The notes under the pieces are model-generated. The model saw nothing but the letters and a program-made list of their open reading frames with translations. It had not been told where the DNA came from and did not search any database. The position numbers and the translations under genes are program-made. Of a stretch of 64,000 nt of DNA, positions 1 through 64,000 are shown one piece after another. Within the stretch, counting starts at the first letter, position 1; each line of letters begins with the position of its first letter. The DNA comes from Gammaproteobacteria bacterium. Its GTDB lineage: Bacteria; Pseudomonadota; Gammaproteobacteria; Xanthomonadales; SZUA-36. The stretch lies in contig JAJFLA010000031.1 in assembly GCA_021772935.1 (NCBI GenBank), forward strand, positions 1 through 64,000, written 5' to 3'.

Positions 1-254
1 TCAAGCAAAACCTAAAGATCAAGGCCTTTGTGGGGTTGTCCAGGAACGCCATGTTGACTCAGATTTGGATCGCCATGATCACCTATTTACTGGTGGCTTT
101 TGCTCGACACAGTGCTAAAGCAGGCTGGACAGTACAGCGAAGATTACGGGTGATTCAGCTCAATTTGTTCGAGCGGAGAAGTTTGCTGGACATACTCAAA
201 CCAGACCCTCCGAGGCACAAAAAAAGCGAACCTCAGATGAGGTTCACTTTATGA
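1..254 (+). pseudogene. IS4-family transposase, C-terminal part (5' end outside the window)
   Basis: The frame is open from the first bases (codons in phase with position 3) and ends at a stop at 252-254, so only about 84 C-terminal residues are visible. The residues NAMLTQIWIAM, LLVAF and LRVIQLNLFERRSL are the characteristic end of IS4-type (DDE) transposases, which cut and paste their own insertion sequence. The bases after the stop (to roughly 275) probably include the element's right end, but I cannot define the terminal repeat because the left end is missing. Whether the full transposase is intact cannot be told here. Family assignment is from remembered motifs; confidence is good for the family and low for the element's identity. 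Confidence 0.7.
219..245 (-). terminator. Rho-independent terminator of hppA
   Basis: Read on the minus strand, an 8 bp GAACCTCA/TGAGGTTC inverted repeat (228-245) is followed by GC and seven T residues. It lies about 75 bases past the hppA stop. It overlaps the last codons of the transposase on the other strand, so the two genes share this DNA. Confidence 0.75.
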
Positions 255-318
255 CTGTCAAACTGTGGGACAGTAGTGGCCGAACGGCCCCTTTTCCATA
301 GACTTGGTCAGAGGCTCT

Positions 319-2445
319 TTACAGTAAAATACCACCGTACTGAACAAAGAACGGTGCAAACACCAGGCTCAAAATAGCTGACAGCTTGATCAGGATATTC
401 AGCGACGGACCTGAGGTGTCTTTCAAAGGATCACCCACTGTGTCACCAACCACTGCTGCTGTGTGCACGTCCGAACCCTTACCGCCAAGATTACCCGCTT
501 CGATATATTTCTTGGCATTGTCCCAGGCGCCACCACTGTTGGAAGAAGCGATTGCGAGCACACCACCTGCAACCAGTGATCCAACCAGAATACCGGCTAC
601 GGCTTGAACACCAAACAAGAAGCCAGCGACCAGTGGCGTGCCCATGATCAGAATACCAGGGGCGATCATTTCACGTAAGGCTGCCTGGGTTGAGATTGCA
701 ACACACTGTGCGTAGTCAGGTGTACCGGTTCCATCCATGATACCCGGGATGGTCTTAAACTGATGACGCACCTCTTCAATCATGGCAAATGCGGCTTTAC
801 CGACCGACTTCATGGTCATGGCGGTAAACAGGAATGGCAGCACCGCACCGATGAACACGCTGGTGTAAATCATTGGGTCAAGCAGACTCATATTAATAGG
901 GCTGCCCATCAGTTTTTCAGAGGCGGTGATGAAAGCAGCAAACAGCGCCAACGAGGTCAGGATGGCCGCGCCAATCGCAAAGCCTTTACCAATCGCAGCT
1001 GTTGTGTTGCCTGCAGAATCCAGAATGTCTGTACGACGACGGACTTCTTTGTCGAGGCCGACCATTTCAGCAATACCACCGGCATTGTCAGCAACCGGTC
1101 CATAAGCATCAATCGTCAATGCAACCACTAGTGTACCGAGCATACCCAATGACGCTATGGCCACACCGTACATACCGGCCAGATTCCATGAAACGAAAAT
1201 ACTGGCCGCAATACACAAGTAGGGCAGAACCGTGCTCTTATAGCCCAGCGCCAAACCATAAATGATGTTGGTCGCAACGCCTGTTTCACAGGATTTGGCG
1301 AGTTCCTTCACCGGTTCATATTTCTCCGAGGTGTAATAACCCGTCAACAAACCAACGGCCAGACCAGCTACCAGGCCGGACAGGAAGCACCCATAAACAC
1401 CCATGGAAGAGTAGGTTTCACCGCCCAACTCAAACGACCCCGGAATCAGGGCCATGGTGACGAAATACATCACTACCGCCATCAGTACGCTGGAAATAAC
1501 CAACAGTTTCATCAATGCCGGTGCGACATCGTGCTCGGTCTTCACACCAACCAGCAGCTTGGTGATAAAACTGATAGGAATACCCACCGCGGTAATCAGA
1601 ATGGGATACAGCAGGGCATTGGGATCGGCAGCAAATGCAATGGCAGAAATCACCATGGCGGCACAGGTGCTCTCTGCACAGGAACCAAACAGGTCAGCGC
1701 CCATACCCGCAACATCACCCACGTTGTCACCTACATTATCGGCAATAACCGCGGGGTTTCTCGGATCATCTTCCGGAATACCCTGCTCGACTTTGCCCAC
1801 CAGATCAGCACCAACATCAGCCGCCTTGGTAAAAATACCACCACCCACTCGGGCAAACAGCGCAATGGTCGATCCACCCAGGCCAAAGCCAGCGATCACT
1901 TCCATCAGAACATGATTGTTTTCTGGTCCAAGATCGACCATCAGGTAACTCATCGAAACGTAAATAATGACCAGGCCAAGCACTGCCAGGCTGACGAGGG
2001 CAAACCCCATCACTGCACCTGAATTGATGGCAACATCAAAAGCATGAGAAATATCTTTCTTGGCTGATACGGTCGTTCGCGCATTACCTTGCGTGGCTAC
2101 CTTCATGCCAATGTAACCAGACATGATTGAAATAAATCCACCAAACAGGAAGGCTATGGCGGTATAGATGCCTTCGCGGTAATCGGCTGTATGTGCATCA
2201 TCAATAAGCACCGCAATAATGGCAGCAAACGAGACCATAAAAATGGTCATGAATTTATATTCCTGCTTAAGGAAGGCCATTGCGCCTTGTGCAATTGCAC
2301 CATGAATGAACTTAAGACGTTTACCGTCTTCTTCGTTCAAACCCATATCCAGCGGTACGCTGATGACCTTTTTCATGTAGAAAAAAGCGATTGCCAACCC
2401 CAGCAAAGAAAGTACCGTGCTGACTGTAATTGTTATTCCGAACAT
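319..2445 (-). CDS. hppA: Membrane-bound proton-translocating pyrophosphatase, K+-dependent type
   Basis: This integral inner-membrane enzyme couples hydrolysis (or synthesis) of pyrophosphate to ion pumping. From the chosen start it has 708 residues, usual for the family, and is strongly hydrophobic throughout. The substrate-binding loops are plain: [20 protein letters not shown] around residues 210-229 and DNVGDNVGD at 237-245. In [10 protein letters not shown] (479-488), Ala at 483 and Gly at 486 replace the Lys and Thr of K+-independent enzymes, so it belongs to the K+-dependent class; I cannot exclude Na+ pumping. The ATG at 2445 was chosen because GGGGAGAG lies just upstream; an in-frame start at 2511 would add 22 polar residues. 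It is close to PPi-phosphofructokinase and adk, which suggests shared PPi metabolism. Confidence 0.95.
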
Positions 2446-2616
2446 CGTGTTTTCTCTCCCCGGGATGAGATGATTATTTTGAACGCGCGCACTATACCAC
2501 AACAGGCTCAAAATTTACCCGGAAATACTAACGATTAGGGTTTATACATCAAGAGCTTCGGAACTTTTTTGTGCATCAAAAATAGAGCCCTCCCTCTTTT
2601 CTCCCAGTGGCACACA

Positions 2617-2635
2617 CCCGCCAGGGTCTGGCGGG
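2617..2635. other. Intergenic hairpin between M28 peptidase and hppA
   Basis: A 7 bp perfect stem (CCCGCCA/TGGCGGG) with a 5-base loop sits about 60 bases past the peptidase stop. There is no U run on either side, so it is only a possible terminator or RNA-stabilising hairpin. I see nothing else in the 2446-2694 gap except the hppA leader and ribosome-binding site. Confidence 0.35.
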
Positions 2636-2694
2636 ATCACCTTATGCTTTGAGATAAGCAGAAACTTGCTCGCACCACACTATCCCATCGCGAC

Positions 2695-4332
2695 TTATTT
2701 TGCGTATATCCTGCCAAAAAAGTCACCTTCACGCCAACTTGGTCGCCGTGGTTCGTTCGCGACCATTTCACCAATCTTTGTATTGATGCGGGTAAACTTC
2801 GCAGCAGCAGCATAATCGATAGGCAGGTTCAAATCGTCGCTGGGTTTGTGATAATGCTGCTGCAAAAAAGCTCCAAAAATCGCTTCTGTATCAACACTAT
2901 CATCCAGAGATTTCATACCCGTAACCAGGAACACGGATGGGACCCCCTGCTGCACAAAACGGTAATGGTCACTGCGAACAAATATGTTTTGCTCCGGAAA
3001 AGGGTCGGGCGCCAACCCTATGCCAAAACTCTGTGCCGCCTCACGCACCGTATCACCCAGGCTGGAGTGTTCTGCGCCAAAAGCGATTACATCGCCAAAG
3101 TCGTATAACAACAACGGCATATCAAGGTTTACTTCAGCCACAATGGAGTTGATGGGAACGGTTGGATTCATGGCAAAATACTCTGAACCAACCAGACCTT
3201 TTTCCTCAGCGGTCACAGCAACGAACAAAATGGATCGCCGCGGCGGCTCCCCTTGCGCAAATAGCCGGGCGGTTTCTAGCATGACTGAAACACCCGAAGC
3301 GTTGTCCAGTGCGCCGTTATTGATCACATCACCATTTCCTTCTGCTCGGCTGTCGGCGTGTAATTCGCCGATGTGGTCCAAGTGTGCTGTATATACCACG
3401 TACTCGTCTGCGAGCAACGGATCCGAACCTGGCAACAACGCAACAACATTCGGGCTATTTATGGTCTCGTGAGTACTGCGTTGGCGCATGCTGACTTTGC
3501 CTTCAAATTCAAACGTCGTCAGTGCTTCACCTTTGTTATCACGTTCGAGCAGTGTCTTCAATTCAAGTGGCGCGTTCTCAAAAAGGGCTCCCGCCGCTTT
3601 GTGGGACAGCATCCCACCGACCTGGATTTGTTCGAACACACCATTGACCTTGCCCTTTTGGTTGATCCACCCCATCGCGGGCATGTCAACACGGCCTCTT
3701 AACCTGTCCCATTGAAACCGCTCTGATGCTCTTGGTGTATGGAGCATGAGAACCCCAACCGCACCATGGCGTACAGCGGCGGTAAGCTTTTCTTTGCGCG
3801 AAGCAAAATGTGCCCCTTCCTCGCTTGGAAAATCATGCGGCTGACCCGCGAACGAAACAACCACTTTGCCTTTTGCATCTATACCCGCATAATCGCGATG
3901 GTTCAGCTCCGGCGCATCAATGCCATAACCAGCGAAAACTAATCCGGCTTTGAGCGATGAAGATGTGTGGCCTAGAGATGGACGCATGAAAAACTGTTCA
4001 ACAAAAACCAGCGGAGTGACTTCCCCGTCACGGCTAAAAACCATTTCAGCCGATCCGGTCTCAAGAAAAGCCTGACGCAAAGGCACTTGCTGAAAATACG
4101 TGTTTCCCTTGCCCGCCGGTAACAGGCCCATTTGTAAAAACTGGCTGGCAACATAGTTGGCGGCTATATTGTAACCTTGCCTGCCCGGTTGCCGGCCACG
4201 CAAGAGATCGTCCGCCAGAAACTCAATGTGTGCCTTTAAGCGGTGTTGAAGCTGCTGGTCTGACTCATCCGCGGCTTGTGCTGTAGAGATGAACAGCAGG
4301 CAACTGCAAAACATCCAAAGAGATCTATGCAT
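2695..4332 (-). CDS. Exported M28-family zinc metallopeptidase with PA domain
   Basis: The protein has 545 residues. A signal peptide covers roughly residues 1-20 (hydrophobic core, then AQA), so it is exported. A protease-associated (PA) insert lies in the first half (GLVFAGYGIDAPELN onward). The M28 catalytic domain follows, with the zinc-site motifs AHLDHIG, NGALDNASG, TAEEKGLVGSEYF, NLDMPLL and a late QQHYHKPSDD; their His, Asp and Glu residues form the di-zinc site in this family. M28 enzymes are mostly aminopeptidases or glutamyl-type carboxypeptidases; the exact substrate cannot be read from sequence. It is on the same strand between pfp and hppA, but a role in PPi metabolism is not implied. 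Confidence 0.85.
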   Translation of the reverse strand: MHRSLWMFCSCLLFISTAQAADESDQQLQHRLKAHIEFLADDLLRGRQPGRQGYNIAANYVASQFLQMGLLPAGKGNTYFQQVPLRQAFLETGSAEMVFSRDGEVTPLVFVEQFFMRPSLGHTSSSLKAGLVFAGYGIDAPELNHRDYAGIDAKGKVVVSFAGQPHDFPSEEGAHFASRKEKLTAAVRHGAVGVLMLHTPRASERFQWDRLRGRVDMPAMGWINQKGKVNGVFEQIQVGGMLSHKAAGALFENAPLELKTLLERDNKGEALTTFEFEGKVSMRQRSTHETINSPNVVALLPGSDPLLADEYVVYTAHLDHIGELHADSRAEGNGDVINNGALDNASGVSVMLETARLFAQGEPPRRSILFVAVTAEEKGLVGSEYFAMNPTVPINSIVAEVNLDMPLLLYDFGDVIAFGAEHSSLGDTVREAAQSFGIGLAPDPFPEQNIFVRSDHYRFVQQGVPSVFLVTGMKSLDDSVDTEAIFGAFLQQHYHKPSDDLNLPIDYAAAAKFTRINTKIGEMVANEPRRPSWREGDFFGRIYAK

Positions 4333-4374
4333 ATAAACTCCTGTTTTAATTTATTTGTCTATGCGTTGACCCGT

Positions 4375-5637
4375 TTAAAGCTCAAATGATGACAGTTTTT
4401 TAGGTACCAACAGGTTCTTTAAATGAACATATTGAGGCAAACCATCAGCTGTGTAGGGCGGGTAATCTTCGCCCCGAATTAATGGCTCCAGATAACGCCG
4501 CGCCGCAGCAGTAATGCCAAACCCGTCAGTAGAAATGAAACGTCGCGGCATCATCTTTTCGCGGTTCGCTACCTTGGCCAAGTCTGCTTCGCCAACCTTC
4601 CATTGATAAGGTTCGTCCGAGGTGCGGACCACGATCGGCATGACACCGGTTTTGCCCTGCAAGGCAAGTTGAACCGCTGCCTTGCCCATGGCGTAAGCCT
4701 GCTCCACGTCTGTTTTTGCAGCAATATGGCGGGCTGAACGTTGCAGGTAGTCGGATACTGCCCAATGATGTTTATAGCCCAAGCCGTCGGTGATCATAGC
4801 AGCGATCACCGGCGCCACACCGCCCAACTGGGCATGACCAAAGGCATCACGACGACCTGAGTCGGCCAGGAAGCGACCTTGCTGGTCTCTGACGCCTTCG
4901 GAAACCACGATAGAACAATAGCCGTAGGCTTTAACCGCCTTTTCCACCTTTTGCAGCAAGGCCTTTTCGTCCAACAGGATCTCCGGAAACAGGATAATGT
5001 GTGGCGGGTCACCTTTTTGGCGCTGTGCAAGCCCGCCTGCCGCAGCTATCCAACCAGCATGGCGACCCATCACTTCAAGTACAAATACCTTGGTGGAGCT
5101 GGATGCCATGGACTCGACATCAAGGCTTGCTTCCATAATCGACACGGCAACATATTTAGCGACGGAACCAAAACCGGGACAATTGTCGGTAATGGGCAGA
5201 TCATTATCGATGGTCTTGGGCACACCGATACACTGCACCGGAAACCCCAGTTTATCTCCAATCTGTGAAACCTTGTAAGCCGTGTCTGCGGAATCACCGC
5301 CACCGTTGTAAAAAAAGTACCCGATGTTATGTGCTTTGAAGACTTCAATCAGTCGTTCATATTGCGCACGGCTCTCTTCAATACCTTTTAGTTTGAAACG
5401 ACATGAACCAAACGCGCCACCCGGCGTATGCCGCAAAGCAGCAATATCTGACTTTCGCTCTTTGCTGGTGTCAATTAGCTGTTCATTGAGAATACCCATG
5501 ATGCCGTTTTTACCAGCATAAACCTTGCCCAATTGGTCACGGTGTTGGCGGGCTTCTTCTATCAAACCACAGGCCGTAGCGTTGATGACCGGTGTAACAC
5601 CGCCGGATTGTGCGTAGAGTAAATTCTTCTTGATCAT
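4375..5637 (-). CDS. pfp: Pyrophosphate-dependent 6-phosphofructokinase
   Basis: This 420-residue PFK-A superfamily enzyme interconverts fructose 6-phosphate and fructose 1,6-bisphosphate. Two signature sites argue for pyrophosphate rather than ATP: the Asp in GGGDS (112-116), where ATP enzymes have Gly, and Lys141 in PKTIDND, where ATP enzymes have Gly. The substrate motif MGRHAGW is at 190-196. The third Gly of GGGDS replaces the Asp of the more common GGDDS, a variant I associate with a subgroup of PPi enzymes. Because the reaction is reversible it can serve glycolysis or, in autotrophs, the Calvin cycle. It is divergent from adk and upstream of the peptidase and hppA, giving a small PPi-handling locus. 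Confidence 0.9.
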   Translation of the reverse strand: MIKKNLLYAQSGGVTPVINATACGLIEEARQHRDQLGKVYAGKNGIMGILNEQLIDTSKERKSDIAALRHTPGGAFGSCRFKLKGIEESRAQYERLIEVFKAHNIGYFFYNGGGDSADTAYKVSQIGDKLGFPVQCIGVPKTIDNDLPITDNCPGFGSVAKYVAVSIMEASLDVESMASSSTKVFVLEVMGRHAGWIAAAGGLAQRQKGDPPHIILFPEILLDEKALLQKVEKAVKAYGYCSIVVSEGVRDQQGRFLADSGRRDAFGHAQLGGVAPVIAAMITDGLGYKHHWAVSDYLQRSARHIAAKTDVEQAYAMGKAAVQLALQGKTGVMPIVVRTSDEPYQWKVGEADLAKVANREKMMPRRFISTDGFGITAAARRYLEPLIRGEDYPPYTADGLPQYVHLKNLLVPKKLSSFEL

Positions 5638-5728
5638 AATTTTCCTTAAAAACCCTTACAGTCTGCATTGACTTGCTTGGTATGAGAGGTTAGCGTTAGC
5701 GCCTATTTTAGAGGACGGGAACCGTCTC

Positions 5729-6307
5729 ATGCGAATTGTATTGTTAGGACCACCAGGTTCAGGCAAAGGGACCCAGGCGGCGTTGGTGGTGGAGCGCCTA
5801 GGAGTGCCACATATTTCAACCGGCGCACTGCTACGTAATGCAGCAAAAAGGGGCACCGAGCTTGGCTTGCAGGCCAAATCGATTATAGATAAAGGCGAAC
5901 TGGTTCCCGACAATATCATGTCTGACATGATCGAAGAAAGATTGGGTCGGGATGATGTGGCCGGTGGTTTTGTCCTGGATGGCTACCCCCGCAACCTGGC
6001 ACAGGCCAAATCGCTGGATATCATGCTAGAGCGCTTGAATAAACCAGCGGACGAAGCCATCCATATAGATATTGACACCGAGCAAATCATCAAACGCATT
6101 GCCAAACGTGCGAAAGAAGAAGGCCGTAGCGACGATACCAAAGAAACTGTACGCAACCGCATGCGGGTTTATGCAGAACAAACTGCACCAGTGGCTGATT
6201 ATTATGCTGAACGCGGCCTCTTAACGCGAGTTTTGGGTGATGGCAGCAAAGAAGAAGTTTTGCAGCGTATTCTCAGCATATTGGACCTGAACACGTCGTC
6301 TGCCTGA
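5729..6307 (+). CDS. adk: Adenylate kinase (short-LID form)
   Basis: The enzyme catalyses ATP + AMP to 2 ADP. The P-loop GPPGSGKGT is at residues 7-15, and the AMP-site DGYPRN is present near residue 86. The LID is short (EEGRSDDTKETV region) with no zinc cysteines, which explains the 192-residue length against about 215 for long forms. The start codon follows a GAGGA sequence 13 bases upstream; a 5 bp GACGG/CCGTC hairpin lies between the two, which would shorten the effective spacing. The gene is divergent from pfp with 91 bases between them. Together with PPi-PFK and a pyrophosphatase it fits adenylate and PPi balancing. Confidence 0.95.
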   Translation: MRIVLLGPPGSGKGTQAALVVERLGVPHISTGALLRNAAKRGTELGLQAKSIIDKGELVPDNIMSDMIEERLGRDDVAGGFVLDGYPRNLAQAKSLDIMLERLNKPADEAIHIDIDTEQIIKRIAKRAKEEGRSDDTKETVRNRMRVYAEQTAPVADYYAERGLLTRVLGDGSKEEVLQRILSILDLNTSSA

Positions 6308-6363
6308 ACTAACGGGTGGTTCACTTGCACCTCAGCTAAACGCTCAAGGTAGCCAGTTTTCAT

Positions 6364-6852
6364 ATGAAGAATATATTCATGAGCCTGGTTAACATGTTGC
6401 GCTTACGTGGTGGCCCCCAGAACTTGCCTGCTTCATGGCAGTTGATGGTCTTACTGATCACGGCCTACCTGGCGCAAAACCTCATCAGCGGCGAACATCT
6501 GGAAGACGATAATGCTGTCGCCAAAAGTATACTGGCGATGTCTCTGCAGGTTTTTGTGCTGGTGAGCTTGCTTTACTGGCGTGGCCACACACAACGTTTT
6601 GTACAAACACTGAGTGCCCTTGCTGGTGTCGGTGTTATTTTCAACACGCTCGTTTGGGCCATGCTAACGCAGTCGGACCCAACATCGAACCAACCACTGC
6701 TGGTACTGACCTGGTTTACTGTTTTTATTTGGAGCCTGTTCGTTGATGCGCATATTTACCGCAGTTCACTATCAGTCACACTACCCACAGGTATGTTGAT
6801 CACGGTACTAACACTTGCAGCAGGATATATCCTGCTTGAAATGTTATTTTAG
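6364..6852 (+). CDS. Uncharacterised four-helix membrane protein
   Basis: I do not recognise the family. The 162-residue protein has about four hydrophobic spans: roughly 25-41, 54-71, 80-102 and then two close segments from 112 to the C-terminus. The N-terminus is short and basic, with no clear signal peptide. There are no Cys pairs or catalytic-looking motifs. It lies between adk and mpl on the same strand, with gaps of 56 and 52 bases, and may be co-transcribed. It could be a small inner-membrane helper of cell-envelope metabolism, but this is only context. Confidence 0.6.
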   Translation: MKNIFMSLVNMLRLRGGPQNLPASWQLMVLLITAYLAQNLISGEHLEDDNAVAKSILAMSLQVFVLVSLLYWRGHTQRFVQTLSALAGVGVIFNTLVWAMLTQSDPTSNQPLLVLTWFTVFIWSLFVDAHIYRSSLSVTLPTGMLITVLTLAAGYILLEMLF

Positions 6853-6904
6853 TTTGATAACCCTGTGCCAATCGTGGCTGATATAAATTGAGACTTAAAC
6901 CTTA

Positions 6905-8263
6905 ATGAAAATTCATATTTTGGGAGCGTGTGGGACATTTATGGGCGGTGTGGCGATGTTGGCCCGACGTGCCGGTCACGAGGTTACCGGTGCCGACCAG
7001 CATACTTATCCACCCATGAGTACCTTGCTTGAAAACGAAGGTATTGTTCTGCATGAGGGTTATCACGAAGAACCCATGCACGATAAGCCGGATCTGGTCA
7101 TCATTGGTAATGCTTTAAGTCGGGGTAACCCGGCTGTTGAATACGTGCTGAACCAAAAACTCAACTTCACTTCTGGCCCGCGCTGGTTAGGTGAAAATTA
7201 CCTGCGCGGGCGCGAAGTCATCGCTGTTGCTGGCACTCATGGCAAAACCACCACCTCCAGCATGCTTGCATGGATATTGGATTTCGCGGGCCTGGACCCC
7301 GGCTTTCTTATTGGTGGGGTCCCGCTGGATTTTAATGTTTCGGCCCGCGAGGGTTCCGGGTGTTTTGTGGTGGAAGCAGACGAATACGACACTGCCTTTT
7401 TTGACAAGCGCTCCAAGTTCCTTCACTACCGGCCAAAGGTTGCCATCCTGAATAACCTGGAATACGACCATGCTGATATTTTTCCAGACCTCGCAGCCAT
7501 CGAGACCCAGTTCCACCACCTGGTGCGAACGATACCCGGCAACGGTACCATTATCAGCAACGGCACCGATGCGAGTCTTGAAAGGGTACTGATCAGGGGG
7601 TCTTGGAGTGATCTGCAACGATTTTCATTCGATGGCAAACATGATTGGCATGTTGAAATGCTCAACCCCGATGGCAGCGAATTGCGCTTCAGTTACCAAC
7701 AACAGCTTTTGGGCACATTACAATGGAGCCATTGCGGTCGCCACAACGCCATGAATGCCTGTACGGCCATTGCAGCGGCCGTGGCCACAGGTTTGCCAGC
7801 AGCGACCGCGATTGAGGCTCTGTCTTCGTTTAGCGGAGTAAAGCGGCGACTGGAGCTGATCGCTCAGACACAGAACATTCAGGTATATGATGATTTCGCT
7901 CATCACCCCACCGCTATCCGGCTTACGCTGGAGGGTTTACGACGTAAAGTAGGCAATGCCCGTGTTTTGGTCGCGCTCGAGCCACGCAGCAACACCATGC
8001 GAGCTGGCGTACATGCCGACGAACTGGGGCCGGCTCTGATGGCAGCAGACTACGTTTGGCTCAAGACGGGTGACGGTATTGATTGGGACCCACAAGTCGC
8101 GCTGGCGCCATTGGAGGGCCGCTGCAAAGTGGTGACACGAGTCGATGACATGCTAAAGCAAATGCAAAACGCTCTCAATCCGGGCGATCATGTTGTGTTT
8201 ATGAGCAATGGCGGATTCGAAGCCGCTCCCAGCAGACTTGCAGCGTCCTTGGGGAGTGCGTGA
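6905..8263 (+). CDS. mpl: UDP-MurNAc:L-Ala-gamma-D-Glu-meso-DAP ligase
   Basis: This cytoplasmic murein-recycling enzyme joins the tripeptide recovered from peptidoglycan to UDP-N-acetylmuramate. It has 452 residues, close to the family norm. The N-terminal Rossmann segment begins MKIHILGACGTFMGG, the ATP P-loop is GTHGKTTT at 110-117, and the Mur-ligase signature VYDDFAHHPTAI is present near residue 325. The Mpl-type GNALSRGNP (around 68-76) separates it from MurC. Its stop overlaps the GTG start of the next gene (GTGA), so the two are translationally coupled. Confidence 0.93.
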   Translation: MKIHILGACGTFMGGVAMLARRAGHEVTGADQHTYPPMSTLLENEGIVLHEGYHEEPMHDKPDLVIIGNALSRGNPAVEYVLNQKLNFTSGPRWLGENYLRGREVIAVAGTHGKTTTSSMLAWILDFAGLDPGFLIGGVPLDFNVSAREGSGCFVVEADEYDTAFFDKRSKFLHYRPKVAILNNLEYDHADIFPDLAAIETQFHHLVRTIPGNGTIISNGTDASLERVLIRGSWSDLQRFSFDGKHDWHVEMLNPDGSELRFSYQQQLLGTLQWSHCGRHNAMNACTAIAAAVATGLPAATAIEALSSFSGVKRRLELIAQTQNIQVYDDFAHHPTAIRLTLEGLRRKVGNARVLVALEPRSNTMRAGVHADELGPALMAADYVWLKTGDGIDWDPQVALAPLEGRCKVVTRVDDMLKQMQNALNPGDHVVFMSNGGFEAAPSRLAASLGSA

Positions 8264-8859
8264 TAAACAGCGATATCCCGCTCTTCCCCCTGCATACCGT
8301 TCTGTTTCCAGACGGTTATTTGCCATTGAGGATATTTGAGCAGCGTTATATTGACATGATTCGAGAATGCAGTGCCAAAGGGTGCTGCTTCGGGGTTTGC
8401 CTGATTAATAATTCAGAAAATGCCCACCAACCGGCCACCCACTTTCAAATGGGTACCACGGCCAAAATTTGTGACTTTTCCACCCTGGATGACGGCTTGC
8501 TGGGCATCACTGCACAGGGTCAACATAAGTTTGTCATTCAAAAAACTCGTATGCGGGACAACGGTCTGTTAATGGCTGAAGTTGAGATCTTGACCGAAAC
8601 CAGCCCTGTTGAGTTGCCAGCACAATTCTCCGTGCTATCAATGATAGCCGCACGCTTCATGGAGCAACTCGGTGAAAGGTATCCCACATTTCAGTCTGCG
8701 CTTTTGCAGGATGCCCACTGGATTGGGTACCGTCTGGCAGAATTGTTGCCGTTGGAGAACAATGAAAAACAAGTGCTATTGCAGATCAGTGACCCGCTCG
8801 AAAGACTGCAGTCACTGGTTGACGTAATGCCGCGCTTTCAGGGCTCCGCAGATACCTGA
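8260..8859 (+). CDS. LON-type substrate-binding domain protein
   Basis: The 199-residue protein matches the N-terminal (substrate-binding) domain of Lon proteases without the ATPase or protease parts. Typical residues are IPLFPLHTVLFPDG at the start, LPLRIFEQRYIDM, and a C-terminal helical part with LLQISDPLERLQ. Such stand-alone proteins occur widely in proteobacteria and have no settled biochemical role. The GTG start at 8260 is supported by TTGGGGAG just upstream and by overlap with the mpl stop. The last 22 bases overlap the convergent DedA-family gene. Confidence 0.85.
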   Translation: MINSDIPLFPLHTVLFPDGYLPLRIFEQRYIDMIRECSAKGCCFGVCLINNSENAHQPATHFQMGTTAKICDFSTLDDGLLGITAQGQHKFVIQKTRMRDNGLLMAEVEILTETSPVELPAQFSVLSMIAARFMEQLGERYPTFQSALLQDAHWIGYRLAELLPLENNEKQVLLQISDPLERLQSLVDVMPRFQGSADT

Positions 8860-10835
8860 GAGCTGCGAACTAACAACATCGAGTCACCACCCCATTTGAT
8901 TTGTAAACCCGCAGCCTCCTCCACCAGTTGCTGCAGGTTTCTTCGCGCAGCGGGTATTGCATGCCAATAACTGAAAACCTTCATTCTCTGAACCAGCACT
9001 TCTTTGGCAACCTGTCCCAAATAAACTGTTTGACCTGTTGGTTTCAACCTGACACCGGAGTCCCAAATGCGAATCGTCTCCTGTGATGATGGGTCACCAC
9101 CTAGTCGGTGTAATAATAAACTGTCGGCATGTCCGAGATAATCCTTCTTCAGCGGTGGCAGCGTAAACTCGGAGGGCTCCGGGTTCATCGACAATATGCT
9201 CCAGCGCCAGTTTGCTGGTTCTGCTTTTTGCCAACCATGGGCCGCAAGTAGCTGACCCAGGTGTTCCGGTGCTCCTGCAAATTGAAAATTAAACTCTCGC
9301 GCAGTAACCGATTTCAAGTGGGTGCGCTCACGCGGCAAGCTCTGCCATTCACCCTGCCACCAATCTTGAGCCTTGATTTCACGTTGTGGCAAGGGTAGTT
9401 TCAGCGCGGCAATGTCACCTTCCAGGTTCTGATCAACCTGCCAGGTAAACGTAGCTGCCAGCATGCCGAAAAAAATCAGGCTGGCAGCCATACCATTAAA
9501 AGACCGCAGTGCGCGTTGTCGATAAGCAATACCAACCACAAACGTCCATGCCATACCCAGCGCGACACCCATCAATGCCCCACTGAGCCAATCCAACCCG
9601 AGGTACAACCGGGCCAAAACCAACAACGACAGCAACAGACCCGTGATCGCATAAGGCCACTTTCGCTTTCGCCGTTTCAATTCCCTCGCGATCATTACGG
9701 CGAAATAACCCAGCACAACCGTCACCAGGGTCAGTGCGGCGCTTGGGTCGTACAAAATGTTGGCTTCGCCCTCACTCAGCAAAGGTGTTGCGCGTAACGA
9801 CCAGGCGAGCAGTATTTGTAGGATCACCCCTCCCCCCATCGCCACCAGCCAGTGCAAAGCCGCCTTTTGTCTACCAGCCCCAATCAACCACAACAGCACG
9901 GCCATTGAGGTCGGAATGAGCACCCACAAACGTGACAGTTGTGTTAGCGCAACCATTACCACATCGGCAATATGGTTTCTCAAAGCCAAAGCGTATGCCT
10001 GTACCGCCTGGTCAATGGATTGTGGATGAGCTGAAAACGGCGAGAGCAGTAACAACATCACGATGCCCCAGAAAACCATCACCAATAACAGGCCCATCAT
10101 GGTGATAGACAGCACCTCCGGTTGTGTCGAATCCAACAATGGCCCGGCAATACGTCTGAATATCGGGTGTCGGCGCAACCAGCGAATGACATGCCGCATC
10201 CAGCGTGCCGAGCGACTGGCCAAAAACTCATAAGCGGTCCAGATGACCCACCAGGTCAACCACAAAACCACCACAGCAATGATCAAAACCAGTGACATTC
10301 GTCCGGCATATTCAGATGCCACCTCAAGTGAAGCACCAAACAACATGCCTGGCAACAGGTAGGCCGGCGTCCAGGCGATGCAAGCTGGAATATCCACTAT
10401 TAAAAACCGCCGGAGGGTCAGACCCAACATGCCTGCGGTAACCGGAATCACAGGCCTGAGCGGGCCGACAAAACGACCTACAACCACGCTCTTTGGGCCA
10501 TGTACGCGGAAATAATCGCGCCCCCTTTCCAACATTCGAGGAAAGCGTGAAAAGGGCCATGTTTCCGGCAGCTGATTCCGATAACGTCGGCCAACGGCAT
10601 AGCTGACGAAGTCCCCGGCAAAGGCACCCGCTGAGCCCCACAACCAGATCGGGAACATGTCCATAGCACCAAGACTGATCAATGCGCCAAGACCGAATAG
10701 CAGGATGATGCCGGGTACCAGGATACCGACAAACGCCAGCGACTCCACAAAGGACATAATGAATACCCAGAAGCCCGCCCAGCCTGGGTTGGCAGTCAAC
10801 CAGTTCAACAGGTCCTGTGTCCAGCCTGTGTCCAT
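8838..10835 (-). CDS. DedA/VTT + PAP2-like + LssY C-terminal fusion membrane protein
   Basis: The 665-residue protein has three parts. Residues 1-205 are a DedA (SNARE-associated/VTT) domain with VVVGRFVGPLRPVIP at 117-131; DedA proteins are thought to move lipids across the inner membrane. Residues about 240-465 look like a PAP2 lipid phosphatase bundle. Residues about 470-660 are a soluble LssY-like domain. The PAP2 catalytic sites are degenerate: PSGH is PSAA at 364-367, and the SRxxxxxH site reads ARLYLGLD at 408-415, so both catalytic His residues are absent. It is therefore unlikely to be an active phosphatase. It overlaps the LON-domain gene tail to tail by 22 bases. Confidence 0.85.
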   Translation of the reverse strand: MDTGWTQDLLNWLTANPGWAGFWVFIMSFVESLAFVGILVPGIILLFGLGALISLGAMDMFPIWLWGSAGAFAGDFVSYAVGRRYRNQLPETWPFSRFPRMLERGRDYFRVHGPKSVVVGRFVGPLRPVIPVTAGMLGLTLRRFLIVDIPACIAWTPAYLLPGMLFGASLEVASEYAGRMSLVLIIAVVVLWLTWWVIWTAYEFLASRSARWMRHVIRWLRRHPIFRRIAGPLLDSTQPEVLSITMMGLLLVMVFWGIVMLLLLSPFSAHPQSIDQAVQAYALALRNHIADVVMVALTQLSRLWVLIPTSMAVLLWLIGAGRQKAALHWLVAMGGGVILQILLAWSLRATPLLSEGEANILYDPSAALTLVTVVLGYFAVMIARELKRRKRKWPYAITGLLLSLLVLARLYLGLDWLSGALMGVALGMAWTFVVGIAYRQRALRSFNGMAASLIFFGMLAATFTWQVDQNLEGDIAALKLPLPQREIKAQDWWQGEWQSLPRERTHLKSVTAREFNFQFAGAPEHLGQLLAAHGWQKAEPANWRWSILSMNPEPSEFTLPPLKKDYLGHADSLLLHRLGGDPSSQETIRIWDSGVRLKPTGQTVYLGQVAKEVLVQRMKVFSYWHAIPAARRNLQQLVEEAAGLQIKWGGDSMLLVRSSQVSAEP

Positions 10836-10842
10836 TAAGCTT

Positions 10843-11111
10843 TAGGGGGTGTTCTCAATTAGCCAGACTGTGCTGCCGGAGTCTGTTTTTTGTCCAGCAA
10901 GGCAGAATGAATGCTGTGTAGCATGGTCTACATGAGCGAATGATAACGCCGCTGGGCGAAAAACAGGCCCGGCCCTTCGGGTTGAGCCTGAAAAAACGCC
11001 ATGCTGCGTTGTTCGTCGTTCATTTGGAATAACCAAATCTCTCTCCTCACGCCTTGCCTGGCGATTTTTCAGGCTCAACAGCGCAGCCTGGCTAATTGAG
11101 AACACCCCCTA
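10843..11111. mobile_element. MITE-like element with 33 bp terminal inverted repeats
   Basis: The 269 bp segment begins with TAGGGGGTGTTCTCAATTAG and ends with its exact reverse complement (10843-10862 and 11092-11111). The repeat extends to 33 bp with two mismatches (10843-10875 versus 11079-11111). The outer TA on both sides could be a target duplication, as left by IS630/mariner-type transposases; that is inference. Inside, a second inverted repeat (10982-11001 and 11059-11078, one mismatch) can form a long hairpin. A reading frame covers most of it on the minus strand, but no protein family is visible. It fills almost the whole gap between the DedA-fusion gene and hemL (10836-11179). Confidence 0.75.
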
Positions 11112-11179
11112 GTGTAGTGCATCGTAATTATTGGTGTTTTTTGCGGGCTTAACGGGTTCGCCTTTAGCCTGGGTAGAAA

Positions 11180-12475
11180 CTATCCCGCATTTGCCGCGCA
11201 GTGTTTGAACGCTTCCCTTGCAGCATTGATCGTTGCTGAAATGTGCTCTTCACTATGAGCCGATGAAACAAACCCGGCCTCATAGGCCGATGGTGCCAGG
11301 TAGACACCTTTTTCGAGCATCGCGTGAAAGAAGTGCTTGAACATATCAACATCCACAGCGCCCGATTGCTCAAAATTGACAATCTGCTCTGCGGCACTGA
11401 AAAAGAGACCAAACATACCGCCGACGCGTGTTGTCGTAAATGGTATACCGGCAAAATCTGCTTCTGCCTGGATTCCTTCAGTCAGCATGCGGGTTTTATC
11501 GTCCAGAGCCTGGTAAAAACCTGCCATTGTTATCTGATCAAGCGTCGCCAGACCTGCAGCCATGGCTACCGGGTTGCCTGATAGTGTCCCTGCCTGATAA
11601 ACCGGCCCCGAGGGCGCGACCAACTCCATCAACTCGCGTTTGCCACCAAAAGCACCGACGGGCATACCGCCACCAATGACCTTGCCAAAAGTCGACATAT
11701 CCGGCCTGATGCCGTACAAAGCCTGCGCGCCACCCAGTGCGACGCGAAAACCGGTCATTACCTCGTCAAAAATCAAGATGACGCCGTATTGATCACAAAG
11801 ATCACGAAGACCCTGCAGATACCCAGCCACTGGTGGAATGCAATTCATATTTCCAGCCACCGGCTCAACAATTAAACATGCTATTTCATCACCTTGTTCT
11901 GCGAAACACGCCCGCACTGCACCCAGGTCGTTAAAGGGTAGTGTTAACGTCAAGTCAGCGCAGGCCGAAGGTACACCAGGCGAATTTGGCACACCGAGAG
12001 TCAACGCACCACTACCGGCCTTGACCAGGAAAGCATCGGCATGGCCGTGGTAGCAACCCTCAAACTTGAGAATACGATCCCGGCCCGTGGCAGCACGCGC
12101 CACGCGTATGGCACTCATTGTAGCCTCGGTACCTGAGTTGACCATGCGTACCATATCCATACCATCTACCAACTCGCATAGCCTTTCTGCCATCGTCACC
12201 TCTGCCGCTGCCGGCGCACCAAAACTCAGCCCCTTGTTAACTGCTTCGTGAACCGCTGCAATAATGGCCGGGTTGGCGTGGCCAGCAATCATCGGTCCCC
12301 AGGAGCCGACATAATCAATGTAAGACCGGCCGGAAACGTCATACAGACACGCGCCGAGCGCATGGTCGAAAAATACAGGGTCGCCGCCAACGCCGTTAAA
12401 AGCGCGAACCGGGGAATTAACCCCGCCCGGTATGTGAAGCCGTGCCCGTTCAATCAATTCTTCGCTGGTCATCAT
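11180..12475 (-). CDS. hemL: Glutamate-1-semialdehyde 2,1-aminomutase
   Basis: The enzyme is PLP-dependent and makes 5-aminolevulinate for haem and other tetrapyrroles by the C5 pathway. The 431-residue length fits. Class III aminotransferase features are clear: [15 protein letters not shown] near 113-127, the PLP-contacting [10 protein letters not shown] at 235-244, and the Schiff-base Lys265 in [14 protein letters not shown]. The ATG at 12475 and the next ATG are adjacent; neither has a strong ribosome-binding site. Rubredoxin is divergent on the other side, a common neighbour of hemL in gammaproteobacteria. Confidence 0.96.
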
Positions 12476-12581
12476 TTGCTCTAATCTCAGTGTATAAAAA
12501 CTGCATTTTAACCCGCAAAGCGGTTTAAGCGCGCGCCTTCGCGTGTCAAACTAGCCTTTTTGTCATTACAGGAACACAATC

Positions 12582-12761
12582 GTGCCGGAAAGCAAATATA
12601 AAGTCTGGATGTGTATCATCTGTGGCTGGGTATATGAAGAAGAAAAAGGCTGCCCCGAAGAAGGTTTGGCCCCCGGTACGCGCTGGGATGATGTACCAGC
12701 ATTCTGGGTTTGCCCTGATTGTGGCGTAGATAAAGAAAGTTTTGAGATGATTGAGCTCTAA
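12582..12761 (+). CDS. Rubredoxin
   Basis: This small 59-residue iron protein carries single electrons in the cytoplasm. It begins with GTG at 12582, with AGGAAC upstream. The two Fe-binding cysteine pairs are visible as MCIICGW near the N-terminus and VCPDCGV near the C-terminus, separated by the typical acidic stretch with GLAPGTRWDDVP. Length and motifs are exactly those of rubredoxin. It is divergent from hemL and 26 bases upstream of the pspC-like gene. Confidence 0.95.
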   Translation: MPESKYKVWMCIICGWVYEEEKGCPEEGLAPGTRWDDVPAFWVCPDCGVDKESFEMIEL

Positions 12762-12787
12762 ACAAGATTAAGCCGAGGAATATCCAC

Positions 12788-12985
12788 ATGAACTCACCCA
12801 CAGGCATGTCACGAGACAAACCTAATGCAATGATTGGGGGTGTTTGCGCCGGTATTGCACGGCATTTCGGTTGGTCAATCACTGGCACACGGGTCGTCTA
12901 TGTTCTGGCTTCAGTCATCTCAGCAGCTTTTCCGGGCATTCTTGTCTACATCATTCTGTGGTTGTTGCTGCCAGAGTCTGGCTAA
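12788..12985 (+). CDS. PspC-domain small membrane protein
   Basis: The 65-residue protein consists of a single PspC domain: a basic N-terminus with NAMIGGVCAGIARHFGWS and one transmembrane helix from about 39 to 60 (VLASVISAAFPGILVYIILWLLL). PspC proteins take part in the phage-shock membrane-stress response, but no pspA or pspB is present, so a stand-alone role is more likely. It follows rubredoxin on the same strand and is convergent with cpdA. Confidence 0.8.
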   Translation: MNSPTGMSRDKPNAMIGGVCAGIARHFGWSITGTRVVYVLASVISAAFPGILVYIILWLLLPESG

Positions 12986-13056
12986 GACGCCTACTGTTGG
13001 TGAACCTGAACATTTTGAATCACAATCTACTTCGTTCAGAATAAATCAGGGGTTCC

Positions 13057-13797
13057 TTAAACAATACCACTTAGAACGGTTCCATCAGCTCTCAACTCCA
13101 GCCACCTACACGCTGGCCCAGCCGGATCCGCAGTGAATTTCTGTGCGCCGGGCAGGCTGTTAATCGCGCTCGATGGACCACCCATCATGACGGTTCCGTT
13201 TCTCTCGGTTTCAAACACCTGATGGACATGACCCCAGACTACCGCTTTTATGTCAGTGTGCTGATAAATCAATTGCATGAAGCGTTCCGAGTCAAATAAA
13301 CGGTACTTGTCGATCCATGGACTGCCGATAGGGACGGGTTGGTGATGCAAAGCGATGAGCCTTGGGCATTGTTTGTGACTCAGTAAAAGATGTTCAAGCT
13401 CCGTCAGCGCTTTCTCGCTGAGACAACCGTCTGGTTTGCCTGGCACAGAGGAATTTAAACGGATAACCTGCCACCGGCCATGTTCTGAAACCTCGATCGT
13501 ATCCATCGGGCTACCGGGAAAAATTTCGGCCAGCAGTTCCGGGGCATCATGATTGCCTGGCAATGCAAGCACCGGTATTCCGAGTGGTTTGAAAAACTGT
13601 TGCAACGCCTGGTACGAAACAACGCTGCCATCTTCGCTTAGATCACCTGTCGCCAGCAACAGGTCAGGACACAACTCCTTCACTTTTTGCATCAAGGCAC
13701 GCAGTGTTTCGTACGGGTTAATGCCGCGATAGTTTTGCTGCGGGTCCGCCGGCAAGTGGCAGTCTGTAACCTGGGCAATTAGAGTGCTTGATCTCAT
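13057..13797 (-). CDS. cpdA: 3',5'-cyclic AMP phosphodiesterase (CpdA-type metallophosphoesterase)
   Basis: This cytoplasmic class III phosphodiesterase hydrolyses cAMP in characterised members. All calcineurin-like metal-site motifs are present: QVTDCHL at 8-14, GDLSEDGS, LPGNHDAP, ALHHQPVP and WGHVHQVFE. Its 246 residues fit. The DUF192 lipoprotein gene is 27 bases upstream on the same strand, so they probably share a transcript. The substrate has not been read from sequence; other nucleotide phosphoesters are possible. Confidence 0.85.
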   Translation of the reverse strand: MRSSTLIAQVTDCHLPADPQQNYRGINPYETLRALMQKVKELCPDLLLATGDLSEDGSVVSYQALQQFFKPLGIPVLALPGNHDAPELLAEIFPGSPMDTIEVSEHGRWQVIRLNSSVPGKPDGCLSEKALTELEHLLLSHKQCPRLIALHHQPVPIGSPWIDKYRLFDSERFMQLIYQHTDIKAVVWGHVHQVFETERNGTVMMGGPSSAINSLPGAQKFTADPAGPACRWLELRADGTVLSGIV

Positions 13798-13824
13798 GGC
13801 AAAACCCGATTGCCTTCCACCGGT

Positions 13825-14247
13825 TCAGTTCAACTCAATTGTCAGTCGGTCTCCGGGGCTAACACCCAGCTCCTTGGCTATGCCGGCATTAAGCTCAAGC
13901 ACATACTGGGTCGGCCCACTACTGGGATAGGCAGGACAACGGCTGACCCGGCAAGGTGGTGTGTTTGCGGAGATACTGACCAGCTTCAAGTCTTTGTCGA
14001 AATACATGATGTCGAGAGAGATACGGGTGTTTTTCATCCAGAAACTTCGTGGTGCTTCATTTGGAAAAATGAACAACATACCCTGGTCTGCTGGCATCGT
14101 GTCCCGGTACATTAGCCCCAGTGCTTGTTTTTCTCGTGTGTCGGCAATTTCCACACCAAAGCTCCTGCCGCTTAACTCAACGCGAGGATTACCAGCATTA
14201 CAGGCCGTGCAAGCGGTTAACATCAGCACACACAGCAAAAGTCTCAT
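13825..14247 (-). CDS. DUF192 lipoprotein
   Basis: The 140-residue protein begins with a signal sequence whose LTAC at 10-13 resembles a lipobox, so it is probably anchored in the envelope. The DUF192 core is evident: VEIADTREKQALGLMYRDTM, QGMLFIFP, SFWMKNTRISLDIMYFD and YVLELNAG. No enzymatic function has been established for the family. It lies upstream of cpdA and 142 bases past the end of the DUF4252 gene. Confidence 0.8.
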   Translation of the reverse strand: MRLLLCVLMLTACTACNAGNPRVELSGRSFGVEIADTREKQALGLMYRDTMPADQGMLFIFPNEAPRSFWMKNTRISLDIMYFDKDLKLVSISANTPPCRVSRCPAYPSSGPTQYVLELNAGIAKELGVSPGDRLTIELN

Positions 14248-14346
14248 CTGGTTTATCCGGTTATGGGGTCAACCGAATGATAACAAGCAAACTGGGGAAA
14301 ACTACAGGAAAGAGTGCTTTTACAAAAAAACCACCTGTTTCAACCT

Positions 14347-14366
14347 GGCGCCACACACCTGGCGCC
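14347..14366. terminator. Hairpin past the DUF4252 operon
   Basis: A 7 bp stem GGCGCCA/TGGCGCC with a 6-base loop lies 23 bases after the stop of the second DUF4252 gene (minus-strand reading). A run of seven T residues comes only about 19 bases later, so it is a weak terminator candidate for the sigma-factor operon. Confidence 0.4.
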
Positions 14367-14388
14367 GGACATTTCCACCCGAAAAACT

Positions 14389-14937
14389 TCAGTTCACGGT
14401 AGCGACTTCTATCTCCGGGGCAACACCAACATCCAGCGCACCCATCACACCGCTGTAATATTTTGGATCAATATCGCCCATCACATTGACCACAACGACG
14501 TCTTCATTGTCAACAGAAACGACGGTTAGCCCTTGTACCCGGTTTCCGGACGAGCGGGTAAACATTTGCACATATTCACCTTCCTCGCGCACCAGCATAA
14601 CCGGTTGCCAACCATCGCTATTTAACTTTTGGCCCATGTGTTCAAACTTTTGCGCAATTCTGTCACTGTCCCCTGTGACCTCGTAAACACGGACCCGCAC
14701 CCCGTCCAGACTTCTGAGTAAAGCCCGGATTTCCGGATCATCATCCAGGAAGCGAGCCGCGAGGCGTAAGGTCGTGCGACCCAGTGACAATGAGAAGGTG
14801 CGGTCGGTGTCTCTCATTCCCGGTGAATCAAGGTTGGCATAACCAGCATTGCCGCGTGGCGCTGTGATGTGGCAAGAAGCCAACATAAAAGCCATTAAAA
14901 CCAACCCAAAGCCGGAGGAAATGCGATGTTTGATCAT
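14389..14937 (-). CDS. DUF4252 lipoprotein, second of a tandem pair
   Basis: From the ATG at 14937 the protein has 182 residues. It starts with a signal peptide ending in a lipobox (LASC), so the mature form is probably lipid-anchored. The rest is a DUF4252 domain with VRVRVYEVTGDSD and VVVVNVMGDIDPKY. GGAA upstream supports 14937; in-frame ATGs at 14943, 14949 and further back to 14985 are possible. It follows its paralogue by 16 bases in the ECF sigma operon. Function is unknown; DUF4252 genes often accompany sigma/anti-sigma pairs. Confidence 0.75.
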   Translation of the reverse strand: MIKHRISSGFGLVLMAFMLASCHITAPRGNAGYANLDSPGMRDTDRTFSLSLGRTTLRLAARFLDDDPEIRALLRSLDGVRVRVYEVTGDSDRIAQKFEHMGQKLNSDGWQPVMLVREEGEYVQMFTRSSGNRVQGLTVVSVDNEDVVVVNVMGDIDPKYYSGVMGALDVGVAPEIEVATVN

Positions 14938-14953
14938 TGTCATTTCCATCTGG

Positions 14954-15496
14954 TCAGTCCAGATCCAGGTCCACATCGACATCAAAGCTTTCCATGACCT
15001 TACCCAGTTCGGCAGGGTTCAGCTGACCAATGATATTTACAAACACAGCTTCCTCCCCATCAACCGCCATTACGGTCATGCCTTCCATGTGGCCAGCCTC
15101 CATTTTCATGTAAACCAGAACCTGCTCATCGTCTTCATTAACCTGCACTATAGGCTCCCAACCAGAGGACTTAAGATCACCCTTGACCTTGCTGTACTGT
15201 TGACTGGCTGCCTCAAGGTTTTCATCGGTTTCATAAATCTGTACCCGAATGCCCTTGAGCTTGGAAATAAGTTTTGATGTTTCCGGGCTTTTTGCCGAAC
15301 TCATCATGCCAACAAAACCGAGCATGGTTCCGCCCAGGTTGATGGTAATTTTTGGCTCGCCGTAGGTGGCTGACAAGTCGCCAAAATCGACATAACCCGG
15401 CAAATCCTTGAGCTCGTCTTCCTGCGCAATGACTGGCAGTGCCAGTAATGTGCAGAATAATCCTGTAACCCATTTTTTCATCACTGATTGTTTCAT
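14954..15496 (-). CDS. DUF4252 exported protein, first of a tandem pair
   Basis: The 180-residue protein has a signal peptide with a cleavage site around residue 24 (ALPVIAQE), so it is periplasmic or outer-membrane associated. It shares with its neighbour the block GIRVQIYETDEN, the GWEPIVQV segment and the late VFVNIIGQLNPAELGK; the similarity shows a tandem duplication followed by divergence. Acidic residues dominate the C-terminal end (VDVDLDLD). The start has AAGGAGA upstream and overlaps the stop of the anti-sigma gene by four bases, so translation is coupled. The biochemical role is unknown. Confidence 0.78.
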   Translation of the reverse strand: MKQSVMKKWVTGLFCTLLALPVIAQEDELKDLPGYVDFGDLSATYGEPKITINLGGTMLGFVGMMSSAKSPETSKLISKLKGIRVQIYETDENLEAASQQYSKVKGDLKSSGWEPIVQVNEDDEQVLVYMKMEAGHMEGMTVMAVDGEEAVFVNIIGQLNPAELGKVMESFDVDVDLDLD

Positions 15497-16011
15497 ACTT
15501 TTTTCTCCTTGGAGCTTAGATGTTGTGATTTGATAACCCTGTTGATCGACCCGGTCACAGCGTTTGCCATTGTTCGTCCAACTGTTGATTCAATCTCTCG
15601 CCCGGTCATGACACCGGCTTTATCAAGGTAGGCAAATGCTATTGCCATCTCCTCTCGCGCCTGGGCAATTTCACTTGCAGGTGGCGTGTCCGGGCGCATC
15701 AGGCTGACCACGATGAGCGTCAGCGGAATTGCCGCCAGCACCATCGCCCAGCGAGGCTGAAACAGCCTAAACGCTGGCGCTGGCTGCTTCCTGCGGGGTA
15801 TCGCTTTAAGCTTCTTTCTGAGGCTATCCGGCGCTCGTTCAACATGGATGTTTTCCATTGCTTTTTGAAGTTGATAAGCACTAATAATGGCTGCAGCCAG
15901 ATCGCCATCACCCAAAGCATCGGCTTTAAGTTTCTCTGCACCCTTTGGGCTCAATTCACCATCAAGCAATGCGTTGATCTGAACTTCCCATTCTTCATCA
16001 TATTCATTCAT
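15493..16011 (-). CDS. Putative membrane anti-sigma factor
   Basis: The 172-residue protein has a cytoplasmic N-terminal part (residues 1-85) with INALLDGELSPKGAEKL, typical of anti-sigma domains. One transmembrane helix follows at about 88-104 (AMVLAAIPLTLIVVSL), then a short periplasmic tail. There is no zinc-binding HCC motif, so it is not a ZAS-type anti-sigma. Its start overlaps the sigma-factor stop by four bases (ATGA), the usual arrangement for a sigma factor and its inhibitor. The assignment is by architecture and context. Confidence 0.7.
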   Translation of the reverse strand: MNEYDEEWEVQINALLDGELSPKGAEKLKADALGDGDLAAAIISAYQLQKAMENIHVERAPDSLRKKLKAIPRRKQPAPAFRLFQPRWAMVLAAIPLTLIVVSLMRPDTPPASEIAQAREEMAIAFAYLDKAGVMTGREIESTVGRTMANAVTGSINRVIKSQHLSSKEKKV

Positions 16012-16502
16012 GGTCTTACCTCAGCCAACTGCTCTCGCAACTGCTTTCTCGCTCGGTGCAGGTAAGTCTTTACCTGCGCCAGGTTTAGTTCCAACATGCC
16101 CGCCACTTCTTCGTAGCTGTGTTGGTTTACATCCCGCAACACAACCAGTGATCGGTAGGGTTCTTTCAGTCCACCAATAGCGCGCTGCAACCAGGCCCGT
16201 GTTTCATTGGCCGCCACACCCTGTAAGGGTCCGCTGACTTCTCCGGCCATGTGACTTTCATCAAACTCCACGTTATCCCGTCTGCGCCTGAGCCGATCAA
16301 GACAACCGTTGCGTGTCACTTTCATCAACCACGGCTTAACCCGCTCAGGGTCGATTTTGTCCCGGTTGTTCCAGAGCTTCACAAATGCTTCCTGGGTTGC
16401 ATCTTCTGCCTCCTGGGCATCTTTCAAAATATAGCGCGCCACCGTCCAGGCTTGATCCTGATACTGCTTCACCCATTGACGGTATCTTTTGCTCATGTTC
16501 AT
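16008..16502 (-). CDS. ECF-type RNA polymerase sigma factor
   Basis: This is a sigma-70 family factor of the ECF group, about 164 residues from the ATG at 16502. Region 2 is visible in QDQAWTVARYILKDAQEAED and TQEAFVKLWNN, and region 4 in LVVLRDVNQHSYEEVAGML with LAQVKTYLHRARKQL. No region 3 is present. A GTG at 16520 gives a six-residue extension. It heads a four-gene unit with the anti-sigma and two DUF4252 genes, all overlapping or closely spaced. It probably directs transcription of its own operon in response to an envelope signal (inference). Confidence 0.85.
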   Translation of the reverse strand: MNMSKRYRQWVKQYQDQAWTVARYILKDAQEAEDATQEAFVKLWNNRDKIDPERVKPWLMKVTRNGCLDRLRRRRDNVEFDESHMAGEVSGPLQGVAANETRAWLQRAIGGLKEPYRSLVVLRDVNQHSYEEVAGMLELNLAQVKTYLHRARKQLREQLAEVRP

Positions 16503-16590
16503 CAGAATATACGCAGCCACGGCGCAATAGTTACAGTCTTTGTTAAAATTACATCAAAAATCACTCACGCAGACCCCAAATGGATGATCG

Positions 16591-16941
16591 ATGGACATGG
16601 TAAAAACCGACCTGCAACGCTTTCAATCATTATTATTAAAGCTCCAAGCTGAGCTACACAGTATCGGGGAAACCAGTCAGCAGGCCGAAACTGTTGTTGA
16701 ACTGGACCAGGCCCGTGTGGGCAGGCTGTCGCGAATGGATGCCATGCAGGCACAGGCTATGTCATTGGAAACTGGCCGACGAAGGCGACAACAGCTGGTT
16801 AAAATTACTGCCGCTCTCGAACGTGTCTGTAACGGTGACTATGGTGAGTGCTTTGAATGTGGTGAAGCCATTAACCCGAGACGCCTTGAAGCAGACCTTA
16901 CCGCGACACTTTGTATCGTTTGTGCTGAGGCGCAGGAATAA
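16591..16941 (+). CDS. TraR/DksA-family zinc-finger protein
   Basis: The 116-residue protein has a coiled-coil-forming N-terminal half and a C4 zinc finger with Cys87, Cys90, Cys108 and Cys111 (CFECG and CIVC). The sequence ELDQARVGRLSRMDAMQAQAM occupies the coiled-coil tip region. DksA-like proteins bind the secondary channel of RNA polymerase; this shorter relative lacks the length of true DksA (about 150 residues), so its effect on transcription is unproven. It is divergent from the ECF sigma gene. Confidence 0.85.
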   Translation: MDMVKTDLQRFQSLLLKLQAELHSIGETSQQAETVVELDQARVGRLSRMDAMQAQAMSLETGRRRRQQLVKITAALERVCNGDYGECFECGEAINPRRLEADLTATLCIVCAEAQE

Positions 16942-17014
16942 CTCAGTTGATGCCAATAAGGCCCCGCCAGACCGTTGCGCGTTAAAGCCTGCCCAAAAAA
17001 CCACTCCAGTTGCT

Positions 17015-17043
17015 CTTGAAATGTCGGCCTAATATCCCCAACT
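17015..17043 (+). promoter_or_regulatory. Sigma-32 heat-shock promoter of groESL
   Basis: CTTGAAA at 17015-17021, a 14-base spacer and CCCCAACT at 17036-17043 match the heat-shock consensus (CTTGAAA, then CCCCATNT) with one mismatch. It lies about 120 bases before the groES start. No CIRCE repeat for HrcA was seen, so control is probably by RpoH. Confidence 0.85.
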
Positions 17044-17166
17044 CTGCAGGCAGGCTGCGGAATACTGTAAAGTCAGATCATCCACAGGCACACAACAGAC
17101 CGCGACGATTAAACCGTTGCGGTTTTATGTTCAATTTAATTGGTAATTATTTAGGGAGAAATTCCG

Positions 17167-17457
17167 ATGAAACTTCGTCCTTTACACGACCGAGTCATTG
17201 TGAAACGAATGGAAGAAGAGCGTATGTCCGCTGGCGGCATCGTGATTCCAGACTCAGCAGCTGAAAAACCTGTCCGCGGCGAAGTGCTTGCGGTAGGTAA
17301 CGGTAAAATTCTCGATAACGGTGACAAACGCGCGCTGGATATCAGCGTAGGTGACACCATCCTGTTCGGTAAATATTCGGGAACAGAAGTAAAAGTGGAT
17401 GGTGAAGAACTGCTTGTCATGCGCGAAGAAGACATTATGGCGGTTATCGAAAACTGA
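17167..17457 (+). CDS. groES: Co-chaperonin GroES
   Basis: This 96-residue protein caps the GroEL cage in the cytoplasm. It begins [18 protein letters not shown], has the mobile loop segment [13 protein letters not shown] and the core [29 protein letters not shown] precedes the start. groEL begins 39 bases downstream; both are driven by the sigma-32 promoter upstream. Confidence 0.98.
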
Positions 17458-17493
17458 TAGCCCCTTTCAAGTATTGAACAAATTGAGGATTAG

Positions 17494-19146
<1,653 letters not shown>

Positions 19147-19177
19147 ATCGTGTTGTTCAAACTCGAGTGACTAAAAC

Positions 19178-19201
19178 CCCCGCTTTTCGCGGGGTTTTTT
19201 T
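19178..19201 (+). terminator. Rho-independent terminator of groESL
   Basis: CCCCGC at 19178-19183 pairs with GCGGGG at 19189-19194 around a 5-base loop and is followed by seven T residues. It is 31 bases past the groEL stop. Confidence 0.92.
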
Positions 19202-19239
19202 AGCCTGTGAAAAGCGAGCCCCACCGCTATAATCTAGCG

Positions 19240-21894
19240 ATGACTGTTGTCAACCAACAAGATATTCTGACGCTCAGTCCGTTTCTGAGTCAATTGGTCT
19301 CCCGCCACCCTGACTGGCTGGAAGACCTGCGGGTATCCGGTCGTCTTGATAATCCCGTTTCGCCCAGTGCCGAGCTGCTGGCAACCAACATCGAAAAAAA
19401 GGGCCTGGACCCAGCACTTCGCCAGTTTCGCAATCAGGAAATGATGCGTTTGATCTGGCGCGATCTGAGTGAAAAGGCAGCGGTGGATGAAATACTAGTG
19501 GATTTAAGTATCCTCGCTGATACTTGCCTGCAAGCCGCGGTCAGTTATCACTCTCTGGCATTGGAGAAAAAGCACGGTATACCACGAAACGACAATGGCC
19601 AGCCCCAAAAACTCATTGTCATTGGCCTCGGCAAGCTTGGTGGCTACGAGCTCAACATGTCATCTGATATTGATATTATTTTTTGTTACCCCGATCGTGG
19701 TGTCTGTGATGGTCGCCGTGGCCTGAGCAATGAACAATTCTTTACTCGTCTCGCCCGCAGCATTATCCGTAGCCTGTCGGCCATTACGGCTGATGGTTTT
19801 TGTTTTCGAGTGGATACCCGCCTGCGGCCTTTTGGTGACTCTGGGCCGCTGGTCAGCAGCTTTTCCGCGCTTGAACAATACTATCAACGCGAAGGGCGCG
19901 ATTGGGAAAGATATGCATTAATTAAGGCCCGTCCGGTTGCTGGTGACCTGGCTTCTTGTGAGCAGTTGCTGAGCATATTGAAACCTTTTGTTTATCGCCG
20001 ATATATCGATTTTGGTGCGATTGAAGCGCTACGGAATATGCATGCCAACGTACGTGAAGACGCTTTACGTAAAGACCGTCTTGATGATATTAAACGGGGT
20101 CCAGGCGGTATCCGCGAAATTGAATTCCTGGTGCAAACCTTTCAGTTGCTTCGTGGTGGGCGGGGAGCCACCCTGCAAACCTCTTCACTATTCACGGCAA
20201 TTGCTGGTTTGCAAAAGCTGCAGTTGTTACCGGACGAAGCAATTGCCGCTTTGCTGGCTGCCTATCGTTTTTTAAGAAAAACCGAAAACCGTATTCAAGC
20301 GTTACACGACCAGCAAACACACCGGGTGCCCGGCGGTGAAGATGGCTTGCGCGTGGCCCAGGCCATGGGGTTTGAAGACATGTCAGGTTTCCAACTTGCC
20401 CTTGATGAAACCAGAAACAGCGTGCAATCTTTATTTGAGCAAAGCCTGCCCCAGCCAACCGGCCTCAATGACGACAAAAACCCGTGGCACGCTTATTGGC
20501 AGCGGTTAAGAAACAGCACCCTGGACGACACCTCGTCAACATCCGAACGGACGCCTCTGGCAGCGTTCGTCAAACGGTTAAACCGACTTTCACTCAGTCA
20601 GCGTGCATCCCAACGTCTCGACCAGTTTATGCCGTTATTGTTGGAGCGTTTTGATTCTTTGTCACCGTCCGATACCATTATCAACCGTGTACTGGATCTG
20701 GTTTCTGCAATCTGCCGGCGTAGCGCGTATTTATCCCTATTGGTACAAAACCCGGAAGCCAGCAAGCGGATGCTGTCGTTATTTTCGGTCAGCAACCGTG
20801 TTGCTCAGACCGTTACTAGATACCCGGCTTTGCTGGATGAGTTAATAGACCCCAGTCTCGGTGCCCAGCCTCCCACCAAGAAAGATATTCTGGCCGGTGT
20901 TGAGCGGGTATTACAAACAAATAACGGAACCGAAACCGTGCTGCAAGACCTGAATTACCTCAAACAAGTGTTCAGCCTGCGTATTGCTGTGGCAGTGCTG
21001 CAATTAACGATGACGGCCTCTGAAGCCCGGACAGCGCTCAGCCAGCTTGCCCAGAACCTGGTGCAAGCCGCATTAAGTTTGTCGCAAACCGAAATGGAAA
21101 ACCGTCATGGCCACTTACCTGGCCCCGAGCTTGCCGTTATTGCCTACGGAAGCCTGGGTGCTTTTGCGCTGGGTTTTGACTCCGACCTTGATCTGATTTT
21201 CTTATATCAACCCGCGACAGAACGGTCTAATGGTGCCCGCCCAATCTCCGCCGAACGTTACCACACCGGCATAGCTCGCCGCATGCTTAGCCTGTTGTCG
21301 GCAACCACACCATGTGGGCGACTGTACAACATCGATGCGCGGTTGCGGCCAAACGGACGTGCGGGCCTGCTGGTCTCCAGCGTGGATGCGTTCAGACGTT
21401 ATCAACTGGAAGAGGCCTGGACCTGGGAGCTACAGGCGTTGACGCGCGCCAGAGCAGTCGCTGGCGGTACGGACGTAGCGCAGAGTTTTGCCGCCTCTCG
21501 ACGGCAGGTGCTGACGATGTCACGTGACAAGTCCCTTATCCGGCGTGAAATTCCTGCTATGCGAGAACGGATACGTACGGAACATGGTGACAGTCTCTCG
21601 CTCAAACATGGTCCAGGAGGCCTCCTGGACATTGAGTTTATTGTACAGCTCGGCTTGCTGCTCAGCGCTAACGAATTTCCTGAGGTTATCAAATCTACCG
21701 ACGTGATTGAACAGCTGCTTTCTCTGCGGGATTGTGGCTGGATAAATGCCAATACATTCAAAACCCTGCTTAACGCCTATACACAACTGAGTCACGCTAG
21801 TCAGCACGCCTCTTTGATCGACGACAGTATTGACGTTGAAACCTCTCAGCTACTTAATGTCGCGCTGGCGTTATGCAATCAGATATTGAGGTAG
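19240..21894 (+). CDS. glnE: Bifunctional glutamine synthetase adenylyltransferase/deadenylylase
   Basis: GlnE adds or removes AMP on glutamine synthetase according to nitrogen status. Two nucleotidyltransferase domains are visible: GLGKLGGYELNMSSDIDI near residue 130-150 (deadenylylation half) and AYGSLGAFALGFDSDLDL near 630-650 (adenylylation half). Each is followed by an RLRPFG- or RLRPNG-type motif. From ATG 19240 it has 884 residues; GTG at 19207 would add 11. Neither start has a clear ribosome-binding site. A TATAAT hexamer lies just before 19240, so a leaderless transcript is conceivable. Confidence 0.93.
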   Translation: MTVVNQQDILTLSPFLSQLVSRHPDWLEDLRVSGRLDNPVSPSAELLATNIEKKGLDPALRQFRNQEMMRLIWRDLSEKAAVDEILVDLSILADTCLQAAVSYHSLALEKKHGIPRNDNGQPQKLIVIGLGKLGGYELNMSSDIDIIFCYPDRGVCDGRRGLSNEQFFTRLARSIIRSLSAITADGFCFRVDTRLRPFGDSGPLVSSFSALEQYYQREGRDWERYALIKARPVAGDLASCEQLLSILKPFVYRRYIDFGAIEALRNMHANVREDALRKDRLDDIKRGPGGIREIEFLVQTFQLLRGGRGATLQTSSLFTAIAGLQKLQLLPDEAIAALLAAYRFLRKTENRIQALHDQQTHRVPGGEDGLRVAQAMGFEDMSGFQLALDETRNSVQSLFEQSLPQPTGLNDDKNPWHAYWQRLRNSTLDDTSSTSERTPLAAFVKRLNRLSLSQRASQRLDQFMPLLLERFDSLSPSDTIINRVLDLVSAICRRSAYLSLLVQNPEASKRMLSLFSVSNRVAQTVTRYPALLDELIDPSLGAQPPTKKDILAGVERVLQTNNGTETVLQDLNYLKQVFSLRIAVAVLQLTMTASEARTALSQLAQNLVQAALSLSQTEMENRHGHLPGPELAVIAYGSLGAFALGFDSDLDLIFLYQPATERSNGARPISAERYHTGIARRMLSLLSATTPCGRLYNIDARLRPNGRAGLLVSSVDAFRRYQLEEAWTWELQALTRARAVAGGTDVAQSFAASRRQVLTMSRDKSLIRREIPAMRERIRTEHGDSLSLKHGPGGLLDIEFIVQLGLLLSANEFPEVIKSTDVIEQLLSLRDCGWINANTFKTLLNAYTQLSHASQHASLIDDSIDVETSQLLNVALALCNQILR

Positions 21895-21926
21895 AATACA
21901 GCTACTATTTTTGTGGAGATGGCACT

Positions 21927-22136
21927 TTGACTCATCGCACTGACGCCCAGGATAACAGCCTGGAATATGCTAATACGCAGACCCAGACCGAGATAAGTCG
22001 CGCGGACCTACCGCTTTCTTGTCCTTTACCAAACCAGAAACTCTGGAATGCTCACCCACGTGTTTACCTACCCATTGACGACAGCGGCGAAACCAGCTGC
22101 CCGTATTGTGGTACACATTACGCATTGACTGCCTGA
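21927..22136 (+). CDS. CHCC-type zinc-finger protein (zf-CHCC family)
   Basis: The 69-residue protein ends in a zinc-binding motif: SCPL, then the single His in AHPRVYLPI, then SCPYCGTHYAL, matching the CHCC zinc-finger family related to the mitochondrial complex I subunit NDUFS6. The TTG at 21927 was chosen because TGGAGATG lies directly upstream; an in-frame ATG at 21873 would overlap glnE and add residues unlike the family. In related bacteria this gene also sits beside LPS glycosyltransferase genes. Its function is not known. Confidence 0.75.
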   Translation: MTHRTDAQDNSLEYANTQTQTEISRADLPLSCPLPNQKLWNAHPRVYLPIDDSGETSCPYCGTHYALTA

Positions 22137-22154
22137 GCAGGGTCTTTAACGCTA

Positions 22155-23267
22155 ATGCATGTTGTACAGGCTTTGGTGTCACTCAGCATCGGCGGGTCAG
22201 AAATGGTCGCTGTCGAGATCACCGAGCACTTGCGTGCAGCGGGCCACCGGGTAACTGTACTCGCAGCCAATGGTCCGTTGGCGAACCGTGTCAATGCTGC
22301 CGGAGCCGAATTGCTCAATTGGCCCATCGGCCGCAAACGCTTGGGTACCTTACGTTACATCTTGCGCTTTCGCTCCTGGTTGCTGCAAAACCAAGCGGAT
22401 ATCGTCCACGTACACTCCCGTTTACCTGCCTGGATTTGTTACCTGGCGCTACGCAAACTACCTGCGGATAAACGACCGATATTCATTACATCCATGCACG
22501 GACAATATTCTGTCAGCAGCTACAGTGCGATCATGGCTCGCGGAGACCATGTCGTCGCGGTCTCCAAACATATCCGTGACTACACGCTGAAAAATTATTT
22601 ACCGCCAGACAGCCCCTCTCCACACACGATATACGGCGGCACCAGTCGGGACGATTTTCCGTATGGCTATCAACCATCTGACGACTGGTGGAAAAACACC
22701 TATGCCGAATTTCCGGCACTGAAAAACAAACGCCTCCTGTTGTTACCTGGACGCTTATCACGTTATAAAGGCCATGCAACTTTTATCGAAATGCTGACCA
22801 GGCTTCAATCATCATACGACGATATTCATGGCGTCATCCTGGGCCGCGCTAAACCGGGCTCCCGCTACATCAACGAGTTAGAAGGTCTGGCGATTCGTAG
22901 CGGGATGGCTGACAAACTGTCATTCGTTGGCGTGAGGACTGATATGCGGGACTGGATGGCCGCATCATGCATTGTCTTCAACCTGTGTAGTGACCCGCCA
23001 GAAGCCTTTGGCAGAACCATGCCTGAGGCTCTTTCCCTGGGGGTGCCGGTCATCGCATGGAACCATGGCGGGACCAAAGAAGTCCTGCGTGAGATGTATC
23101 CATTTGGTGCGGTACAAGCAGATAATCTGCAAGCGCTTGTACACAGGGTCGGTACATTTCTGCAACAGACACCCATGGTTAAAAAAAGTGATGCTTTCTC
23201 TTTGCTGGCCTCGATGGATCAAACCTTGAACCTGTATCTTCATGCCCTAGGAGCCTGTCGGATTTAA
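22155..23267 (+). CDS. GT4-family glycosyltransferase
   Basis: The 370-residue protein shows the GT-B fold of family 4: an N-terminal half starting MHVVQALVSLSIGGSEMVAVE and a C-terminal nucleotide-sugar-binding half with LLPGRLSRYKGHATFIE and the E-x7-E motif in EAFGRTMPEALSLGVPV. It probably adds a sugar to lipopolysaccharide core or another surface glycan, since an O-antigen ligase-like gene and waaA follow. The last residues and the stop codon lie within the left inverted repeat of a MITE-like element, so the C-terminus may have been changed by that insertion. Confidence 0.8.
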   Translation: MHVVQALVSLSIGGSEMVAVEITEHLRAAGHRVTVLAANGPLANRVNAAGAELLNWPIGRKRLGTLRYILRFRSWLLQNQADIVHVHSRLPAWICYLALRKLPADKRPIFITSMHGQYSVSSYSAIMARGDHVVAVSKHIRDYTLKNYLPPDSPSPHTIYGGTSRDDFPYGYQPSDDWWKNTYAEFPALKNKRLLLLPGRLSRYKGHATFIEMLTRLQSSYDDIHGVILGRAKPGSRYINELEGLAIRSGMADKLSFVGVRTDMRDWMAASCIVFNLCSDPPEAFGRTMPEALSLGVPVIAWNHGGTKEVLREMYPFGAVQADNLQALVHRVGTFLQQTPMVKKSDAFSLLASMDQTLNLYLHALGACRI

Positions 23268-23413
23268 CATGATCTACTACGTAATAACCGAGTTTGGCCA
23301 GATTCTCCGCTCTTTTGCGTCAAATAGCGGTGCTATTCTCCTTAAAAGACCGAAAAACCTGACTCAAATCGGTTTTCCCTCGCTACGATCCGTCAAACCC
23401 GACAGGCTCCTGG
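23247..23413. mobile_element. MITE-like element with 19 bp terminal inverted repeats
   Basis: The left repeat (23247-23265, containing GAGCCTGTCGG) and the right repeat (23395-23413, containing CCGACAGGCTC) match at 17 of 19 positions. The 167 bp body carries a small AATAGC/GCTATT hairpin and no reading frame of note. The left end lies inside the glycosyltransferase gene and supplies its final codons and TAA. It fills most of the 177 bp gap before the O-antigen ligase-like gene. No transposase family could be assigned. Confidence 0.6.
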
Positions 23414-23444
23414 GCGCTCAACAATGTAACGGAAAGGAAGGTTG

Positions 23445-24689
23445 ATGAAATTTCTGCTCAAACGACTGACCACCGACTGGCCTAGCTGGTTGGCTGTGTC
23501 CTTTTTTGCATTGTTGCCTTTTGGCAGACTGGCAGAAATCCCCTTGTCAGCATTCGCCCTGAGCCTGCCGTTCCTGGCCCGATCAGCTGAGAACAGACAG
23601 CGTATACGGCGGGTTTCGCTTGTCGTTATTCCGGTTTTTTTGTGCTTCTGGCTACCACTGTTAATTTCAAGTTTTGATTCCTACATGCCACAGAAAAGTT
23701 GGGGTAGCACTATTGCTTCACTTCGTTTTCTGGCTGCAATACTCAGCATGGCGGTGTTGTTACGAGCCGATTCAGCACGCTGGCGCGTGATTCGCTGGAC
23801 ATCTTTCCTGCTGGTGTTTTGGGCTATGGATGGCTTTGTTCAGTTGATTTTTGGAAATGATTTGTTTGGTATCGCAATGCATCCAGAACGACTCAATGCG
23901 TTGTTTGTGCAAAAGTTCCAGTTTTTTGGCCCGACCTTGGCCATGCTTTCCCCACTGCTACTTGAGCACGCCCGCCGTCATTGGCCTGCCTGGGCCTGGG
24001 TGGCGGCTTTCACCTTAACACTGGGCGCTGTTTTAATTGCTGGCATGCGTGCAGGCTGGCTTGTCATGGGCCTGGTATTGATTGTTTATATGTGGCTCAT
24101 GCACCGGCAGGAAAACCGTGAACTCAGAAGAGTGTCCCTATCTATACCGGTATTTGTCATCACCGCGATCATCGGCAGCTACCTGGTTTCACCCTTATTT
24201 CAGGCAAGGCTTGAACAATCACTGGTCATCACACAAGGCTCCCAGGCTGCTGTAAACGCGGCCAGCACCTACCGCTTGCCGATTTTTAAAACCAGTCTGG
24301 CCATGTTCAAGGCGCACCCGGTCAACGGGGTTGGTGTCCGCGCTTTTCCAAAAGCTTATATGGAGTACGCCACGAAAGACGATGTCCACATTCAGCGATC
24401 AAGCGGTAAATCTGGCGCAACACACGCTCACAACCTGATACTTGAAGTAATGGCAGACACTGGCGGTATCGGTTTGCTCGGAATGTTTGCTGGTTTTGTG
24501 CTGGCGATACGTTTTTGGCAGGGCTTTACGCCTGCCCGGCGCAATGAAGCTTTTCCTTATGCCCTGGCTTTAGCGCTAATGCTGTTTCCGTTTAATTCTC
24601 ACTTCGCGCTTTATGGTACCTACATGTCATCATTGATCTGGATGCTTTTCGGACTTTGGGCGGCTTGTATTGATAAAGGCCCGAGTTAA
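23445..24689 (+). CDS. O-antigen ligase-like (Wzy/WaaL family) membrane protein
   Basis: The 414-residue protein has about ten to twelve hydrophobic spans and a large loop at about 285-340 with GVGVRAFPKAY and the GATHAHNLILEVMADTG segment, the typical place and look of the WaaL/Wzy catalytic loop with its His residue. Such enzymes join or polymerise surface polysaccharide units at the periplasmic face of the inner membrane. The ATG at 23445 has GGAAAGGAAGG upstream. waaA starts three bases after its stop, so the pair is probably one transcript. Ligase versus polymerase cannot be told from sequence. Confidence 0.8.
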   Translation: MKFLLKRLTTDWPSWLAVSFFALLPFGRLAEIPLSAFALSLPFLARSAENRQRIRRVSLVVIPVFLCFWLPLLISSFDSYMPQKSWGSTIASLRFLAAILSMAVLLRADSARWRVIRWTSFLLVFWAMDGFVQLIFGNDLFGIAMHPERLNALFVQKFQFFGPTLAMLSPLLLEHARRHWPAWAWVAAFTLTLGAVLIAGMRAGWLVMGLVLIVYMWLMHRQENRELRRVSLSIPVFVITAIIGSYLVSPLFQARLEQSLVITQGSQAAVNAASTYRLPIFKTSLAMFKAHPVNGVGVRAFPKAYMEYATKDDVHIQRSSGKSGATHAHNLILEVMADTGGIGLLGMFAGFVLAIRFWQGFTPARRNEAFPYALALALMLFPFNSHFALYGTYMSSLIWMLFGLWAACIDKGPS

Positions 24690-24692
24690 ACG

Positions 24693-25952
24693 ATGCGCTT
24701 TTTGTATTCTTTCCTCATTATGGTCAGCACCCCTTTTGTTTTGCTGTACTTTGCTTTACGGGGGCTTCGGGATCGCGCTTATCTTGGCCACTGGAACGAA
24801 CGTTTTGGCTTTATTCCACACCCCATTCAACTACGTGGAATATGGGTGCACGCTGCATCGGTCGGTGAGTTTAATGCAGCGTGCCCGCTGATCAAGGCAC
24901 TACTCAAAACCTACCCCGAGCTGCCTGTGATGGTTAGCACCTTGACACCCACAGGGGCTCAGAGAGTCAAAAAAGAGCTGGGTGATCAGGTCTCGCACAG
25001 CTATATTCCGATTGATCTGCCGGGAGCCGTTTCACGGTTTTTAAGCCGCCTGCAACCCCGCCTGGTAATCGTGATGGAAACCGAGATCTGGCCCAATCTG
25101 TTTCTTGGGATAAATAAACTGAATATTCCGCTGCTAATGGCAAATGCCCGGCTTTCTAAACGCTCCACCAGACGTTTTAGCCTCATCTCCGGGTTGATCA
25201 AAGAAGCTCTGCAGTCTGTAACCTGGGTTGGCGCTCAAAGTTCCACTGATGAAGACCGGCTGCTCAGTTGTGGCGTGACCCCACACCGATCCGTCATGAC
25301 CGGTAATCTTAAGTATGACCTGCTTATCCCTGCCAGACTTGAACTTGAAGCTGCTACCTTGCGTGACGGCTGGAACAGCGAGAGACCGGTGCTGGTTGCG
25401 GGCAGCACCCACGAAGCGGACGAAAACATCGTAATTCCTGCTTTTGTCGAACTGCTGACTGAGCTGCCGGGTGCTTTGTTGATATTGGTGCCACGCTATC
25501 CGGAACGCTTCAGCCAATCAACGCAACGGGCGTTGGCGGCCGGTTTGCGAACGGAGTTACGCAGCCAGGGTGAGAGCTGTTCCGAACAGGCACAATGTTT
25601 CGTAATTGATTCCGTCGGGGAGTTAATGAAATATTATGCCTGCGGTGATATCGCTTTTGTCGGTGGCAGCATGGGTGACCAGGGCGGTCATAATGCGCTC
25701 GAACCCGCCGCTCTGGGTAAACCGGTTTTGTTGGGCCCAAACATGAACAACGCCAAGGAAATTGCCTCTCAATTGCTCTTATGCAATGCTGCCCGACGTG
25801 TCACCGATCAGCAGGGTTTCAGGCAAACGGCTAAACAACTACTAACCGACACGGCCTTACGCGACAGCATGGGGCTCGCCGGGCGGGCGCTGGTTGAAAA
25901 AAACAAGGGTGCACTGGATTTAACCTTGAAGGCGGTTAGAAAACTGCTCTAA
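24693..25952 (+). CDS. waaA: 3-deoxy-D-manno-octulosonic acid (Kdo) transferase
   Basis: WaaA adds Kdo to lipid A precursor at the inner membrane. The 419-residue length fits. An N-terminal hydrophobic anchor (residues about 3-22) is followed by WVHAASVGEFNAACPLI, which contains the catalytic Glu of the family, then VMETEIWPNLF and the C-terminal GHNALEPAALGKPVLLGP nucleotide-sugar-binding part. It ends the lipopolysaccharide gene run and is convergent with tolC. Confidence 0.95.
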   Translation: MRFLYSFLIMVSTPFVLLYFALRGLRDRAYLGHWNERFGFIPHPIQLRGIWVHAASVGEFNAACPLIKALLKTYPELPVMVSTLTPTGAQRVKKELGDQVSHSYIPIDLPGAVSRFLSRLQPRLVIVMETEIWPNLFLGINKLNIPLLMANARLSKRSTRRFSLISGLIKEALQSVTWVGAQSSTDEDRLLSCGVTPHRSVMTGNLKYDLLIPARLELEAATLRDGWNSERPVLVAGSTHEADENIVIPAFVELLTELPGALLILVPRYPERFSQSTQRALAAGLRTELRSQGESCSEQAQCFVIDSVGELMKYYACGDIAFVGGSMGDQGGHNALEPAALGKPVLLGPNMNNAKEIASQLLLCNAARRVTDQQGFRQTAKQLLTDTALRDSMGLAGRALVEKNKGALDLTLKAVRKLL

Positions 25953-25975
25953 CTGAACCAACACTTAAGCAAGCA

Positions 25976-25998
25976 CTACCCCCAGCAAAGAGGGGTAG
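25976..25998. terminator. Hairpin between convergent waaA and tolC
   Basis: CTACCCC (25976-25982) pairs with GGGGTAG (25992-25998) across a 9-base loop; outer GC pairs can extend it. It lies between two convergent genes and could stop transcription from both sides, though no clear U run follows. Confidence 0.5.
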
Positions 25999-26011
25999 CG
26001 CCTCTCACCAG

Positions 26012-27364
26012 TTATTTTAGGATACCGTTAACTTTATGAAGATCTTCCTTGATCAACACGCCCGCAGCTGCTTTTAATCGCAGGTGATCCAGAATATAGG
26101 TGTGGCGTGCCCGAGAGTTGTCCCGCTGTGCCTGAAAATAACGTTGTTGTGCAATTAATACATCGACAATAGTGCGGGTACCAACCTCAAACCCGGCCTG
26201 GGTTGCCTCAAGAGCGCTTTCTGCTGAAATTCTGGCTTGTCCAAAAGCTCCCACTTGCTCAATACCGGCAATCACTGCTCGGTAGGCGTTGTTAGTCTGT
26301 CTTACGGCGGCCCTTTGTTGCCGGTCCAGATCTTCATGTACCGCATTGAGTGTATGTCGCGCCTGTCGTGTTCTGGAGGAGACCACGCCACCCTGGTAAA
26401 TCGGTACATTCAGTTGCAAAGTAATTCGCTTGTCTTCATTGGTCAGGTCTGTGGTGGCAATGACATTCTGGAAATCGTCCCTGACAATAAATTCATTATT
26501 GGTAAAGTCGCTATAACTTCCTACCAGATCCAGCGTCGGCAAATGACCGGCTCGTTGCAGGCGTACCGTGGCGCCCGCTATCTCAACACCCTTGTGTGCT
26601 GAGATCACCGCAGGATTGTATTGCATTGCCATATCAACCCATTCTGAAGCATTTTCCGGAAGCGGCTTGAGCAGCGGTAATAACTCTTGCAGCGGGTCAA
26701 AGTTATTAAAGTATTGCCCGGTCAGCTCATAAAGAGCTTCTTTGGCGTCAGCCAGATTGTTTTTTGAGACGATGGCGCGGGCACGCGCGTTATCATAACT
26801 GGCTCGGGCTTCATGAACGTCCGTTACGGCGGTTAAACCCACTTCAAAGCGTTGCTCTGCCTGTTCAAACTGTCTTTGCAGGGCCTTTTCTTCAGCATCG
26901 GCAAAAATAACGCCATCTTGTGCCGTTAACACGCCAAAGTATCCAACCGCGACCCTCACTAAAAAGTCCTGATAAGCAATATTATAGGTCGCCTCAGCCT
27001 GGCTGACCTGCCCACGCGCGATGTCCAGTTGCTCGTAGTTGCTTTGTGAGTACAGGGACTGACGCAAGGTCAAACCCAGTGTTTCGGTATCAGTCGTCGT
27101 GTCTGAGACAGTGATACCTGCTATGTCTGTTTGGCTGTCACCTTTTACCTTTGAGGCTGAGCCACTTAAGGTGGGCAACAGGTTTGCCCAGGCCTGGCGT
27201 TTGTTTTCGCCACTTGCCTGTTTGCGAAATGCTGCCGCCTGTAATTGTGGGTCATTCTTGACCGCCAGATCATGGACGCCGACCAGATCAACAGCAAACG
27301 CCGGTGATGAGATCAATAATACGGCCACCATCATACGCTGGTGATACTTGGTAACGAACTGCAT
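26012..27364 (-). CDS. tolC: TolC-family outer-membrane efflux protein
   Basis: The 450-residue precursor has a signal peptide (about residues 1-25, cleaved after AFA) and the tandem outer-membrane-efflux repeat typical of TolC, with conserved segments such as AVKNDPQLQAA, RQSLYSQSNYEQL and the second-repeat NNAYRAVIAGIEQV. It forms a trimeric channel for export of drugs or proteins with inner-membrane partners, none of which is adjacent. ATG 27364 is preferred because TAGGAG lies six bases before it. The methyltransferase gene is 19 bases upstream on the same strand, as often seen near tolC. Confidence 0.92.
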   Translation of the reverse strand: MQFVTKYHQRMMVAVLLISSPAFAVDLVGVHDLAVKNDPQLQAAAFRKQASGENKRQAWANLLPTLSGSASKVKGDSQTDIAGITVSDTTTDTETLGLTLRQSLYSQSNYEQLDIARGQVSQAEATYNIAYQDFLVRVAVGYFGVLTAQDGVIFADAEEKALQRQFEQAEQRFEVGLTAVTDVHEARASYDNARARAIVSKNNLADAKEALYELTGQYFNNFDPLQELLPLLKPLPENASEWVDMAMQYNPAVISAHKGVEIAGATVRLQRAGHLPTLDLVGSYSDFTNNEFIVRDDFQNVIATTDLTNEDKRITLQLNVPIYQGGVVSSRTRQARHTLNAVHEDLDRQQRAAVRQTNNAYRAVIAGIEQVGAFGQARISAESALEATQAGFEVGTRTIVDVLIAQQRYFQAQRDNSRARHTYILDHLRLKAAAGVLIKEDLHKVNGILK

Positions 27365-27383
27365 AGCCAACTCCTAAGGTCCC

Positions 27384-28043
27384 TTAAAATTCAAATTCTG
27401 GTGCTTTCTCAGCATTAATCAATCTTGCCAGGTCTGTTTCAAACAGACTTTCTTCGCGCCACTCAGTTGCATTTAGTTTTGTTAATAGCTTTGCTTCCAT
27501 CGCCGGGCCATCGCCACTAACCACAAATATGCGGCCGCCTGGATTGACCCACCCACGGAAGTGATCTGGAATTTCCTGAACGGAGCCGGTCACCACCAGT
27601 ACGTCATGTGCCTGCTCTGGTTGCCAGCCGGTCATCACGTCTCCGGTTTCAAATTCCACGTTATTAATGTCTAATTCTTTCAGTTTGGCTTCCGCCTCTC
27701 TGGAGAACTGTTCGTGTGTGTCCACACTCACAACCCGTTTAGCCAGCTGAGCGAGGCAGGCGGTCATAAACCCACTGCCAGTGCCTATCTCCAGTACCAT
27801 TTCATCTGGTTTCAGCTCCAGTGCCTGCAACAAACGACCCTCTACGACGGGCTTCATCATGACTTGCCCGTGATCCAAAGGTATGGCCATGTCCGTAAAC
27901 GCCAGTTTCCGGTATCGCACCGGCACAAAATCTTCACGATGGGTTGTTTCCAATAACGCAAGGACCCGCTCGTCCAGGACTTCCCAAGGCCTGACCTGCT
28001 GCTCTACCATATTGAATCGGGCTTGTTCGAAATTCATACTCAT
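27384..28043 (-). CDS. Protein-L-isoaspartate O-methyltransferase-like protein
   Basis: The 219-residue SAM-dependent methyltransferase belongs to the PCMT family that repairs isoaspartyl residues. Features are MVEQQVRPWEV near the start, PLDHGQVMMKP (the family's substrate-side motif, usually with GQTIS in true Pcm), and the SAM site LEIGTGSGFMTA. The altered GQVMM motif suggests this is the Pcm-like subgroup often encoded beside tolC and waaA rather than the canonical enzyme. Start ATG ATG-like codons at 28043 give little choice. Confidence 0.85.
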   Translation of the reverse strand: MSMNFEQARFNMVEQQVRPWEVLDERVLALLETTHREDFVPVRYRKLAFTDMAIPLDHGQVMMKPVVEGRLLQALELKPDEMVLEIGTGSGFMTACLAQLAKRVVSVDTHEQFSREAEAKLKELDINNVEFETGDVMTGWQPEQAHDVLVVTGSVQEIPDHFRGWVNPGGRIFVVSGDGPAMEAKLLTKLNATEWREESLFETDLARLINAEKAPEFEF

Positions 28044-28339
28044 CCTTTTTTACTCCCACCGGCGTTTACTTTTGTGCGCCTGATAAACAATTAAACAAGA
28101 TTAAGGCTTAGCCCCCCGGTGAGGCAAGGCACAGACTGCCGCTTTTAGGGGCTCGGATTTAAGTGCCATTAGTCACAACGGAGTGTATTTAAACAGATAC
28201 CATGGGTTATATTGACGCTCCGAATGATAATTAGGTTTCCGTTTACATAACCGCTATTATCCCACATGGGGCATCACAGGCTTGAAAAAAGGTTTAAAAA
28301 ATTGTATCTGACTGAAATAAAACATTGTGAAACCCGGTC
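28044..28339. other. Divergent intergenic region (296 bp)
   Basis: The region separates the Pcm-like gene from the second ECF sigma gene and must contain both promoters. An AGCCCC/GGGGCT inverted repeat with a wide loop is seen around 28111-28154. I checked for a thiamine riboswitch and did not see its conserved THI-box elements. I could not assign a convincing promoter. Confidence 0.4.
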
Positions 28340-28867
28340 ATGACTAGTAACACAGAACGGACGAATCGTTTCAACGAGCTTGCCGAAGCTTATTCAACGG
28401 ATTTGTACCGCTATGCCATGTGGATTTGTGGCAACGACGCCCTGGCCAAGGATCTCGTTCAGGAAACGTTTCTTAGAGCATGGCGAGCGTTGGATAGCCT
28501 TAAAGATGTTGGTGCGGCCAAAAGCTGGTTGATTACTATTTTGCGGCGAGAGTATGCCCGCACCTTCGAACGAAAGGTGCCTAAATTCACTGATGTGGAT
28601 AAAGTCGTTGTTGTCGATGATGAAGAATTGGAGCCCGAAGAGCAAACAGAGCGAGATATGTTGCGTCAGGGCATTTTAAAACTGGAGCCAAAATACCGGG
28701 ACCCTTTATTGTTACAGGTGGTATTTGGACACAGCTGTGCAGAAATTTCTGAACAGCTCGGAACCAGCAAGAGCGCGGTTATGACGCAGCTGTTTCGAGC
28801 ACGGGAAAAGCTGAAAACACAGCTGCAAAAAGATGGAGTAACGGGCAATGTCCATGAACTTTTCTGA
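28340..28867 (+). CDS. ECF-type RNA polymerase sigma factor (DUF3379 partner)
   Basis: The 175-residue sigma-70 family factor has region 2 in STDLYRYAMWICGNDALAKD and LVQETFLRAW, an acidic linker with VVDDEELEPEEQ, and region 4 in LLLQVVFGHSCAEISEQLG with SKSAVMTQLFRAREKL. The next gene, a DUF3379 membrane protein, overlaps its 3' end by 20 bases; that pairing is common in gammaproteobacteria and suggests sigma and anti-sigma. The regulon is unknown. Confidence 0.88.
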   Translation: MTSNTERTNRFNELAEAYSTDLYRYAMWICGNDALAKDLVQETFLRAWRALDSLKDVGAAKSWLITILRREYARTFERKVPKFTDVDKVVVVDDEELEPEEQTERDMLRQGILKLEPKYRDPLLLQVVFGHSCAEISEQLGTSKSAVMTQLFRAREKLKTQLQKDGVTGNVHELF

Positions 28868-29564
28868 GTTCAAAAAACTGATAGGTGCAGATCCCTGGAA
28901 CCGGGACCCCGAAACTTTGCGTGCTCGTAACTCGGCGCCAGAGTTCGAAAAAGCTGCAACTGAAGCCGAAGCATTTGAAGAAAAACTTCAATCCGCTTTG
29001 CAGATTCAGCCACCCGTCGATCTGCTTGCTGAAATTCGCGGCATTAGTCAGCAACCCATCCAGCAACGGTCCTGGATGCCACTGGCATTGGCTGCCAGCC
29101 TGCTAATCGCCGTTGGCGCCGTCGGTATGGTCTGGAAACAGGCCCGCCAAGGGGACAGTGTTGAATCCTATCTTGCCGATCACTATTCAACTGACGGCCC
29201 CGCCTTGGTTGCACAGGCAACGGACCTGGTTGCCCAGCAGGACGTTTATAACATTATGGCCAGCCTAAATGCGACGGTTGATCAGCCGTTGTCTGATCGC
29301 ATCAAGTTTATCAAGTTTTGCCCAACACCCGAGGGCCGTGGTGCACATATGGTGGTCAGCACCAGCCAAGGGCCGATGACCATTATCTTTATGCCTAAAA
29401 CACAGGTCACCGACGGTGAAATGGTCTCGTTTGATCAGATGCATGCTTTCCTGCTTAATCTTGAGCACGGCTCTGCTGCCGTTATCGGCAAGCAGTCTCA
29501 GTCCGTCGAAAGCCTGGAAGCAGTGCTCAGGGAATCCTTGAAAACAGGCCTGCTTGGTGCTTGA
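28848..29564 (+). CDS. DUF3379 protein, probable anti-sigma factor
   Basis: The 238-residue protein begins with a cytoplasmic segment (MSMNFSEFKKLIGADPWNRD), has one transmembrane helix at about 76-96 (MPLALAASLLIAVGAVGMVW) and a periplasmic domain with IKFIKFCPTPEGRGAHMVV. It is the usual companion of the ECF factor just upstream and overlaps it. The role as anti-sigma is inferred from topology and pairing; the family is formally uncharacterised. Confidence 0.8.
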   Translation: MSMNFSEFKKLIGADPWNRDPETLRARNSAPEFEKAATEAEAFEEKLQSALQIQPPVDLLAEIRGISQQPIQQRSWMPLALAASLLIAVGAVGMVWKQARQGDSVESYLADHYSTDGPALVAQATDLVAQQDVYNIMASLNATVDQPLSDRIKFIKFCPTPEGRGAHMVVSTSQGPMTIIFMPKTQVTDGEMVSFDQMHAFLLNLEHGSAAVIGKQSQSVESLEAVLRESLKTGLLGA

Positions 29565-29584
29565 TTTATAATATTTAATAACAC

Positions 29585-29610
29585 CCTGAAACCGGCCAGC
29601 CTGTTTCAGG
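29585..29610. terminator. Hairpin after the DUF3379 gene
   Basis: CCTGAAAC (29585-29592) pairs with GTTTCAGG (29603-29610) across a 10-base loop, 20 bases past the stop. No U run follows, so it is a weak terminator candidate. Confidence 0.4.
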
Positions 29611-29658
29611 TCACTTCCGGCACATGCTTCTGAGTCAAAATCTGTTATCTTCACCACT

Positions 29659-30639
29659 ATGAAGCGAAAAATCTGGATTATTGTACCCGCAATGCTGGTC
29701 ACGGTATGTGGTGGCGCGATGTTCTGGCTCAATAATGAGCCACAACTATTCGACCCGGTTGAGCGGGCTCGCCTACATGCTGACATGCACAACCATGCTA
29801 ATGTAACCGGCACGGCCACGACCGCGGCCTTGCTCGAAGTGGTCAGCACCATGCTCAACAAACGTGGCGGATATCTTTCTAATGACATCCTGCCACCCTG
29901 GGTATTTCTCGACAATGTTCCTAATTGGGAGTTTGGCGCACTTACCCAGGTTCGCGACCTTGCCCGCACCATGCGTAATGATTTTAGTCGCTCACAGACA
30001 CAATCAAGCGAAGATCCCGACCTCTCTGAGGCAGATCCTCTTTTCCACTATGCCAATAACCGCTGGTTTCCACCTGACACAGAAGGTCGTTACGAGAAAG
30101 CAATGGTGTTTCTCGAGTCTTACCTGACGCGATTGTCAGACCCTACTCAGCCTGATGCCCAGTTTTTTGCTCGTGCGGATAACCTTGGTGAGTGGTTTGG
30201 GCTGGTAGAAAAGCGTCTTGGTTCATTATCCCAGCGGCTCTCTGCCAGTGTCGGTCAACAGCGCTTGAATACTGACCTGGCGGGGGACACAGCAGCATCA
30301 CAATCCACCGCGACACCACATGAGATGGAAGTGAAAACACCGTGGCTGCAGATTGACGATGTCTTTTACGAAGCGCGCGGCAGCACTTGGGCACTTATTC
30401 ACTTTTTAAGGGCGATGGAAGTTGATTTCAATGAGGTGCTGCGCAAGAAAAATGCCCTGGTCAGCTTCCGCCAAATCATTCGTGAGCTGGAAGCTACCCA
30501 AGATTCATTGCATGCACCCATGGTCTTGAATGGTGACAAACTTGGTGCCTTTGCAAACCATTCTCTGGTCACAGCCAATTACATCTCAAGGGCAAATGCC
30601 GCCATCATGGATTTGCGTTTTCTGTTGCAACAAGGCTAG
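29659..30639 (+). CDS. DUF2333 family protein
   Basis: The 326-residue protein has an N-terminal signal anchor (about residues 5-24) and a long, mostly helical periplasmic part with GTATTAALLEVVSTMLNKRG, LSNDILPPWVFLDN and PNWEFGALTQVRDLARTMR, all typical of the family. DUF2333 proteins occur across gammaproteobacteria and have no established function. It lies before an N-acetylmuramoyl-alanine amidase domain gene, which may hint at an envelope role. Confidence 0.8.
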   Translation: MKRKIWIIVPAMLVTVCGGAMFWLNNEPQLFDPVERARLHADMHNHANVTGTATTAALLEVVSTMLNKRGGYLSNDILPPWVFLDNVPNWEFGALTQVRDLARTMRNDFSRSQTQSSEDPDLSEADPLFHYANNRWFPPDTEGRYEKAMVFLESYLTRLSDPTQPDAQFFARADNLGEWFGLVEKRLGSLSQRLSASVGQQRLNTDLAGDTAASQSTATPHEMEVKTPWLQIDDVFYEARGSTWALIHFLRAMEVDFNEVLRKKNALVSFRQIIRELEATQDSLHAPMVLNGDKLGAFANHSLVTANYISRANAAIMDLRFLLQQG

Positions 30640-30675
30640 TGTAGTGTATGTTGTGCGCTTGGTGGTGATGTACGC

Positions 30676-31245
30676 TTGAACCCAAAAATTCAACAGCGCC
30701 CGTTGCCGTATACGCAACGCTTGGAGAGTCGTTGCATCGACGACATCAGCCTGGTGGTCATTCATTGCACCGAATTGCCCGACCTGGCTATGGCCCGATT
30801 ATGGGGTGAGAAGGTGGTCTACCCGGCAACTCAGACGGGTAACAGTGGGCACTTCTATGTTGACCGCGATGGTGCCGTTGAAGAATGGGTACCTGTCAAC
30901 CGTGTCGCTCACCACGTCAGAGGGTTTAACCCTCAAAGCATTGGTATAGAACTGGTCAATCGAGGTCGCTACCCCAACTGGTTCAAATCTACACAGCAGC
31001 AAATGACAGAACCTTATCCCTACTTACAGCTCCAGGCGCTAACAGCCTTACTGAACCGGCTGGTGGATCAATTGCCTGGGCTGAAGGGCATCACCGGGCA
31101 TGAAGATCTGGACCCCGGGTTGCTGCCTTCAGAAGATCGGCCAGACATCATGATTAGACGTAAACTTGATCCCGGCCCCTGTTTTCCATGGTCCAAAATC
31201 ATGGATAATGCCGGGCTCAGACGCTTAACTGTTAAAGACTTATGA
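30676..31245 (+). CDS. N-acetylmuramoyl-L-alanine amidase domain protein (AmpD-like)
   Basis: The 189-residue protein carries an Amidase_2 fold: VVIHCTELPD (zinc His), GHFYVDRDG, AHHVRGFNPQSIGIELVN (with the catalytic-type Glu), GHEDLDPG (second zinc His) and KLDPGPCFPW (zinc Asp). AmpD-type enzymes cleave the bond between muramic acid and the peptide during murein recycling, in keeping with mpl elsewhere in the window. No signal peptide is seen, so it is probably cytoplasmic. Start is a TTG at 30676, chosen because the protein begins at the family's usual place; no strong ribosome-binding site. Its stop overlaps the next ATG by four bases. Confidence 0.85.
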   Translation: MNPKIQQRPLPYTQRLESRCIDDISLVVIHCTELPDLAMARLWGEKVVYPATQTGNSGHFYVDRDGAVEEWVPVNRVAHHVRGFNPQSIGIELVNRGRYPNWFKSTQQQMTEPYPYLQLQALTALLNRLVDQLPGLKGITGHEDLDPGLLPSEDRPDIMIRRKLDPGPCFPWSKIMDNAGLRRLTVKDL

Positions 31246-31829
31246 AAATTAAAAAAATCTGCGTGTATTGCGGCTCCAGTTCCGGCAAAAACCCAGTTTA
31301 TTCACTTGCCGCAACGAGTCTTGCGAAAGACTTATGTGCCCGTGGCATCAGTCTTGTATATGGTGGCGCCGCCGTAGGCGTCATGGGAGCGGTTGCAGAT
31401 GCTGTTCTGGCCGCCGGCGGTGAAGCAATCGGTGTCATACCAAAAAGTCTCGCAATTAAAGAGGTCGCACATGATTCTCTCAGCGAACTTCACGTGGTCG
31501 CTTCCATGCACGAGCGCAAGGCCATGATGGCCGAACTCGCTGACGGCTTTATCGCTCTTCCGGGTGGTTGGGGCACCTTGGAGGAAATATTCGAAATGCT
31601 CACCTGGGCACAGTTGGGCTTCCATGAAAAGCCGTGTGGTTTACTTAACATCGATGGCTATTATGATGGTTTGATTGCTTTTCTTGACAACGCGTTTGAA
31701 CAACAATTTGTTAACGAGCTTTACCGCCCCATACTGTTGATGGCTCGTGAACCAAATGCGCTGCTGGATCAATTCGCTGTTTATCAGGCACCAAAAGTCC
31801 GCAAATGGATGGGTGAAGACGAATTGTAA
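31242..31829 (+). CDS. LOG-family nucleotide phosphoribohydrolase
   Basis: The 195-residue Rossmann-fold protein has the LOG signature PGGWGTLEEIFE near residue 107 and the nucleotide segment YGGAAVGVMGAVADA near 36-50. Family members release the base from nucleoside monophosphates, with cytokinin precursors as known substrates in plants and some bacteria. The TIGR00730-type motif ICVYCGSSSG is at the N-terminus. It is coupled to the AmpD-like gene by a four-base overlap. Confidence 0.88.
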   Translation: MKIKKICVYCGSSSGKNPVYSLAATSLAKDLCARGISLVYGGAAVGVMGAVADAVLAAGGEAIGVIPKSLAIKEVAHDSLSELHVVASMHERKAMMAELADGFIALPGGWGTLEEIFEMLTWAQLGFHEKPCGLLNIDGYYDGLIAFLDNAFEQQFVNELYRPILLMAREPNALLDQFAVYQAPKVRKWMGEDEL

Positions 31830-31917
31830 GCCTTCAACAGGCGATCAATGGCCCGAACTCATCATTTATTGGTCCCCACCGTAGCTTTGCTCCACATTCC
31901 TCGCTACCCTTTACGCC

Positions 31918-33075
31918 ATGAACACTAAACCACCCGTCATACTTAGCTATGCATTCCGACCGTTCTTTCTTCTGGCCGGTATTTTTGCCATCCTGATCGT
32001 TTTCATCTGGATAATGACCCTGCATGGTTCAGGCCCGCCAGCCGTCACGCCACTGTGGCATGGTCATGAGATGCTACTTGGGTTTGCCATGGCCGTGGTG
32101 GCGGGGTTCAGCCTGACCGCCGTAGCCAACTGGACCGGTCGACCAGCACTGCGGGGCGCGCCTCTAGGCTGGCTGGTAAGCTGTTGGTTGGCAGGAAGGT
32201 TGGCGATGATATTATCCGGTTGGCTGCCTGCAAACCTGGTTTTGCTGCTTGATATGCTGTTTCCCTCTTTGCTTGCTTTACTGCTCGGCAAAGAGGTCAT
32301 CGGAGGACGCAGCCGTCGTAACTATCCACTCGTTGCTATCCTTGTTGTTGTAGCAGTGTTGAATGTTTTCTACCACCTTGGTAGTCACCAGTGGCTGCCT
32401 GGTGGTGACCGCCTTGCTATTTACCTGTTGATTCATACCCTCCTGCTACTGGTGACCATCATTGCCGGTCGGATTGTGCCGAGCTTTACCGGTAACTGGT
32501 TGCGCACGCAGGGTCAGACTTTAATGCCAGTAAACAGCATCCTTGTAAACAGGGTTTCCCTGTTGTTGACCCTGTTAGTCGGTCTGGCCGCCAGTTTTAT
32601 ACCACTGCAACCTCTAACCGGGGTGTTGGCTTTTGCTGCCGCGGCAGCCCACGGGTTTAGGCTAAGCCGTTGGAAAGGTTTTACGACGACTTCTAACCCC
32701 ATTCTGTTTGTTCTGCACGCCGCTTATCTATGGCTGCCGATCGGATACACTTTGTTGGGATGTTCCGTGTTTGGCTGGTTGTTTCTGCCAACCACTGCCT
32801 TGCACGCGCTGACAATGGGTGCTGTTGGCAGCATGGTTCTGGCCGTAATAACCCGCGTTGCACTGGGCCACACTGGCCGGCCGCTACACGCTGCACGGGC
32901 AACGATAGTGGCTTATTCGGTATTCATGCTGGCCGTGTTATTACGGATACTGGGGCCGCTAAGTGAGGAGCGCTACATGTTGATGATTGATTTGTCTGCG
33001 GCAGGCTGGATACTGGCTTTTGTTATATTTACGTGGGTTTATTGGCCGATCTTGAGTCGCGCGAGAAAGGCCTAA
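31918..33075 (+). CDS. NnrS family multi-helix membrane protein
   Basis: The 385-residue protein has about twelve hydrophobic helices and the NnrS hallmarks YAFRPFFLLAGI, PLWHGHEMLLGFAMAVVAGF and LHALTMGAVGSMVLAVITR. NnrS proteins are haem- and copper-associated membrane proteins linked to nitric oxide stress in some proteobacteria. No denitrification genes are adjacent. It is convergent with rraA. Confidence 0.88.
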   Translation: MNTKPPVILSYAFRPFFLLAGIFAILIVFIWIMTLHGSGPPAVTPLWHGHEMLLGFAMAVVAGFSLTAVANWTGRPALRGAPLGWLVSCWLAGRLAMILSGWLPANLVLLLDMLFPSLLALLLGKEVIGGRSRRNYPLVAILVVVAVLNVFYHLGSHQWLPGGDRLAIYLLIHTLLLLVTIIAGRIVPSFTGNWLRTQGQTLMPVNSILVNRVSLLLTLLVGLAASFIPLQPLTGVLAFAAAAAHGFRLSRWKGFTTTSNPILFVLHAAYLWLPIGYTLLGCSVFGWLFLPTTALHALTMGAVGSMVLAVITRVALGHTGRPLHAARATIVAYSVFMLAVLLRILGPLSEERYMLMIDLSAAGWILAFVIFTWVYWPILSRARKA

Positions 33076-33108
33076 ATCAGGGCCTGTTATAAGGGCTTCC
33101 GGTGGGTT

Positions 33109-33606
33109 TCAGTTCTCATTCCACATCAAATCTAACTTCTCGTTGGCAACAACGATACCGTTTTCATCGGCATAGAGGTATTGGCCCGGCCTAAAATCAA
33201 CGCCAGCAAATCGTACCGGCACATTGAGTTGACCCTCATTACGCTTGTTGGACTTAAGTGGGTGGCAGTTAAGCGCGCGCACACCGATATCGATGGTCCT
33301 AAGAATTTCCACATCGCGCACACAGCCATTAATTACTATACCCTGCCATTCGTTTTGTGCCGCCCTTGCGCCCAACATGTCACCCAGAAGCGCGCACCTG
33401 AGGGAACCACCGCCATCGATTACCAGTATTTTGTTACGCCCACTGGAATCCAGGGTTTGTTTAACCATTGAGTTGTCTTCAAAACACTTAATGGTGACTA
33501 TTTCACCACTGAATCTTTCGTTGCCACCAAACGCCGTGAATAACGGCTCCAGCACTTGCAGTTTAGTCAGGAATTGGTCACAAATATCGGCTGTTGTATA
33601 CGTCAT
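33109..33606 (-). CDS. rraA: RraA family protein (RNase E activity regulator / aldolase-like)
   Basis: From ATG 33606 the protein has 165 residues. It shows the RraA fold with TTADICDQF at the N-terminus, GDMLGARAAQNEWQGIVING, the conserved CVRDVEILRTIDIGVRAL and PGQYLYADENGIVV. RraA inhibits RNase E in E. coli, while relatives act as 4-hydroxy-4-methyl-2-oxoglutarate aldolases; which applies here is uncertain. AAAGGG precedes the chosen start; an in-frame upstream extension reads into unrelated sequence and the ABC relic. Confidence 0.88.
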   Translation of the reverse strand: MTYTTADICDQFLTKLQVLEPLFTAFGGNERFSGEIVTIKCFEDNSMVKQTLDSSGRNKILVIDGGGSLRCALLGDMLGARAAQNEWQGIVINGCVRDVEILRTIDIGVRALNCHPLKSNKRNEGQLNVPVRFAGVDFRPGQYLYADENGIVVANEKLDLMWNEN

Positions 33607-33619
33607 AACCCTTTTCTCG

Positions 33620-33946
33620 CTACTCGGCATGTAGTGCGCGGATGGGGTCCAGCGCAGCGGCCTGGCGGGCTGGATACCAGCCGAAAACAACGCCTGTGAC
33701 CAGGCAGATACTGACCGACAACACTACCGCCATCATCGACCACCCCGCGGGCCAGCCCGCAAACTGCTGAATGACAAAAGCGAGCAATAAGCCAAAGAAG
33801 ATACCGATAAAAGCCCCGATGCTCAGATCAATGGTATTCAATGCATGAATAGTCTGGTTTCCGGTTTCGTAAACACGCTTAATTTTTTGCAGATGTATCA
33901 TGTTTTTTTGTTTATCCGCGAGCGGTTTTTTTGTTTTGTCGATCAT
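33620..33946 (-). pseudogene. Relic joining the start of an ABC ATPase to the end of a FtsX/MacB-type permease
   Basis: The reading frame starts like an ATP-binding subunit of the LolD/MacB group (MIHLQKIKRVYETGNQTIHA and LNTIDLSI). It then jumps, without Walker A or any ATPase motif, to the last helices of a MacB/FtsX permease: FGLLLAFVIQQFAGW, then GVVFGWYPARQAAALDPIRA at the C-terminus. Both parts keep one frame, as expected if about two genes' worth of DNA between them was deleted. About 109 residues result from ATG 33946 (alternatives run up to 34033). It cannot work as a transporter. It precedes rraA on the same strand. Confidence 0.7.
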
Positions 33947-34081
33947 TATTGACCACTGATCCACGCCAAAGTTTAGAGGGTTTGGTCCAAAGACGGTGGG
34001 CGATTTGTATTCTTTCCGAATGTACCGACCCATTAAACCTTACCAACAAGTCCAGGTTAATGGCTTGACTGATTTTACTCT

Positions 34082-35014
34082 TTATACCTGAACCAATAAT
34101 GCCGCCCTGGTAGGGGCAGGGTGGCCCTCTATGCTCAACGAGGGATCATCCTTGTCCAGACACTCGCTTAAGGATTCAAAGGTCATCCAGTCTGTGCTTC
34201 GCTGTTCAGCGGTGGACGTCTTGTTCACATCAAGCACACGCCCCTGGGTCAAACCAGCCTGCTCCAGCCAGCTGTGCAGAACAGCCAGTGTTGGAATGTG
34301 GTGAACATTGCGCATTCGTGCATATCTACCTTCTGGTACCAATATGTTTTCTCCTTCTCCATCAAGAATGAGCGTTTCAAGCACAATCTGACCACCAGGT
34401 CGGGTCAGTTTTTTCAGCTGTTTCAGATGCTCGACCGGCTCGCGTCGATGATACAAAACACCCATCGAAAACACGCTATCAAAGCTCGCGGTATCCGCTG
34501 GCATATCTTCGATGCCCAGAGGTAAAACAAAGTTATTCAGGCCAGGGCTGAGTTTTTGCATCGCTAGCCACTGCATGACAAAAATCAAGGTTGGATCAAT
34601 ACCCACCACGAGTTGTGCACCTGCAGCCAACATTCGCAACCCGAAATAGCCATTGCCACAACCAATGTCCAGTATCTGCTGGTCCTTGAGATCAAGGTGT
34701 GGCCATAGTCGGTTCCACTTCCAGTCTGAACGCCATTCTGTGTCTATTCTGACACCGGCCAATTCCAGTGGTCCTTTGCGCCATGGGTGTAAGCGGATCA
34801 GGCGGTCACACATCAATTCGGCGTCTGCCGTTAGTCGACCCAATGAGGGTGCGTCTCGATCCAGTTCTGAATGGCCATCTCCTTCAGGCAGCGCGTCAAT
34901 GGTGTCCAGCCAGCATGGCAAATCGCCGTGAGTACTGGTTTTCAGCTTTTGCCAACCCAATTCTGCCAACTCAGACCTGTTCTCTCTCCGAAGTTGTTGG
35001 TAGGGGTCTTTCAT
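34082..35014 (-). CDS. cmoB: tRNA U34 carboxymethyltransferase
   Basis: CmoB transfers a carboxymethyl group from carboxy-SAM to hydroxyuridine at the tRNA wobble position. From ATG 35014 it has 310 residues, near the usual size. The SAM-binding motif QILDIGCGNGYFGLRM, FSMGVLYHRREP and LIRLHPWRKGPLELAG are typical. The start overlaps the cmoA stop by four bases (ATGA). The two form a complete carboxy-SAM pathway. Confidence 0.95.
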   Translation of the reverse strand: MKDPYQQLRRENRSELAELGWQKLKTSTHGDLPCWLDTIDALPEGDGHSELDRDAPSLGRLTADAELMCDRLIRLHPWRKGPLELAGVRIDTEWRSDWKWNRLWPHLDLKDQQILDIGCGNGYFGLRMLAAGAQLVVGIDPTLIFVMQWLAMQKLSPGLNNFVLPLGIEDMPADTASFDSVFSMGVLYHRREPVEHLKQLKKLTRPGGQIVLETLILDGEGENILVPEGRYARMRNVHHIPTLAVLHSWLEQAGLTQGRVLDVNKTSTAEQRSTDWMTFESLSECLDKDDPSLSIEGHPAPTRAALLVQV

Positions 35015-35742
35015 TTGAATGCTATATAGCTTGCAAAACTGAAGCATTGAAACCAGCGGCGGGGCCGGGCCAAGCCGGCGGCTTCCAGTCGTTTGAAGTG
35101 TGTGGCTTCTGTTTCTGGTTGTAAAACGTCTTCAAGCGCATTGCGTTTTTGAGCAATTTCAAGTTCTGAGTAGCCTTGTGCCCTTTTGAAACCATGATGC
35201 CATGCAGTTTGATCAGCCTGCTCACCTTCGTTCTCAAAGCAGATTTTTTCAGAGAAAATCAAAACACCGTCGGCGCACATACCTGCTGTAATTTGGTTGA
35301 TCAATCTTTGCCGTTGATCCCGCTCAAGAAATTGCAAAGTGAAGTTAAGTACGACGACTGATGCATTCTCGACCGGTGTATCCAGAACATTTTGCAGACG
35401 AACTTCTATCGGTAGATTATGACTTTTTTCGGCCACGTTCTTTTTACATCGAGCCACCATCGCTTCAGAATTGTCTACGGCTACGATTTCAGTGCCCTTG
35501 GTGTGTACCGCAAGACTCATGGCCAGGCTCGCCGCCCCCAATGAGCACCCCAGGTCGTAAATCCGTGTATCTTCCTGAGCGTAACGTCGTGCCAGCATGC
35601 CGATCATAGGTACCACCAGCTCATAACCCGGCACAGACCTCGCGATCATGTCAGGAAACACCTTAACGACCTGTTCGTCAAAGCGAAACCCCGTGGTTAC
35701 CGCTCGACTCTTTGCAAATAGCTTGTCTTGTTCATCGCTCAT
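35011..35742 (-). CDS. cmoA: Carboxy-S-adenosyl-L-methionine synthase
   Basis: CmoA makes carboxy-SAM from SAM and prephenate for use by CmoB. The protein has 243 residues, with family motifs FPDMIARSVPGY, the SAM site YDLGCSLGAASLAMSL and VVLNFTLQFLE. It is directly upstream of cmoB with an ATGA overlap. Divergent from qmcA across a 144-base gap. Confidence 0.95.
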   Translation of the reverse strand: MSDEQDKLFAKSRAVTTGFRFDEQVVKVFPDMIARSVPGYELVVPMIGMLARRYAQEDTRIYDLGCSLGAASLAMSLAVHTKGTEIVAVDNSEAMVARCKKNVAEKSHNLPIEVRLQNVLDTPVENASVVVLNFTLQFLERDQRQRLINQITAGMCADGVLIFSEKICFENEGEQADQTAWHHGFKRAQGYSELEIAQKRNALEDVLQPETEATHFKRLEAAGLARPRRWFQCFSFASYIAFK

Positions 35743-35886
35743 AGTCTTGCTCGTGACACAGCTGTTGCCAATGACTTCTGGCGCATCCTGCTCAACATGG
35801 GTTCTGCTATCCTTATCAACTGGAGAAAATGGTTAACTATGAAGAATCTAGTATTCTTGATTCAAGCATAAAAGAGAGGGTCTGAA

Positions 35887-36828
35887 ATGTTGGAAAGTAC
35901 ATTAATCTGGGCAGTAGTTATACTGTTTCTTGCTATTATCATTGTCTTCAAGGGCGTAGTCATCGTTAGACAGGGTTACGAATACACGGTGGAGCGCTTG
36001 GGTAAATACAGCACCACCTTTCGTCCCGGCTTTCATCTCATGATGCCTTTTGTTAACCGTATCGGGCAACGTGTGAATATGATGGAGCGTGTCCTGGATG
36101 TGCCATCGCAAGAGGTGATTTCCAAGGATAACGCCGTTCTGACCGTTGATGGCGTGGTGTTTTTTCAGGTCCTCGATGCCGCCAAGGCCGCCTATGAGGT
36201 CTTCCGTCTTGAACACGCTGTTCTCAATTTGACAGTAACCAACATCCGTACAGTGCTCGGCTCGATGGATCTGGACGACGCGCTGTCCAAGCGCGACACC
36301 ATCAATGCCCAGCTTCTGAATGTGGTTGACGAAGCCACCACACCGTGGGGACTTAAAGTAACGCGTATTGAGATCAAGGACATCACTCCACCGATGGACC
36401 TGGTCAATGCCATGGCCAGACAGATGAAGGCTGAACGTGAAAAGCGTGCCAATATTCTTGAGGCTGAAGGCTTTCGTCAGGCAGAAATCCTGAAAGCCGA
36501 AGGTGAAAAACAAGCCATTGTGCTGGATGCCGAAGGTCGCAAGGAAGCGGCTTTCAGGGATGCCGAAGCCCGTGAACGGCTGGCCGAAGCTGAGGCCAAA
36601 GCCACAGCTATGGTTTCAGAGGCCATCGCTGCAGGTGACGTGCAGGCAATCAATTACTTTGTTGCGCAAAAATACGTTGATGCACTGAAAGAATTTGCCA
36701 CCAGCCCTAACCAGAAAACCCTGTTGTTGCCAATGGAGACTACCGGCATCCTTGGTAGCTTGGCCGGTATTACTGAAATCGCAAAGTCGGTAATAAGCGA
36801 TAAGGGTGCGGGAAGTTCATCACCATGA
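35887..36828 (+). CDS. qmcA: SPFH/stomatin-family membrane protein (QmcA-like)
   Basis: The 313-residue protein has one N-terminal membrane helix (about 7-27), a SPFH/band 7 domain ([30 protein letters not shown], then [13 protein letters not shown]), and a long charged coiled coil with [18 protein letters not shown]-like repeats. Family members form rings or lattices at the inner membrane and influence proteolysis and membrane order. AGAGAGGG precedes the start. nfeD overlaps its stop by four bases, the standard pair. Confidence 0.92.
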
Positions 36829-37277
36829 TGGAATGGCTTGAGCATATTGTATTTTGGCACTGGTGGATACTCGCTGGTCTTTTATTGATCCTTGAGCTAA
36901 CGGCACCATCGTTCTTTTTTCTTTGGCTGGGAATGGCTGCCGCTAGCGTTGGCCTTATCCTGTTGGTTTTCCCTTCCCTCGGTGTGGAAACACAATTGGT
37001 ACTATTTGGCATGACCTCCATTGTGGCTGTTCTGGCCTGGCGAAAATACCGGGAAACCCGGCCTGTAACGACAGACCAACCTCACCTGAACCGGCGCGGC
37101 CATCAGTATATTGGACGTGTGTTTTCGCTTGATGAACCGATTACAAATGGTTTGGGTAAGGTCACAGTGGATGACTCAACCTGGCGGGTCAAGGGTCCAG
37201 ACCTGGCCGCAGGCTCCTCCATCAGAGTAACCGATGTTGATGGGGTGCTTTTCAAGGTTGAAGCGGTCGACCCGTAA
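36825..37277 (+). CDS. NfeD-family membrane protein
   Basis: The 150-residue protein has two to three hydrophobic helices in the first half ([19 protein letters not shown] and following) and a C-terminal OB-fold-like beta domain with [22 protein letters not shown] and [11 protein letters not shown]. NfeD proteins work with SPFH proteins such as QmcA and may regulate their assembly or membrane. The ATGATGG junction couples its translation to qmcA. Confidence 0.88.
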
Positions 37278-37304
37278 CCTGGTGCAGAAAACTCTTTTTT
37301 AACG

Positions 37305-38051
37305 TTAGCCGCCGTAGGTCTTTGAATTATGGGCTATTAGCTCTGCGAACTTTCGTAAAATGCTTTTGGCATCCTCCGTATCGGTAATATTGTTCAGCAC
37401 TTGGGTCGGGCTTAGTCCTTCTTCTCGGAGCACATCCGACCTGTTACGAACGTATTCGGACATTACTGAGGCTGAAAACTCCGGGTGGAACTGTAGCCCC
37501 CAGACACTTTCAGCAAATCGAATGACGAAATTATCATCCAGCGGGCTGACAGCCAATCGTTGTGCACCTGGTGGAAGCTCCAGCACCGCTTCTGAGTGCG
37601 AGGCTTGTACCGCAAAAGACCGTGGTATTTGCCCTAATAAGTCGTCCCCATCTGAAGCGCCCGTCAGTCTTGCTGTTACGGTTCCAATTTGCCGGCCAGC
37701 AGGGTTCGGCCCCACCAGGCCGCCCAGTGCGTGAGCCAGAAGCTGATGTCCATAACATACGCCAAGTACGGGCACGCCCGTTTGCACCGCCCGCTGCAAC
37801 CATTCCGCACAGCGCTCACTCCACGCCTCCCTTGCAGAAACCATAGCCGCTGAACCCGTAATCACAATACCGGACAGCTTTTCTGCTGCTGGTAGTAACG
37901 AATGACGGAATACGTCTACCTGCAACAGGTCTGGAATACCCATACCTTCTGCAAACCAGTCTTCAAAATCACCATGCTGCGGTTTGATTTTTGCGATAGT
38001 GCAGCCTGTTTTAATTAGTGCAATCGGTTTCACCACTTTTTGTTCATTCAT
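37305..38051 (-). CDS. Class I glutamine amidotransferase-like protein
   Basis: The 248-residue protein has the glutaminase triad context: the nucleophile Cys in [15 protein letters not shown] and the His/Glu pair in GLQFHPEFS. It has no synthetase domain, so it resembles the stand-alone GMP-synthase-like amidotransferases (often annotated as glutamine amidotransferases acting on gamma-glutamyl compounds). Substrate not known. Divergent from glyQ. Confidence 0.85.
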
Positions 38052-38126
38052 CTTCTGTCTTTCGTCGCGCTTGGCTATAATTGTGTATTCAGGTCACCAT
38101 GCCTGTTATCTGATCACGGGATTTTC

Positions 38127-39020
38127 ATGACTTTTCAGGATTTTATCAACTGCCTGCAAACTTATTGGGCGGAACAGGGTTGCGTATTAATACAACCGCT
38201 CGATATGGAAGTGGGTGCTGGCACATTTCACCCCGCTACATTTCTGCGCTCCATCGGCCCAGAACCGTGGAATGCCGCCTATGTTCAGCCTTGTCGACGA
38301 CCCACGGATGGCCGTTATGGCGAAAACCCAAACCGGTTACAGCACTACTATCAATACCAGGTTGTGTTGAAACCAGCGCCAACCGACATCCAGGAGTTGT
38401 ACCTTGGCTCGTTACGAGCGATTGGTATTGACCCTGCCATACATGATATCCGTTTCGTAGAAGATAACTGGGAATCGCCAACGCTCGGTGCCTGGGGTTT
38501 GGGGTGGGAGGTCTGGCTCAATGGCATGGAAGTCACCCAATTCACATATTTCCAACAAGCCGGGGGTCTGGAGTGTCGACCGGTGCTGGGTGAAATCACT
38601 TATGGTCTTGAGCGGCTGGCCATGTATTTACAAAACGTTGACAGTATATTTGATCTTGTCTGGACCGATGTTGGTACGAGAAAAATTAGCTATGGCGAGG
38701 TTTTCCATCAAAATGAAGTGGAACAATCCACCTATAATTTTGAGCACGCTGACACCAAATCCCTTTTTACCTGGTTTGACACCTGTGAGTCTCAAGCCAA
38801 TAAACTTGTAACACTTGACTTGCCACTACCAGCCTATGAACAGGTACTAAAAGCCTCACACACCTTTAACCTCCTGGACGCCCGCCGTGCAATTTCGGTG
38901 ACAGAACGACAGCGCTTTATTCTCCGAGTTAGAAACCTGTCGCGTTTAGTCGCTGAGACGTATTTCACCCGCAGAGAGGCTCTGGGGTTTCCCGGACTGG
39001 CGGAGAGCACAAGTGAATAA
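38127..39020 (+). CDS. glyQ: Glycine-tRNA ligase, alpha subunit
   Basis: GlyQ carries the class II catalytic core of the alpha2-beta2 glycyl-tRNA synthetase. From ATG 38127 it has 297 residues, the normal size; the in-frame upstream part has no family match. Clear sequences are [54 protein letters not shown] and FTYFQQAGG. Its stop overlaps the GTG start of glyS by eight bases. Confidence 0.97.
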
Positions 39021-41127
39021 AACAAACACAATCACCGGCAACAGTGCTCTGGTTTCCGCGGACCTGTTGATTGAGCTTGGCTGTGAAGAGTTGCCGCCCA
39101 AATCGTTACCAACCCTTGCAAAAATATTGTTTGAAAGTTTTTCATCACAGCTGAATAAAGCTGAACTACCATTTAACGCCGACGCCAGCCGTGTTTATTA
39201 CACGCCCCGGCGCCTTGCGTTATTGATTTCAGGGGTTGCTGAACGCCAACCAGACCAGGTATTGGAACGCAAAGGGCCCGCTATAAGCGCTGCTTTTAAT
39301 GCGGAAAAACAGCCAACCCCGGCGGCTCTTGGTTTCGCGCGGTCTGTTGGTAAAGACATTGAGGAACTTGAAACACTCAAAACTGATAAGGGTGAATGGC
39401 TATATTGCCAGGTAGAAAAAGCAGGCCAGAGCCTTGAGACCTTGCTTTTCCCAGCACTGGAAAAAGCACTGGCCTCACTACCCGTGGCAAAACCCATGCG
39501 TTGGGCGTCAAATGATTTTAGTTTCGTCCGGCCAGTACACTGGCTTGTCGCAATGCACGGTTCAAAAACTCTCAATGGCAGCCTGTTTGGTCTGCCCGCT
39601 GGCAACACCACGCGAGGCCACAGAATACACCAGCCAGGGCCTCTTAAAATCGGTGCCGCGGAAGACTTTGAACGAATTTTGGAATCCGCCTGTGTGGTTG
39701 TTGATCAAGACAAACGAGGAGTCCTGATCGAGCAACAGGTTGTCGCACTGGCTAAATCTGCCGGCGGCAAAGCCTTGATTGACCCTCAATTACTTGAAGA
39801 GGTCACAAACCTGGTTGAGTGGCCACGATCCATATGCGGTAGCTTCGATGTTGAGTTTCTCGATATACCAGCAGAAGCCTTGATTGCGAGTATGCAAGAC
39901 CATCAGAAGTTTTTCCCCGTCATCAACAGCAAAACGGGGTTACTTTTGGCGCAATTCATTACAGTAGCAAATTTAGAGAGCCTGAATGTTGATGCGGTCC
40001 GTCGAGGATTTGAACGGGTCATAAGACCACGTCTTGCAGATGCACGGTTTTTCTGGGACCAGGATAACAAATCATCACTAGAGGCCCGTTTACCACAACT
40101 TGACGACATTGTTTTCCAGAACAAGTTAGGTTCTGTTGGTGACAAATCACGACGAATAGCTGCAATATCAAAGAGAATAGCCGAAATAGCTGCCTTGGAC
40201 GAAAATGCTGCAAGTCGAGCTGCGTTGCTATGTAAGTGTGATCTTGTCAGTCATATGGTAGCCGAGTTTCCAGAGCTTCAGGGTATTATGGGTTGCTATT
40301 ACGCCGAGCGGGACGGTGAGGAAAGTATTGTCTCCCAAGCCATTGGCGAACACTATCTTCCAAGGTATTCCGGCGATCAATTACCCTCACAAGCCGTTGG
40401 AAAAGTGGTTGCCCTGGCCGATCGTCTGGACACATTAACCGGTATATTTGCAACCGGGCTAAAGCCCTCCGGAAACAAGGATCCATTTGCGTTGCGCCGT
40501 GCAGCACTTGGTGTTATCCGTATTTTGCTGGATGGTGAGCTGAGCATTGAGCTCGATAAGGCCCTTGAAGTTACGGCATTGATCGTTCACGAACAGTTAC
40601 CGGTGACCACCGAGGTTTCACATGGCTTGCGCCATTTTATACTTGGGCGACTAAAGCACTATCTCCATGAGCAAGGTTACGATACTAACCTGGTTGCAGC
40701 CACTTTGGATGCACCGCTAAGCAGCCTGCCTGATCTTATGGCGCGGGTTGAAGCATTGCATAATTTCATGCACCAGGAGGTAGCTTCCAGCTTGGCGGCA
40801 GCCAACAAGAGAATTGGTACTATTTTACGTAAATCAGAAGCGGTCACTGATGACTCAATAGAGGATAATATGCTAATTATCGAAGAAGAAAGGATGCTTT
40901 TCTCCGAAATTAGAAATGTTTCAAGCCGTCTGGATCGACTTTATGATCAAGCTGATTATTCCAGGGCCCTGGAATTGCTGGCTGGTTTGTCACCTGGAAT
41001 CGAAGCCTTTTTTGACAACGTTATGGTGATGGATGACGATTTGGCAGTGCGACGCAACCGGTTAAATCTTCTTGCCGCGCTTAAAGGGTTGTTCGATCGA
41101 ATTGCAAACCTTGCTTTGATGGGTTGA
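39013..41127 (+). CDS. glyS: Glycine-tRNA ligase, beta subunit
   Basis: GlyS binds tRNA and completes the tetrameric synthetase. It has 704 residues against about 690 in E. coli. Typical sequences are [15 protein letters not shown] near the start, [11 protein letters not shown] in the middle, [20 protein letters not shown] and [19 protein letters not shown] near the end. The GTG at 39013 has GGAGAG upstream; its first 15 residues are an extension compared with many homologues. Convergent with gyrB. Confidence 0.97.
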
Positions 41128-41135
41128 TCTCATTC

Positions 41136-41160
41136 GGAACCCCTGGTCGGACGGGGTTCC
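41136..41160. terminator. Hairpin between convergent glyS and gyrB
   Basis: GGAACCCC (41136-41143) pairs perfectly with GGGGTTCC (41153-41160) across a 9-base loop. It sits 9 bases after both stops, so it could serve both genes; there is no U run on either side. Confidence 0.55.
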
Positions 41161-41168
41161 TGTCAAAC

Positions 41169-43622
<2,454 letters not shown>

Positions 43623-43724
43623 CTATACGGCTTTGACTTGTTGCAGGAAAGTTGTGCTTTGAAACGGTCTGTATTATACCATTGAGCGTCATTAAATACC
43701 TGTTTTTTCGACTTTTTCGATGCT

Positions 43725-44801
43725 TTACCCACCCCTCGCGATAACCTTGCCTTGTTCCACGTGAAACACCATGTGGCTATCACTACAGGCTTTTATAGCA
43801 GCGACCAATTCGGTGCCGGTCACCCAGACTTGTGCACCCAGCTCCATGCCCTCTCTTAACACCGTGGTAAGGTGCGCCTCATCTAGTTCCGACGAAAGAT
43901 CATCCAACAATAGCATTGGTCTTTCCCCCGACGCACAAATCAAATGTGCTTGCGCAATGACCATTGCTGCCGCCATGGCTTTTTGTTCCCCGCGCGACAA
44001 GCGCTCCCTCGCGAGACTGCCATTAATACTCAAATGTAAATCGGCCTTGTGCGGGCCCGCCCCTGTTGAGCCCCTTTCCATGTCTCTTGTAGTAGACAAC
44101 CGTGTGGCCTCTGCGAGATCATCTCCAACCCAGCCCTTTCGGTAACTTAAAGTAATACCTTCCAGTGTCTGATTAAATATTGGTAGTTTCTTTTGCAATA
44201 TAGCATTAAGACGACTGGCATATTGCTCCCGTGCCTCGTGCAATTTTTCGCCAAGGCGATTGAACTGTGGGTCAAGGCTTTCAACCACCTTTATGTTTGA
44301 TTGTCTTAATGCTGCATTACGTTGTTTTAGTACACGACTATACCGACGCCACAGTAATAAAAACCCGTGTTCCACGTGAAACACACCCCAATCAAGATAT
44401 TTACGTCGTCCATCTGGTGGCCCACTAACCAACGCATGACTGTTGGGCGTGAGCAAAACATGGGGTAATAGCTGGGTTAACGCACTTAGTTCGGTGATGT
44501 CTTCACCATTATGTCGTGCGTTCCAATAATCTATTCCGCGCTCCATCCCCAGTTGATGCGAAACGCTCGCCTCGCTTTCAACCATGGCGACTACCTGGAA
44601 CCTGGTGTCGTCTGGACCAATGAGTGACCCTATCTTTCCTGAACGAAAGGATCTGCCCTTAGACAATACGGCCAGCGCTTCTAGAACACTGGTTTTCCCC
44701 GCACCGTTGGCACCCACGAAACAATTAAGACACGGATCAGCTTGTATTTGTGTCGATGATATGTTTCTTAAGTTATTGATATTAAGGGATTTAACCCACA
44801 T
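43725..44801 (-). CDS. recF: DNA replication and repair protein RecF
   Basis: RecF loads recombination factors at single-strand gaps. Its 358 residues include the Walker A motif GANGAGKTSVLEAL (30-43), the ABC-type signature LSRGEQKAMAAAM and the Walker B LLLDDLSSELDEAHL. The peptide VFHVE occurs twice, at 140-144 and 345-349; both copies are encoded by the embedded parS sites. The gene lies between dnaN and gyrB on the same strand. Confidence 0.97.
   Translation of the reverse strand: MWVKSLNINNLRNISSTQIQADPCLNCFVGANGAGKTSVLEALAVLSKGRSFRSGKIGSLIGPDDTRFQVVAMVESEASVSHQLGMERGIDYWNARHNGEDITELSALTQLLPHVLLTPNSHALVSGPPDGRRKYLDWGVFHVEHGFLLLWRRYSRVLKQRNAALRQSNIKVVESLDPQFNRLGEKLHEAREQYASRLNAILQKKLPIFNQTLEGITLSYRKGWVGDDLAEATRLSTTRDMERGSTGAGPHKADLHLSINGSLARERLSRGEQKAMAAAMVIAQAHLICASGERPMLLLDDLSSELDEAHLTTVLREGMELGAQVWVTGTELVAAIKACSDSHMVFHVEQGKVIARGG
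43753..43768. promoter_or_regulatory. parS centromere site 1 (inside recF)
   Basis: TGTTCCACGTGAAACA is a perfect match to the chromosomal parS consensus TGTTNCACGTGAAACA bound by ParB. It lies in the last codons of recF. It would nucleate the ParB complex used for origin segregation. parA and parB are not in the window. Confidence 0.92.
44368..44383. promoter_or_regulatory. parS centromere site 2 (inside recF)
   Basis: A second, identical 16 bp copy of TGTTCCACGTGAAACA lies 615 bases from the first, in the middle of recF. Two exact copies in one gene cannot be chance and match the position expected for the origin-proximal centromere. Confidence 0.92.
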
Positions 44802-44822
44802 ATCGTTATATTTTTATCCGGC

Positions 44823-45923
44823 TCAGAGCTTAAGCGGCATTACCACATGTCGATTAACATCAGAATCTGGCGCTGACACCAGACAACTGCTGTTTGCGTC
44901 CTTCAGTTCCAATGAGACCTGCTCAGTATCGATTGCCATCAAAGCATCCAACAGGTAGGTCACATTAAAGCCAACCGCCAGACGATCGAAATTGAACTCC
45001 GCCTCAATTTCCTCCACGGCTTCTTCATGTTGCGGGTTGTGAGCGACAATTTTTATTGTGGACCCTGCTGCTTCTAGCCGCACACCTTTGTATTTTTCAT
45101 TAGACAAAATAGCAGCGCGCTGAAGTGCTTGAATGAAGGTGTTTTTATCTACAAGCATCTGCTTGTCAGCACCAACCGGTATCACCGCCTTGTAATCGGG
45201 AAACCGGCCATCAATTAACTTGGAAGTAAAGGTTGTGTCACCTTTAACCAACCTAATGTGGTTCCGACCAATTGCAAGAGTAACCTCCTCTCCATCACTC
45301 GCTAGCATGCGCGACAATTCTAATACGCCCTTTCTCGGTACGATAAGTTGACGGTCGCTTGAAATTTCAATACTGCTGTCAAGATCGCAAATAGCAAGCC
45401 TGTGGCCATCTGTCGCAATAGCTCTTAACTGTTGATCGTTGAAATCGAACAATAAGCCATTGAGGTAATAACGAACATCCTGGTTTGCCATCGCAAAGGA
45501 TGTCTTATCCATCATTTTTTTAAGTGTCGCTTCAGCAACGACAATCTTTTCAAGTGCCTCCACCTGATCGGTAGCGGGGAACTCAGATGCTGGCAAGGTC
45601 GATAGTGTAAAGCGACTACGACCAGCAGATAAGGTCGCTTTTTCATCACTGACACTGAAAGTAATACTGGACCCATCAGGCAAGGCCTTAATGATGTCAA
45701 CTAGTTTTCGTGCCGGAATTGTGATCTCACCATCCTGATTAACATCAGCAGGAACACTCGATATGAGTTCGACCTCCATGTCAGTTCCGGTGACCGTTAA
45801 ACGTCCATCTCGGGCTACAAGCATAAAATTAGCTAAAACCGGCAACGTCTGCCGACGTTCAACAACGCCAATAACCTGGCTAAGTGGTTGAAGAAGCACT
45901 TCCCTGGATATAGTGAATTTCAT
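44823..45923 (-). CDS. dnaN: DNA polymerase III sliding clamp (beta subunit)
   Basis: The ring-shaped clamp tethers polymerase III to DNA. The 366-residue length is exactly that of the family. Typical sequences are MKFTISREVLLQPLSQVIGV at the start, DGRFPDYKAVIP and the C-terminal VSAPDSDVNRHVVMPLKL. It follows dnaA and precedes recF, with short gaps. Confidence 0.98.
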   Translation of the reverse strand: MKFTISREVLLQPLSQVIGVVERRQTLPVLANFMLVARDGRLTVTGTDMEVELISSVPADVNQDGEITIPARKLVDIIKALPDGSSITFSVSDEKATLSAGRSRFTLSTLPASEFPATDQVEALEKIVVAEATLKKMMDKTSFAMANQDVRYYLNGLLFDFNDQQLRAIATDGHRLAICDLDSSIEISSDRQLIVPRKGVLELSRMLASDGEEVTLAIGRNHIRLVKGDTTFTSKLIDGRFPDYKAVIPVGADKQMLVDKNTFIQALQRAAILSNEKYKGVRLEAAGSTIKIVAHNPQHEEAVEEIEAEFNFDRLAVGFNVTYLLDALMAIDTEQVSLELKDANSSCLVSAPDSDVNRHVVMPLKL

Positions 45924-46170
45924 ACGCTGATCCTTTTATTACTGCTCTATAATTAGAGGGTATTATATAAACAGTAGTAGTAGTAAGCCTTGTTAATAAG
46001 TCCAAAACATCAAATATATTTGTATAATTCAACTAGATATAAACTCTAAACCCTGTGTATATCAAAACCTGAAACTTGTGCATAACCAGTGGAAAAACCA
46101 TCGGCTGTATCAATGCAAAAATGTATACACAGCTTGTTAAGAGTTTATACCCTTATTGTTCCACAAAATA
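45924..46170. other. AT-rich dnaN-dnaA intergenic region, candidate oriC element
   Basis: The 247-base gap has a strongly AT-rich stretch (about 45958-46050) followed by DnaA-box-like sequences: a perfect TGTGCATAA at 46077-46085, and one-mismatch copies at 46054-46062 and 46123-46131. An unwinding element next to DnaA boxes is what an origin looks like, but spacing and number are modest. A run of AGT repeats is seen near 45970. The dnaN promoter must also lie here. Confidence 0.5.
46077..46085 (-). promoter_or_regulatory. DnaA box (TTATGCACA)
   Basis: TGTGCATAA on the plus strand is the complement of TTATGCACA, which fits the consensus TTATNCACA exactly. It lies in the AT-rich gap between dnaN and dnaA. 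Confidence 0.7.
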
Positions 46171-47487
46171 TTACGCGGTCAATAAGCGTAGTAGTTTAAC
46201 TTTGTCTTCCCGTAAGCGACCATCGGTTTCACACAATTCCTCGATTTTACGGCGTGCATGTAAAACTGTCGTGTGGTCACGTCCACCAAACGCATCACCA
46301 ATCTCTGGCAGACTATGTTGTGTTAGTTCTTTACACAGCGCCATCGCCATTTGTCTCGGACGGGCAATACTACGAGGCTTGCGTTTAGATAATAACTCTG
46401 CCATCCGTATTTTATAATATTCACACACGGTTTTTTGAATGTTTTCAATGGTGATCAGTCGGTCGTGTACGGTCAGCAGATCTCGTAAAACCTCACGAGC
46501 AAAGCTCTCCGTGATTTCTCGACCCGTAAACCGAGCATTGGCAATTAATGTATTTAACGCCCCCTCAAGATCACGGACATGTGAACGCAAGCGTTTGGCG
46601 ACCAGGAAGGCAACGTTCTCTTCCAATTGAAGCCCTTTTTCTTGGGCTTTATTCATTAAAATAGCGACACGGGTCTCAAAATCTGGCGGTTCGATAGCCA
46701 CCGTTAACCCCCAACCAAAGCGTGAGCGGAGACGAGCCTCAAGCCCTTCCACCTCTTTTGGGTAACGGTCACAAGTTAAAACAATTTGTTGTTTACTATC
46801 AAACAAAGTATTGAAAGTATGAAAAAACTCTTCTTGAGAGCTTTTTTTGCCTGCGAAAAACTGGATATCATCGATAAGTAAAGCGCCAGCAGTGCGATAA
46901 TGTTTTTTGAAATTGTCGATTGCACCATGACGTAAGGCGCGGATCATGTCGCTGACAAACCGCTCAGAGTCCAGGTACAGGACCTTTATGCTTGGGCTCT
47001 GTTCTCGAATTAAGTTGCCGATCGCATGCAATAAATGGGTTTTGCCAAGACCGGTTCCGCCATATAGCAATAAAGGGTTATAGGCATCACCAGGCTTTTG
47101 AGCAATTTGGGAGGCCGCAGCGAAACCGAGTTCATTTGATTTTCCGAGTACAAAATTATCAAAACGGTAACGGGGGTCTAAACCGGTGGACAGCCTGGTT
47201 TTAACCGGTGTTTGTTGAGGCTCTTGATTGTCTTCTGTGGTATTGGTGGGCAAGCCGTCCACGATGCTAACTGAGGCTCTTGCGTGATCCAGGTGCTCGA
47301 AAATATCCCTGATTCGTTCCAGGTAATGAGTGGTAATATGATCCCGGACATAGGAGTTGGGAGCAACCAATCGAGTCCGATTCTTGCTGCTGACAACTTC
47401 GAGTGGGCGAATGAAGGTATTGATGTCTTCAGCCGGCAGTTCCCGCTCAAGGTGTTGAAGGCAAAGATGCCAGATGTTTTGCGCCAT
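46171..47487 (-). CDS. dnaA: Chromosomal replication initiator protein DnaA
   Basis: DnaA binds DnaA boxes and opens the origin. It has 438 residues, a little short because the linker (domain II, about 85-110) is brief. The AAA+ part has NPLLLYGGTGLGKTHLLHAI and ALLIDDIQFFAGKKSSQEEF. The C-terminal DNA-binding part has GGRDHTTVLHARRKIEEL. The ATG at 47487 has no good ribosome-binding site, so the start is less sure than the identity. It heads dnaN-recF-gyrB. Confidence 0.97.
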   Translation of the reverse strand: MAQNIWHLCLQHLERELPAEDINTFIRPLEVVSSKNRTRLVAPNSYVRDHITTHYLERIRDIFEHLDHARASVSIVDGLPTNTTEDNQEPQQTPVKTRLSTGLDPRYRFDNFVLGKSNELGFAAASQIAQKPGDAYNPLLLYGGTGLGKTHLLHAIGNLIREQSPSIKVLYLDSERFVSDMIRALRHGAIDNFKKHYRTAGALLIDDIQFFAGKKSSQEEFFHTFNTLFDSKQQIVLTCDRYPKEVEGLEARLRSRFGWGLTVAIEPPDFETRVAILMNKAQEKGLQLEENVAFLVAKRLRSHVRDLEGALNTLIANARFTGREITESFAREVLRDLLTVHDRLITIENIQKTVCEYYKIRMAELLSKRKPRSIARPRQMAMALCKELTQHSLPEIGDAFGGRDHTTVLHARRKIEELCETDGRLREDKVKLLRLLTA

Positions 47488-47658
47488 GCCGCGATCAAAC
47501 CATTAGGGTTTTCTGGTGTCCGGCACAAGCACAAATCGGTGTTAAAGTACCAAGACTGTTTTTATCTTTCAGTAACTTACGAAGAATCGTATAATATCCG
47601 TCAGGCTGTTTCGGGAGTTTTTAACCACCAAGCCTGAACAGGGGTTAGTCTAACGTGC

Positions 47659-47667
47659 TGTGGATAA
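47659..47667 (-). promoter_or_regulatory. DnaA box (TTATCCACA)
   Basis: TGTGGATAA on the plus strand is the complement of TTATCCACA, the strongest DnaA-binding sequence known from E. coli. Confidence 0.75.
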
Positions 47668-47723
47668 CTTGGCTATAGTTGAAAGGTGTCTGGGACATAA
47701 AACAAATTTCTCTCGCCAATACC

Positions 47724-47752
47724 TTGAATGATGGCCTTATACGGGATACTAT
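47724..47752 (+). promoter_or_regulatory. Sigma-70 promoter of rpmH
   Basis: TTGAAT at 47724-47729, a 17-base spacer and TACTAT at 47747-47752 form a reasonable sigma-70 promoter 74 bases before the rpmH start. Confidence 0.6.
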
Positions 47753-47825
47753 TCGCCTCTTGTGTCGGCTGACTGTAAAACAGTAAAAAATAGCCCAAAA
47801 ACGAATTTTATAGAGGTTCCAAAAA

Positions 47826-47960
47826 ATGAAACGTACTTTTCAACCCAGTCTGCTAAAACGCGCTCGTAGACACGGTTTCCGTGCCCGTATGGCGACCCGT
47901 GGTGGCCGTGCTGTTATTAACGCTCGTCGCACCAAAGGGCGTAAGCGCTTAAGTGCTTGA
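47826..47960 (+). CDS. rpmH: 50S ribosomal protein L34
   Basis: The 44-residue, very basic protein [20 protein letters not shown] and onward is the standard bL34 of the large ribosomal subunit. GAGGTTCC precedes the start. It opens the rpmH-rnpA-yidC-mnmE run and is divergent from dnaA. Confidence 0.98.
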
Positions 47961-48099
47961 AAGGCGTAGCCTGCGGCGCTCGTAAGAACCGGGGAAACAG
48001 GTCTGAAAGACAGGGTCTTGCAAACCGGTAAAGCTAGACCAGGCAACGATAAACACGCATTAAAATGCTTAAGGGTCAGAGGTTCACAGGCCAGGAACG

Positions 48100-48498
48100 A
48101 TGAAATTTTCCAGGCAATCGCGACTACTCAAGCCGGCAGAATTCAAATTGGTATTTCAAAAACCTATCCGCTCTGGAGACGAGAGTTTCCGAATACTGGC
48201 TCGCGTTAATGGAATCCAGCATCACCGTCTTGGCATGGCAGTATCGAAAAAAGTTTGTGCCAAAGCGGTTGGCCGCAATCGTATCAAACGCGTAGTACGA
48301 GAAAATTTCCGCTCTTGGACGGCAGGAACAGTAGCGGAAGACACGCTGGATTTTGTTGTCCTGCCAACAGCGCTGGCGAAAACTCAAAGCAATAAAGCAC
48401 TGGATGAGTCACTTTTGGCACATTGGCAAAGACTGACCAGAAAAACCATAGACCGGAATCCCGGAATCCGGCAAGACCGATTAAGGACACAGAGATAA
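48100..48498 (+). CDS. rnpA: Ribonuclease P protein component
   Basis: The basic 132-residue protein assists the RNase P RNA in trimming tRNA 5' ends. The hallmark RNRIKRVVRENFR motif is at about 59-72, preceded by RLGMAVSKKVCAKAVG. The last base of its stop is the first base of the yidC start codon (TAATG). yidD, which usually sits between the two, is absent. The RNA subunit gene is not in the window. Confidence 0.95.
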   Translation: MKFSRQSRLLKPAEFKLVFQKPIRSGDESFRILARVNGIQHHRLGMAVSKKVCAKAVGRNRIKRVVRENFRSWTAGTVAEDTLDFVVLPTALAKTQSNKALDESLLAHWQRLTRKTIDRNPGIRQDRLRTQR

Positions 48499-50198
48499 TG
48501 GCAAACCTTCGCCCGATTTTGTTGATGGGGTTGCTCGCTCTTTCCTACTTGATGTGGGTGGAATGGCAAAAAGATTATGGCACCCCGTCACAAGCTCAGC
48601 AGGCAACCTCTGTTGCCGGTACATCATCAGACAGCCCACCGATACCGGTACCACAGAATATGCCGTTAGCAGTAGCTGGCGATCTTCCTGTACAGAACAC
48701 GTCCGCCACGTCCGCCACGCCTGAAACGCCTACGCTGGCCATTATGACAGGTGAGAGCGAATTATTGACTGTCACGACCGATGTGCTGGAAGTGGGTATC
48801 GACCTGGAGGGCGGCACCATAGTGTCGGCCAGGTTGTTGGATTATCCAGTTGAACTTGAAGTATCCGAGATTAAGGTTAATTTACTCAGCAGCTCTGGCC
48901 CAGAGATGTTCATTGCACAGTCCGGGTTGTTGAGTGGTGCTGCAGCCCCCAACCACACCAGCAACTACCAAACAGATAAGATGCAATACACCTTGGGACA
49001 GGCCGCAGACGAGATTCGTGTACCGCTGACCTGGGATGATGGTAATGGCATCCATGTTACCAAGACGCTTATTTTCAAACGCGGAAAATATGACATCACG
49101 GTGCGCCACACGCTTTCCAATCATAGTCCTGACAACTGGTCTGGCAGTCGCTACGAGCAACTACAGCGCTCAGTGATTACCGATAAAGACGATGGTGGGT
49201 TCACCAACCCGGGTCGCTACAGTTTTTTCGGAATTGGATTTTACAGTCCTGATGAGAAGTTCGAAAAAGTGGACTTTGATGAGGTTTCGAGCGAACCGTA
49301 CCAGCGCAGTTTTAGTGGTGGTTGGTTGTCCATGGTGCAGCACTATTTCTTTACGGCCTGGATACCGCCCCAGGCTGAAACTGAAAGTTACTCCACACAG
49401 GTTTATTCACCGTCCGGTCTCCCACGATATATCGCCAGGGCTGTATCGCCGCTGGTTGAGGTAGGGGTGGGTGATAGCCACGAATTTGAAAGTCGCTTGT
49501 ACGTTGGACCTAAGTTACAGGACAACCTTGAGGAGGTGGCACCAGGGTTGGGCCACACGGTTAATTACGGCATATTTACGATATTTTCAAAACCATTGTA
49601 CTGGTTACTTTCCAACATCCATTCTGTAGTTGGTAACTGGGGCTGGTCCATACTGTTATTGACCGTCTTGATCAAGTTATTATTTTTCAAATTGACCGAA
49701 GCACAGTATCGTTCAATGGCGCGGATGCGGAAGCTGCAGCCACGGATTGAACAACTCAAGGAACGCTATGGTGATGATCGCCAGCGTATGAGTCAGGCGA
49801 TGATGGAGATGTACAAGACCGAAAAGGTTAACCCATTGGGTGGTTGTTTGCCCATTTTGGTGCAAATACCAATATTCATAGCACTCTACTGGGTATTGCT
49901 CGAGTCGGTTGAGCTACGCCAGGCGCCGTTTATTTTGTGGATTGATAATCTGACCGCGCGCGATCCTTATTTTGTCCTGCCAGTGCTTAATGCGGCCTTC
50001 ATGATGCTAACCCAGCGGCTCACGCCAACAGCCGGTATGGATCCGTTGCAGCGTAAGATCATGCAGTTTATGCCGATTGGTTTCTCGTTTATGTTTGCCT
50101 TCTTCCCTGCCGGCCTGGTGCTTTACTGGGCAACCAATGCGGGCTTGTCTTTGGCGCAGCAGTGGTACATCACGCGAAAAATTGAAGCCGCTGCGTAG
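48498..50198 (+). CDS. yidC: Membrane protein insertase YidC
   Basis: YidC inserts and folds inner-membrane proteins. From ATG 48498 it has 566 residues. A first transmembrane helix (LRPILLMGLLALSYLMWVEW) is followed by a large periplasmic domain (about 25-355) and five C-terminal helices with KLTEAQYRSMARMRKLQPR, NPLGGCLPILVQIPIFIALY and FAFFPAGLVLYWATNAGLSL. A short tandem TSA repeat in the linker (about residues 66-72) is the only oddity. An in-frame start 75 bases earlier lies inside rnpA and is not credible. Confidence 0.97.
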   Translation: MANLRPILLMGLLALSYLMWVEWQKDYGTPSQAQQATSVAGTSSDSPPIPVPQNMPLAVAGDLPVQNTSATSATPETPTLAIMTGESELLTVTTDVLEVGIDLEGGTIVSARLLDYPVELEVSEIKVNLLSSSGPEMFIAQSGLLSGAAAPNHTSNYQTDKMQYTLGQAADEIRVPLTWDDGNGIHVTKTLIFKRGKYDITVRHTLSNHSPDNWSGSRYEQLQRSVITDKDDGGFTNPGRYSFFGIGFYSPDEKFEKVDFDEVSSEPYQRSFSGGWLSMVQHYFFTAWIPPQAETESYSTQVYSPSGLPRYIARAVSPLVEVGVGDSHEFESRLYVGPKLQDNLEEVAPGLGHTVNYGIFTIFSKPLYWLLSNIHSVVGNWGWSILLLTVLIKLLFFKLTEAQYRSMARMRKLQPRIEQLKERYGDDRQRMSQAMMEMYKTEKVNPLGGCLPILVQIPIFIALYWVLLESVELRQAPFILWIDNLTARDPYFVLPVLNAAFMMLTQRLTPTAGMDPLQRKIMQFMPIGFSFMFAFFPAGLVLYWATNAGLSLAQQWYITRKIEAAA

Positions 50199-50281
50199 AG
50201 GTCATATTCTGTACAGGGATACCGGCGGGAGACCCGGAACAGATACGGGCTGAACTCACAACCCATATCCACTAAGCTGTG

Positions 50282-51646
50282 ATGATGTCAGCCACTAGTA
50301 CGCCAATGATCACGACAGATACCATTTGCGCTATTGCAACCCCGCCTGGCGCAGGCGGAGTAGGGGTTATCCGTGTTTCTGGTCCCCTAAGCACGGACAT
50401 AGCAAAACAAATGCTGGGTGTATCGTTGCAGCCTCGAAGGGCGCACTTTGCCCGTTTCAAGGACAGGCAAGGACAGACCATCGATTCTGGTATCGCCCTA
50501 CTGTTTGCTGCTCCAGCCTCTTTCACCGGGGAAGACGTTCTTGAACTACAGGGGCATGGTGGCCCACAAATTCTTCAGATGCTAATGGCCAATATCTTGG
50601 CGCTGGGTGCGCGGCAAGCTCGGCCTGGCGAATTCTCTGAGCGTGCTTATCTGAACAACAAACTTGATCTGGTCCAGGCTGAAGCCATTGCTGACCTGAT
50701 CGAGTCTGGTACAGAGGCATCAGCGCGTGCGGCACAACGCTCGCTGGCGGGTGTGTTTTCGGAAGCGGTTAACAAGCTGCAGCAGGAATTGATCGATCTG
50801 CGCGTTTTCGTTGAGGCGGCGATGGACTTTCCGGACGAAGAAATTGATTTCCTGGCTAATAGCGATGTATTGAAAAATCTGGCCTCGGTCAATGACCGGC
50901 TGAAGACATTGTTGGCGCAGGCTCATCAAGGTCAACTACTACGCGACGGGATCAATATTGCCATTGTGGGTGCGCCCAATGCTGGAAAATCAAGTCTTCT
51001 GAATGCACTGGCAGGGCGGGACTCGGCCATTGTTACGGATACCCCCGGTACCACCCGCGATGTTTTGCGGGAACACATATCGTTAGATGGCTTACCCGTG
51101 CACGTTGCGGATACTGCCGGCATCCGAGAGTCTGCTGACCAGGTTGAAGCTGAAGGTGTACGCAGGGCTCGGGCAACGTTGGCGACCGCAGACCTGGTTT
51201 TGTTAGTGGTTGACTCTAAACAAGAGCGTGAACCGCAATTAGCGCTGAAAAATGAAGCGCCAAAGAACATTCCTTGCATTGAAATTTACAACAAGATTGA
51301 TTTGACAAGCAATAAATCCAAAGTGGACGAGGCTTTACTAACGATTTCTGTTTCAGCGAAAACCGGGCAGGGCCTCGACAAATTGATCAACCTGATAAAA
51401 AGCACTGTGGGAGCCTGTGTAAGTTATGAAGGCGTGTTTTCCGCTCGTGCTCGCCACCTCGATGCGCTAAAACGAACGCAGCACCACATCAGGGCCGGCT
51501 ATCAGCAACTGGAAAAATACAATGCACCAGAGACCCTGGCTGAAGAGCTGCGTTTTGCACAAAAGTGTCTCGGAGAAATCACAGGGGAATACCTGCCGGA
51601 TGATTTACTGGGGGCCATTTTCTCCAGCTTTTGTGTTGGAAAATAA
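50282..51646 (+). CDS. mnmE: tRNA modification GTPase MnmE
   Basis: MnmE, with MnmG, modifies the wobble uridine of several tRNAs. It has about 454 residues. The N-terminal tetrahydrofolate-binding domain has IATPPGAGGVGVIRVSG and ELQGHGGPQILQML. The G domain has GAPNAGKSSLLNAL, TDTPGTTRD and ADTAG. The C-terminus ends FCVGK, with the catalytic Cys. GTG at 50279 and ATGs at 50282 and 50285 are all possible starts. MnmG is not adjacent. Confidence 0.96.
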   Translation: MMSATSTPMITTDTICAIATPPGAGGVGVIRVSGPLSTDIAKQMLGVSLQPRRAHFARFKDRQGQTIDSGIALLFAAPASFTGEDVLELQGHGGPQILQMLMANILALGARQARPGEFSERAYLNNKLDLVQAEAIADLIESGTEASARAAQRSLAGVFSEAVNKLQQELIDLRVFVEAAMDFPDEEIDFLANSDVLKNLASVNDRLKTLLAQAHQGQLLRDGINIAIVGAPNAGKSSLLNALAGRDSAIVTDTPGTTRDVLREHISLDGLPVHVADTAGIRESADQVEAEGVRRARATLATADLVLLVVDSKQEREPQLALKNEAPKNIPCIEIYNKIDLTSNKSKVDEALLTISVSAKTGQGLDKLINLIKSTVGACVSYEGVFSARARHLDALKRTQHHIRAGYQQLEKYNAPETLAEELRFAQKCLGEITGEYLPDDLLGAIFSSFCVGK

Positions 51647-51658
51647 TGGCCGTACCGT

Positions 51659-51886
51659 TTAACCAGCTTTGCGAATTAGATAAGTGTAAATACCACCCTC
51701 TTCGTTTTGCTCAACCAGTTCATTACCGGTAGTGCGGCAAAAAGCGGCGAAATCAGCCACGGAGCCAGGGTCGGTGGACAGGATTTCCAGCGTGTTGCCA
51801 CCTTCAAGTGATTTCAGAGCTTTCTTAGCTTTAAGAATAGGTAACGGGCAATTCAGGCCCTTTGCGTCGAGTACTTGATCTGCCAT
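51659..51886 (-). CDS. tusA: TusA-family sulfur carrier protein
   Basis: The 75-residue protein carries persulfide sulfur on a single Cys in the motif DAKGLNCPLPILKAKKAL (residues about 7-24), the TusA/SirA signature. From ATG 51886 (AGGA upstream) it has the right size. It follows a DsrE2-like gene on the same strand by 33 bases. In sulfur oxidisers TusA and DsrE2 pass sulfur towards the cytoplasmic oxidation systems. Confidence 0.9.
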   Translation of the reverse strand: MADQVLDAKGLNCPLPILKAKKALKSLEGGNTLEILSTDPGSVADFAAFCRTTGNELVEQNEEGGIYTYLIRKAG

Positions 51887-51919
51887 AAATATTTTCCTAA
51901 AGGTTGTGTGTTCCAATCA

Positions 51920-52447
51920 TCAGATAAACAGGTTGATGTGGCTTTGTGTCGCCACTTCGATATATGTCGCTGCGCCGCCGATTTCCAAGCCACCAATCAT
52001 GTCGTCCATTCCATACTCGAACATGTCCAGCGTCATCTGGCAAGCAATCAGCCGCGCACCCGCTTCAACGGTCAGTTCGCGAAGTTCCTGAATGGGAGCA
52101 ACACCCTTTTTCTTCATCAGGTTTTTCATCATTTTGGATGTAGCAGCATCAATACCAGGAATAGCAGAAACGATATTGGGCATTCCCATGTGCATGCCCA
52201 TCATTGGCATTTTCATGGCAGGGTTACCCAGGGTGCTAACTTGCAGGTCCAGATCTTTCATCAACAGGTTCAGGCCGTAAAAAGTGAAAAACATGGTTAC
52301 CTCAAGTCCCATGGCTGCTGCGGTAGAAGCGAGGATGAAAGGAGGGTAAGCCCAATCCAGGCTGCCTTTGGTGACAATAATGGACATAGTGTTCGGGTCG
52401 ATGCCGGGTTTAACTTTCGGGCTACTCATTTCTGCTATGTTACTCAT
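51920..52447 (-). CDS. DsrE/F-like (DsrE2-type) protein
   Basis: The 175-residue protein has a DsrE-type fold with IIVTKGSLDWAYPPFILAS, MGLEVTMFFTFYGLNLLMK, a Met-rich segment around residues 76-90, and LIACQMTLDMFEYGMDDMI (candidate active Cys at about 135, with Cys-free neighbours). It resembles DsrE2-type sulfur-transfer proteins found beside tusA and rhodanese genes. It is divergent from the 44-residue frame, with an AT-rich intergenic stretch between them. Confidence 0.8.
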   Translation of the reverse strand: MSNIAEMSSPKVKPGIDPNTMSIIVTKGSLDWAYPPFILASTAAAMGLEVTMFFTFYGLNLLMKDLDLQVSTLGNPAMKMPMMGMHMGMPNIVSAIPGIDAATSKMMKNLMKKKGVAPIQELRELTVEAGARLIACQMTLDMFEYGMDDMIGGLEIGGAATYIEVATQSHINLFI

Positions 52448-52465
52448 ATTAATAACTTCTTTTGT

Positions 52466-52494
52466 TTGCAGGCTGGGACGGTTCAGTATATATA
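52466..52494 (+). promoter_or_regulatory. Sigma-70 promoter ahead of a small reading frame
   Basis: TTGCAG at 52466-52471, a spacer of 17 and TATATA at 52489-52494 form a good sigma-70 promoter reading right. The first start codon is 25 bases further on. Confidence 0.65.
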
Positions 52495-52518
52495 AACCTG
52501 GTGTATTAAGGAAATCGA

Positions 52519-52653
52519 ATGTTCTGTATAAAAAAGAACCCCAAAGGTGCTAAAACCTTTCAATTCAATTTGCCGAAGGGTGGACCAAGTGTGAGAAAAC
52601 TACACTCCGAAGGTGGAAGCGTCTATTATCTGTGCCACCTGATTGAAAGATAA
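52519..52653 (+). CDS. Possible small protein of 44 residues
   Basis: ATG at 52519 follows TTAAGGAAATCGA, a strong ribosome-binding site, and a sigma-70 promoter 25 bases upstream. The frame ends TAA at 52651-52653. The product begins MFCIKKNPKGAKTFQF, is rich in Lys, Gly and Ser, and has two Cys. No family is recognised. The downstream DUF4760-like gene starts 15 bases after its stop, so it may be a leader or a real small protein. Evidence is the translation signals only. Confidence 0.5.
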   Translation: MFCIKKNPKGAKTFQFNLPKGGPSVRKLHSEGGSVYYLCHLIER

Positions 52654-52668
52654 TGACTGGACCAAGCA

Positions 52669-53211
52669 TTGAGCCTGCAGACATTAGCCAATATAGCTGA
52701 AATATTCGGCGCACTGCTGGTGATCACCGGTGTCTTCTTTGGTCTGATGGAGGTGCGACACTACCGTCAACAACGGCAAGAGACAGCCACAATGGAAGTC
52801 ATGCGGGCCTTCCAGAGTCTTGATTTCAACAGGGCTTTGCGAATGATCATGGATTATGAGCAAGAGTGCCAACGCTGTCGCGAGGACACCATGCCGCAGG
52901 AATTGCAGGATGCAGCGATGTTGGTCAGTACGACACTGGAGGCTGTCGGGCTGATGGTTTTCCAAAGGATCGTACCTTTTCGACTTGTACAGCAACTCAT
53001 GGGTGGCACTATCCAGGCCAGTTGGCGGGTGCTCCAGCCACAGGCGGCGTGGTTAAGGGAAAAGCTTTGTCGTCCTTCTATTCACGAATGGTTCCAGTGG
53101 CTGGCAGAACGACTGGATGAGCATCCCGAGTACCGGGACGAAGTGGGGGCGTATACAAAGTACGGAAACTGGAAACCAGAAACCAGCCCGAGAAAGAAGC
53201 ACGAAACTTAG
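52669..53211 (+). CDS. Uncharacterised membrane-anchored protein (DUF4760-like)
   Basis: The 180-residue protein has one N-terminal membrane helix (about 8-26, ANIAEIFGALLVITGVFFG) followed by EVRHYRQQRQETATMEVMRAF and a helical cytoplasmic region. This build is seen in DUF4760-type proteins, whose function is unknown. The TTG at 52669 was chosen because the membrane helix needs it; its ribosome-binding site is weak, so it may depend on translation of the preceding small frame. Confidence 0.6.
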   Translation: MSLQTLANIAEIFGALLVITGVFFGLMEVRHYRQQRQETATMEVMRAFQSLDFNRALRMIMDYEQECQRCREDTMPQELQDAAMLVSTTLEAVGLMVFQRIVPFRLVQQLMGGTIQASWRVLQPQAAWLREKLCRPSIHEWFQWLAERLDEHPEYRDEVGAYTKYGNWKPETSPRKKHET

Positions 53212-53260
53212 CTAATGAGCCTCTGATCTATTCAGAGCCCCCCTAAACCAAGTTGCCCCT

Positions 53261-54169
53261 TTAACCCTGCGCCCCAACGAGCAAGGCCCTTTTGCGATTA
53301 ATCAATTCGGCCGCAAAGGCTCGAAACGTACGCATTCGCGCGGCATCCCTGAGGTCTGGGTGAGACAACATCCACAGATCATAGCTATCGTATGGTTCAC
53401 AGTTAGGGATACGTCGCAGCCCTTGTACGGTGTCACCGAAAAAACAAGGTAATACCGTCAGGCCCATACCGCATCTCGCCGCCTCTGCTTGTAACACGAC
53501 ATCGTTTAGTCGTCCGAAGACCGGCAAATGGGGGAAAGGCGATGCTTTCACCCAGGCAGGGAAGCGTACAGCGTCATCCCAGCCTATCCATCGAGCCGTG
53601 CTGTTGGTGCACGCCGGGTCATTTTCTGCGAGAAACGCTTCACTCGCGTAAAAGCAATTCCTGATCGTGACCAGTTTCCGGCCAACCAGGTCTTCAGGAG
53701 GACCAGCGTCAAGTTTTGAAATACGCAGAGCGATATCGGCCTCGCGTCGGCTCAGGTTAAGCGAGTCGTAAGTGATCATTATATTCAGATCGATATCGGG
53801 ATATTGCTGTGTGAATTGCACCAGGTCATCCATCAGCAGGTGGGTCGCAATGATATTTGATGTCGTCAACCGGATCTCACCACTCAGCTGCGCGTCGCTA
53901 CCCTGCAATTGACGCTCAGCGGTGAGCAAAGCATCTTCCGCGCGAACAGCTGATTTCAACAGCAATTCACCAGCACCGGTCAAGCGGTAACCACGGACAT
54001 CGCGGTCGAACAAGCGCACCCCCAGGCCTGTTTCCAGCTGGGCCACCCTGCGTGTGATGGTCGAGTGACTTACACCCTGCCCTGTGGCCGTTGCTCTGGC
54101 TGAACCGCTACGCGCCAACTCCAAAAACAATCGTGTGTCATCCCAGTTTATGGTTCGTTTTTGCACCAT
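53261..54169 (-). CDS. LysR-family transcriptional regulator
   Basis: The 302-residue protein has the N-terminal helix-turn-helix (INWDDTRLFLELARSGSARA with GVSHSTITRRVAQLETGLG) and a C-terminal effector-binding domain. Such regulators usually control the divergent operon; here that begins with a DUF427 gene 79 bases away. The inducer is unknown. It is convergent with the DUF4760-like gene. Confidence 0.92.
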   Translation of the reverse strand: MVQKRTINWDDTRLFLELARSGSARATATGQGVSHSTITRRVAQLETGLGVRLFDRDVRGYRLTGAGELLLKSAVRAEDALLTAERQLQGSDAQLSGEIRLTTSNIIATHLLMDDLVQFTQQYPDIDLNIMITYDSLNLSRREADIALRISKLDAGPPEDLVGRKLVTIRNCFYASEAFLAENDPACTNSTARWIGWDDAVRFPAWVKASPFPHLPVFGRLNDVVLQAEAARCGMGLTVLPCFFGDTVQGLRRIPNCEPYDSYDLWMLSHPDLRDAARMRTFRAFAAELINRKRALLVGAQG

Positions 54170-54248
54170 TATGTTTCATTTCTGTATCTGGTGGGGCGCA
54201 CATTGTCCATATAAACTGCGCATCAAGTCAACAGAGGAATTAAATGGC

Positions 54249-54662
54249 ATGAAAACAAAAGGTCCGGCCCCCGGGTTCATTAACCACACAGACCACCATG
54301 TGCGAATCATGTCGAGCGATCAACATTGGATGGTTCATGACGGTGAAATGGTTCTTGCACAAAGCCGAAGTGCGCTGGTAGTCGAGGAGACTGGTTATGA
54401 GCGCGTCATATACTTCCCTCCCGAGAGCGTATCAAAACAGCGCTTGATCCAGACTGACGATCGAAGCAATTGCCCATTTAAGGGTGAAGCACGTTATTTC
54501 GTTCTTGCCGGAACTGAAAACAAACAACCTATCGCGTGGACCTACCCGTCAGTTTATGAAGAGGTGGCCTCAATCCAGGGCTACATTGCTTTTTATGAGG
54601 AGCGCGTCTGTCTGAAGGAAGGCAAGTCTGACGACATATTATTTCCGAGTCACCCCGCTTAG
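54249..54662 (+). CDS. DUF427 domain protein
   Basis: The 137-residue protein has the DUF427 fold: VRIMSSDQHWMVHDGEMVLAQSRSAL, RVIYFPPESVS and CPFKGEARYF, with WTYPSVYEEVASIQGYIAFY later. The function of the family is not settled. ATG 54249 has AGAGGAATT upstream; the in-frame upstream stretch overlaps the LysR gene and was left out. It is the first gene of a run regulated, probably, by the LysR protein. Confidence 0.85.
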   Translation: MKTKGPAPGFINHTDHHVRIMSSDQHWMVHDGEMVLAQSRSALVVEETGYERVIYFPPESVSKQRLIQTDDRSNCPFKGEARYFVLAGTENKQPIAWTYPSVYEEVASIQGYIAFYEERVCLKEGKSDDILFPSHPA

Positions 54663-54714
54663 CCAGGTGTGTTAGACAACAACGTGCCCGCTATAGATTA
54701 TTTTGGAGAAACTC

Positions 54715-55197
54715 ATGCATACAATCGCAGTTAAAAGAGAACTGAAGAACAAGGTCGAAACCGTCTGGGAGGTGCTGGACAATTACGGTGCCATTTACAA
54801 GTACAACCCAGGTGTAGAAACATCAGAAATTCTAGGCACAAAAAAAACAGGGCTTGGAGCGAGCCGCGTCTGTCATTTCTACGATGGCAGTAGCCTCAAA
54901 GAAACCATCACCAAGTATGTTCCAAACCAGGGATATAGTTTTGTGCTTTCTGACTTTGCATTGCCACTGAAAACCGCGACTACGCACTTCCAACTAGAAC
55001 CACTGCCCGGGAACAGGTGCTCGTTATCAGTAACGATCGAGTTTGAGCCCAAGTTCGGTCCGCTTGGTTGGTTAATGGCGAAACTACTGATGCGGCCCAT
55101 GCTTACCAAAGCCCTTAACGGCCTTACTAAAGGTCTTGAAGACCACATGAGATCGGGGCGAACTATCGGCAAGGATGGAGCTTTGCTCGCGGCCTAA
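54715..55197 (+). CDS. SRPBCC-family protein (polyketide cyclase-like)
   Basis: The 160-residue protein has the START/SRPBCC lipid-binding fold: a first strand (TIAVKRELKNKVETVWEVL), a loop (NYGAIYKYNPGVETSEIL), GLGASRVCHFYDGSSLKETI and a long C-terminal helix. These proteins bind hydrophobic ligands or act as cyclases. ATG 54715 has GGAGAA six bases upstream. The SDR gene starts 47 bases after its stop. Confidence 0.8.
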   Translation: MHTIAVKRELKNKVETVWEVLDNYGAIYKYNPGVETSEILGTKKTGLGASRVCHFYDGSSLKETITKYVPNQGYSFVLSDFALPLKTATTHFQLEPLPGNRCSLSVTIEFEPKFGPLGWLMAKLLMRPMLTKALNGLTKGLEDHMRSGRTIGKDGALLAA

Positions 55198-55243
55198 TGG
55201 AAACGATGATGTCTTTTTGATCAGCACAACAGGAAACAGCAGA

Positions 55244-56002
55244 ATGAAATTAACTGGAAAAATTGCGGTAATTACCGGCGGAAACAGCGGCATAGGTTTC
55301 GGCATTGCACAACAGATGGCAGCAGAAGGTGCCCGCGGTATCATAATTGGTCGCAACCGCAAAACGCTCAAGGATGCCAGCAAGAGCCTTGCTGGCGCAT
55401 TCCTCCCGGTACAGTGTGATGTGACCCAGATCGACAGTCTCGAAACCATGTTCAATAACGTAAAAGAACAATTTGGCGGTATCGATGTATTGGTGGTTAA
55501 CGCAGGCGGTGGTATAGGCCCAGGAACGGTGCAGCCCTTTGCTGAGGTAGACGAGCAATCTTACGACGCAATGACCGATCTTAACTTGAAGAGCACGTTT
55601 TTTACGGTACAGAAGGCCTTACCGCACCTGAAAGACGGCGCATCAGTGATTCTGGTTTCCTCGATCGCTGCGCACAAGGCATTCCCCGGAATGTCCGTTT
55701 ACAGCGCAGCGAAAGCGGGCGTAAGGACCTTGGCCAGGACATTGTCTGCGGAGCTTATGGGCCGTGGGATACGCGTTAATGTGCTTAGCCCCGGAACCAT
55801 AGATACACCCGTGTTCGATAAAATGGGCTTCACCGATACAGAGGTAACAAATATGAAATCAGGGTTCAAGGATATCATCCCAATGCGTCGCACCGGGACG
55901 CCTGCGGAAATGGGCGGTGTGGCAGTGTTCCTTGCATCAAAGGATTCGTCCTTTGTCGTAGGTGAAGAAATTGTGGCGGATGGAGGTGTCGTTAACCTGT
56001 AA
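55244..56002 (+). CDS. Short-chain dehydrogenase/reductase (SDR)
   Basis: The 252-residue classical SDR has the dinucleotide motif TGGNSGIG (11-18), NAGGG near 87-91, and the catalytic Ser140, Tyr153 and Lys157 in YSAAKAG. It probably oxidises or reduces an alcohol or ketone with NAD(P). ATG 55244 has AGGAA upstream. Its neighbours (SRPBCC, haloalkane dehalogenase) suggest a catabolic role for the run; substrate unknown. Confidence 0.92.
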   Translation: MKLTGKIAVITGGNSGIGFGIAQQMAAEGARGIIIGRNRKTLKDASKSLAGAFLPVQCDVTQIDSLETMFNNVKEQFGGIDVLVVNAGGGIGPGTVQPFAEVDEQSYDAMTDLNLKSTFFTVQKALPHLKDGASVILVSSIAAHKAFPGMSVYSAAKAGVRTLARTLSAELMGRGIRVNVLSPGTIDTPVFDKMGFTDTEVTNMKSGFKDIIPMRRTGTPAEMGGVAVFLASKDSSFVVGEEIVADGGVVNL

Positions 56003-56090
56003 AAAACGCGCCTGAATGCACCGGTTTTCAGGGACCAGATACCTCAATCAACATTGATTTGACCCGTCCTAATACAAAAGGAAATATCCA

Positions 56091-57086
56091 ATGAGTAACC
56101 CAATATCCACGACCTTTAAAGTACTTGCGGTCGCTATTATCACGCTACCGTTTATGTCGGTGGTTAATGCCCAGGATGCTGCGCCGAAGAAGCCGACCGG
56201 TCCCGCTATCTCCTCAGAGTTTCCATTTGGGGCTCACTATATCCAGGTAAAGGGATCGAAGATGCATTACATCGATGAGGGTGAAGGTGACCCGATTCTG
56301 TTCCTGCATGGCAACCCGACGTCTTCATATCTCTGGCGAAACATCATCCCCTATGTGACACCACACGGAAGGGCTATCGCCGTCGATCTGATCGGAATGG
56401 GAAAATCAGGAAAACCAGACATTGATTATCGCTTGGCAACCCATGCTGAATATCTTGAAGCATTCATCAATGCGCTTAAACTCACAAACATCACGCTGGT
56501 CATCCACGACTGGGGCTCCGCGCTTGGAATGGATTTCGCGCGACGCAACCCGGACCGGGTTAAAGCTATTGTTTTCATGGAAGCGATCGTGGCGCCAGCG
56601 ATGCCTATCCCCAGTTATGAAGCGATGGGTCCTGGCGGCGAGTTCTTTCGCAATGTACGGACAGCGGGTGTCGGCGAAGAAATGATTCTGCAAAACAATT
56701 TGTTCGTGGAAGTGGTATTGCCGGAAATGGGTACTGTGCGTCAATTAACCGAAACAGAGCTGCAAGCTTATCGCTCGCCCTATCTCACCCCTGAAAGCCG
56801 CAAGCCAACACTTGTTTGGCCGCGCGAAATACCCATCGCGGGCGAGCCCGCTGACGTATTGGCGATCATCGAACGCAATGGCGTATGGCTGCACGAAACG
56901 ATTATTCCGAAGTTAATGTTTTATGCTGATCCAGGTGCGTTCGGCGGTCCTGAAGTCGCGACCTATTTCGCAGAAAACCTGAAGAATATAGAAACAAACT
57001 ACGTAGGGCCTGGTTATCACTATATTCAGGAAGACCACCCGCACATGATAGGAAGGGCGCTCGCCGACTGGCTTCGCAGGCAATGA
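56091..57086 (+). CDS. Exported haloalkane dehalogenase (subfamily II-like)
   Basis: The 331-residue alpha/beta hydrolase matches DhaA closely. The halide-binding Asn75 is in HGNPTSSYLW, the nucleophile Asp140 and Trp141 are in VIHDWGSALG, the catalytic acid Glu164 is in FMEAIV, and the catalytic His310 is in GYHYIQED. It should hydrolyse haloalkanes to alcohol and halide. Unlike most characterised members it begins with a clear signal peptide (about residues 1-28, ending VNAQD), so it is probably periplasmic. Convergent with the AraC-type gene. Confidence 0.9.
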   Translation: MSNPISTTFKVLAVAIITLPFMSVVNAQDAAPKKPTGPAISSEFPFGAHYIQVKGSKMHYIDEGEGDPILFLHGNPTSSYLWRNIIPYVTPHGRAIAVDLIGMGKSGKPDIDYRLATHAEYLEAFINALKLTNITLVIHDWGSALGMDFARRNPDRVKAIVFMEAIVAPAMPIPSYEAMGPGGEFFRNVRTAGVGEEMILQNNLFVEVVLPEMGTVRQLTETELQAYRSPYLTPESRKPTLVWPREIPIAGEPADVLAIIERNGVWLHETIIPKLMFYADPGAFGGPEVATYFAENLKNIETNYVGPGYHYIQEDHPHMIGRALADWLRRQ

Positions 57087-57189
57087 AAAGCAAGCGGTGC
57101 GCGGTAACCCTTAAAAAACATTGCCAGGAGGGACGACGTAGTTTTTCCGATGAAGCGTTACACATCCTTAAAAGGTCAACAAGCAACGG

Positions 57190-58155
57190 TTAGAACGAGA
57201 CTTTTGTCCTGGTTAATGATGTCTTGCGTCGAGACTCGCCGGGCGTCTCATGGGTCGTTTTTTTATACGCCTTTCTAAAAGCAGCTTCTGATTCGTAACC
57301 GCATTGCTCGGCTATGTCTATCATCGGCTGCTTAGTAGTTTCTAACAGTTGCTTTGCTTCGCGCATTCGCCAGGCCGTCAAATACTGCATTGCCGGCAAT
57401 CCAACCAACTCATTGAACCTTTGAGCAAAAGACGACCGCCCCATTGCTGCTATTTGCGCTAGCGTTTCCAAGGACCAATGCTTTTCTGGTTGCTTATGAA
57501 TGACTGCCAAAGCTTTGCTTATTTTGTCATCAAATAATGCAACCAGAAGACCTGTCTCCAGCTTCCCTGTTTTTATTTGTTGTCTTATGATTTGAACAAA
57601 AAGTAAATAAGCAAGTTGGTTAATGACTGAATAATAGCCCGGTAGTGCTTGATTAATTTCATTGATGATGAGATCAATCAGAGTCCGGAATTGTGGGTTT
57701 CTGCTTTGTTCCGATAAATCTAACACGATCACAGCAGGCAAAGAGTCGAGCAAGGGCCAAGCCGCTTTATTCTGAAATTCAAAAAAACCGCACACCATAT
57801 TCGTGCTTGGACCATCTTGTTTACTTGTTTTGGCGTTGATTAACGCTCTGTTGGGTAATTCTGATGAACTGGCCACAATATGTTGAGCGTCTCGTGGAAA
57901 AACAACCAGATCACCTGTTGACAAGAGCTGTTTGTCCCGTCCTTTGAAGTGCAACCAGGCATTACCCTTACCTATTAAATGAAAAGGGATCCGACGACTG
58001 CCCGATGTATCGACAGCCCAGGCGCCGCAGTATTCTTCATTTAGGTAAATTTCTGCTTCAAGTTGAAGACGGGAAAGCACAAAGCTTAATGCGTCTGGGT
58101 TAGTAATATAGCTTGCGTTTGGACGATTAGACATAAATTGTACACTATTTGGCAT
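57190..58155 (-). CDS. AraC-family transcriptional regulator with cupin_6 domain
   Basis: The 321-residue protein has an N-terminal cupin (cupin_6: CGAWAVDTSGSRRIPFHLIG and GDLVVFPRDAQHIV) and a C-terminal AraC HTH with ETLAQIAAMGRSSFAQRF and IDIAEQCGYESEAAFRKAYK. It is a likely sensor-regulator of a nearby catabolic gene. An ATG at 58134 is an alternative start; neither has a clear ribosome-binding site. Divergent from a small exported protein. Confidence 0.88.
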   Translation of the reverse strand: MPNSVQFMSNRPNASYITNPDALSFVLSRLQLEAEIYLNEEYCGAWAVDTSGSRRIPFHLIGKGNAWLHFKGRDKQLLSTGDLVVFPRDAQHIVASSSELPNRALINAKTSKQDGPSTNMVCGFFEFQNKAAWPLLDSLPAVIVLDLSEQSRNPQFRTLIDLIINEINQALPGYYSVINQLAYLLFVQIIRQQIKTGKLETGLLVALFDDKISKALAVIHKQPEKHWSLETLAQIAAMGRSSFAQRFNELVGLPAMQYLTAWRMREAKQLLETTKQPMIDIAEQCGYESEAAFRKAYKKTTHETPGESRRKTSLTRTKVSF

Positions 58156-58261
58156 GGATGGTATGGCGTTGCTGGATTATAGTGTCGTCAGTGGTTGAGG
58201 GCAACGTATAGTGCCTTTTGATTACAGCAACCCCTTGTACCCAAATTTTGAGGACCAGAAT

Positions 58262-58651
58262 ATGAAACTTGTAAGTTCTTTATTTATTCACACAGCTGTT
58301 ACTTTTTTGATGATTGCCGGATTCACTACATCTGCTTTGGCCGACACGCCAACAACGCGCGCAGATGGTGTTACGGTAATACACCTCGATGAATATAATG
58401 GCTATTTTGCCGCAGAAGAAACCATTGCTGGTTTGAAATCAGGTGAGTACGAATTTGTAATAACCAACAAATCTGACAAGTTAGTAGGATTTCAAATTCA
58501 AGCAATTGGAAACAAAGGCGAGAACCTGGATATGTTTCCTTTGGACCCGGGTCAAACACGCATTTCAAAGGTAACAATAGGCGATGATGGTGTCCGTTAT
58601 CGTTGTCCAATAAACCCAACACCTTGGTATGACCTGGACGTCATCAAGTAA
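58262..58651 (+). CDS. Small exported protein, possibly cupredoxin-like
   Basis: The 129-residue precursor has a signal peptide (about residues 1-28, cleaved after ALA). The mature part has strands GEYEFVITNKSDKLVGFQIQ and ISKVTIGDDGVRYRCPINPT, giving a cupredoxin-like look with one Cys near the end; the other copper ligands are not obvious, so metal binding is doubtful. TGAGGACC precedes the start. A good terminator follows. Divergent from the AraC gene, which may control it. Confidence 0.6.
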   Translation: MKLVSSLFIHTAVTFLMIAGFTTSALADTPTTRADGVTVIHLDEYNGYFAAEETIAGLKSGEYEFVITNKSDKLVGFQIQAIGNKGENLDMFPLDPGQTRISKVTIGDDGVRYRCPINPTPWYDLDVIK

Positions 58652-58715
58652 AAGCAGCTTAATGATTATTTCCATTTAAGTCAGCAAAGCAACAGGCTTG
58701 AAAGAGTTTCACGGT

Positions 58716-58754
58716 CATCCTGGTTAACTGTCGTTGTTAGCCAGGATGGTTTTT
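58716..58754 (+). terminator. Rho-independent terminator after the small exported protein
   Basis: A 12 bp stem (58716-58727 with 58737-58748, CATCCTGGTTAA against TTAGCCAGGATG, one G-T pair) and a 9-base loop are followed by G and five T residues. Confidence 0.85.
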
Positions 58755-58857
58755 GTGATAAAAACAAAAGTTAAAAAGACCGGGGCCCATTTTCCCAAAG
58801 ATGATAAACACAAGATTAGTAGCCAGCTGGTGAATTCAACCAGTAAGGAGTACAAAA

Positions 58858-59502
58858 ATGCTAAATATAGATTTCTCGAAACGGGTGTTTATTAACACCG
58901 ACGAACAAGATTGGTTGGCCAGCCCAAGACCCGGTGTCTGGCGCAAACCATTAGCGCGAGAAGAAGCCGAGCGCGGTCATGCGACCAGCGTTGTACGTTA
59001 TGATCCCGGCGCCAGTTTTTCAGCGCATGATCATCCCTTGGGCGAAGAAATCCTGGTTCTGAAAGGCGTGTTTTCCGACGAAACGGGAGACTATCCGGCG
59101 GGAACGTATTTTCGTAACCCCGAAGGGTTTCGACACGCACCTTTTAGTAAAGAGGGCTGTGTTATCTTGGTTAAGCTGCATCAATTTCAAACTAATGACA
59201 CTCAACATATTTGCATTGATACCGATACCGCCGTGTGGTCCCGAGGCCATGGTAATTTGCAGGTATTGTCATTACACGAATTTAATGGTGAATCGGTAGC
59301 GTTAGTTCGGTGGCCAACCGGGGAACACTTTCAATCGCACGCACACTTTGGCGGCGAAGAAATTTACGTTATCAGTGGGGAGCTAATTGACGAGCACGGT
59401 CGATACCCTGCCGGTAGTTGGATTAGAAGCCCCCACTTGAGTAGACATGATCCTTATGTAAACCAAGATACTTTGATTTGGGTAAAGGTTGGGCACTTAT
59501 AA
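58858..59502 (+). CDS. ChrR-like double-cupin protein
   Basis: The 214-residue protein consists of two tandem cupin domains. Both have the metal motif: HDHPLGEEILVLKG with YPAGTYFRNP in the first half and HAHFGGEEIYVISG with YPAGSWIRSP in the second. This is the cupin of ChrR-type anti-sigma factors, but there is no N-terminal zinc anti-sigma domain and no sigma gene next to it. It may be a metal-dependent sensor or dioxygenase-like enzyme. AAGGAGTAC precedes the start. Confidence 0.8.
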   Translation: MLNIDFSKRVFINTDEQDWLASPRPGVWRKPLAREEAERGHATSVVRYDPGASFSAHDHPLGEEILVLKGVFSDETGDYPAGTYFRNPEGFRHAPFSKEGCVILVKLHQFQTNDTQHICIDTDTAVWSRGHGNLQVLSLHEFNGESVALVRWPTGEHFQSHAHFGGEEIYVISGELIDEHGRYPAGSWIRSPHLSRHDPYVNQDTLIWVKVGHL

Positions 59503-59552
59503 CTTTTTTAAGACATTACGGACACTCATGTTTCCAGGTTATCCGGGGGCAC

Positions 59553-60482
59553 TTACTCCCTGACCAGGATATTCAGTTTTTCAGAACGAATGGTATTCCG
59601 GTGCAGGCCAGCGTCTTTCTTTGCATCCAGGCCGAAGGCCTTCGCCATCAACTGGCTGTAGAACACTACCGGGATGTTGAAATTAGTGCCAAACTTTTTG
59701 TTAATAGCGGGCTGATACATTTCTACATTGGTCTGGCACAGCGGGCATGGCGTCGAGATGACATCGGCGCCAGAGTCTTGAGCGGCCTGCAGGATATCCC
59801 TGATCAGGTGAAGCGTTTTTTCTGGTGAAATGACCGCAACGGAACCACCGCAGCAGCTTGTTTTGAGATCGAAGTCCACCGCCTCCGCGCCACACGCTTC
59901 GGCAAACTGGTCCAGGAATTTGGGATCATCAAATGTGTCGTATTTTCCGCCAGACTCGGTGTTGGCAAATGGTCGGACCGTCTGACAGCCCACATAACCT
60001 GCCACTTTCAGGCCTTCCAGAGGCTTTGTTACACGTGCCTTGATCTTGTCGATACCAACTTCGTTAACGATGACTTCGCAAGCATGGCGAACTTGCAGAT
60101 TGGCCTCATAAGACATATCGGCGGCGGATAGAGATTCGTTTACTTTGCCACGCAGGGTGATATCGGCTTTGATTCTTTCGTTGGCACCATGAGTGTTCAG
60201 GTAACAGGCTGCGCAACCCGTAATCACATCTGTAGCCTGCTGCTGTTCCGCTTTTGCGAGGTTACGTCCCGACAAGGCCGTGGTAGGTAATGGCCCACCA
60301 CCGATATTACCCACCGATGCTCCGCAACAGTTCCAGTCATTGATCTCTTCCATTTCAAGACCAAGCGCGGGAACGATGGCGCGTAGCGAAGAATCAAGGT
60401 GCTTGGAGCTACCCTGTGAACTGCAGCCGGGATAATAGACAAATTTCTTTTTGCCGCTTTTATTCATGTTGCTGTCACTCAT
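59553..60482 (-). CDS. hdrB: Heterodisulfide reductase subunit B-like protein (HdrB)
   Basis: The 309-residue protein carries two CCG (cysteine-rich) domains: the first with YYPGCSSQGSSKH, WNCCGASVG and GCAACYLNTHG, the second with GYVGCQTVRP, SCCGGSVAV and CPLCQTN. In HdrB such domains hold unusual [4Fe-4S] clusters that handle disulfide or quinone chemistry. Its start overlaps the hdrC stop by four bases. With qmoA, qmoB and hdrC it takes the place of the membrane subunit QmoC. Confidence 0.9.
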   Translation of the reverse strand: MSDSNMNKSGKKKFVYYPGCSSQGSSKHLDSSLRAIVPALGLEMEEINDWNCCGASVGNIGGGPLPTTALSGRNLAKAEQQQATDVITGCAACYLNTHGANERIKADITLRGKVNESLSAADMSYEANLQVRHACEVIVNEVGIDKIKARVTKPLEGLKVAGYVGCQTVRPFANTESGGKYDTFDDPKFLDQFAEACGAEAVDFDLKTSCCGGSVAVISPEKTLHLIRDILQAAQDSGADVISTPCPLCQTNVEMYQPAINKKFGTNFNIPVVFYSQLMAKAFGLDAKKDAGLHRNTIRSEKLNILVRE

Positions 60483-61093
60483 GATTCCGCTCCACCCTGT
60501 TTGTCGCGCATTTCAATTTCTGTGGCCTTTTCCAGGATCGCCCGGAGACCTTTATTGTCAGATACTTTGTGCGGCAGACCCACATGCATGCGCCCTTTCA
60601 TGACCATACCCAGGGCGATCTTCAGGTTATCCAGAGACTTTTTGATTCCGGCTATAAAACCAAATGAAAAGTAATACTTTGCTGTCACCAGTCTTTCGTC
60701 GGTACGACCAAAATGTGTCACGCTCCACCAGAATGAGTGCGCAAAGCGGGCGGTGTCTACTTCACTGGCGTAGCCAAGAGCCACGGCCTTGGCTGCCAGA
60801 CCCTGCACCACGTGAGTGACTGGAATCCCACGGGGACAACGGACGGTGCAACGGTAGCATGAGGTACAGTTCCATAAAGTGTTGGATTGAAACACCGCTT
60901 CTTTCATTCCGGCCCGGACCATCATGATCAGTTTGCGTGGCCCGTGGTCCATCTCGGTACCAATTGGACATGAGCCAGAACAAGCGCCGCACTGCATACA
61001 CATCGAAAGTTTGTCGCCACCCTTTACGTTTTGGTAAACCCAGCGGGCAAAGCCCAGGTCGTATTTTTGGCTGGTATCGGACGAAACGGCCAT
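60479..61093 (-). CDS. hdrC: Heterodisulfide reductase subunit C-like protein (HdrC)
   Basis: The protein (204 residues from ATG 61093) carries two [4Fe-4S] sites: CMQCGACSGSCP near residue 32 and CTSCYRCTVRCP near residue 76. It passes electrons between QmoB and HdrB. No transmembrane helix is seen, unlike QmoC, in which HdrC is fused to a haem-binding membrane part. The start is three bases from the qmoB stop, and ATG is preferred over a TTG at 61099. Confidence 0.9.
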   Translation of the reverse strand: MAVSSDTSQKYDLGFARWVYQNVKGGDKLSMCMQCGACSGSCPIGTEMDHGPRKLIMMVRAGMKEAVFQSNTLWNCTSCYRCTVRCPRGIPVTHVVQGLAAKAVALGYASEVDTARFAHSFWWSVTHFGRTDERLVTAKYYFSFGFIAGIKKSLDNLKIALGMVMKGRMHVGLPHKVSDNKGLRAILEKATEIEMRDKQGGAES

Positions 61094-61095
61094 GA

Positions 61096-63405
61096 TCAAA
61101 ATCCTTTAAACGGGTTAAACCCGATTCCTTCGATGGTTTCAACAAAGCCATCGATGACATCTGGAATACTGTGTGAATCAGCGATCGAAATTTCTGCCAT
61201 TGTCACCCGCTCCTCTTCCAACATCAGGCTTTTCAAAGTCTCACCGATTTTGGAAAGGCGCTCTTTGGCCAGGGCGCTGCCTTTGACATAGTGACACTGG
61301 TAGTCGTCACCGGACTTGCAGCCCATCAACATGATGCCGTCAAACCCTTTCTCCAGGGCGGTCGCGACCCACAACAAGGGCACCGAGCCGAGGCAACGCA
61401 CTGGGATGACCCGTATAAAAGCACTGTACTGATAGCGGTTTAGACCAGCCATATCCAATGCCGGGTAGGCATCATTCTCGCAAGCGAAAATCAAGATACG
61501 CGGTTTTTCATCAAACTCATCCGGCACCTCTACGGCATCGATCATGCCAAGAACCATATTGGGGCTGTAATTATCGAAGCTGATGGTGCGCACTGGGCAG
61601 GCACCCATGCAGGTGCCACAACGTCGACAGCGTGATTCAATCAATATGGGGAAGCTGTTTTCATCCTCCTCGATCGCGCCGAACGGACATTCAATGGTGC
61701 AGCGGCGGCACTTGGTGCAGGTGTCAAGGCCGATTTTGGGAAAAGAGAGATCACCAACACGCGGGTGCATCGCAGCACCTCGAGCCGCACCCTCAATGGA
61801 CTGGATGGCTTTGAGTATGGCACCGGCGGCATCTTCGGATGCTTCTGCCATATCCATGGGTCGGCGCACCGGCCCGCAGGTATATATCCCCGTTCTGCGG
61901 GTCTCATACGGAAAGCAGATGTAGTGCGAATCGGAAAAACCATCTACCAGCATTGGAATATGTGGTCCTTGCACGTACTGCAGGTTGAGCAGGGGTCCTC
62001 CGGGCAAAGCAGCACTCACCGGTTCGCTTGCTTGCGCTTGCTCTGCGGTGGGGGGTACGACTTCCTTGGCGTCGTTGTCGATAATCTTGATGGCAAGTGA
62101 TAGCGGCGTATTGGGGTTGACGTCGTCAAGCAGTTGCTCAGCACCGTTTTCGGCGGGTTCGATTTCCGGGTTGGTCGAGTTGGGTACCATGCCAGTGGCC
62201 AGCACAACCATGTCCAGCCCCTGCAAGGTGACCTCCTGACCGAGCATGACATCGTCATAGGTCACCCCGAGGTCTGCGGACACGCTTTTGACTTTACCTT
62301 TGATGAACACGACCCCGGCTTTTTGGGCCTGGCGATAAAACTCCTCCGCGGTGCCGGGGGTACGCAGCTCATCGAACAGGACATATACGCTTGCTGCGGG
62401 ATCCGTTTGCATGATTTGCAAGGCTTGTTTTATCGAAACCTCGCAGCATACAGAAGAACAATAGGGCAAATGATCGGGGTCACGAGAGCCGGCGCACTGT
62501 ACAAACATAACGGTTTTTGCTGGCTTGTTATCGGACCGGCGTTGCAAGGACTCGTTAGTCAGCAGTTCCTCCAATTCAATACCTGTCACCACATCGGTGT
62601 TCAGACCATAACCGAGGTGCACAAGGTTGTTGGCATCGTAGGGTCGCCAGCCGGTTGCTACTACGATCGCACCCACGTGCTCAACGCGCGAGCTGCCATC
62701 CTGGCTCAGCGTGACATTGAATTTACCAGGGCCGCCTTCAGTTTTCGTTACCAATGAACCCGTGAGGACCGTAATGGCGGGTTCCGCCTCCACTGTGGTG
62801 ATCAATTCGTTGATGGTGTTCGGCTGGGGATCACGATATGGCGGCAGGTGAGGCAAGGTTTTTGACCATTTGTTGGCCCAGCCTCCCAGCTGGTTGTCGC
62901 GCTCCACCAGTAATACCTCGTAACCGGTATTTGCTGCCGCTAGCGCAGCATTCAACCCGGTTGAGCCGCCGCCGAGGACCAATATAGTATGGCTGTATTC
63001 GCCCTCTGGGGCGGCCACGGTAGGCACGGTTCCCGCCGCCTGGGTGATGGCCATGCGCAGGTAGTCATTGGCTAGCATCTGGGTGTCTTCCTCGCCTGCT
63101 GGCTGAGCCCAAACTACCTGTTCACGCAAATTGGCGCGGATGGCGGGTGTGCCTTCAAAAGTAAACTGGTCGGTCATGACACGAGGCGAGCATGCAGCAA
63201 CAATGGGCTGATTTACGTTACCGGCAGCCAGGTCGGCTTCAATCAACGCGCGGCCTTCGTCGCCACACAGGAAAGCATGTTGACGGCAAACGGGCACTTT
63301 GTACTCCTTGCCTGCGACCTGCTCCAACGCGTCCAGAGAAATGGACTCGCCGATGCCGCAGCCACCGCACAGGTATACGCCGGGGTTCAAGATTTGATTA
63401 TTCAT
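61096..63405 (-). CDS. qmoB: QmoB: HdrA-like flavoprotein with C-terminal MvhD domain
   Basis: The 769-residue protein has an N-terminal CGGCG motif, an FAD-binding HdrA domain (ILVLGGGSTGLNAAL and LATGMVPNS), and two ferredoxin clusters with Cys563, 566, 569, 573 and Cys593, 596, 599, 603. A C-terminal MvhD-like domain has Cys642, 671, 696 and 704. The HdrA-MvhD fusion is diagnostic of QmoB, which exchanges electrons with APS reductase. Its ATG overlaps the qmoA stop by four bases, and hdrC follows closely. Confidence 0.92.
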   Translation of the reverse strand: MNNQILNPGVYLCGGCGIGESISLDALEQVAGKEYKVPVCRQHAFLCGDEGRALIEADLAAGNVNQPIVAACSPRVMTDQFTFEGTPAIRANLREQVVWAQPAGEEDTQMLANDYLRMAITQAAGTVPTVAAPEGEYSHTILVLGGGSTGLNAALAAANTGYEVLLVERDNQLGGWANKWSKTLPHLPPYRDPQPNTINELITTVEAEPAITVLTGSLVTKTEGGPGKFNVTLSQDGSSRVEHVGAIVVATGWRPYDANNLVHLGYGLNTDVVTGIELEELLTNESLQRRSDNKPAKTVMFVQCAGSRDPDHLPYCSSVCCEVSIKQALQIMQTDPAASVYVLFDELRTPGTAEEFYRQAQKAGVVFIKGKVKSVSADLGVTYDDVMLGQEVTLQGLDMVVLATGMVPNSTNPEIEPAENGAEQLLDDVNPNTPLSLAIKIIDNDAKEVVPPTAEQAQASEPVSAALPGGPLLNLQYVQGPHIPMLVDGFSDSHYICFPYETRRTGIYTCGPVRRPMDMAEASEDAAGAILKAIQSIEGAARGAAMHPRVGDLSFPKIGLDTCTKCRRCTIECPFGAIEEDENSFPILIESRCRRCGTCMGACPVRTISFDNYSPNMVLGMIDAVEVPDEFDEKPRILIFACENDAYPALDMAGLNRYQYSAFIRVIPVRCLGSVPLLWVATALEKGFDGIMLMGCKSGDDYQCHYVKGSALAKERLSKIGETLKSLMLEEERVTMAEISIADSHSIPDVIDGFVETIEGIGFNPFKGF

Positions 63406-64000
63406 TCTAGTGCCCCTGATTGAGCAGTAGCCTTTCGAACCGCCTGGATGGCACTCAAAGCTGCGGCAGTAGCCGATTGAACTGACATGGAAACATCCAG
63501 CGGACCACCCGCAACGCCGGCCGATGACAGGCCCGGCTCATCACCCGGTAGTGGGACGATAAAACCGTAATCGTCACGGCTTCCCATGTGTGGGGCATCG
63601 GTATCGGTCAGTGCGCTGGGTTCCATGCCAAGGGCAAGCACGACCAGATCATAAGACCTCGCGTAGACTTCCCGGCTGATGGTGTCTTCCCCACAAACAA
63701 CCGGTGTGCCGTCTTCTTCAATCTCGACATGACCGGGTTTGGACTTGATAAAGTTTACTTGCGGGTCGGCGCTGACACGCCGATAAAAGGCTTCCAGCCT
63801 GTCGTGTGCCCGGATGTCTATATAGTAGATATCGACCACCGCATCTGTATATTGCTCGCGCACGTACACCGCGTGCTTCATTGAGCCAAGACAGCAAATA
63901 CGTGAACAATAGGGCAGGTGATTGGTATCACGCGATCCGGCGCACTGAATCAATGCGACCCGCTTGGCGGGCTCCCCGTTTGAGGGGCGCAGGATTTTGC
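63402..64000 (-). CDS. qmoA: QmoA: HdrA-like flavoprotein, C-terminal part (5' end outside the window)
   Basis: About 200 C-terminal residues are visible, continuing past the right edge. The segments QCAGSRDTNHLPYCSRICC, DIYYIDIRAHDRLEAFYRR and LVVLALGMEPSA are typical of QmoA, the FAD subunit of the Qmo complex. The last residues form the ATGA overlap with qmoB. In sulfur oxidisers and sulfate reducers the qmo genes usually lie beside aprAB, which would then be to the right of the window. Confidence 0.85.
   Translation of the reverse strand, partial: KILRPSNGEPAKRVALIQCAGSRDTNHLPYCSRICCLGSMKHAVYVREQYTDAVVDIYYIDIRAHDRLEAFYRRVSADPQVNFIKSKPGHVEIEEDGTPVVCGEDTISREVYARSYDLVVLALGMEPSALTDTDAPHMGSRDDYGFIVPLPGDEPGLSSAGVAGGPLDVSMSVQSATAAALSAIQAVRKATAQSGALE

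Follow-up and report, generated by a model that had tools for sequence, protein, structure and literature searches.

An ECF sigma factor cassette with a predicted autoregulatory promoter and a probable DUF4252 pair output, shared by Gammaproteobacteria and distant phyla

The closest described relatives of the locus analyzed here are cassettes of Bacteroidota, represented by GFO_1088/GFO_1090/GFO_1091 and by Porphyromonas PG0214-PG0218, in which a sigma factor (NF058625), a membrane protein, a DUF4252 protein (NF058626) and a DUF4252 lipoprotein (NF058619) follow one another in the same order as in our locus. One Bacteroidota locus of our collection (L280) scores 224 bits with NF058625, followed by DUF4252 proteins scoring 231 bits with NF058626 and 247 bits with NF058619. 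NCBIfam names this layout in Bacteroidota without assigning a function, and a search of a collection of open-access papers found none on the function of DUF4252. According to the available part of the literature, Porphyromonas SigCH controls cdhR and hmuYR, both outside the cassette; SigCH is probably the same sigma factor as PG0214, since two lists in the available part of PMC9862357 lead us to equate PGN_0319 with PG0214. The available text of PMC10101095 reports that in a P. gingivalis PG_0686 mutant exposed to peroxide PG_0214 to PG_0218 were up 9.7-, 10.6-, 8.2-, 6.8- and 5.3-fold, and PG_0985 to PG_0987 were up 6.1-, 7.1- and 5.6-fold. The accessible portion of PMC11410844, on a biofilm of three species, lists a sigma gene of P. 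bivia, the neighbouring gene for a hypothetical protein and three genes of DUF4252 proteins as downregulated, with values of -3.0 to -4.0. As far as these two sources go, the cassette thus moves together in the transcriptomes of two relatives. Whether the genes downstream of the Porphyromonas sigma factors encode anti-sigma factors is described as unresolved in the accessible part of PMC7712824.

The window, by which we mean the whole 64,000-nucleotide stretch analyzed, carries a comparable group of four genes on the minus strand. The ECF sigma factor gene (16008..16496) overlaps the gene of a membrane anti-sigma candidate (15493..16011) by 4 nt; this gene overlaps DUF4252-A (14954..15496) by 4 nt, and a gap of 4 nt separates DUF4252-A from DUF4252-B (14389..14949). 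All four open reading frames lie where the initial annotation had placed them, and this packing agrees with its proposal of one operon of overlapping or nearly touching genes. Pfam bears out its domain calls: the sigma factor contains Sigma70_r2 (2.6e-18) and Sigma70_r4_2 (1.3e-14), and both DUF4252 proteins exceed the PF14060 cut-off of 23.9 bits (A, 77.4 bits, 1.4e-21; B, 75.6 bits, 5e-21). The sigma factor also belongs to the PG0214/GFO_1088 family NF058625, with 134.7 bits against a cut-off of 130, and the sigma factors of near relatives score slightly below it (127.3 for L139, 119.0 for L165, 119.1 for L183, 127.2 for L199 and 125.5 for L207). DUF4252-A and DUF4252-B score 31.3 and 18.3 bits with the GFO_1090 family (cut-off 150 bits), and with the GFO_1091 lipoprotein family (cut-off 115 bits) DUF4252-A scores 18.3 bits and DUF4252-B is absent from the matches listed. 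Because these scores are far below the cut-offs, the two proteins are, on this evidence, distant relatives and not members of the GFO_1090 or GFO_1091 equivalogs.

The neighbouring DUF192, cpdA-like, hemL, dksA-like and groESL genes are syntenic within the window's family, and a search for a functional link between any of them and the four genes found none. A dksA/traR-type zinc-finger protein gene and groES-groEL (16591-19146, plus strand) diverge from the sigma operon, an arrangement kept in many family genomes. Elsewhere in the window, 8838-10835 (minus strand) encodes a protein of 665 amino acids matching a VTT domain (DedA type) and LssY_C, with a sub-threshold PAP2 stretch. A search for a structured RNA leader gave no Rfam match in 13000-17500, scans for sigma-70-type promoters and terminators gave results no higher than shuffled sequences, and no plasmid or E. 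coli homologues were found.

Within the window's family the arrangement is common: DUF4252 occurs in 34 of 39 genomes and in two copies in 30 of 39, and a sigma gene lies immediately upstream in 33 of the 34 loci (the window is one of them); the remaining locus is truncated by a contig end. The class sample has DUF4252 in 5 of 369 genomes, the window genome counted (4 above the cut-off), and the phylum sample has it in the window genome alone among 398; in the sample around a Bacteroidota genome it is found in 60 of 198. A scan of named genomes yielded 79 loci, which are the best 79 of 178 matches to an A-type query, come mostly from metagenome-assembled genomes (MAGs) and do not represent loci with B alone. 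Among these best 79 of 178 are Gammaproteobacteria (Colwellia, Alteromonas, Pseudohalioglobus, Arenicella, Teredinibacter and Gilvimarinus) as well as Bacteroidota, Rhodothermales, Ignavibacteria, KSB1, Gemmatimonadota, Latescibacterota, Zixibacteria, Verrucomicrobiota and others; 63 of the 79 have a sigma gene upstream and 69 a second DUF4252 gene. Cultured species with the cassette include Colwellia hornerae, Alteromonas sediminis and Gilvimarinus gilvus. Close relatives of the window genome in this collection are uncultured gammaproteobacteria, mostly Lysobacterales, Xanthomonadales or Oceanospirillales MAGs. Judged by gene order and domains, the layout named in Bacteroidota is thus present in Gammaproteobacteria, Gemmatimonadota, Ignavibacteria, KSB1 and others.

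Upstream of the sigma gene we found the motif TGTAAC-N16-CGTWTA, present in the window as TGTAAC-N16-CGTATA (16508..16535, minus strand). In its strict form, TGTAAC-N15..17-CGT, it precedes the sigma gene in 60 of 62 usable loci drawn from the best 79 of 178 A-type matches (one of the 63 loci with sigma, L153, was left out because its contig starts inside the gene), compared with a mean of 0.06 for dinucleotide-shuffled sequences and 1 of the 607 regions that lie upstream of other open reading frames at the same loci. The spacer is 16 nt in 51 of the motif-bearing loci and 17 nt in 9, and one of the two loci missing the strict motif (L203) has TGCAAC. In Bacteroidota, where 29 of 30 loci have a sigma gene (L297, the exception, was left out of the count), a wider motif, TG[TC]AAC with a spacer of 15-18, was found in 23 of 29. 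By sequence comparison alone, the window operon therefore qualifies as an autoregulated ECF operon, that is, one with a predicted sigma-specific promoter before its own genes. The TGTAAC-N16/17-CGT promoter before this sigma gene appears to be new; the search of open-access papers found none describing it.

The promoter lies very close to the coding sequence. The sigma ATG at 16496 (MSKRY start) is 11 nt after the -10 hexamer and a second in-frame ATG at 16502 is 5 nt after it; among the 60 loci with the promoter, 49 have their first in-frame start codon no more than 15 nt after the -10, typically 7-10. Transcription usually starts about 6-8 nt beyond the -10. Given this short distance, we predict that the sigma message has a leader of a few bases and is near-leaderless.

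The window genome has a single copy of the exact motif, TGTAAC-N15..17-CGTWTA, at the sigma gene. With a spacer of 16 this motif is present at the sigma gene in 10 of 10 genomes of the genus and away from it only in G007, which has two further sites (L097 and L104); neither has a convincing gene behind it. This search used the exact consensus and would miss weak sites. Matches with one mismatch numbered 35, against 52 in the reversed control, so the motif offers no basis for a wider regulon, and we rejected a large regulon in this genome as unsupported. In two genomes of another family of the order (family f5; G028 and G039), 12 genome-wide matches to TGTAAC-N16-CGTA compare with 6 in the reversed control, and 5 of the 12 are DUF4252 loci. 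Two others, one per genome, precede homologous secreted DUF4440 proteins that are 53% identical (L224:1562-2023 in G039; L221:1006-1461, minus strand, in G028), each about 60 bp after its site; this protein is a possible second target of the sigma factor in that family. G039 also encodes a putative lipoprotein lacking a Pfam match (L216:1558-2223), which begins about 50 bp downstream of the first base of a good TGTAAC-CTTT promoter match.

These counts bear on the idea that the sigma factor is a general, RpoE-like envelope-stress regulator with a broad regulon, of which the operon is one target only. A membrane anti-sigma factor and envelope targets would fit it, as would the Porphyromonas targets outside the cassette, so far as these are reported in the accessible sources, and the motif at the DUF4440 gene in 2 of 2 family f5 genomes. 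The single exact site in the window genome, the lack of an excess of near-matches over the control, and the share of DUF4252 loci among the G028 and G039 matches (5 of 12, where the reversed control has 6 in all) make it improbable. Nor do we give much credit to a heme or iron response, by which the switch would work like Porphyromonas SigCH and answer hemin or iron, with DUF4252 acting in heme handling. PG0985-87 do appear in an iron-dependent stimulon table in the accessible part of PMC10434189, but the same cassettes also respond in the peroxide and biofilm experiments, as far as PMC10101095 and PMC11410844 could be drawn on, the exact motif stands at no heme gene in the window genome, and hemL next to the operon is syntenic across the family and serves biosynthesis.

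The second gene had been annotated as a single-helix anti-sigma candidate. Its AlphaFold model (pLDDT 76, pTM 0.39) indeed has one helix of transmembrane length (88-105), placed between N-terminal cytoplasmic helices (6-70) and a long C-terminal periplasmic helix (112-170). This layout fits a class I type membrane anti-sigma factor; RsiW, MucA and RslA lead the Foldseek matches, with RseA lower, all of them weak (E 0.7 or worse). The window protein scores 13.6 bits with zf-HC2 (PF13490), below the cut-off of 22.2, and contains no cysteine, which places it outside the family as defined. Homologues at the same position of the cassette exceed the cut-off in 6 of 10 loci tested (L194, L199, L200, L203, L207 and L209), and the window copy is therefore best read as a zinc-free derivative of a zf-HC2 anti-sigma factor. 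Across 57 homologues the region with the highest mean relative entropy is the membrane-proximal part of the periplasmic helix (113-131; 2.10), compared with 1.61 for the cytoplasmic helices. Some homologues (L177:4605-4979, L185:4618-5001, L060:2885-3328 and similar others) have much shortened cytoplasmic parts and retain one pre-membrane helix and the periplasmic helix.

The DUF4252 proteins had been described as a tandem duplication with different anchoring but the same domain. They are indeed two adjacent copies, 33% identical over 105 residues (E 5e-16), and the window genome contains no DUF4252 beyond them (2 matches at E 1 or better). The conserved pattern is one of two addresses: A has a signal peptide assigned by eye and is without a lipobox at 78 of the 79 loci, and B has the lipobox LASC-H (by eye), with a strict lipobox also in 47 of its 69 homologues, both counts from the best 79 of 178 A-type matches. 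Among the other 22 B homologues, inspected by eye, a degenerate lipobox was recognizable in some and a membrane helix at the N terminus in others. A is thus predicted to be a soluble periplasmic protein and B mostly lipid-anchored, and because position +2 of its lipobox is not Asp, B is predicted to be sorted to the outer membrane; none of the B homologues from these best 79 of 178 has Asp at +2.

The duplication itself is not recent. On a quick tree without bootstrap (30 A and 30 B rows), the A and B labels need 2 changes over the 60 rows, compared with a mean of 20.3 for shuffled labels, and a single A clade is not rejected (p-AU 0.30), which indicates that A and B are ancient paralogues. 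On this tree we rejected a recent tandem duplication, which the wording of the earlier description could suggest. One B protein (L183:5584-6159, Teredinibacter waterburyi) sits on a long branch among the A rows, and a copy of A may have replaced B there at a later time. Four family genomes (L059, L061, L064 and L072) lack B or, in the case of L072, have an internally deleted copy; all four retain the sigma factor, anti-sigma candidate and A. A search by sequence for a relative of DUF4252-A with a solved structure found none. The model of DUF4252-A (pLDDT 85.3) has as its best Foldseek match DcrB of Salmonella (PDB 6e8a; E 6.9e-3, probability 0.99), with Z 8.6, an rmsd of 4.5 over 105 residues, a TM-score of 0.34-0.40 and 9-11% identity. 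The fold search gave no match at E 0.001 or better and no RseB-type protein among the matches listed, and we weakly regard the likeness of the model to DcrB as a lead, not as homology.

Loci in which DUF4252 genes are unlinked from the sigma gene can distinguish between effector and sensor roles. Linked matching sigma factors score 201-228 bits with the profile; matching sigma factors of 173 and 145 bits were found in KSB1 and Verrucomicrobiales genomes, beside further DUF4252 genes at another place, and the generic ECF factors among the best matches of other genomes score at most 114 bits, so that the profile score separates the two groups. Where a matching sigma factor exists in the genome, the strict motif precedes 6 of 8 unlinked DUF4252 genes (L083, L088, L089, L093, L196 and L257); L085 has a relaxed motif and L081 none. 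In seven genomes with a best ECF score of at most 114 bits the strict motif is found at 0 of 7 DUF4252 loci (L173, L174, L175, L181, L197, L201 and L213), with TGCAAC variants at L197 and L213. Three of these, the Halieaceae-type L173-L175, keep the DUF4252 pair with neither matching sigma factor nor strict motif; they are isolates, which makes the absence of the sigma factor more credible. The tally sets apart L092 (motif present, yet a 62% complete genome gave no matching sigma factor), L204 (motif absent, yet the genome has the 145-bit sigma factor) and L208 (motif present), for which the sigma status is ambiguous, and L205, which lacks the motif and lies at a contig start; it omits L273, which nearly duplicates the G039 case, as well as the truncated contigs L140, L146, L186, L193 and L212. 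Two side observations concern the same material: L181:4992-8669 holds two DUF4252 pairs in one place, away from any sigma gene or strict promoter, and the best ECF match of G799 has RseA- and RseB-like genes behind it (by eye).

The initial annotation had left it between a sensing and an effector pair. If a sensor pair, A and/or B would be co-anti-sigma factors (RseB- or AabB-like) that attach to the anti-sigma factor at its periplasmic helix and report the state of the envelope, inputs first and outputs only as feedback. The predicted cotranscription with the anti-sigma gene, the conservation of the membrane-proximal helix, the four family genomes that keep A with B missing or broken, and the anti-sigma activity of the predicted periplasmic protein of the A. 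baumannii sigAb operon, as given in the accessible text of PMC12153292, all suit such a role. Extra unlinked DUF4252 genes under the sigma promoter suit an output better, and Halieaceae retain the pair without a matching sigma factor. We therefore favor effectors from these comparisons and hold the sensor pair to be rather unlikely, although both roles may apply; of the two functions first proposed, sensing is the one that lost ground.

Our preferred reading, to which we assign a probability of about 0.7, is that the sigma factor and the anti-sigma candidate form an autoregulated ECF switch dedicated to producing the two DUF4252 proteins. In the resting state the sigma factor would be held by the N-terminal domain of the membrane anti-sigma factor, and it would be freed when a signal from the envelope acts on the conserved helix in the periplasm. 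The sigma factor would then read TGTAAC-N16-CGTWTA before its own operon, a site defined by comparison, and the operon would yield sigma factor, anti-sigma factor, soluble DUF4252-A and lipid-anchored DUF4252-B. The two proteins, whose fold is possibly DcrB/PsbP-like, would act at two sites, the periplasm and the outer membrane, with possible feedback on the anti-sigma factor.

The core of this reading, namely an apparently autoregulated sigma factor, a membrane anti-sigma candidate and a DUF4252 output, is well supported by comparison. It draws on the operon and its domains, the cassette order in distant phyla, the promoter counts and the single exact site, together with the unlinked promoter-bearing genes, the lack of the strict motif at the seven loci without a matching sigma factor, the co-expression in relatives, the identity of the anti-sigma candidate and the short distance to the start codon. 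It is weakened by L081 and L204, which have no motif, by L092, where no sigma factor was found to match the motif, by the SigCH targets outside the cassette, by the family f5 DUF4440 motif and by Foldseek E values of 0.7 or worse. As the same cassette and the same promoter recur in distant phyla, the DUF4252 pair is probably the main product for which the switch exists. More tentatively, and with doubt outweighing confidence, the sigma factor may have a near-private regulon from Gammaproteobacteria to Bacteroidota, Gemmatimonadota and KSB1, serving to make the DUF4252 proteins, either in cis or in trans, from a near-leaderless message, with the soluble and lipid-anchored members as a two-place device that would protect the envelope and close the anti-sigma loop.

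The comparison offers a testable frame: a single rule for the promoter, an identified anti-sigma candidate whose periplasmic helix is conserved, and two output proteins with conserved addresses. Halieaceae, which have the pair and no matching sigma factor, are natural controls, and the unlinked targets distinguish effector from sensor models. A sigma factor with few targets and an apparently leaderless message would be of interest for building or studying orthogonal sigma switches.

Among known systems, the GFO_1088 cassette shares the promoter type of the window, and the window sigma factor exceeds its NF058625 cut-off; the window differs in its promoter spacer of 16 and its gammaproteobacterial host. 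SigAb-AabA-AabB of Acinetobacter baumannii is likewise a small ECF operon that regulates itself, has few direct targets and encodes one membrane partner and one partner predicted to be periplasmic, but the accessible text of PMC12153292 lists RelA and a small RNA among its targets and reports no DUF4252, and the likeness is one of working, not of family. RpoE-RseA-RseB and AlgU-MucA also pair the sigma factor with an anti-sigma factor in the membrane, and the model of the window candidate matches MucA and RseA weakly in fold; they differ in that the partners in the window are DUF4252 proteins and that one exact promoter site, not a broad regulon, was found.
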